Shown here piece by piece: positions 1-26,687 of a stretch of 26,687 nt of DNA; within the stretch, counting starts at the first letter, position 1; each line of letters opens with the position of its first letter. Source of the stretch: a virus. The notes beneath the pieces are model-generated. The model did no database searches, was not told where the DNA came from, and saw only the letters and a program-made list of their open reading frames with translations. The position numbers and the translations under genes were made by a program. The stretch spans positions 1-26,687 of IMG/VR virus record IMGVR_UViG_3300029258_004235. One strand, written 5' to 3'.

Positions 1-630
1 ATTAAACATTTTATTCAGCAATACGAAGTTAGTAACTTGATCTTAGAGAATATGGATCTAACCTCTATTCCTTATGGAGCTATTTCTTTTGCGCTACTTA
101 ATCCTAAAGTAAGATATATGTCGTTTAAGAATAATAGGTTCAATATTTCTATAACAGATCCTAGTGAGAAAGAATTTAGGTTAACTTTGCCTGAATTGCA
201 TAAATATACCGGAATAAGAAAGTTTTCCGATCCTTCTATGCTTAGGCAAGATCTTGAGTTAACTCACCCAGAGCATAACCCAAGAAGTCTTTCTTTTATG
301 GCTGATCTACTGTCTTCTGTATGGAAAAGCATAACTCCAGAGATTGAGAGTGAGTTAGATAGACTAAACACAGGATCTAATAGATTATGTTTTTTTAAGA
401 AAATAATAGAGATCGACAGTAAGCTTCCTCCGCTTACTATAATAGACAGCTCTAAGCTTCCAAGGACTAAGGCCCAGACAATGTTTTCTTTGCTGAAAAA
501 GACCGCTTTAATTCTTATAGGTGCAGGAATATCAGTGACTCCACAAATAATAATAGCATTGCTTGGCGAACCAGAATTTGAGTGTGCTGACTTAGATTAT
601 TACATTCAGCTTTGTAATTCTACATTGTAA
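1..630 (+). CDS. 3' end of an unrecognised protein gene (5' end outside the window)
   Basis: The reading frame is open from base 1, so the TTG at base 37 is probably internal and the gene starts before the window. About 209 residues are visible. I do not recognise the family. The visible part is a mixed alpha/beta-looking, charged polypeptide. It has one hydrophobic stretch near its end, residues ALILIGAGISVTPQIIIALL, that could be a membrane helix or a buried segment, followed by a short acidic, tyrosine-containing tail. It ends 72 bases before the Hint-domain gene, on the same strand, with no clear terminator between them, so the two are probably co-transcribed. Its place just upstream of two secreted/membrane proteins and the capsid gene suggests a virion or late protein. 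This is context only; no function can be assigned. Confidence 0.7.
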   Translation: MKHFIQQYEVSNLILENMDLTSIPYGAISFALLNPKVRYMSFKNNRFNISITDPSEKEFRLTLPELHKYTGIRKFSDPSMLRQDLELTHPEHNPRSLSFMADLLSSVWKSITPEIESELDRLNTGSNRLCFFKKIIEIDSKLPPLTIIDSSKLPRTKAQTMFSLLKKTALILIGAGISVTPQIIIALLGEPEFECADLDYYIQLCNSTL

Positions 631-702
631 AAATTATTCAGCTTGCTAATATCGTACAAGTTTTAGTTCTATTTTTCTGTTTATCTTAAAGGAGTTTTCA
701 CT

Positions 703-2394
703 ATGTGGAAAAAGATATCTGCTGTATGTATATTCTTACTACTTGTATTATTTAATTATACTAAGCCAGGTGTTCCTAAGGGTTCTTTAGTAGCTACCAG
801 AAATTCGAGTACTGGTTTTAAGCCTATAGAGAGATTTACTATTTTTGATAATGTAGCTTGCCTAAAAAATGGTGAGTTTAGAAACATTCAGGTAAGTAGC
901 CTTTTAAAATTTAAATCCATTAACGTAATCATTATAAAAACCTCATCAGGGATTCTGTGTTGTTCTAGAGAGGCAAGAATATTCTGTGTTAATAAAAATA
1001 GTTTTATAAGCGTAAAAGAGTTGAGTGTTGGGGATAAGATATTGAGTCATGAGTTAAAGTCTTATGATATTGAAGCGGTAACTGACTTCCAGACTACAGG
1101 TCCTCCTATAAGTTTTTATATTTTGTCTCTAAATAAGGTTCATAATTACTTTCAGGCTGATAGTAATGGTACTGCATTTTTAATGCACAATGTTTATGAT
1201 GCTGTAGTTGAGTTAGTGTTAGAGGCTCCAGAAGTTATTCCTGAGATTGTTAAAGCTGCTCCGGTAGTAGCCGCAGCTACGGCTACTGTGGCAGCAGCTG
1301 CGGCTACAGGTATAGCTGACGCTACTAAATTACTTACACATAAAGGACGGGTAGAGGCTAGAAGGAAAGTTGCTGAAAAAGGTGCAAAACTAGAAAAAGA
1401 GCTACATGATAATAAGCTTGATAAAATGCTAGATAATATTTATGCAAGGCAGTTTCCAGATAGCTTTGAAAATACACATAGTTATGAAGAGAGGCAAAAT
1501 ATTAAGTCTTATTTAGCAGATACTCCTGAAAAGCGTGAAAGGTTCGAAGTCATGCAGGCAAATGGTTATCCACTTGATCAAATTGCAAGTGAACTTGGTA
1601 AGTTTGCTCCTCCTGCTGTAAGAGAACGTTCTAGGAAAGATAAAACAACAGACAGAGAAGCTAAAAGAAAAGCAGAAGAAGATAAAAAGCAGACCGACAA
1701 AGCTGAGGCTGACCGCAAAGCCGATTTAGTTAGTAAAGTTAAAAAGAAGGCTGAGCATATAGCAACAAATACATCTATAGAAGAAACAATTAAGCAGGTT
1801 AATAAGAATTTAGATGCAACTGAAACGGTTACTGCTGCAGCTGTTTTGTCTTCGGCTCAAGAGTCAGCGACTCAAGAGTCAGCGGCACCTGTGTCCTCGA
1901 CACCTGTAACTGATCAGGGGCCTTGTGAGACATTGGGTGATATTGTTGTCGAGCCGATAGTCACTGAAGAAAAAACAGATACTACTTCAACGGGTCCTGA
2001 GCCTATTCCTGATAATACACAGACCAATGAAGTTCCTGTTGATGTGTCTAACGCAAGTATACCTAAGAGCCAAGATAGACCTCGTATGGTACCACGAGTT
2101 ACGCCTACATTCGTTCCAGCTTCATCTCCTCATGTTAATGTTCCAGAATTTACTCCTGCTCCTGCTCCTAGGCCAACACCAAAAGCGTCACATGTTCCGT
2201 CTGGTCCTACTTTTTTTGAAAACGCTTGGGATGCGACCAAGATGGCTGGAATAGGACTTGGAGGTGTTGCGTTGGGTGTTGGTTCTGCGTTGGGTACAGC
2301 GGCGATGATAGCCAAGCAGAAGCTAGACGAGAATGAAGAGAATATTGATGCTTTCTTTAAGTTACTTCAAAGGGCTCAAAATTTAGGTAAGTAA
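703..2394 (+). CDS. Secreted/membrane protein with degenerate N-terminal Hint domain
   Basis: The 563-residue protein starts at an ATG after AAGGAG. Residues 1-20 form a signal sequence or membrane anchor. Residues 23-163 follow the Hint (hedgehog/intein) pattern of polymorphic toxins. GVPKGSLVAT with KPIE stands where the family has C-F-x-x-G-T-x-V and the kPIE motif; VKELSVGDKIL matches the second GD block; VHNYF followed by LMHN at 160-163 matches the C-terminal HN block. The nucleophile Cys is Gly23, and the block-B T-x-x-H reads S-R-E-A, so both catalytic positions look lost while the final His-Asn remains. After it come an Ala-rich stretch (185-205), a charged Lys/Glu region, a Pro/Ser/Thr-rich linker and a Gly/Ala-rich hydrophobic segment (514-537). 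No toxin domain is recognised. A virion or host-envelope role is inferred from its place upstream of the capsid gene. Confidence 0.75.
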   Translation: MWKKISAVCIFLLLVLFNYTKPGVPKGSLVATRNSSTGFKPIERFTIFDNVACLKNGEFRNIQVSSLLKFKSINVIIIKTSSGILCCSREARIFCVNKNSFISVKELSVGDKILSHELKSYDIEAVTDFQTTGPPISFYILSLNKVHNYFQADSNGTAFLMHNVYDAVVELVLEAPEVIPEIVKAAPVVAAATATVAAAAATGIADATKLLTHKGRVEARRKVAEKGAKLEKELHDNKLDKMLDNIYARQFPDSFENTHSYEERQNIKSYLADTPEKRERFEVMQANGYPLDQIASELGKFAPPAVRERSRKDKTTDREAKRKAEEDKKQTDKAEADRKADLVSKVKKKAEHIATNTSIEETIKQVNKNLDATETVTAAAVLSSAQESATQESAAPVSSTPVTDQGPCETLGDIVVEPIVTEEKTDTTSTGPEPIPDNTQTNEVPVDVSNASIPKSQDRPRMVPRVTPTFVPASSPHVNVPEFTPAPAPRPTPKASHVPSGPTFFENAWDATKMAGIGLGGVALGVGSALGTAAMIAKQKLDENEENIDAFFKLLQRAQNLGK

Positions 2395-2416
2395 GTTTAC
2401 TTTTTTATTTTTTTTG

Positions 2417-2438
2417 TAGGGCAAGACGGCTTGCTCTA
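2417..2438 (+). terminator. Rho-independent-like hairpin after the Hint gene
   Basis: TAGGGCAAG and CTTGCTCTA form a 9-bp stem (one G-T pair) around an ACGG loop, followed at once by TTTTC. It lies 23 bases after the Hint gene stop and 62 bases before the next start. A T-rich run also precedes it. It may be a partial terminator or an attenuator, because the next gene is on the same strand and has no obvious promoter of its own. Confidence 0.6.
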
Positions 2439-2500
2439 TTTTCTATATATGGCATACTTTTAGTAGGGAAATAAAGGCTTTTTTAACTTGCGGGGGAATC

Positions 2501-3064
2501 ATGAAAAAGATACTTTTGTTATTATTTTTAAGTTTTAATGCTAGGGCTTCCAACCTTAACGTGCTTAGTTTGGCTGATGTTGATAAGATGTCGCCTATAG
2601 ATAAGCATGTTCTTATGAACAAGGTTGAGAAATCGGCTAACGCTATCGTTGATGGCTTTGATAGCTTTTTGTCTCGCAAAGGTGCTATTAGGGCTACATT
2701 GGTTGGTTTACCAACAATTATGCTTTACTGCTACCTTTTCCCACCAGAACCTGTTGGTGAGCTTTTGGGTAAGATCTTTAATTATGGGATTGATTCTGTT
2801 GCTAATGTTGGTTCAAGGGTCATATCTAAAACATTTAGTAATAGTGATAATCTTTCTGTTTTAGTTTCAAGTATAGGTGAGCTTGAGGGTAAGTATCACC
2901 TTAGTAAAGAGTTGGGTCACACTCAGGCAATGTGGGATATGCTTTATGAAAAGCCTCTGGCTACTATCTCTCTTATGGCATCATCGGCTTCTGATAAAAT
3001 ATGGAACAGTGGGTTGCCGTTTCTTTCGGTGATTTTGGCTAATAAATTATTTAATGTAAGATGA
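2501..3064 (+). CDS. Small secreted/membrane protein of unknown function
   Basis: The 187-residue protein has a classical signal peptide: Lys-Lys, a Leu-rich core, then Ala-Arg-Ala at residues 14-16, a plausible signal peptidase site before Ser17. A hydrophobic segment at about 65-80 (ATLVGLPTIMLYCYLF) follows an Arg/Lys cluster. A weaker hydrophobic stretch lies near the C-terminus (about 168-182). The start is an ATG after the purine-rich site GCGGGGGAATC. I do not recognise a family. It follows the Hint-domain protein and is the last gene before the capsid leader. Two consecutive export-signal proteins here suggest a pair acting at the host envelope or in an entry or lysis step; no lysis motif is visible, so this remains open. 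Confidence 0.75.
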   Translation: MKKILLLLFLSFNARASNLNVLSLADVDKMSPIDKHVLMNKVEKSANAIVDGFDSFLSRKGAIRATLVGLPTIMLYCYLFPPEPVGELLGKIFNYGIDSVANVGSRVISKTFSNSDNLSVLVSSIGELEGKYHLSKELGHTQAMWDMLYEKPLATISLMASSASDKIWNSGLPFLSVILANKLFNVR

Positions 3065-3066
3065 TC

Positions 3067-3155
3067 TAGCATTGTGCCGTTGTTTTTTTAACTAAAAGCA
3101 AAGTGTTTATATATTTTAATGATTTCGGTCTATTTTATTTGTTGGCACAATGCTA
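3067..3155. repeat. 12-bp perfect inverted repeat flanking 65 bp of AT-rich DNA
   Basis: TAGCATTGTGCC at 3067-3078 is repeated exactly as its reverse complement GGCACAATGCTA at 3144-3155. The left arm starts two bases after the stop codon of the preceding gene. The 65-bp spacer is non-coding and contains a T7 run. It could form a long stem in RNA, or be a protein-binding or recombination site. The sequence alone does not decide between these. Confidence 0.7.
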
Positions 3156-3174
3156 TACTGCTAACGTTTCTTGT

Positions 3175-3216
3175 AGGCGTTGTAGGGTTTCTAAAGTTTC
3201 CTTGCGGCGCCTCTTT
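3175..3216 (+). terminator. Terminator-like hairpin upstream of the capsid promoter
   Basis: AGGCG at 3175-3179 pairs with CGCCT at 3208-3212. Inside, AGGG can pair with CCTT. The stem is followed by CTTTTAAT. The stem is interrupted and the T tract is short, so this is a weak terminator call. Its position, just before a strong promoter, suits the end of the upstream transcript. Confidence 0.35.
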
Positions 3217-3225
3217 TAATATCTC

Positions 3226-3255
3226 TTGAATATTCATTCATAATTACTCTATAAT
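3226..3255 (+). promoter_or_regulatory. Sigma70-type promoter for the capsid operon
   Basis: The -35 box TTGAAT (3226-3231) is separated by 18 bp from a perfect -10 box TATAAT (3250-3255). The predicted transcription start is about G3262, exactly where a GGCG stem of the downstream structured RNA begins. It faces the major capsid gene, with about 158 bases of untranslated leader. Confidence 0.7.
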
Positions 3256-3261
3256 AATCTT

Positions 3262-3419
3262 GGCGTAGGACGTTAAAGTCCCGAGCTTCGCCAGTTCAAA
3301 CCGCGTAGAGTGTTTCACTCCGGCCTCGCAAGCCATGACGTATTAGGCTTTAAGTCTAACAGGCTCGTCACCTTATGAAGTTGTTGTTTTAATTAAGAAC
3401 AAATTAATAAGGAAATCTA
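3262..3419 (+). ncRNA. Structured 5' leader RNA of the capsid operon (unclassified)
   Basis: The 158-base leader has several exact stems. GGCG 3262-3265 pairs with CGCC 3289-3292 and encloses GGAC 3268-3271 with GTCC 3278-3281. GAGTG 3308-3312 pairs with CACTC 3316-3320, extended by CCG 3301-3303 with CGG 3321-3323. TGACG 3336-3340 pairs with CGTCA 3366-3370 and encloses the hairpin 3343-3359. GGC at 3322-3324 can instead pair with GCC at 3332-3334, giving mutually exclusive structures. The last 45 bases are unstructured and hold the AAGGA ribosome site. It matches no tRNA cloverleaf that I can build. Likely roles are mRNA stabilisation, regulation of capsid translation, or release as a small RNA. 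Confidence 0.55.
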
Positions 3420-4370
3420 ATGGCAATAGTTTCTACTTCTACAATGCCACCAGCAATTCAATTAGCTTTTGATAATAAGATTTTAGCTACACCAACACAA
3501 AAGAACATTCACGGTCTTTTTGCGTTAAAGGCTACTAAAGCTAAAAGAACTGGTGAGTATTATCGTTTTAAAAGATATGAAGAACTTCCTACAGCATTGG
3601 TACCACTAAGTAATACTGGTGAGACCCCAGCTCCTGTGCAACCAGAATCATTATTTATTGATGCTAAGATTCAACATTATGGACAATGGATGTCGGTTAA
3701 CGAACAAGTTGACTTAAATTCACAAGATCCTGTATTGAATCAGCTATCAATAAGATTTGGTGTAGCACTTAGAAAGACAGAAGACCAGCTTATCAGAAAT
3801 ATGCTTGCAACATCTGCAACATTGGTTAACTGTGTAGCCGGAACAAACGGAAATATACCAAGTAATATTACACGTTATGATATAGATCAAGCAGTTCAGA
3901 CTCTTAGGGGTAATGATGCTGTTTACATTTCAGATTCTATTGAAGGTGCTAATAAATTTGGTACAGGCCCGGTAAGAAATGCATTCTTTGGAATGTGTGA
4001 TACCGACTTATCAACTGAAATTAGCAATACATCAGGTTATATCGATGTTGCTAATTATCCATCTCAGGGTGGAATTTTAAGTTCTGAAATTGGTGCTGTT
4101 GGTGGTATAAGATTCTTAACTTCATCTGGTGGTTCAAAATCAGTTGGAGCTGGAGCTTTAACTGGAACTGACGTTTACAACGTATTTGTCACCGGTATGG
4201 AAAGTTATACTTCTATACAACAAAGCGGTGCAACGGCCAAGTTTATTTACAGGCCTCCAGAACTTAATGATCCGTTGGCTCAGAATTATACTTTGGGTTG
4301 GAAAATGTCTCACGCTTCAAGAATCTTAAATGATCTATGGATTTTAAGATTAGCTTGTACTTTAGCTTAA
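3420..4370 (+). CDS. Major capsid protein, N4 gp56-like family
   Basis: This is the main shell protein of the phage head (316 residues). The family is recognised from the N-terminal layout (short leader, then a FYRFKRYEELP-like beta segment), the T-P-x-P-V motif after a turn, the GQWMSVNEQVDL segment, the RKTEDQLIRNML helix and the C-terminal GWKMSHASRILNDLWILRL signature. These are typical of the N4 gp56-type HK97-fold capsid proteins found in many podoviruses. The start ATG follows AAGGAAATCTA. It is the first gene after a strong promoter and a long structured leader, as expected for the most abundant virion protein. The next gene follows after 13 bases. No scaffold protein or maturation protease is visible next to it. 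Confidence 0.88.
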   Translation: MAIVSTSTMPPAIQLAFDNKILATPTQKNIHGLFALKATKAKRTGEYYRFKRYEELPTALVPLSNTGETPAPVQPESLFIDAKIQHYGQWMSVNEQVDLNSQDPVLNQLSIRFGVALRKTEDQLIRNMLATSATLVNCVAGTNGNIPSNITRYDIDQAVQTLRGNDAVYISDSIEGANKFGTGPVRNAFFGMCDTDLSTEISNTSGYIDVANYPSQGGILSSEIGAVGGIRFLTSSGGSKSVGAGALTGTDVYNVFVTGMESYTSIQQSGATAKFIYRPPELNDPLAQNYTLGWKMSHASRILNDLWILRLACTLA

Positions 4371-4383
4371 TAAGGAGATTCTT

Positions 4384-5337
4384 ATGTCATTTGGAACAAC
4401 CATACAGCAAGGCTCTTTTACTAAGACCGATGCTCTTTCATATAATTTAGTTTTAAGATCTGGTTTTGACTGGATCAAGGTTGTAAATATTACACAAGCT
4501 GCAGCTACAAATAATGGCTATGGTTTTGAGTATTTTTGGCAATATGGAATGGGTTCTACAGGTGTTATGAAATATCATCCTGCAGGAGACCATACTGTAG
4601 CTGTTGATACTTCAGCCAATGCATTTACATCATTTGATAGCTCGGAAAACCCATTAACAGCATTAGTGGCTATTACAGGTGGTACTAACGCAACTCAACC
4701 TGTTTATTCCACTGCAAGCACATCAGGCCTTTCTGATGGTGATATTGTGCGTGTAACTGGTACAGCTCATACCGATATTAACGGTTTAGATTTTTCTATT
4801 GATACTGTTGTTACTAATACATCTTTTAGATTAGCTAATACGTTGCAACAAGCTCCTGGTGTAATAGCCGGTGCTAATGGTTATTGGAGAAAAGTTAAGT
4901 ACGATCCTATCTTTTATCCAAGATCTCGTAATATCGCTAACATTACACAAGCTAACCCTGGCGTAGTTACAACTTTAGTTGATCATGGTTTTACCACAGG
5001 TCAAAAAGTTAGAATGACTATCCCTTCTGGCGGTGGAATGGTAGAGCTTCACGATCAATTGGTGACAGTTACAGTTGTTGATGCTGCAACATTTAGTATC
5101 GGTGTTGATACATCTGCGTACACTGCATTTGCTTATCCATTAGCTGGGGTAGCTTATACTCCATCTATGGTTACACCTGTTGGATTAGAAGCAACAAGTA
5201 CATACGCAGGAACTTTAGGTGATGCTACATATAATAATGCTGAGATTGGCGTTACTTTGGCTGGAGGAACCACAGGTCCTGGTGGAAATAATGGTGATAC
5301 AATTTACTGGATGGCTGGTAAATCGTTTAACATCTAG
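4384..5337 (+). CDS. Virion structural protein with two E1-FCCH-like beta domains
   Basis: The 317-residue protein lies 13 bases after the capsid gene with ribosome site AAGGAG. It contains two copies of the beta module that annotation pipelines label ubiquitin-activating E1 FCCH domain. One is at about residues 95-157 (GLSDGDIVRVTG, DINGLDF). A better one is at about 184-254, with NITQANPGVVTT, HGFTTGQKVRM and a VVDAATFSIGVDTS ending. No E1 enzyme features are present; in phages this module occurs in capsid-decoration, neck and tail proteins. The C-terminus (TLGDATYNN) is echoed in the product at 5808-6191 (KLDGATYNN), so the two look paralogous. A head-decoration or minor capsid role is likely, and high expression is implied by its place before the hairpin pair at 5371. 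Confidence 0.7.
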   Translation: MSFGTTIQQGSFTKTDALSYNLVLRSGFDWIKVVNITQAAATNNGYGFEYFWQYGMGSTGVMKYHPAGDHTVAVDTSANAFTSFDSSENPLTALVAITGGTNATQPVYSTASTSGLSDGDIVRVTGTAHTDINGLDFSIDTVVTNTSFRLANTLQQAPGVIAGANGYWRKVKYDPIFYPRSRNIANITQANPGVVTTLVDHGFTTGQKVRMTIPSGGGMVELHDQLVTVTVVDAATFSIGVDTSAYTAFAYPLAGVAYTPSMVTPVGLEATSTYAGTLGDATYNNAEIGVTLAGGTTGPGGNNGDTIYWMAGKSFNI

Positions 5338-5370
5338 TTTCAGGATGCGTTTAGGCAAAAAATAAGCATG

Positions 5371-5403
5371 GGGGACGATGTCGTCCCCTCTATAAAATAG
5401 AGG
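5371..5403 (+). promoter_or_regulatory. Back-to-back hairpins: GC-rich stem plus Shine-Dalgarno-masking stem
   Basis: GGGGACGA (5371-5378) and TCGTCCCC (5381-5388) form a perfect stem. Directly after it, CCTCTAT (5387-5393) and ATAGAGG (5397-5403) form a 7-bp stem with an AAA loop that covers the first part of the AGAGGAG ribosome site of the gene at 5410. The two stems share two bases, so they compete slightly. This fits a partial terminator or mRNA 3'-end stabiliser for the two upstream capsid-operon genes plus reduced translation of the next gene. Confidence 0.6.
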
Positions 5404-5409
5404 AGAATA

Positions 5410-5799
5410 ATGAAGGCAGTTAAAAAGGGTGATATTAATTTGAAAGCTTTGAGGGAAAAACTAAGGGAGCCTGTTAAAGGGCAGTTTAGGTATCATGAGT
5501 CGCCAGGGTCAACGTTTAAGTTTTCGTATGGCAGTAAGTTTAAAGGTATTCCTATTGAAACTTATATTATAGCTGACAATGAAGTTAGGTATTTGCCTTT
5601 AGAGGTAGCACAGCATTTAAACAGTTGTTCTTATTTAATTTTTGATACTTTTAAGGATGCTAACGGAAAGCCTATATCTAGAATAAAGAAAAAAGAGAGA
5701 AGGGTTTCGTTTGATTCGTTATCTTTTAATCCAATAGAAGATGTTGGAGACGACAATAATTTGATAGTTGAGGCTGAGCCTCTTGTTCAAATGAAATAG
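5410..5799 (+). CDS. Small late protein, unknown function
   Basis: The 129-residue protein is basic at the start and acidic at the end. Its ATG follows GAGGAG. It has no signal or membrane segment. It contains a beta-rich centre with PGSTFKFSYGSKFKGIPIETY and a PLEVAQHLN helix, an arrangement I associate with a conserved hypothetical protein that travels with N4 gp56-like capsid genes. I cannot name a function. Its position between capsid and neck genes suggests a minor head or assembly protein. The overlapping hairpin over its ribosome site suggests it is made at lower levels than the two genes before it. Confidence 0.65.
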   Translation: MKAVKKGDINLKALREKLREPVKGQFRYHESPGSTFKFSYGSKFKGIPIETYIIADNEVRYLPLEVAQHLNSCSYLIFDTFKDANGKPISRIKKKERRVSFDSLSFNPIEDVGDDNNLIVEAEPLVQMK

Positions 5800-5807
5800 G
5801 AAGTTTA

Positions 5808-6191
5808 ATGGCTATTTTTTCAGTTCCATCTAGTCCTAACATTGTGCCGGCAACAAAGCTTATTATAGCGATTACGCAGGATAATCCAGCTTTAGTTACG
5901 ACTAGCGATGCTTATCCTACTTCTGTTGACCCTAATCATTATTATTCAACTGGTATGAAAGTAAGGCTTCGTATCCCAAGAGATTTTGGTATGTATCAAG
6001 CTGATAAGCTTATAGGGACTATTACGGTAGTTAGTGATGATACATTTACGATAGATATAGATACTAGTGGTTTTGATCCATTTTCTATTCCTACAACTTT
6101 AAGAAGAAATTTTGCTCAAGTTTTTCCCGCTGGAGAAATAGCCACTAAATTAGATGGGGCTACATATAACAATAGGAGTTCTAATGTCTGA
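5808..6191 (+). CDS. Small virion protein with E1-FCCH-like beta domain
   Basis: The 127-residue product consists mainly of one beta module at residues about 17-93: ITQDNPALVTTSDAY, then a GMKVRLRIP strand, then TVVSDDTFTIDIDTSGF. This is the same order as the module in the protein at 4384-5337, and the two also share an A-T-Y-N-N ending. It therefore looks like a shortened paralogue. It starts after AGGAAGTTTA and its last eight bases overlap the next gene, so translation is probably coupled. A head-tail joining or decoration role is plausible from gene order; no catalytic residues are evident. Confidence 0.65.
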   Translation: MAIFSVPSSPNIVPATKLIIAITQDNPALVTTSDAYPTSVDPNHYYSTGMKVRLRIPRDFGMYQADKLIGTITVVSDDTFTIDIDTSGFDPFSIPTTLRRNFAQVFPAGEIATKLDGATYNNRSSNV

Positions 6192-7188
6192 TAGTACACT
6201 TTCTACGTTGGAGCAGATAAGGATAAAGGTTAGAAGGCTTACAAGAAGCCCGTCTGCCAATCAGTTATCTGACCAGAATATAGACGATTATGTAAATACT
6301 TTTGTTCTTTGCGATTTTCCTGAGCATTTAAGGATATCGGCATTAAGAACAAATTTCTTTTTTTATACGCAGCCTTACAAAGATGTTTACGAGAATGATA
6401 CGACTAATTTGTATTCACCTTTGTATAACTTTATAAATAAGTACACGACATTTCACCCTCCTATCTATGTAAACGGTTTTATAAGTTCATTAACGTTAAA
6501 TGCTACTGATTTTTATGCATCTTTTCCTAAGACTTCGTATTCGGTTGATATAGGGACAGGGGATGGAGCCACAACTAGTTTTTCGGGTACCTTATCCAAT
6601 GTTCCAATCTTGGTTAATAGTGTGCAGTTTAGTTCTGTAGATATTTCCAATGATGGTCTTATTGTGTATGACGATGGCTTGGGTAATTTGTACGAAAATA
6701 CTCCGGCAGCTCAAGTTAATGTGGGTAACATTAATTACCAAACAGGCGCTTATACCTTTACCTTTCTGTCTGCTGTTAAGGATCAGACTTCTGTTTATGC
6801 TCAGACTTATCCATTTACTCCATCTAAGCCAACATTAATTCTTTATTACGATAACAAGTTTACTGTAAGACCTATTCCTGACCGACCTTATAAGATAGAG
6901 ATGGAAGCCTATATAAGGCCTACAGAGCTTTTAAGTTCTGCTCAGTCTCCAGAGCTTGCTCAGTGGTGGCAGTATATAGCTTATGGAGCAGCTAAAAAGG
7001 TATTTGAAGATCGTATGGATCTTGAGAGTGTTTCGTTGATTATGCCTGAATATACTAAGCAGGAAGAGTTGGTACAAAGAAGAAGTATTGTTCAGCAATC
7101 TGATCAGCGCTCTGCGACTATATATTCAAATCAGACTGAGGTGGGTCCGTTTAGCAGTAATAAAAATGATGGTAATCCATGGATATGA
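6184..7188 (+). CDS. Putative head-tail adaptor/neck protein
   Basis: The chosen start is ATG 6184 (334 residues), because TAGGAG lies seven bases upstream; a start at 6154 would need a much longer overlap with the previous gene. The N-terminus (LEQIRIKVRRLTRSPSANQL, DYVNTFVLCDFPEHLR, FFFYTQPYKDVY) resembles a conserved neck or adaptor-like protein of N4 gp56-capsid podoviruses. The C-terminal part has RPYKIEMEAYIRPTELL, QWWQYIAYGAAKKVFEDRMD, typical of connector-type proteins with a late alpha-helical segment, and then a Gln/Ser/Arg-rich tail. The middle is beta-rich. The stop codon overlaps the start of a 22-codon hydrophobic reading frame (ATGA). The adaptor role is inferred from position and fold pattern. 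Confidence 0.6.
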   Translation: MSDSTLSTLEQIRIKVRRLTRSPSANQLSDQNIDDYVNTFVLCDFPEHLRISALRTNFFFYTQPYKDVYENDTTNLYSPLYNFINKYTTFHPPIYVNGFISSLTLNATDFYASFPKTSYSVDIGTGDGATTSFSGTLSNVPILVNSVQFSSVDISNDGLIVYDDGLGNLYENTPAAQVNVGNINYQTGAYTFTFLSAVKDQTSVYAQTYPFTPSKPTLILYYDNKFTVRPIPDRPYKIEMEAYIRPTELLSSAQSPELAQWWQYIAYGAAKKVFEDRMDLESVSLIMPEYTKQEELVQRRSIVQQSDQRSATIYSNQTEVGPFSSNKNDGNPWI

Positions 7189-7253
7189 TATTAATTTTAT
7201 TGGCATCATTTGCCATTTTATATTTAGTTTTTGCATATTTAATGTTTATCTAG
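7185..7253 (+). CDS. 22-residue hydrophobic membrane microprotein
   Basis: An ATG overlapping the stop of the preceding gene (ATGA) opens a 22-codon frame ending in TAG. Almost every residue is hydrophobic (MILILLASFAILYLVFAYLM, then Phe-Ile), so it is a single transmembrane helix with no soluble part. The next gene's ribosome site (AAGGAGA) begins just after the stop, so the frame fills the gap exactly. The coupled start and full hydrophobicity argue for a real product, perhaps a lysis accessory or envelope peptide. It is too short to assign to a family. A chance frame in AT-rich DNA is the alternative. Confidence 0.45.
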   Translation: MILILLASFAILYLVFAYLMFI

Positions 7254-7265
7254 AAGGAGAGTGTA

Positions 7266-7832
7266 ATGGCATGGCAATCAGGAAAGCCAGAAGCAACAGA
7301 TAAGCTTAGGCTGTCTCAGGACGACTTAAAGGGTAATTTTACTGAACTTGATACTTATTTAAATGTTGATCATGAAGATTTTAATGCAGTAAATGGTCAA
7401 GGAAAACATAAGCAGCTTACGATGCCTCAACAGGCTGCGGCTACTAGCACTGGAGCAACAGAGTTTGCACTTTATACTAAAACTAACGGCACTAATCCGG
7501 CTTTATTTTTAAGAAAGCCTAGTGATGGAGCAGAAGTTGATCTAACTACTCAACCAACGGTATCTACAACACTTCCTAACGGATTGATTATGAAATGGGG
7601 TACCGGAAGTATTGCGCTTGGAAGTTATTTATCTGGAGCTATAACGTTTGGTACAGCGTTTCCTAATGGAGTTTTTATTTGTCAGATATCTGCTAACGCA
7701 GGTAACACTGGTGCAGCCCAAGATTATGTTTTTTTTATTAATACGTTTAATCAAACAACGCTTAATGTCCAACGGAATAATTCTTATGTAGGTACAGTTG
7801 GATATTTTAATTATTTAGCCTTGGGGTATTAA
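7266..7832 (+). CDS. Virion protein with gp53-like tail-fibre C-terminal domain
   Basis: The 188-residue protein starts after AAGGAGAGTGTA. The N-terminal half has a W-x-x-G-K-P-E motif, a short helix and an HKQLTMP segment of the kind seen in virion-attachment regions. The C-terminal half, from PNGLIMKWGTGSI through TFGTAFPN to YFNYLALGY, follows the pattern of the phage gp53-like tail-fibre C-terminal domain: a tryptophan-containing first strand, an aromatic-flanked FPN turn and a terminal aliphatic-G-Y. It probably forms a short trimeric appendage. It sits between the neck gene and a large tail protein. It lacks the long repeats of the downstream fibres, so it may be a simple adhesin or a fibre-attachment protein. 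Confidence 0.65.
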   Translation: MAWQSGKPEATDKLRLSQDDLKGNFTELDTYLNVDHEDFNAVNGQGKHKQLTMPQQAAATSTGATEFALYTKTNGTNPALFLRKPSDGAEVDLTTQPTVSTTLPNGLIMKWGTGSIALGSYLSGAITFGTAFPNGVFICQISANAGNTGAAQDYVFFINTFNQTTLNVQRNNSYVGTVGYFNYLALGY

Positions 7833-7833
7833 T

Positions 7834-7926
7834 ATGGGATTTGATCGTTTTTTGATAGCACCATTTGAAGCTGGTCTGCAAAACGACTTATCTCCATGGT
7901 TGCTTCTCGAAAATGCCTTTGCCTAA
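7834..7926 (+). CDS. N-terminal fragment of the large tail protein (out of frame with the rest)
   Basis: ATG 7834 follows GGGGTATTA, just after the previous stop, and encodes 30 residues ending at TAA 7924-7926. The segment FDRFLIAPFEAGLQNDLSPW is the N-terminus I expect for this tail-protein family (I-D-R-F-L-I-A-P-x-E-x-G-L-Q-x-D-L-x-P-W), so the true gene start is here. The rest of the protein lies in the -1 frame, opening with LNSRVRV at 7923. No classic slippery heptamer is visible at the overlap. The likeliest explanation is a small deletion or a sequence error; recoding or restart at ATG 7896 is possible. Confidence 0.6.
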   Translation: MGFDRFLIAPFEAGLQNDLSPWLLLENAFA

Positions 7927-10022
7927 ACTCTAGAGTTAGGGTTTATCTTACTGATACTGATGGTGCCGGAGCAGCTGCTGGTAATATACCTTTGTCTACG
8001 GGCAATATAGGGCAGGCTTTTTCTATTGGTTCTGATATTTTTACCGTTTATCAGGCTACTGGTGCTGTTTATTCTACTGGTTCTGGTACAGGGACATTTG
8101 ATACTACAACTGGGGCTTATACATTTACTGGAGCAAGCGCTGCCGCTGCGATTTACTGGTATCCATCTACTCCTATAATGGCATATTTTAATTACGAAAC
8201 TAAAGATATTTCTAATACCCCGCTTTATGCTTTTGATACTAATTTTGTGTATTCATTTTCTAGTAATTCTTGGTTAAGAAACGGAACAACTGTCTGGCAT
8301 GGAAGTGATAGTGATTTCTTTTGGAGTACTAATTGGACAGGCTCTACGGTAAGTGAGACTTATACATTTGTTTCTAACTTTCATGTAACTAATAAGACTG
8401 GTGCGGCTGTAGGTGCCACAGATGATCCTATTTATTATTTTAACGGTGCTTCTACATGGACAGCGTTTAGTCCTGAGATAACAGCAGCAGCCAATGTGGC
8501 AACAAACAAGGTTTTTACCGCAAAAATAGTTGTTCCTTTTAGGAATCGTTTACTTCTTTTCAATACTATAGAGCAAGATGCCGCTGGTACTACAAATACT
8601 CAGTATCAGAATAGATGTAGGTTTTCTCATAACGGTAGCCCTATAGTTCCTCCGGTTGCGGCTGGAACGTTTAATCATCCTTGGCTGGAACCTAATCAGA
8701 CTTATATTAGTGGTGCAGCAACATATAAAGCTTCTGGTGGTGGTTATATAGATGCGCCAACAAAAGAAGCGATAGTTTCGGCTGAGTTTATAAGGGATAG
8801 GCTTATTGTTCACTTTGAAGATAGTGTCTGGGAGTTAGCTTATAATGGTAACCATATTTTACCTTTTGTGTGGCAGCAACTAAATACTGAAATAGGAAGT
8901 GAGTCTACATTTTCCTCTGTGGGTTTTGATAAGCATATATTAACTGTCGGAACAACAGGTATTCACTCTTGTAATGGGGTAAATGTTGACCGTATAGATG
9001 AGAAGATACCGGATGATATATTTAAGTTAAGATACTCAAATAATGGAAGATTTAGGGTATCTGGAATAAGGGATTTTAATACTGAGTTAGTGTACTGGGC
9101 TTTTCCAGATACGAACGCTGGTCGCTATTCTGAAACTTTTCCTAATAAGGTGCTTGTTTATAACTATAAAGAGCATTCATGGGCATATAACGACGATACA
9201 TTCACTGCTTTTGGGTATTTTGATACTCAGCCAGAGAAGACTTGGGCTGATATGGGTGATATGACATGGGAAGAAGCTGATTTTGCTTGGGATGAAGGAG
9301 TTAATCAGGTAGGTGCTAAAAAGATTGTTGCTGGAAATCAGCAGGGATTTTGTTTTGTAGTTGAGCCTACTTTAAATAGCAATGCTCAAAGCATGCAAAT
9401 AACCAACTTGACTGCTGGTTCTGTTTATACACGATTAGTGATAATAAATCACACTTTAAAGGTTGATGATTATGTTTATATTACGAATATTAATGGGGCT
9501 GTTTTAGCTGATGGTATTTATAAGGTCATAAATGTGACTGACGAGGATACTGTTGATATAGATATAGATAGCTCGGGGACTTATACTGGTGGTGGAACTG
9601 TTTCAAGGGTATCTGAGGTTGATATAAAGTCTAAAGAGTTTAATCCCTATATTAAGCAAGGTAGGGATGTTCATTTATCTAAAATATCTTTTTATGTATC
9701 TAGTAGTACGGCTGGAGAGGTTACTGTTGATTATTATGTATCTTCATCAGGTTTGCCATTAATAAATGAAGGGAATGCTAGTGGTGTATTATTTGGAGAT
9801 TCTCCTAATGTGTTGGATTTATCGCCATATTTTTTGGAGCCTCTGGAATACACTCAACAACGTTACTGGCATAGCTTATCTTTTGAGGCAGAGGGTGAGA
9901 ATGTCCAAATAAGGATACATCATTCAGAGTCTCAGATGAAAGATCCAGCTATATCTCTTTCAGGGTTTACGTTGCATGGTATGATACTTTATACATTGCC
10001 TACAAGTGAGAGGGTTAGATAA
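7896..10022 (+). CDS. Large tail structural protein with FCCH-like domain (5' end frame-disrupted)
   Basis: The frame gives 708 residues from ATG 7896, but that ATG has no ribosome site, and the natural start is at 7834 in another frame. The body is beta-rich: a first domain (TDTDGAGAAAGNIPLSTG, FSIGSDIFTVYQ), a segment resembling a beta-propeller or tube wall with W-x-G-S-D-S-D-F-F-W and EHSWAYNDDTFTAFGYFDTQ, an E1-FCCH-like module at about residues 500-570 (MQITNLTAGSVYTR, VDDYVYITNING) and a C-terminal beta-sandwich ending FTLHGMILYTLPTSERVR. This architecture is common in virion tail proteins of N4 gp56-capsid podoviruses. A tail-tube, nozzle or stopper role is plausible. The stop shares one base with the next start. 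Confidence 0.7.
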   Translation: MVASRKCLCLNSRVRVYLTDTDGAGAAAGNIPLSTGNIGQAFSIGSDIFTVYQATGAVYSTGSGTGTFDTTTGAYTFTGASAAAAIYWYPSTPIMAYFNYETKDISNTPLYAFDTNFVYSFSSNSWLRNGTTVWHGSDSDFFWSTNWTGSTVSETYTFVSNFHVTNKTGAAVGATDDPIYYFNGASTWTAFSPEITAAANVATNKVFTAKIVVPFRNRLLLFNTIEQDAAGTTNTQYQNRCRFSHNGSPIVPPVAAGTFNHPWLEPNQTYISGAATYKASGGGYIDAPTKEAIVSAEFIRDRLIVHFEDSVWELAYNGNHILPFVWQQLNTEIGSESTFSSVGFDKHILTVGTTGIHSCNGVNVDRIDEKIPDDIFKLRYSNNGRFRVSGIRDFNTELVYWAFPDTNAGRYSETFPNKVLVYNYKEHSWAYNDDTFTAFGYFDTQPEKTWADMGDMTWEEADFAWDEGVNQVGAKKIVAGNQQGFCFVVEPTLNSNAQSMQITNLTAGSVYTRLVIINHTLKVDDYVYITNINGAVLADGIYKVINVTDEDTVDIDIDSSGTYTGGGTVSRVSEVDIKSKEFNPYIKQGRDVHLSKISFYVSSSTAGEVTVDYYVSSSGLPLINEGNASGVLFGDSPNVLDLSPYFLEPLEYTQQRYWHSLSFEAEGENVQIRIHHSESQMKDPAISLSGFTLHGMILYTLPTSERVR

Positions 10023-10558
10023 TGAGTTATAAAGATGCTGGTTCATTTGTTCCCACTACTCAGTTATGGGAGGCTTCTAGGCTAAAAGAAGTAAATGTAA
10101 CTAGCCCTGAGTTTAAAGAGCTTTTAGTTAGGCTTTATCAGAATATTAACCAGATAGCCATTGGCTTGAACAATAAAGAGACTGGTATCTTTGATACAGA
10201 AGAGTTTGTAACAGGCTCTACGTTCTTTCCTAATACCTCTTTAAGTTCTTCTGGTAGTACGACTGCAATAAGAAGACAAGTCTATCGTAAGGTTATTAAT
10301 ATTCCGGCTATGAGATCTTCTGCTGGAGCTACTACTTACGCTCATGGCATAACATTTGATTCTAAACTTACATGGACTCGTATTTATGGAACAGCTACTG
10401 ATTCAACGGGTTTTATTGGATTAACTATCCCAAGTTATAGCGCGGTAGCTGCGGACATTGTTACTATGAATGTGGACGCTACAAATGTTAATATAACGGT
10501 TGGTAAGGACATGAGTGCTTATAAAGCGTTTATAGTTTTAGAGTGGATTATAAATTAG
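10022..10558 (+). CDS. Tail-associated structural protein
   Basis: The 178-residue protein begins at an ATG that shares its A with the preceding TAA, so it is translationally coupled. The N-terminal 60 residues are helical (SPEFKELLVRLYQNINQIAI). The C-terminal domain is a beta sandwich: QVYRKVINIPAM, then AHGITFDSKLTWTRIYGTAT, then VDATNVNITVGKDMSAYKAF and VLEWI. The arrangement G-I-T-F ... R-I-Y-G ... V-D-A-T-N-V-N-I-T is one I associate with a conserved small virion protein following the large FCCH-type tail protein. It probably forms a collar or tail-tip element. No catalytic motifs are visible. Confidence 0.65.
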   Translation: MSYKDAGSFVPTTQLWEASRLKEVNVTSPEFKELLVRLYQNINQIAIGLNNKETGIFDTEEFVTGSTFFPNTSLSSSGSTTAIRRQVYRKVINIPAMRSSAGATTYAHGITFDSKLTWTRIYGTATDSTGFIGLTIPSYSAVAADIVTMNVDATNVNITVGKDMSAYKAFIVLEWIIN

Positions 10559-10568
10559 GAGAGTAGAT

Positions 10569-11153
10569 ATGGCATTTCCATTATTACCGGTAATTATGGG
10601 TGCACTTGGTGCTACAGGTGCTGGTATGAATTTATTTGGTAAGTCTAATCCTGAACGCCAAATAAGGACGGACAGATACACTGAGGGACAAAATACTGGT
10701 TTAGATCAGTTGATGAATATGGGGCTTCAGAACATGGATATGAAGGGCGTAGAAGACTATGCCATGAATAAGTTTCGTTCTGAGGTAGTTCCGTCCCTTG
10801 CTGAGAGGTTTTCGGGTATGGGTTCAGGAGGAGCTCAAGGTTCAAGTGCTTTTGGTGCACAACTTGGTGGAGCTGGTGCAGATCTTATGGGTCAGTTAGC
10901 AGCAATGAGACCACAGGTAGGTATGCAGCAGTTACAGATGGGTATGCAGCCAAGGTTTGAGAGTATTTTTGAGCCTAAATCACCGGGTAAAATGCAGCAG
11001 ATGGGAGCAGGTTTGATGCAAGCTGGAATTGGTGGTTTTATGCCTGCTATGCAGATGGGGCAACAGCAAAAACAGTTTAATTCACAGAACAAAATTTCTC
11101 AGATGATGCAAGATCCAGATTTTCAGGCATTTCTAAAAAGTAGAGGAATGTAA
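10569..11153 (+). CDS. Internal virion/ejection protein candidate (Met/Gln/Gly-rich)
   Basis: The 194-residue protein starts after GGAGAGTAGAT. It opens with a hydrophobic Gly-rich helix (LLPVIMGALGATGAGMNLFG). A region with LDQLMNMGLQNMDMKGVEDY and VPSLAERFSGMGSGGAQGSS follows, the signature of small internal proteins in many podoviruses. The C-terminal half is rich in Met, Gln and Gly and is amphipathic. Such proteins are ejected with DNA and associate with the cell envelope. The stop overlaps the next start by one base (TAATG), and the next product shares the L-M-N-M motif and Gln-rich style, so the two probably act as an ejection pair. Confidence 0.65.
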   Translation: MAFPLLPVIMGALGATGAGMNLFGKSNPERQIRTDRYTEGQNTGLDQLMNMGLQNMDMKGVEDYAMNKFRSEVVPSLAERFSGMGSGGAQGSSAFGAQLGGAGADLMGQLAAMRPQVGMQQLQMGMQPRFESIFEPKSPGKMQQMGAGLMQAGIGGFMPAMQMGQQQKQFNSQNKISQMMQDPDFQAFLKSRGM

Positions 11154-12433
11154 TGGCACAAATACTAAAAAAAGATCCAGATATAGGGGCTCAAGCTTTT
11201 AATACAGGGTTGTCTACCGGTTTGCAGCAGTTAATGAATATGAAGATGCAGGATTTACAACAAAGAAGACAAAAGTTTGATAAGTCTCAAGCTTTTAGGT
11301 CTATGGGTATTCCTCCAGAATTGGCAGAAAATTTAGGAAGTTTAGATCCTAAGGTTCAGCAGATTTTTTTAAATGAGATGATGCCAAAATTTGCGGATAA
11401 TATGCAGCAAGGTATGGGTGATCCAGCTCAGCTGCTTCAAGAATTTCAAGCATATAAACAGCAACAGGCACAAGCTCCACAGGAAGATGAGCTTTCTAAA
11501 AGTATGCGAGCTTTAGGTATGTTTAATTACAATCCAGCAGATCAAGGCGTAAGAGCTTTAATGGGAAGCCAGTCACCTTCTAGTGAAGCTCAGCCGGATC
11601 AAGGTTTAGAAGGCATAATGAATTTAATGGGTTCTTTGTCTAATGGCCAGCAGCAAATGGATCGTGACGATGTGAAGGTTGATAGGCAACCAATTTTATC
11701 GCAAGAAGATCCAATGAGGGGTATGACTCGTTCTCAGCGTATTGCTTATGACAATAGGCAAAAAGAGCTTAAAAAAGAAGAGCGTGAGAATCGTAAGGAG
11801 CTTGTTGCGGCTAATAATAGTCCTAGTAATCAAAAATTTATGGATAAGCAGTCAGACTTAAATAAAGACGCTATAGAGAATGATTATAGATTATCTAGAA
11901 TGAAAGAGCTTATTAGTAACAAAGATTTAAATAGACCTGCATTTGTTAATTTATTGAATACTCTGAAAAAGGGTATATTTGGATTTGGAGCAGATTTTAA
12001 GTATATGTTGTCAAAAGATTCTCAAGAGTTTGATAAATTAAGTAAAGATATGCTTAAAGGTGCTAAGAATATATTTGGATCCAGGCTTACTGATGCCGAT
12101 ATAGGTATTTTTATGGATATGGTTCCGACTTTAAGTCTAACTAGAGATGGAAAAAACGCTGTTATAAGAAATATTGAAATATTCAATAAAGGTGTTTATG
12201 CCAGACAAAAAGCAATGGACGATATAATGGCTGAAAATAAAGGTTATGCTCCAGCAAATATGAAATCCATAGTTGAAAGAAGAATTAAGCCTGAATTAGA
12301 CCGTTTAGCTGAAGAGTTTAGGTCTGGACCAGCTAAAAAGCCTAAAAAAGACTATGGAGTGTTTAATCCTAAAGCTGTTGGTGGAGTTGGATCTATCAAA
12401 GATGTTAGAAATGCATTATTTGGAAAAGCTTAA
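11153..12433 (+). CDS. Second internal virion/ejection protein candidate
   Basis: The 426-residue product has its start overlapping the previous stop. The N-terminus (GLQQLMNMKMQDLQQRRQKF) is helical and resembles the neighbouring protein. A Gln/Pro-rich low-complexity region follows, then a strongly charged helix (SQRIAYDNRQKELKKEERE, coiled-coil-like). A globular alpha-helical region includes LINTLKKG-like and DSQEFDKLSKDMLKGAKNIF, and the tail is basic. Its length, position after the tail proteins and composition fit an ejected internal protein. No lysozyme or transglycosylase motif is seen. Its TAA lies in a TTAA shared tail-to-tail with the minus-strand gene at 12430, a 4-base overlap with no terminator. 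Confidence 0.65.
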   Translation: MAQILKKDPDIGAQAFNTGLSTGLQQLMNMKMQDLQQRRQKFDKSQAFRSMGIPPELAENLGSLDPKVQQIFLNEMMPKFADNMQQGMGDPAQLLQEFQAYKQQQAQAPQEDELSKSMRALGMFNYNPADQGVRALMGSQSPSSEAQPDQGLEGIMNLMGSLSNGQQQMDRDDVKVDRQPILSQEDPMRGMTRSQRIAYDNRQKELKKEERENRKELVAANNSPSNQKFMDKQSDLNKDAIENDYRLSRMKELISNKDLNRPAFVNLLNTLKKGIFGFGADFKYMLSKDSQEFDKLSKDMLKGAKNIFGSRLTDADIGIFMDMVPTLSLTRDGKNAVIRNIEIFNKGVYARQKAMDDIMAENKGYAPANMKSIVERRIKPELDRLAEEFRSGPAKKPKKDYGVFNPKAVGGVGSIKDVRNALFGKA

Positions 12434-12588
12434 TTAGATCCAAATATAGATTTTAGTATGTAATAAATAGCTATAAATGGTAGGAAATAAATAAATAATC
12501 CTATCTCTATTACTTTTATGATTATTAGGGCAAGTGTTTTTATGGTAGCGCTTGCTCCTTTAAACAGGTTTTGGTTTAGTTTTTCCAT
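12430..12588 (-). CDS. 52-residue membrane protein, last gene of the minus-strand cassette
   Basis: On the minus strand, ATG at 12588 opens a 52-codon frame ending in TAA at 12432-12430. The first 18 residues are polar and basic (MEKLNQNLFKGASATIKT). Residues 19-45 are strongly hydrophobic, with a central Pro (IGLFIYFLPFIAIYYIL), giving one long or two short membrane segments. The tail is short and basic. It starts 21 bases after the stop of the ribbon-helix-helix gene, following GGTGGGAC, a weak ribosome site. The opposite-strand frame at 12518-12772 is its shadow. I do not recognise a family. Gene order suggests it is a cargo or effector of the small regulated cassette. Confidence 0.55.
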   Translation of the reverse strand: MEKLNQNLFKGASATIKTLALIIIKVIEIGLFIYFLPFIAIYYILKSIFGSN

Positions 12589-12609
12589 TTTTAGTCCCAC
12601 CGAACTGTT

Positions 12610-12768
12610 TTATTGGTTATCTTTTTTTAGTAGTGCAGCCATTAGTCGTTTTATTAGAGTAGACATTGGTATATTATGTTTTGCTGCGTATGTTTTAAAT
12701 CTTGTATGTAGTTCTGCGTCTATTTCTATGGTCATTTTTTTTTGTTTACTGGTTGAACAATTCTCCAT
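12610..12768 (-). CDS. Ribbon-helix-helix DNA-binding protein (CopG/Arc type)
   Basis: This 52-residue minus-strand protein is below usual ORF cut-offs. The chosen start is ATG 12768, because AAGGCG lies about eight bases upstream; an internal ATG at 12735 has only an A tract before it. Residues 12-50 fit the ribbon-helix-helix fold: MTIEIDAELHTRFKTYAAKH is a beta strand with alternating residues followed by helix A, then a turn with Asn-Ile-Pro-Met-Ser, then helix B TLIKRLMAALLKK. Dimers of such proteins insert a two-stranded ribbon into the major groove and bind tandem short boxes. It overlaps the upstream gene by 23 bases. It probably autoregulates the promoter at 13128-13156, which carries three tandem 8-bp boxes. 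Confidence 0.75.
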   Translation of the reverse strand: MENCSTSKQKKMTIEIDAELHTRFKTYAAKHNIPMSTLIKRLMAALLKKDNQ

Positions 12769-13078
12769 CTAGTTCGCCTTTAAGTTTTGGGGTGATTTTT
12801 TTTATATGCCATCCGTATTTTACTTTTTTTCTGTATTGTTCGAGGTTTAGATTCTTAAGTTCAGGAATTAATTTATAATCTATGCTTCCTTTTTGTTCAA
12901 TGGAGTAGAATACAAAGTTACTGCTTCTACAGCTTTTATACTCAGAGAATGCTTTTAGTTTAGATGTTAGTTTTAATTCTATACCTTGAAGGTATCTTCT
13001 TTGTTCTTTTATTTTGTGAAGTTCTTGTGCGACTTTTTCCCATTGTTTATCACGTATCTCGAATAAACTAATATTCAT
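12746..13078 (-). CDS. Stand-alone protein resembling the C-terminal region of YqaJ-type recombinases
   Basis: The 110-residue minus-strand protein starts at ATG 13078 after GACGGGG. Residues 10-50 are a charged helix (WEKVAQELHKIKEQRRYLQG) likely to be a coiled coil. Residues 60-95 contain EQKGSIDYKLIPELKNLNL and EQYRKKVKYGWHI. The pattern K-G-S/T-I/V-D-Y-x-x-I-P-E-L ... L-x-x-Y-R-K is one I know from the end of phage-type YqaJ exonucleases, where a coiled coil and a small beta unit follow the nuclease. The nuclease core is absent here. It is the first gene of a cassette with a ribbon-helix-helix regulator. It may be an exonuclease partner or decoy; function is inferred. Confidence 0.6.
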   Translation of the reverse strand: MNISLFEIRDKQWEKVAQELHKIKEQRRYLQGIELKLTSKLKAFSEYKSCRSSNFVFYSIEQKGSIDYKLIPELKNLNLEQYRKKVKYGWHIKKITPKLKGELDGELFNQ

Positions 13079-13123
13079 ATTTTGCCCCGTCCATAAAAAT
13101 TATTATTTAGATCCCTAATCTAT

Positions 13124-13156
13124 TAACAGTATAGCTGTAAAACTGTATTAATGCAA
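13124..13156 (-). promoter_or_regulatory. Minus-strand sigma70 promoter overlaid by three tandem 8-bp boxes
   Basis: Read on the minus strand, TTGCAT (13156-13151) and TATACT (13133-13128) are 17 bp apart. The start point would be near 13121, about 43 bases before the gene at 13078. The spacer and -10 box are covered by three adjacent octamers, TACAGTTT, TACAGCTA and TACTGTTA (13147-13124), sharing T-A-C-x-G-x-T. Tandem boxes of this length are typical targets of ribbon-helix-helix repressors such as MetJ; one is encoded in this operon. Confidence 0.55.
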
Positions 13157-13248
13157 CTATTTTTATAAAAGACTTCAAAAGAGGTGTGTTAAGGGTTTAG
13201 GGTTGTATTGGTAAGTGTGAAGGTATTAAGATTTTTTAGGAGAGAGTA

Positions 13249-15510
13249 ATGGCTTTTGATAATAGGTTTAATCCGTTTGATGTTACGCAGGATTTGTATG
13301 TTGGTCCTGTGCCTATAGTTGCAGAAAGAGCGCCTACAACTGCTGATAGTAGGAATATAGAGCTTGGTACTGTATGGATAGACAAGACTAATAATGATGC
13401 ATACTTCTTGACTAGTGTTGTTTTGGGAGGAGATGCTACATGGATTAATGCTGGGGGTGGAAGTGGTTCATTTTCTGCTATTACAGTAAATCCTGGTAAT
13501 TTAACTGTTACTGCGGGTAATTTTGAGGTTTCTGCTGGCTCTGTAACTTTGGGTGCTTTTGGTCATGGCATTTTACAGTCTGATGCTTCTGGTGTTATTT
13601 CTTCTACTACTGGAACTAATGGACAAATATTAATAATGGGTACAGGTGTTGCTCCTGCGGCGGCGCTACCTACATGTGATGATGGTTCTATAACTATTGT
13701 TCCTGGTTCGAACTCGCTTATTTTTAGGGCAACAGGTGCAACAGCAAGTACTTTTGTAACTGATGTTGCTGGTCCTGTTTCTCCGTTAGCTGGAGCGACA
13801 ACGATAACTGGTGGTACTAATATTTCTACAGATGGAACAGTTGCTAATACAATAACCCTTGAGCTTACAGATGATATTATAGCTGCTGCTTCATTAACAG
13901 CCACAAATGACTTATTTATGCTTGCTGGTACATGTACAGTTACCTCTGATGATAATGCTGCTCAGGCTATTTATTTACACACTGACGCAGGTACATTAGA
14001 GACAATAGATATTCATGCTGATCAGGGAACTGACGCTGCATCTATATATGTTCACTCTGATGTTGGTGGTTTAACCTTTGCTTCTGGTCTTGCAAGTGCA
14101 GATGCATTAAACTTTAGTGCTTCTGACGCTGCAGGTGGAATGGATTTTGATTACGGAACAAATGGAGCCTCATTTGTTGGTGCAAATGGAGCATTCACAG
14201 TTGAATCAGGAACAGCTGCTGTAAATATTGGTACTGACGCGGTAGCGCATACCGTCACCGTTGGCTCGACAACAGGCGCTGCAAGCACCGTAATTCAGTC
14301 TGGTACCGGTGATACTCTTATTACTTCAACAGGTGATGTTTTAGTAGACGCTACTAGTTTATTAGAGTTTAACTCTTCTGGCGGAGTAATGTCATTTGGA
14401 AATGATGCCGTAGCTCAGAATATGAATTTTGGCACAGGGGCTGCAGCTAGAGTTTTGACTTTTGGCAATACATCTGGTGCATCTAGTTTTATTGTAGATT
14501 GTGGAACTGGCGGTGTGTCTATTGGTGAATCAGCAACCGATCACTCTACCACTATTGGTGGAACAACCGGCGTTTCTGCGCTTACTTTACAGGCAGGAAC
14601 AGGTGCAACAACTATAACAGCTGGCGGTATATTTGATGTTAATGCTGTGGGTGATGTAACAATAGATACAGCTGGAGTAGTAGAGCTTAACTCAACAGCT
14701 GCTGCTATAGGTATAGGTAACGATGCTGACGCTTTTGGCGTAAATATAGCAACTGGGGCTGCAGCACGTGATGTTGTAATTGGCAATATTACAGGTGCAA
14801 CATCATTTACACTAAATGTAGGAACTGGAGACTGTCTCTTAGCAACTTCAGCAACAGACCACACAACAACACTTGGATCTACAACCGGTGTTTCTGCACT
14901 TACCTTACAGGCTGGCACTGGAGCAACCACTGTAACAGCTGGTGGCGTATTTGATATTAATGCAACAGGCGATGTAACGCTTGATGTATCTGCAGGAATA
15001 TTTGATTTATCTACATCCGGTGCTATAACAGTTGATTCTTCTGGTGGAACAATAGGTGTTGGTGTAGACGATATTGATCAAGCTATAAATATTGGTACAG
15101 CTGGTGAAAGAGCTATTGGAATTGGTAATGCAACAGGTGCTACTGCTGTTACATTAACTGCTGGATCAACAAACGGTATTGTGTTTGCAAGTTCTGGTAA
15201 TATTAAGCTTACACCTGCTACGGATACACAAGCTGCTGCTGCAGTTACAATAAATGCCAAGGTTGGTGTTGCTACATTTACTGGTCTTACAACAGCTGCT
15301 GCTGGAACACAAGATTTAACTATTACAAACAGTGAGATTTCTGAAGGTTCTGGGGTTATTGTGACTGTTTCTAATTTGGGAGCAAATGATGCTCAGATGA
15401 TTGCGACAAGAACGCTAACGGCTGCTGGTTCGGTAGTAGTAACGGTTCGAAATGATGGCGCAGCTTCATTGAATGGTAATATAATTCTTTCCTTTATAGT
15501 ATTGAATTAA
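13249..15510 (+). CDS. Giant repetitive tail fibre/spike protein 1
   Basis: The 753-residue protein starts after AGGAGAGAGTA. Residues 1-75 form a virion-attachment-like module (ERAPTTADSRNIELGTVWID, then a TWINAGGG end), also found at the start of the protein at 20544. The remainder is Gly/Ala/Thr/Ser-rich and beta-strand-rich. It contains three imperfect repeats of 98, 106 and about 106 residues, with H-x-T-x-x-G-x-T-T-G, ALTLQAGTGATT, a V-D-V-x-A-x-G-D-V box and IGIGNDADAFGVN-like strands, as in beta-helical fibre shafts. The C-terminus (TLTAAGSVVVTVRNDGAASL, then a hydrophobic strand) is a small beta domain. It has no S74 chaperone, so it may need the small companion proteins that follow. 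It probably contacts the host surface. Confidence 0.75.
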   Translation: MAFDNRFNPFDVTQDLYVGPVPIVAERAPTTADSRNIELGTVWIDKTNNDAYFLTSVVLGGDATWINAGGGSGSFSAITVNPGNLTVTAGNFEVSAGSVTLGAFGHGILQSDASGVISSTTGTNGQILIMGTGVAPAAALPTCDDGSITIVPGSNSLIFRATGATASTFVTDVAGPVSPLAGATTITGGTNISTDGTVANTITLELTDDIIAAASLTATNDLFMLAGTCTVTSDDNAAQAIYLHTDAGTLETIDIHADQGTDAASIYVHSDVGGLTFASGLASADALNFSASDAAGGMDFDYGTNGASFVGANGAFTVESGTAAVNIGTDAVAHTVTVGSTTGAASTVIQSGTGDTLITSTGDVLVDATSLLEFNSSGGVMSFGNDAVAQNMNFGTGAAARVLTFGNTSGASSFIVDCGTGGVSIGESATDHSTTIGGTTGVSALTLQAGTGATTITAGGIFDVNAVGDVTIDTAGVVELNSTAAAIGIGNDADAFGVNIATGAAARDVVIGNITGATSFTLNVGTGDCLLATSATDHTTTLGSTTGVSALTLQAGTGATTVTAGGVFDINATGDVTLDVSAGIFDLSTSGAITVDSSGGTIGVGVDDIDQAINIGTAGERAIGIGNATGATAVTLTAGSTNGIVFASSGNIKLTPATDTQAAAAVTINAKVGVATFTGLTTAAAGTQDLTITNSEISEGSGVIVTVSNLGANDAQMIATRTLTAAGSVVVTVRNDGAASLNGNIILSFIVLN
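14239..15180 (+). repeat. Three tandem approximately 300-318 bp repeats inside fibre protein 1
   Basis: Units begin at 14239, 14533 and 14851, each opening with codons for A-x-x-H-x-T. The second and third are 318 bp apart and closely similar (for example TTGVSALTLQAGTGATT in both); the first is 294 bp and more diverged. The differences between copies are largely synonymous or conservative, which points to selection on the protein rather than a recent duplication. They build the beta-helical shaft. Confidence 0.65.
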
Positions 15511-15566
15511 TTGTTAATATTATTGTGTGTTAATAATTACATAATTATATAAATAAAGGGAAAAGT

Positions 15567-15812
15567 ATGTCTGAAGAAAACAGCAAAAAACAGCGTGATC
15601 CAATAGTAAACTATATTCCGTTACTTAATTTAATTATTAAGGATAAGCAGTATAGTTTTTTATTTCCTCATGGTTCATCGGTTGAAGAGTTAGAAGAGGC
15701 CGTAAAAGGTTTTCAGGCTAAGTTAGACCTATTAAGGGTTGAAATCACCGAGGCAAAAAAAGCTCAAGAAGCTAAAGAGGGATCTGATTCGCAACCTACT
15801 GAACAGAAATAA
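15567..15812 (+). CDS. Small coiled-coil protein in the fibre module
   Basis: The 81-residue hydrophilic protein has an ATG after AAAGGGAAAAGT. A short beta/hydrophobic region (NYIPLLNLIIKDKQYSFLFP) is followed by a helix with heptad-like spacing (SVEELEEAVKGFQAKLDLLR) and an acidic, Gln/Ser-rich tail. It resembles no family I can name. It lies between fibre protein 1 and two small beta proteins, so it may be a fibre chaperone, trimerisation aid or connector. There is no signal or membrane segment. Confidence 0.6.
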   Translation: MSEENSKKQRDPIVNYIPLLNLIIKDKQYSFLFPHGSSVEELEEAVKGFQAKLDLLRVEITEAKKAQEAKEGSDSQPTEQK

Positions 15813-15843
15813 ATAACACGATTATTAAGACACGATATAATTC

Positions 15844-15874
15844 AAGGGCTGCTTCTGTAGAGGAAGTGGCCCTT
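15844..15874 (+). terminator. Strong hairpin between fibre-module genes
   Basis: AAGGGCTGCTTC (15844-15855) pairs along its full length with GAAGTGGCCCTT (15863-15874), including two G-T pairs, around a 7-base loop. It lies 31 bases after a stop and 18 bases before the next start. The downstream ATTAAAT is not a true T tract, so it may be an RNA processing or stability element or a weak terminator. Confidence 0.5.
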
Positions 15875-15892
15875 ATTAAATAGGAGAGAGTG

Positions 15893-16225
15893 ATGTCGAA
15901 AGATTTAGTAAAACCTGAGGTGGTGCAGTCGTTTAACAGTGCTGGTTTAACGGGTAATTTTCAGGCTGTTAATGTAAATGGTTTTTCTGGTGCGGCTTTC
16001 AAGATTCGCATAATAAATGATAGTGACGTTCCGGTTTCGGTTAGTTTTAATGGGATAGATGCTAATGATTTTGTTTTAGAGGGTACTGATTTAACGTTAG
16101 ATTTTCAGAATAACAACCAGCCTGGCAATAATAAGTGTGTTTTTCCTGCTGGAACTATAGTCTATTTGGCGGGTGGAGCTGGAACAGGGTTTATATACGT
16201 TACTGCTTATTCTCAGGAGGTTTAA
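15893..16225 (+). CDS. Small beta-rich virion protein A
   Basis: ATG 15893 is preferred to the GTG one codon upstream because TAGGAGAGAGTG gives normal spacing; the product has 110 residues. It is predicted to be almost all beta: FNSAGLTGNFQAVNVNGFSG, then an AFKIRIINDSDVPVSVSF strand pair, an acidic loop and FPAGTIVYLAGGAGTGFIYV. The strand pattern resembles the next gene's product, and small jelly-roll-type decoration or fibre-attachment proteins. The stop (TAA) directly abuts the next ATG, and the next ribosome site CAGGAGG lies inside this gene, so the two are coupled and probably make a 1:1 pair. Confidence 0.65.
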   Translation: MSKDLVKPEVVQSFNSAGLTGNFQAVNVNGFSGAAFKIRIINDSDVPVSVSFNGIDANDFVLEGTDLTLDFQNNNQPGNNKCVFPAGTIVYLAGGAGTGFIYVTAYSQEV

Positions 16226-16567
16226 ATGAAAAATAGTGTAAGAATAGAGTTTGATGAAATAAGAAGCCTTGCTTTTGGGTCTATTTTAGGTGGTACGTAT
16301 ACAGCTGTTGGTTCGGCGTTAAGTTATCCGGCAAGAATGGTAATGATTCAGAATTATACTGATGCTTTGTTGATGTTTTCTACTGATGGTTCGACAGATA
16401 ATTTTGTTTTAGGTGCTTATAGTCAACTGATTTTAGATATAGCTACAAACAAGACGGATGATTCTGGCTTATATTTATCTGCGGGTTCTAAGCTCTATGT
16501 TCAACAGGAAGATATACCATTAGTTGGTAAAGTTTACTTCTCGGTTCTTTATGGTTCGGAGGATTAA
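16226..16567 (+). CDS. Small beta-rich virion protein B
   Basis: The 113-residue protein is translated from an ATG directly after the previous stop, with CAGGAGG upstream. Motifs are LGGTYTAVGSALSYPARMVM, then IQNYTDALLMFSTDGSTDNF, then QLILDIATNK and AGSKLYVQQEDIPLVGKVYF. The order (TAVG, PARM-V, N-x-T-D, F-S-x-D-G, LILD, YLSAG) is one I have seen in a conserved small virion protein of short-tailed phages. It is predicted to be a beta sandwich and is related in layout to its upstream neighbour. It probably decorates the capsid or links fibres to the tail. Confidence 0.65.
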   Translation: MKNSVRIEFDEIRSLAFGSILGGTYTAVGSALSYPARMVMIQNYTDALLMFSTDGSTDNFVLGAYSQLILDIATNKTDDSGLYLSAGSKLYVQQEDIPLVGKVYFSVLYGSED

Positions 16568-16569
16568 TA

Positions 16570-19500
16570 ATGTCACAACTTTCTAGGGTTTTTTTTTCTA
16601 ATAGCTTACTCACTACTATTACTGGAGATGCTGGTGGGGCGTTAAGTCCTGATGGTGCTGGTAATATAAATATAATAGGTGATGGAACTATAACTACATC
16701 TGGAGCGGGTAATACGTTAACTATAAACTTAGGTGGAGCGTTAGCAACTTCATACTTAACGGACGATGCTAACTCTGCTATTCCAGCTTTAAATGTTTTA
16801 ACTGTTGCTGGTGGTACCAATATAGGTACAACGAGTGCAGGTAGTACTGTAACAATAAATTTAGACGATGTTATTACTTTGGGGACGATTAACGCTAATA
16901 TTTTTCAGACTAGGGTAGCTGCTACTGGTCTTGCAATGTCTGGAAATAGTATTGTAGCGAATGGAACCGATGCCGACATAGACATAAACATAACCGCCAA
17001 AGGTACAGGGAAGGTTGTTATAAACGACTTAAGCCTTGGAGCTGCCTTAGATGTTCCTAATGGTGGAACAGGTGCAGCTATGCACACACCTTTTGCTTTG
17101 CTTTCTGGTGCAGGAGCAGCTTCTCTTTCTCCTATTGCTGTTGGAGATAGCGGAAAATTGTTGATGGGTGTTAGTGCTAATTATCCAACATGGACTGCTT
17201 CTACGTATCCAGATTCTGTTGCTATAGGTGATGTACTTGTAGCATCAGCGGCAGATACGATAGGAGTTGTAACAGGAGCGGCTATATCTGGGTATTTATT
17301 AACAGCAAATGGAGCGGGAACAGCGCCTACGTTTCAGGCACCGGCTCCTAGTGGAGTTCTGAGTGTATCGTCTACTTATCTTGATGTAACTGATGTTGCA
17401 GGAGCAGTAACTGTAGATACTTATGCTGTGTTGCAAAGTGATACAGGGTTTGAGTCTTGGTCTGCTGCGGGTCCATATTTTGATGATACTGTTTTAGGTG
17501 ATTTTGAGCTTCTAGTTGGTGGGACTGGTTACATAAAAGGTGTACCTGTAACATGGGCTGGAGGTCAAACAGTAAGTGGGTTAACAGCTGGTAATACGTA
17601 TTTAATTTATATCGACGATACTGGAACTATAGGTAAGACAACTTCTTTTGATCTAGCTACATTCCAGGATTATATTCCGTTATTTCAGTGTATGCGTGAT
17701 AGCACTTTACCTACTAATAATCAGGTTACAGTTAAAGAGAACCATCCTTATGATTTTCCTGTTGCTGTATCTATATATGCTCATAATACTATAGGCTGTA
17801 TAATAGAAAATCACTCTGGTGGAGCTAATATAACTCTTAATGGTACTCAAAAAATAGAAATAGTTGGTACTGATGAGTTAAGTGATCATGGGTTGTATAC
17901 AACTATTCCTGATAGTGCGGGCGTGGCAGTTGATTTTGTTAAGATGCATACAGACGCATCGGGTAAATGGGTAAGGCAAAATTATAATGATACATTTACT
18001 GGTTATTATAATAATGCTGGTACGGCTACTGTATTAGATGCCAATAAATATGGTGTTTATACTCTTTATGTTTCTAAGGATAATCTTAATTCATCTATTC
18101 CTGTTTATGGAGCTGTTTTAGACACATCACAGTATAGTAATTTAGCTGCTGCAGATGCTGCCATATCTAATGGGACTACTGCTGTAGCGACAAATGAGGT
18201 TGCAAAGCTAGAGAATTCAAGGCTTGGATATATAATTTACCAAAAGAGTACTGATTCTATAATAGATGTAGTTATCTCTAAGGAAACTTTAACAACTGGC
18301 TCGTCGTTAGGTGGAACAAATCAAGCTTCGTTAGTGGTAACAAATGTAACTAATTTTGATGGTATTCTGGATTCTGCTGATACTACTGTTCAGGCTGCGC
18401 TAGAAACTATTGATGAATGGGGTAAGACGACAACAGATCATGCTTTGCTTTTAGGCAATGGAACAGGTGTTGCTATAGGATCATTAGCGGTTGGCGCGAC
18501 AGGTGAGACTTTAATGGGCTCAACGGGAGCTGACCCAACATGGACAGGAAGTCCTTCATTTTCTGGTTCTGTAACATCTGGCACAGGAGTGACCGTAACT
18601 ACCGGAGATGTAGATGTAAGTTCTGGAAGTTTAAAGTTACCGACTACTACATCAGCTGATGGTCAGATAATTCAAAATGGAACTAGACTTATTCATTCTT
18701 ATGGATTAGCAGCTGACTATAATGTTTTTATAGGAAATTCTTCGGGTAACTTCACGCTAACACCTGGAACAGCGAAATATAATTTTGGATTTGGTTATAA
18801 TACATTAAATGGTTTAACATCAGGATCTAGAAATGTTTGTATCGGAACTAGTTCTGGAGCGAATATATCGACTGGTGAGTATAATACGACTATCGGAAAT
18901 GCAACTTTTTCTAATGGCGTTAGTACTGGATCTTATAATACGTGTATTGGCCAAGCTTCAGGATATAGTTATACGTCATCAGAGTCTTCTAACGTATGTA
19001 TCGCTAATACTGGTACGGTTTCAGAGTCAAACACTATACATATTGGAACACAGGGAACTGGTAATGGACAACAAGACACTACCTATATCGCTGGTATTTA
19101 TGGAGTAACACCTACAGGAGGCAATGATGGACTTGTTGTTACAGATAGTAATGGTCAGCTTGGTTCAACATTGACACCTACAGTGACATCTTTGACTACA
19201 ACTGGTTCTGTAACAGCTGGCACTGGAGTAACAGTCACCACAGGAGATGTAGATGTAAGTTCTGGAAGTATTAATTTACCTACTACAACGGCTACTGATG
19301 GTCAGATAACCATAAATGCTAGCAGGTATCTTCATGCATATGGAACTAACAGTGTTTTTTTAGGCAAAGAAGCGGGTAATTTTACATTAACTGGAAATAA
19401 TAATTTGGGGCTCGGATATCAATGCTTAAAATCTGTAACATCTGGTCAGGCCAACAATGGGCAAGGATCGCAAACATTGCCGGATTTGACGTCTGGGTCG

Positions 19501-20544
19501 TACAATACCGCGATTGGCCAGTCTGCGCTATTTGAATTAATTGATTCTGATCACAACGCTGCCCTAGGAAATAATACTTTAGGTCAATTATTGCATGGGT
19601 CTCATAATTTAGCCTTGGGACGAGCTAATACATATGCAGCTGGATATCTTTATACTGATTCTGAGAGTTATAATATATGTCTTTGCCATGAAGGTGTAGC
19701 TGCAGAATCTGGAAAAATAAGAATTGGTAATTCTACTAATCATAATGCTTGCTATATTGCTGGTATTTATGGAGTAACACCAGGTGGCACATTAAATGTA
19801 GCCTATGTTGATTCTAATGGTCAACTTGGTTCAGTGGCTTCACTAGGGGTTGCTAACGGTGGTACTGGGGCTGCTACATTAACTGACCATGGAGTTCTTT
19901 TAGGTTCTGGAACTGGAGCTATAACAGCTACTGCAGTTGGATCTACAGGGGAAGTTCTAATAGGAACCACTGGAGCTGACGCTTCTTGGAGTTCAACACC
20001 TACAGTAACAACTATGAATGCAACAACGTTTGATACTAATGTTGCAGCAGCTGGGTTAACGCTTACTGGTACTACTTTAGCTGCTGATGGTACAGATGCT
20101 AATATTGATATAGTTATTACACCTAAAGGTACAGGAACGATTCAATCTTTACCTGTTTATGGTAAATCAATAGGTGGTACTAATGCGGCTGTATTAGTTG
20201 ATGATACTGGACTATTTGGAACAACTACATCATCTAAAAGGTTTAAAGAGAATATTTACGATATGGATTCGTATAGTTCTTCTATTTTGGATTTAAGACC
20301 TGTTGTATTTAACTATAAGAACGATCTTTCTAAGCGTAGGCAGTATGGTTTGATAGCTGAAGAGGTTATGGAGCACATGCCTTTGTTGGTTAATTTGGAT
20401 GATGAAGGGTTGCCTTATAACGTTAAATATCATGATCTTCCTCAGTTATTATTAAATGAGCTTATTAAGCAGTCAAAAAAAATATCCAGTCTTGAAGATC
20501 GCCTTGAAAGCTTAGAAGCTATCTTAAAAGGAAAGGGTTTTTGA
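16570..20544 (+). CDS. Giant tail fibre protein 2 with C-terminal peptidase S74 chaperone
   Basis: The 1324-residue protein starts after CGGAGGA. The N-terminal part is repetitive beta with GGTG linkers. Residues about 285-590 are a larger domain (GYIKGVPVTWAGGQTVSGLT, TYLIYIDDTG). Two blocks of YadA-head-like repeats (about 717-800 and 926-1015; SGSRNVCIGTSSGANISTG, GSYNTAIGQSAL) are each followed by YIAGIYGVTP ... V-D/T-D-S-N-G-Q-L-G-S. Residues 1221-1324 are an S74 intramolecular chaperone. SSKRFKENI carries the Ser1221/Lys1226 pair expected for self-cleavage. QYGLIAEEVMEHMPLLV and a C-terminal coiled coil (SKKISSLEDRLESLEAIL) follow. The chaperone trimerises the fibre and is then cleaved off. 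The stop overlaps the next start (TGATG). Confidence 0.85.
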   Translation: MSQLSRVFFSNSLLTTITGDAGGALSPDGAGNINIIGDGTITTSGAGNTLTINLGGALATSYLTDDANSAIPALNVLTVAGGTNIGTTSAGSTVTINLDDVITLGTINANIFQTRVAATGLAMSGNSIVANGTDADIDINITAKGTGKVVINDLSLGAALDVPNGGTGAAMHTPFALLSGAGAASLSPIAVGDSGKLLMGVSANYPTWTASTYPDSVAIGDVLVASAADTIGVVTGAAISGYLLTANGAGTAPTFQAPAPSGVLSVSSTYLDVTDVAGAVTVDTYAVLQSDTGFESWSAAGPYFDDTVLGDFELLVGGTGYIKGVPVTWAGGQTVSGLTAGNTYLIYIDDTGTIGKTTSFDLATFQDYIPLFQCMRDSTLPTNNQVTVKENHPYDFPVAVSIYAHNTIGCIIENHSGGANITLNGTQKIEIVGTDELSDHGLYTTIPDSAGVAVDFVKMHTDASGKWVRQNYNDTFTGYYNNAGTATVLDANKYGVYTLYVSKDNLNSSIPVYGAVLDTSQYSNLAAADAAISNGTTAVATNEVAKLENSRLGYIIYQKSTDSIIDVVISKETLTTGSSLGGTNQASLVVTNVTNFDGILDSADTTVQAALETIDEWGKTTTDHALLLGNGTGVAIGSLAVGATGETLMGSTGADPTWTGSPSFSGSVTSGTGVTVTTGDVDVSSGSLKLPTTTSADGQIIQNGTRLIHSYGLAADYNVFIGNSSGNFTLTPGTAKYNFGFGYNTLNGLTSGSRNVCIGTSSGANISTGEYNTTIGNATFSNGVSTGSYNTCIGQASGYSYTSSESSNVCIANTGTVSESNTIHIGTQGTGNGQQDTTYIAGIYGVTPTGGNDGLVVTDSNGQLGSTLTPTVTSLTTTGSVTAGTGVTVTTGDVDVSSGSINLPTTTATDGQITINASRYLHAYGTNSVFLGKEAGNFTLTGNNNLGLGYQCLKSVTSGQANNGQGSQTLPDLTSGSYNTAIGQSALFELIDSDHNAALGNNTLGQLLHGSHNLALGRANTYAAGYLYTDSESYNICLCHEGVAAESGKIRIGNSTNHNACYIAGIYGVTPGGTLNVAYVDSNGQLGSVASLGVANGGTGAATLTDHGVLLGSGTGAITATAVGSTGEVLIGTTGADASWSSTPTVTTMNATTFDTNVAAAGLTLTGTTLAADGTDANIDIVITPKGTGTIQSLPVYGKSIGGTNAAVLVDDTGLFGTTTSSKRFKENIYDMDSYSSSILDLRPVVFNYKNDLSKRRQYGLIAEEVMEHMPLLVNLDDEGLPYNVKYHDLPQLLLNELIKQSKKISSLEDRLESLEAILKGKGF
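18580..18671 (+). repeat. Dispersed 92-bp fibre repeat, copy 1
   Basis: This segment, encoding G-T-G-V-T-V-T-T-G-D-V-D and the following S-S-G-S box, recurs at 19219-19310 in the same gene and at 21786-21877 in the next gene, each 92 bp long and starting GGCAC. It marks the start of each YadA-head-like block. Its DNA similarity could support homologous exchange between fibre genes. Confidence 0.7.
19219..19310 (+). repeat. Dispersed 92-bp fibre repeat, copy 2
   Basis: This is the second copy in the same gene, 639 bp after copy 1, keeping the reading frame. It is followed, as in the other copies, by a SYG/AYG-type segment and repeated N-x-x-x-G motifs. Confidence 0.7.
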
Positions 20545-23500
20545 TGACAAAGAAGTTTACGGGACAAGGAGTTTTAAACTATCGGGGTGTCAATGCGGTG
20601 GCGCCCCCTGATTTATCGTCGTATGAAAGAGCTCCTTTGACTACTGATTATAGAGAGTTTGATATAGGTCATTTGTGGTTAGAGTCGGGCACTGAAAATA
20701 TTTGGATGTTGACAGATAAGGAGGCTCACGTTGCGACTTGGACTCTTATAACTGGAGGTGGAGTTGGTTCTATAATTCAGGTTAATGGTGGAACTAATAT
20801 AACTACTGTTAACCCTACTGGTCCTACGGTAACAGTTAATTTGGATGACAGTGTTACTTTGGCTGGTAGTTTAACTATTTCATCTTTAGGTAAGGGTGTA
20901 TTACAGACTAATGTTTCGGGTTTGGTTTCTACGAGCGCTGGCACTGATGGTCAGGTTTTGGTTGGCAATACATCTGGGGCGCCTGCCTGGTATACGCTTA
21001 CATCTGCTGACGGTTCTGTGGTGTTTAACCCAGGTCCTGGAACTCTTGATTTGCAGGCTACTGGAGGAGGAGGCGGTGGAGGATTGACCTCTATGCCAAC
21101 TGACAGTGGTACAGCGACTGTTTCAGCTACTGGAACTATAGATGTATTAGGTGGTTTAAACATTAACACGGCGGCTTCAGCAGCTCATGAGGTTACCGTT
21201 AGCCTAGACAACAGTATTTCTCTTTCTGGAACGATTACGTCAGTTGGAGATATTACGACAACTGGAGGCAACCTCGAGGTAGATACTGGAGACATAACGG
21301 CTACGTTAGGATCTATAACTGCAGGAAATGAGATTACAGCGGCTGCGGATATTACGACAACTGGTGGTAACATTGAGGTAGATATAGGAGATATTAATGT
21401 TACGTTAGGTGATATTACTGTTGGTAATGACGTTACTGTTGGTAATGATCTGACTGTTTCTAGTTTATCTAATGGGGTTGTTCAGAGTTCAGCGGCTGGA
21501 TTGTTTAGTTCTAGTGATGGAACAGTTGGTCAGTTATTGATAACTGATGGTGCTGGAACTATTGCTTGGGCTAATTTAACTGCTGGTTCTAATATAGCGA
21601 TAGATGACAGCAGTGTTCCGGGTCAGATTACAATATCTGCAAGTGGTGGTTCGAGTGGTGTATCTCAGGTAGATGGTGGAACTAATATAACAACGGTTGA
21701 CCCTACTGGTCCTACTGTAACTGTAAATTTGGATGATGATGTTACTTTAGCTGGTTTTTTAAACGCGGCTACAACAGTAACAGCTGGCACAGGAGTGACT
21801 GTAACAACTGGAGATGTGGACATAAGCTCAGGTAGTCTTAACTTACCGACGACAACGGCTACAGATGGTCAGATAATACAAAATTCATCGCGTTTATTAC
21901 ATAGCTATGGTAGTGATAATTTATTTTTAGGACCTGGTTCGGGTAATTTTACATTAACAGGAGATTTTAACTTAGGTCTAGGTCAATCATCGCTAGACGC
22001 TTTAACTTCAGGAACCCGTAATGTTTGTATGGGAAGTGACGCTGGCGGTAACTTAACAACAGGAAGTGCTAACAATTTATGGGGTGTTTCTACTGGGGGC
22101 TCGTTAACTTCAGCGGTTTATAACACTTTTATTGGTAAGACAACAGGTGTATTCGTAACAACAGGCTCTTATAACACGGCAATAGGATGTTCCTCAGCCT
22201 CTAACGCTGACGGAACTGGTTATGGTGCTGGTGCATCACTTGGAACAACAAGTAGCAGTAATATTTTAATTAGTAATGACGGTGCAAGTGAGTCTAATAC
22301 TATACGTATAGGTATAGATGGCTCTGGAGATAAACAGCAGAATCGCGCGTTTATAGCTGGTATCTATGGAGTAACTCCTGTTGGTGGAATAGAAGTTGCT
22401 ATAGTTGATAGTAATGGTCAGCTTGGTTCAGTAAGTACAGGGACATCGGGCTATGTATTAACGTCTAACGGTCCTGGTGTTTTGCCATCATTTAAGGTAT
22501 CCGGTGGTGGTGGAGGTGGTTTATTAACTAACCCTACTGATAGTGGAACAGCGACTATTTCTGGAGCTAATGCAATAACATTGCATGGTGGCACTAACAT
22601 AGGAACTGTAGCAAGTGGAGCTAGTGAGGTTAGTATAAACTTAGACCCAAGTATAATTTTAACTGGTTCGGTTACAGCTGGTACAACTCTAGCGGCGGGA
22701 ACTTCGGTTACAGCAGGTACTACGATATCGTCTACAGGTAATATCACGTCTATTTCTGGAAATGTGTCATCAACGGCAGGGTCTGTTTCTGCTGGAACAA
22801 CTGTAACAGCTGGTACATCTATAAGTTCAGGAACGTCTATTACAGCTGGTAGTACATTGGCGTCTACAGGGGCTACGACAGTAGGAACAGCGTTGACTGT
22901 TTCTGGTTTAGGTCGCGGCGTTGTACAGAGCTCTGCGGCTGGACTGTTTAGTTCTAGTGAAGGCACTGATGGTCAAGTATTAATTGGATCTAGTACTGGA
23001 GCGCCTGCGTGGGCTTCTTTGACTGCCGGATCTGGCATTTCTATTACGCCTGGTGCTAACAGTATAACTATCACTAATACTGGTGGTGGAGGAGGAGGAA
23101 TAACCACTATAAGCGGTGGAGATAATATCGTAGTCAGTAGTCCAACTGGACCGACTACTACGGTTAGCTTAGCCAATCCAATTGCATGGAATTATGCTGG
23201 TCAAATAACAATGCAGGGAGGTAACTTTTTAAGTGGTCCTTTAAATGGTCGTAGTGTTGCATTGGGTGCTGGATCTGGCGCTGCTGATTTTAGTGTTTCT
23301 GTTGGAGCAGGATCATTGCAATTAAGTACTGGAGGTTATAATACAGCTGTTGGATACGGAACTGGATCTTTAATAACATCTGGAGATCTTAATGCTTTAG
23401 TTGGACATAACTCTGGGGCCTCAATAACAACAGGAGGAAGTAATACACTTGTAGGGTATAGAGGCAGACTTACATCTGGTACTAGAAATGTAGGTATAGG

Positions 23501-24254
23501 CATCGATAACTATGGAGGTCCAACAACAGGAAGTTACAATACTCTTATTAATGGTGGTTTCGATCTCGCTTCGTCGGAATCTAATAATGTTTTAATATCT
23601 AATGATGGAGTTGTTGGTGACAATAATACGATAAGGATAGGTACAACCGGAACTGGTAATTTTGAACAAAATAAGCTTTTTGTTGCAGCTACTTATGGAA
23701 CAAATATAGGAACAGGTTCGCTAGTTTACGTTAATTCAGATGGGCAGCTTGGAACAGTTACATCAGATGCTCTTCCAAGATCTGCGTTTAGGGCGTATCA
23801 GGCAAGTAATAGAGCTAATGTCACTGGAGATGGTAGTACGTATTGGCTTGGTGCTAATATCTCAATGGTAGAAGAGTATGATTCTGGTGGTGATTTTTAT
23901 CCTGGAAACGGAGCTGGATCTAATGCAGTATTTACAGCACCTATAACTGGATTATATAATTTTACGTTAAGTATTTTGCTTACTAACCTTCAAGAGCCGC
24001 CTCCAGATCCGCCTGTTTATATTTATGTATATACTGATCCATTAAATATAGTGACAACATCTAAAACTTATCAATTGATTAACCCTGCCTTAGTTTATAA
24101 TGATGAGCAAACGTTGTTTTATACGGTATTTGCGAGGATGTCTGCTGGTGATACTGCCCAGTTTAACTGTGCTATCATAGTTGAGCAGGGAACCAAAACA
24201 GTAGGTGTTGGAGCTACCCATACTTGGATTGGTGGATTTTTAATAGCTACTTAA
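20544..24254 (+). CDS. Giant tail fibre protein 3 with C-terminal C1q-like domain
   Basis: The preferred start is ATG 20544 (1236 residues), whose A is the last base of the previous stop; TTG one codon earlier is unlikely. Residues 25-75 (ERAPLTTDYREFDIGHLWLE, ATWTLITGGG) match the attachment-like module of fibre 1. The shaft is a Gly/Thr-rich beta repeat with GGGGGG linkers. YadA-head-like blocks at about 457-552 and 902-1025 carry TSGTRNVCMGSDAGGNLTTG and SYNTAIG motifs, with AGIYGVTPVGG between them. Residues about 1075-1236 fit a C1q/TNF-like jelly roll: SAFRAYQASNRANV, FTAPITGLYNFTLSI, MSAGDTAQF and THTWIGGFLIA. This terminal domain is the likely receptor-binding tip; no S74 chaperone is present. 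Confidence 0.82.
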   Translation: MTKKFTGQGVLNYRGVNAVAPPDLSSYERAPLTTDYREFDIGHLWLESGTENIWMLTDKEAHVATWTLITGGGVGSIIQVNGGTNITTVNPTGPTVTVNLDDSVTLAGSLTISSLGKGVLQTNVSGLVSTSAGTDGQVLVGNTSGAPAWYTLTSADGSVVFNPGPGTLDLQATGGGGGGGLTSMPTDSGTATVSATGTIDVLGGLNINTAASAAHEVTVSLDNSISLSGTITSVGDITTTGGNLEVDTGDITATLGSITAGNEITAAADITTTGGNIEVDIGDINVTLGDITVGNDVTVGNDLTVSSLSNGVVQSSAAGLFSSSDGTVGQLLITDGAGTIAWANLTAGSNIAIDDSSVPGQITISASGGSSGVSQVDGGTNITTVDPTGPTVTVNLDDDVTLAGFLNAATTVTAGTGVTVTTGDVDISSGSLNLPTTTATDGQIIQNSSRLLHSYGSDNLFLGPGSGNFTLTGDFNLGLGQSSLDALTSGTRNVCMGSDAGGNLTTGSANNLWGVSTGGSLTSAVYNTFIGKTTGVFVTTGSYNTAIGCSSASNADGTGYGAGASLGTTSSSNILISNDGASESNTIRIGIDGSGDKQQNRAFIAGIYGVTPVGGIEVAIVDSNGQLGSVSTGTSGYVLTSNGPGVLPSFKVSGGGGGGLLTNPTDSGTATISGANAITLHGGTNIGTVASGASEVSINLDPSIILTGSVTAGTTLAAGTSVTAGTTISSTGNITSISGNVSSTAGSVSAGTTVTAGTSISSGTSITAGSTLASTGATTVGTALTVSGLGRGVVQSSAAGLFSSSEGTDGQVLIGSSTGAPAWASLTAGSGISITPGANSITITNTGGGGGGITTISGGDNIVVSSPTGPTTTVSLANPIAWNYAGQITMQGGNFLSGPLNGRSVALGAGSGAADFSVSVGAGSLQLSTGGYNTAVGYGTGSLITSGDLNALVGHNSGASITTGGSNTLVGYRGRLTSGTRNVGIGIDNYGGPTTGSYNTLINGGFDLASSESNNVLISNDGVVGDNNTIRIGTTGTGNFEQNKLFVAATYGTNIGTGSLVYVNSDGQLGTVTSDALPRSAFRAYQASNRANVTGDGSTYWLGANISMVEEYDSGGDFYPGNGAGSNAVFTAPITGLYNFTLSILLTNLQEPPPDPPVYIYVYTDPLNIVTTSKTYQLINPALVYNDEQTLFYTVFARMSAGDTAQFNCAIIVEQGTKTVGVGATHTWIGGFLIAT
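21786..21877 (+). repeat. Dispersed 92-bp fibre repeat, copy 3
   Basis: The copy in fibre gene 3 starts GGCACAGGAGTGAC like copy 1 in fibre gene 2 and ends in the same D-G-Q-I codons. It has third-position differences throughout, so the exchange or duplication is not recent. Confidence 0.7.
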
Positions 24255-24271
24255 TATAAGGAGTTTTAATT

Positions 24272-24604
24272 ATGAAAATAAAGATAGATGACAGAGTTAT
24301 ATTTGAGTTAGATGATATAAAGAAAGCCATTTTTAAGGATATTATTTTTGAGGAAGATTTTGAGTCTGAGATTGAGAGGCTTGTTAAGTGGGTCTTGGAG
24401 CATAATTTGAGTAATATAACTAGATCTTTAAGGGAAAAATGGATGCCTTTATTGGGTGAGATGGGTATTGATTCTATACCTACTAGTGATGAGGGTTTTG
24501 CTAGGGTTATATTTAAGCATAAGAGTTATAAGAATAGATCTAAGCGGGATAAGAAATTTCCGGATAAGATAAAAAGTATAAGTGATCTTCCTCCGGGTAG
24601 ATAA
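24272..24604 (+). CDS. Conserved-type small phage protein, last gene of the late operon
   Basis: The 110-residue protein is highly charged and alpha-helical; its ATG follows AAGGAGTTTTAATT. Acidic residues dominate the first half (ELDDIKKAIFKDIIFEEDFE). NITRSLREKWMPLLGEMGID, SIPTSDEGFARVIFKHKSYK and a basic tail follow. The order W-x-P-x-L ... S-I-P-T-x-D-E-x-x-A ... Y-K-N-R-S-x-R is one I associate with an uncharacterised protein at the end of fibre or tail modules in several phages. A fibre-assembly role is possible. It is followed by a bidirectional terminator. Confidence 0.65.
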   Translation: MKIKIDDRVIFELDDIKKAIFKDIIFEEDFESEIERLVKWVLEHNLSNITRSLREKWMPLLGEMGIDSIPTSDEGFARVIFKHKSYKNRSKRDKKFPDKIKSISDLPPGR

Positions 24605-24610
24605 TTATAA

Positions 24611-24632
24611 AAGGGGCCTTCGAAGGCCCCTT
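24611..24632. terminator. Perfect bidirectional terminator
   Basis: AAGGGGCCTTCGAAGGCCCC plus TT is a perfect 22-bp palindrome whose arms are GC-rich in the middle and end in A/T runs on both sides. It lies seven bases after the plus-strand stop and seven bases beyond the minus-strand stop at 24639, so it serves both convergent operons. Confidence 0.85.
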
Positions 24633-24638
24633 AATGTT

Positions 24639-24905
24639 TTAGCACAACTGCTTCATGGGTTGTTTTTTTGTTTTAGTGAGGTCGAGGTTAGTAAGGTCTA
24701 ATGTATCTTTTTTTATTATGGCTTCTTTTGTTATTTTGTCTTGTATTATTTTGGATGTGTTTTCTGGGTCTAGAATGAAGTATACGTTTACTTCTTGGGT
24801 TTCTGGTTCTGGTTGATGGCTTGTGTAGTGGTTAATTATTAGATACGACATGATGCCGGAAATGATTGAGAGTATTATAGCGGATACCATTTTTGAGTAG
24901 CTCAT
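24639..24905 (-). CDS. Membrane-anchored small protein
   Basis: The 88-residue minus-strand protein starts after AAGGAGATAAAGA. A single membrane helix lies at about residues 6-26 (MVSAIILSIISGIMSYLIIN), with a short cytoplasmic N-terminus. An outside or periplasmic part begins with a Pro/Glu-rich linker, then EVNVYFILDPENTSKIIQDK and a Lys/Thr/Leu-rich end with a C-terminal Cys. The layout (short N-terminus, helix, small soluble part) slightly recalls TrbI-type conjugation proteins, but I see no reliable match. It is the last gene of the ERF operon, four bases after the previous stop. Confidence 0.6.
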   Translation of the reverse strand: MSYSKMVSAIILSIISGIMSYLIINHYTSHQPEPETQEVNVYFILDPENTSKIIQDKITKEAIIKKDTLDLTNLDLTKTKKQPMKQLC

Positions 24906-24908
24906 TCT

Positions 24909-25175
24909 TTATCTCCTTAATATTTGAATAAGTCTTTCTGTGTTTATTTGGTCTTTGTTGTTTATTAGCTTTAAGCATACATCGATAAACTCTTCATTAG
25001 AAAGAAGGTTACTAAAAGTCATGCTAAGTATCATTTCTATAGGTTTCCATTGCGGATGTTTTAAGCTTGTTGATGTTTGTACGTAGTAAACATCTCGCTC
25101 TCCTGAAATTACTTTTATTATTGTTCCATAAGGTTCGTGTGTAAGTTTATTGGGTGGAGTATATCGTTCTATCAT
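24909..25175 (-). CDS. Small hypothetical protein downstream of the ERF gene
   Basis: The 88-residue minus-strand product has an ATG whose A is shared with the TAA of the ERF gene, so translation is coupled. The N-terminal half is beta-like (PYGTIIKVISGERDVYYVQT). A Pro-Gln-Trp-Lys-Pro turn follows, then alpha helices (NEEFIDVCLKLINNKDQINT). It has no membrane segment. I do not recognise it. Tight coupling to the ERF protein suggests a partner in recombination or its regulation. Confidence 0.65.
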   Translation of the reverse strand: MIERYTPPNKLTHEPYGTIIKVISGERDVYYVQTSTSLKHPQWKPIEMILSMTFSNLLSNEEFIDVCLKLINNKDQINTERLIQILRR

Positions 25176-25918
25176 TATCGTCCGAGTTTATTTTTTATTT
25201 CTCGTATTCTGTTGAGTGCGGTTCTGTATTTAGATTTAGGTAGGTCGGTTATGCTTTGTATTCTGTATGCGTCAAGTATTTCAGATCGGAAGTCATCGAG
25301 GTTTACCATTTCGTTTTCTATTTCGGCGACTTGGTCTTTAGATATTGGCTCGAAGCTTTCTTTTTTGGAGTCGTAGACGTTAGCGCCTGATGCTGCTCTT
25401 GCTATTATCTCTCTTGCGGAAGCCATTTGTCTTACTGCGTTGTCATCGTCAGGGTTATTAATTACAGTGATACTTAAAATGGCCATGATCTGAGTTCGTG
25501 TTAGGTGCATAAGCGCTGATGAATATGTTTGGGTGTCGTTCTTGGATGGGAGTAGTCTAGCTCGGGATTCTATCCATTGACCTGAGGAGTGCCATAATCT
25601 GGTTTCTAAGATAGTTTCTCCGCTGTCTAGTATGATTGTCCTAGTAGTGATAGAAAGATCGTTCTTAGAGAGTAGTGGTCTCATGTTAGTTAGGATTAGG
25701 TCTAGGTCTGCGTAGTCGTTTCCGAAGTAGCTGTCTTTTCGGTTATATTTTATTTGAGGGTATTCGCTAAAGGTTTTTGCAAGTGATGCGTTGAGCTCGT
25801 TAGTTTGTTGTGACTGGTAAGATTTGCTGTATGGTTTTTCTTTATTTATTTTATCTATTTTTTTAGTTAGCTCTTCGATAGATTTAAGCAGTGTTTCGTT
25901 ACTTATATTACTTTCCAT
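25175..25918 (-). CDS. erf: ERF-family single-strand annealing protein (complete)
   Basis: The 247-residue protein starts at ATG 25918 after AAGGAGAGTTG; the TTG one codon before is less likely. ERF proteins bind ssDNA and anneal complementary strands in phage recombination. A Lys/Glu helix occupies the first 40 residues. The ERF core follows at about 44-160: NASLAKTFSEYP, YNRKDSYFGNDYADLDLILT, PLLSKNDLSI, LWHSSGQWIESRARL at about 108-122 and the DDDN motif at 157-160. The C-terminal 85 residues are helical and charged (VAEIENEMVNLDDFRSEILD) and probably mediate oligomer or protein contacts. The same operon encodes a second, shorter ERF copy, so the two may form mixed rings. Confidence 0.85.
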   Translation of the reverse strand: MESNISNETLLKSIEELTKKIDKINKEKPYSKSYQSQQTNELNASLAKTFSEYPQIKYNRKDSYFGNDYADLDLILTNMRPLLSKNDLSITTRTIILDSGETILETRLWHSSGQWIESRARLLPSKNDTQTYSSALMHLTRTQIMAILSITVINNPDDDNAVRQMASAREIIARAASGANVYDSKKESFEPISKDQVAEIENEMVNLDDFRSEILDAYRIQSITDLPKSKYRTALNRIREIKNKLGR

Positions 25919-25934
25919 CAACTCTCCTTAGGTA

Positions 25935-26213
25935 TTAAGACTCGTTGTTAACTAACTTATTTTTAGGCTTTCTTCCTGGTTTTTTCTTGTTGTGTAGTTT
26001 ATCTAGTTCTTTTCTGATGCCGTCTGTTGCCTTGATTATTGATTCTTGGCTAGAGATTATATGGCCTACCGATTTCCTTGTAGACATTAAAATTTCAAGG
26101 GTTTTGTTCGTAAGATCGTATGCATCTTGCAGCGCATTACATGATTTACGGTAAACTATGGATGATGTTATTAGCATTGCTCCACATAATACTACTAAGT
26201 AAAAATCTATCAT
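25935..26213 (-). CDS. Membrane-anchored coiled-coil protein between the two ERF genes
   Basis: The 92-residue minus-strand protein starts after GGGAGATA. An N-terminal membrane helix lies at residues 3-20 (DFYLVVLCGAMLITSSIV). A long amphipathic, coiled-coil-like region follows (ALQDAYDLTNKTLEILMSTR, IISSQESIIKATDGIRKELD). The end is very basic (HNKKKPGRKPKNK) and could touch nucleic acid. The architecture recalls small phage membrane tethers but matches no named family. Its place between the ERF genes is unusual and suggests anchoring of recombination or replication at the membrane. Confidence 0.65.
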   Translation of the reverse strand: MIDFYLVVLCGAMLITSSIVYRKSCNALQDAYDLTNKTLEILMSTRKSVGHIISSQESIIKATDGIRKELDKLHNKKKPGRKPKNKLVNNES

Positions 26214-26256
26214 TATCTCCCTTTCTCGTTTTTATGGTTTATCGCCTTTATTACTC

Positions 26257-26687
26257 TTATTTATATCCATTATTATCGTCTTCTTTTGCATCTACAACTC
26301 CGGTTATATCTTGGTAGGAGTATCTTTTTAGGTATGATCTTGTTGACCCAAACTCTTGTTGTTTAGATAGTCGTGTGTTGGGGTTTATGTAATCCAAGAT
26401 GCTTACTTTTGAGCTTATCCATTGTCCTGATGAATGTAAAAGTAAGGTTTTAAGGTTTCCGTTAGTATATGTCTGAATAACGGATAGTCCGTTTTTGTTT
26501 AAAGAAGGGTCAGCTGCTTTTTTAAGGTCTGCAAATGTAGCATAAACTGAGTTATGAGCTCTTGAGTCTTTTCTGGCTACAGACATGGTGGCCTGTGCCG
26601 CAGCTAAGGCCTCTGCAAGCTTATCTATTTCATCTGAGCGGTATGGCTCTGATGGCTCTTCTTGTTTATCGTTAATTACTTCTTTTA
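26257..26687 (-). CDS. Second ERF-family annealing protein, short form (5' end outside the window)
   Basis: The frame stays open to the window end upstream of the ATG at 26586, and the extra residues (EIDKLAEALAAAQATMSVAR) are the expected start of the ERF core, so 26586 is not the true start. The core contains ARKDSRAHNSVYATFADLKK, DPSLNKNGLSVIQTYTNG, LLLHSSGQWISSKVSI and a closing EDDNNG, after which the protein ends. It therefore has the annealing core but no C-terminal domain. It is clearly paralogous to the product at 25175-25918 (the HSSGQWI motif is identical), though overall similarity is moderate. Confidence 0.8.
   Translation of the reverse strand, partial: KEVINDKQEEPSEPYRSDEIDKLAEALAAAQATMSVARKDSRAHNSVYATFADLKKAADPSLNKNGLSVIQTYTNGNLKTLLLHSSGQWISSKVSILDYINPNTRLSKQQEFGSTRSYLKRYSYQDITGVVDAKEDDNNGYK

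What the first reader, a model, noticed from the sequence alone, without database searches (positions are those of the whole stretch)
3226..3419. Structured capsid-operon leader RNA that starts exactly at the predicted transcription start
A near-consensus promoter predicts G3262 as the first base, which is also the first base of a GGCG/CGCC stem. At least three further stems follow, with two alternative pairings of GGC 3322-3324. Such a compact 110-base fold before the most highly expressed phage gene could stabilise the mRNA, regulate capsid translation, or be a separate small RNA.
Basis: partly seen in the sequence, partly recalled or inferred. Interest (0 to 1): 0.62.

Follow-up and report, generated by a model that had tools for sequence, protein, structure and literature searches.

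The report
Tandem pseudoknots starting phage capsid mRNA
The capsid mRNA of this uncultured phage begins with a row of three tiny knotted RNA folds; the same kind of row, with different letters but the same pairing, precedes the capsid gene in dozens of related phages, so it is a real and apparently undescribed RNA family that probably shields the start of the mRNA and controls how the capsid is translated.

Summary
The leader is real, but it is not one compact 110-base fold. It is three head-to-tail copies of a small H-type pseudoknot: P1 (about 4 bp); an optional P2 hairpin; a 3-4 nt loop segment (PKa) paired to the bases just 3' of P1 (PKb).
Nested folding of the window alone is unremarkable (z -0.63). 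Comparison settles it. Of 70 distinct capsid leaders in related viral contigs, most carry 2-5 such units. Both helices covary (covariation score 0.72 against 0.27 shuffled, largely new loci: 0.52 against 0.23). In units held out from model building and found without requiring pairing, the pseudoknot pairs in 15/28 against 2.5 expected.
A motif scan of IMG/VR that did not use the capsid gene returned capsid leaders in 50-51 of 53 contigs.
The -10 box most often ends exactly 6 nt before unit 1, so the array begins at the transcript's first base. The last unit's PKb tends to be complementary to the Shine-Dalgarno sequence. No Rfam match.
Structure: secure. Mechanism: inferred. Best guess: protection of the 5' end against decay, plus a translation gate formed by the last unit.

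The parts
3226..3255 (+). sigma-70-like promoter: TTGAAT 3226-3231, 18-nt spacer, TATAAT 3250-3255
   Evidence: 10/12 matches; -10 to unit-1 spacing of exactly 6 nt is the clear mode in 70 leaders
3262..3297 (+). pseudoknot unit 1: P1 GGCG 3262-3265/CGCC 3289-3292; P2 GGAC 3268-3271/GTCC 3278-3281; PKa GAGC 3283-3286/PKb GTTC 3294-3297
   Evidence: detector score 18.5; 0 of 2000 shuffles as good; same architecture in relatives
3303..3334 (+). pseudoknot unit 2 (weakest): P1 GCG 3303-3305/CGC 3327-3329; P2 GAGTG 3308-3312/CACTC 3316-3320; PKa GGC 3322-3324/PKb GCC 3332-3334
   Evidence: sequence, by register with units 1 and 3 (UA after P1a, CU before P1b); 3-bp P1 and 3-bp PK, not reported by the detector
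3337..3373 (+). pseudoknot unit 3: P1 GACG 3337-3340/CGTC 3366-3369; P2 TTAGG 3343-3347/TCTAA 3355-3359; PKa AGG 3361-3363/PKb CCT 3371-3373
   Evidence: detector score 15.3; best match of covariance model R1 in the window, 3337-3374, E 0.42
3371..3412 (+). alternative stem CCTTAT 3371-3376 / ATAAGG 3407-3412 that would cover the Shine-Dalgarno AAGGA (3409-3413) and exclude the unit-3 pseudoknot
   Evidence: sequence; PKb-to-SD stems of 6 bp or more in 30 of 56 leaders against 12.9 expected; the window's own stem alone is not significant (0.53 of spacer shuffles as good)
3420..4370 (+). major capsid protein gene (N4-gp56 / phrog_1357 type)
   Evidence: PHROG 1357 E 2.8e-38; Pfam Phage_capsid_4 E 2.6e-6

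Best explanation
The 5' untranslated region of the phage capsid transcript is an array of independently folding mini-pseudoknots that begins at the first transcribed base and ends at the Shine-Dalgarno region. Shown here by comparison: the units, their two interlocked helices, their tandem repetition, their restriction to capsid-operon leaders, and their start at the predicted +1. Inferred: (1) the first unit(s) tie up the 5' end so that it is a poor substrate for 5'-end-dependent decay (pyrophosphohydrolase RppH with RNase E or RNase J), prolonging the life of what should be the most heavily used late mRNA, repeated units giving redundancy; (2) the last unit acts as a translation gate, because its PKb strand is complementary to the start of the Shine-Dalgarno sequence, so a folded last pseudoknot keeps the ribosome site open and an unfolded one lets a stem close over it.
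For: Structure: covariation in both helices, reproduced in 28 held-out units that were found without requiring pairing (outer P1 24/28 against 11.4 expected, PK 15/28 against 2.5). Specificity: 173 units in 18.5 kb of leaders at a threshold giving 4 in shuffled and 4 in reverse-complement leaders, and 87 in 451 kb of other phage DNA. Position: the -10 box ends exactly 6 nt before unit 1 in 22/70 leaders, background about 3; the first base of the array is G or A in 46 of 53 leaders, as expected of a transcription start. The array goes with the transcript start rather than the capsid gene itself: in five phages whose capsid gene follows scaffold directly, units sit before the scaffold gene instead (L017, L051, L093, L301, L305; scores 15.5-17 for four of them and a 15.5/14.5 pair in L305), whereas such scores occur about once per 25 kb elsewhere. 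Translation gate: 30/56 leaders have a stem of 6 bp or more from the last PKb to the SD against 12.9 expected, with arms of up to 12 bp that differ in sequence between phages; the last PKb ends in CUU in 49/83 against 19/124 for other units (part of that set was chosen by a motif containing CUU). Literature: 5' secondary structure stabilises bacterial mRNA because RppH and RNase E need single-stranded 5' ends (PMC3997798).
Against: No transcript, structure-probing or decay data; transcription starts are predicted. One ordinary 5' hairpin would already block RppH, so 5'-end protection does not by itself explain why pseudoknots, nor why 2-5 of them. The SD-closing stem is missing in about half of the leaders. 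G-U pairs are not favoured over A-C mismatches in the pseudoknot (28 against 22), which may mean tight geometry but gives no independent proof that RNA rather than DNA is the acting form. Host and its RNases are unknown.
Confidence: 0.42

Rival explanations
1. Exonuclease-blocking RNA (xrRNA-like): each unit is a ring-type mechanical block to a 5'-to-3' exoribonuclease such as RNase J, used in tandem as in flaviviruses.
For: Same topology as plant-virus xrRNA-D: P1, optional P2, loop segment pairing immediately 3' of P1 (PMC6299227). A flavivirus xrRNA blocks bacterial RNase J1 in vitro, and that virus carries tandem copies (PMC5760640). Mainly shape is conserved: sequences vary while pairing and a few loop positions stay.
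Against: No Rfam match. A block at the extreme 5' end protects only if decay starts from the 5' end. Presence of RNase J in the host unknown. Most relatives lack P2.
Confidence: 0.2
2. Translational operator: a phage protein (capsid, scaffold or another) binds the pseudoknots to feed back on capsid synthesis.
For: Precedent: gp32 of T4 binds a leader pseudoknot (PMC3014915). Arrays were found only before the capsid operon, and repeated shape-conserved sites suit cooperative binding. The last unit touches the SD.
Against: In some phages the element precedes scaffold, not capsid. More distant capsid relatives have none. A start exactly at +1 is not needed for an operator.
Confidence: 0.18
3. cis-acting antitermination RNA, like the put sites of phage HK022 (known to me from memory), that modifies RNA polymerase for the long late operon.
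For: Transcribed first, ahead of a run of same-strand genes 3420-24604; several stem elements near the promoter.
Against: Only the capsid unit has it; placement at +1 and overlap with the SD are not features of put as I know it; no terminator was shown inside the operon.
Confidence: 0.08
4. Riboswitch: each unit senses a small molecule (preQ1-like H-type pseudoknots) and the last unit gates the SD.
For: Small H-type pseudoknot; last unit overlaps the SD-closing stem in about half of the leaders.
Against: Few conserved unpaired bases to form a binding pocket (mainly an A after P1a and a U before P1b); 2-5 copies; no Rfam riboswitch match.
Confidence: 0.05
5. DNA-level feature: tandem operator or repeat array, with the RNA folds incidental.
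For: P1 arms are short inverted repeats in DNA; G-U pairs are not favoured over A-C.
Against: Two interlocked helices covary through many base combinations, strand- and promoter-oriented (173 units on the sense strand against 4 on reverse-complement leaders), starting at +1; a DNA-binding protein would need conserved letters, not conserved pairing.
Confidence: 0.04

Closest known systems
T4/T2 gene 32 leader pseudoknot (autogenous translational operator)
   Same: H-type pseudoknot in the 5' leader of a phage mRNA, upstream of the ribosome site (PMC3014915)
   Different: There a single pseudoknot 67 nt upstream of the start codon, for an ssDNA-binding protein; here usually 2-5 tandem units from +1 to the SD of the capsid operon, in unrelated phages, no protein known
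xrRNA-D of plant dianthoviruses and poleroviruses
   Same: P1, P2 and a pseudoknot from the loop to the strand just 3' of P1; covarying helices with little sequence conservation in them (PMC6299227)
   Different: xrRNA-D has conserved L1 and L2B sequences and lies in 3'UTRs or between genes of RNA viruses; here at the 5' end of a DNA-phage mRNA, units only about 22-38 nt, P2 optional, nuclease resistance untested
Flavivirus tandem xrRNAs
   Same: Tandem shape-conserved pseudoknot elements; one shown to stop bacterial RNase J1 in vitro (PMC5760640)
   Different: Larger ring fold with more elements, located in the 3'UTR
5'-terminal stem-loops of bacterial mRNAs (ompA leader)
   Same: 5'-terminal base pairing that stabilises mRNA against RppH and RNase E (PMC3997798)
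   Different: Plain hairpins, not pseudoknot arrays
preQ1 riboswitches
   Same: Small pseudoknots in leaders, some gating the ribosome site (PMC11625349, abstract only)
   Different: No matching conserved ligand-pocket sequence seen; no Rfam match; multiple copies

Membership tests
Any Rfam 15 family (4227 models) | covariance-model match | tested here: not met
   Whole window at gathering scores: 0. Leaders of window and L013 at E up to 10: 0. Five relatives at E up to 1: only an unrelated lncRNA match at 0.07 outside the leader
xrRNA-D | P1 and P2 helices with a pseudoknot from the loop to the strand just 3' of P1 | tested here: met
   Topology met in all three window units (sequence; covariation of P1 and PK in relatives); P2 absent in most relatives
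xrRNA-D | more than 97% conserved L1 and L2B sequences | not tested
   Plant-virus sequences were not aligned here; Rfam search gave no match
xrRNA-D | blocks a 5'-3' exoribonuclease at the base of P1 | not testable with these tools
   biochemistry needed
T4 gene 32 leader pseudoknot | pseudoknot upstream of the ribosome site in a phage leader | tested here: met
T4 gene 32 leader pseudoknot | precedes a gene for an ssDNA-binding protein that binds it | tested here: not met
   downstream gene is the capsid gene, or scaffold in some phages
preQ1 riboswitch | conserved ligand-pocket sequence / Rfam model | tested here: not met
   no Rfam match
HK022 put antiterminator | relieves termination downstream in cis | not testable with these tools
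   needs a terminator reporter
tRNA or tmRNA | tRNA cloverleaf / tmRNA | tested here: not met
   ARAGORN found none

The most novel reading that the evidence does not exclude
A tailed DNA phage lineage uses tandem, sequence-divergent mini-pseudoknots at the very 5' end of its capsid mRNA as mechanical barriers to bacterial 5'-to-3' decay: the first xrRNA-like elements in a DNA phage, independent of the eukaryotic virus ones, with the last unit doubling as a translation gate.
Probability: 0.2. Interest if true: 0.86.

Novelty: new variant of a known kind. Interest (0 to 1): 0.72.

Why it matters
It is a structured RNA family with strong covariation, no Rfam entry and no description found in the open-access papers searched, sitting at the start of what should be one of the most expressed phage transcripts in a large lineage known only from metagenomes. 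Units of only about 22 nt with two interlocked helices, repeated up to five times, are a natural mutagenesis series for how pseudoknots act on mRNA decay or translation. If the barrier idea holds, exoribonuclease-resistant RNA would extend from RNA viruses of eukaryotes to DNA phages.

Tried and rejected
Single nested fold: not better than shuffles. tRNA/tmRNA: none. Known RNA family: none. BLAST for the leader DNA in cultured phages: nothing relevant. L002 (first relative found) is the same virus, so useless for covariation. MAFFT alignment with bulged P1 units misplaced the bulge, so a bulge-free set was used for the model. A 14-base motif scan returned mostly chance matches, though also several true arrays (L103, L106, L158, L181, L190, L192, L199). 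Loose coremin xrRNA resemblance (GACGUUAAA in unit 1; coremin as printed in PMC10520033): the matching letters fall in P2, which is not conserved in relatives, so treated as chance. G-U versus A-C strand test: uninformative. Two motif-scan contigs without a capsid gene (L234, L252) are chance matches inside a GC-rich ORF. Literature searches for tandem phage pseudoknots, capsid leaders and put RNA: nothing relevant.

Full report
WHAT IS IN THE WINDOW. The window is part of a tailed-phage genome; a longer contig of the same virus (G001, IMGVR_UViG_3300017989_000215, 39,379 nt) carries the identical leader and capsid protein. The gene at 3420-4370 is the major capsid gene (phrog_1357, E 2.8e-38). 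Upstream lies a sigma-70-like promoter, TTGAAT 3226 / TATAAT 3250-3255, which predicts a start at G3262. Plain folding of the leader is unremarkable (z -0.63; -1.02), and Rfam and ARAGORN find nothing.

THE REPEATING UNIT. Reading the leader for internal repeats gives three head-to-tail copies of one plan: P1a, UA, P2 hairpin, C, PKa, two bases ending in U, P1b, a one-base linker (two in unit 2), PKb. Unit 1 is 3262-3297 (GGCG/CGCC; GGAC/GTCC; GAGC/GTTC), unit 2 is 3303-3334 (GCG/CGC; GAGTG/CACTC; GGC/GCC), unit 3 is 3337-3373 (GACG/CGTC; TTAGG/TCTAA; AGG/CCT). PKa lies in the loop closed by P1 and pairs just outside it, so each unit is an H-type pseudoknot. No dinucleotide shuffle in 2000 gave a unit as good as unit 1, and none gave two as good. 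Unit 2 is the weakest and rests on register with the others.

RELATIVES. A capsid profile found 79 further viral contigs with capsid proteins 46-50% identical. Most of their leaders hold two or more such units (70 distinct leaders). Typical units lack P2 and are only 22-27 nt, e.g. GACG UACGA AAGA CU CGUC A UCUU. In 95 distinct leaders the unit count was 0 in 6, 1 in 17, 2 in 25, 3 in 39, 4 in 7 and 5 in 1; these are minimum counts, since weak and long-loop units are missed.

COVARIATION. (a) Units anchored only on CG(T/C)A...TCG, with no pairing required: the two outer P1 pairs form in 96/130 (shuffle mean 50.8, maximum 63) and all four PK pairs in 52/130 (mean 11.8, maximum 23); outside leaders in the same contigs only 1 of 199 anchors has both, against 40 of 130 in leaders. 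(b) 55 aligned units: 94.3% of cells paired against 71.7 shuffled, 127 double changes against 36, covariation score 0.72 against 0.27; sliding the partner by 1-3 columns drops pairing to 33-48%. P1 was used to choose these units, so its 100% is partly by construction; PK was not required, although the subset was picked by hand. (c) Held-out loci: outer P1 24/28 (mean 11.4, maximum 18), PK 15/28 (mean 2.5, maximum 9). (d) Matches of the P1-only model R1 in 34 loci fetched by the motif scan: covariation 0.52 against 0.23, 96 double changes against 33; in this set the last units were pre-selected by a motif that contains part of PK, and a few loci may belong to viruses already seen. The inner PK position (4) is often unpaired. 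Among 159 P1-selected units the three outer PK positions are Watson-Crick in 394 of 477 cells against 226 in shuffles.

SPECIFICITY. A detector for the plan finds 173 units in 18.5 kb of leaders, 4 in shuffled leaders, 4 in reverse-complement leaders and 87 in 451 kb of other DNA from the same contigs. A scan of all IMG/VR contigs with the motif GACGTA-N0-8-AAGNCTCGTCANCTT, which knows nothing of capsid genes, returned 53 contigs. Apart from L234 and L252 (matches inside a GC-rich ORF), the contigs that extend far enough show a capsid gene downstream, sometimes interrupted; L231, L249 and L272 end within a few codons and show only the first capsid-like codons by eye. The contig G001 has the array in one place only. 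Capsid relatives below about 30% identity in cultured phages and plasmids have none in front of the capsid gene.

POSITION. Scoring -10 hexamers at every distance upstream of the first unit, hits of at least 5.5 occur at distance 6 in 22 of 70 leaders and at a mean of about 3-4 elsewhere. The first base is G or A in 46 of 53 leaders. So the array begins at the predicted +1. In five phages where scaffold and capsid genes abut, units sit directly upstream of the scaffold gene instead (L017, L051, L093, L301: scores 15.5-17; L305: two units 15.5 and 14.5), where the control rate for a score of at least 15.5 is 18 per 451 kb. The element therefore goes with the start of the capsid transcription unit rather than with the capsid start codon. 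This was not seen in every phage without a capsid leader (L302, L303 and L310 gave nothing; L220 has a unit-like sequence by eye only).

THE LAST UNIT AND THE RIBOSOME SITE. A stem of at least 6 bp running from the last PKb to the Shine-Dalgarno zone exists in 30 of 56 leaders against 12.9 from spacer shuffles, with arms such as CTTGAAGTATT/AATATTTCAAG and CTTAGATTGGT/ATCAATTTAAG that differ between phages. The last PKb ends in CUU, complementary to the AAG of AAGGA, in 49 of 83 leaders, other units in 19 of 124; part of the last-unit set was selected by a motif containing CUU, so the contrast is inflated. In the window CCTTAT 3371-3376 can pair ATAAGG 3407-3412, using the same CCT as the unit-3 pseudoknot; alone this is not significant (0.53 of spacer shuffles as good). 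Since the two pairings exclude each other, a folded last unit would leave the Shine-Dalgarno free.

MECHANISM. Best supported: a 5'-terminal, self-folding protective array with a translation gate at its 3' end. RppH and RNase E need single-stranded 5' ends, which explains stabilisation by 5' structure (PMC3997798); an mRNA whose first base is in P1 offers none. Why pseudoknots in tandem is not explained by that alone. The topology matches plant-virus xrRNA-D (PMC6299227), and a flavivirus xrRNA stops bacterial RNase J1 (PMC5760640), so an exonuclease barrier is the most interesting rival. Autogenous control has a phage precedent in T4 gene 32 (PMC3014915). No protein, ligand or nuclease was tested.

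HOST. Unknown. Capsid relatives occur in 8 of 234 genomes from the phylum of a Parachlamydia MAG, several on 35-41 kb phage-sized contigs, against 2 of 380 and 5 of 395 in the phyla of a Saccharibacteria and a Syntrophaceae MAG. These are bins, so this is a hint at environmental chlamydiae, not proof.

NOVELTY. No Rfam match and nothing relevant in ten full-text searches of the open-access library. The literature check is limited to that library.

Noticed in passing
window 3375-3392: Tiny reading frame ATG AAG TTG TTG TTT TAA (MKLLF) starting just after the last pseudoknot and ahead of the capsid start; possible upstream ORF.
   Followed up: no
window 3067-3078 and 3144-3155: Perfect 12-bp inverted repeat TAGCATTGTGCC / GGCACAATGCTA, 65 nt apart, between the end of the 2501-3064 ORF and the capsid promoter; a T run follows the first arm.
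   Followed up: no
L227, L235, L241, L260, L266, L272, L273, L309 and others: Capsid genes right behind the arrays are often split into pieces, some with a LAGLIDADG-like ORF (YGAGIMDADGCF), suggesting introns with homing endonucleases in the capsid gene of this lineage.
   Followed up: partly
L005 11199-13757 (G001 contig of the same virus): 852-aa terminase large subunit whose middle matches an endonuclease family (phrog_4645), suggesting an intein or inserted homing endonuclease.
   Followed up: no
window 703-2394: 563-aa ORF whose first part (CLKNGEF...VHNYFQADSNGTAFLMHN) looks like a Hint/intein-type domain; no Pfam or PHROG match.
   Followed up: no
window 7896-10022: ORF is 5'-shortened relative to the 759-aa version in the same virus (L004 16651-18930), so the window copy probably has a frameshift or sequencing error.
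   Followed up: partly
G228, G167, G146, G126, G002 contigs: Phage-sized contigs (35-41 kb) with this capsid type binned in chlamydial MAGs; tailed DNA phages of environmental chlamydiae would be of interest.
   Followed up: partly
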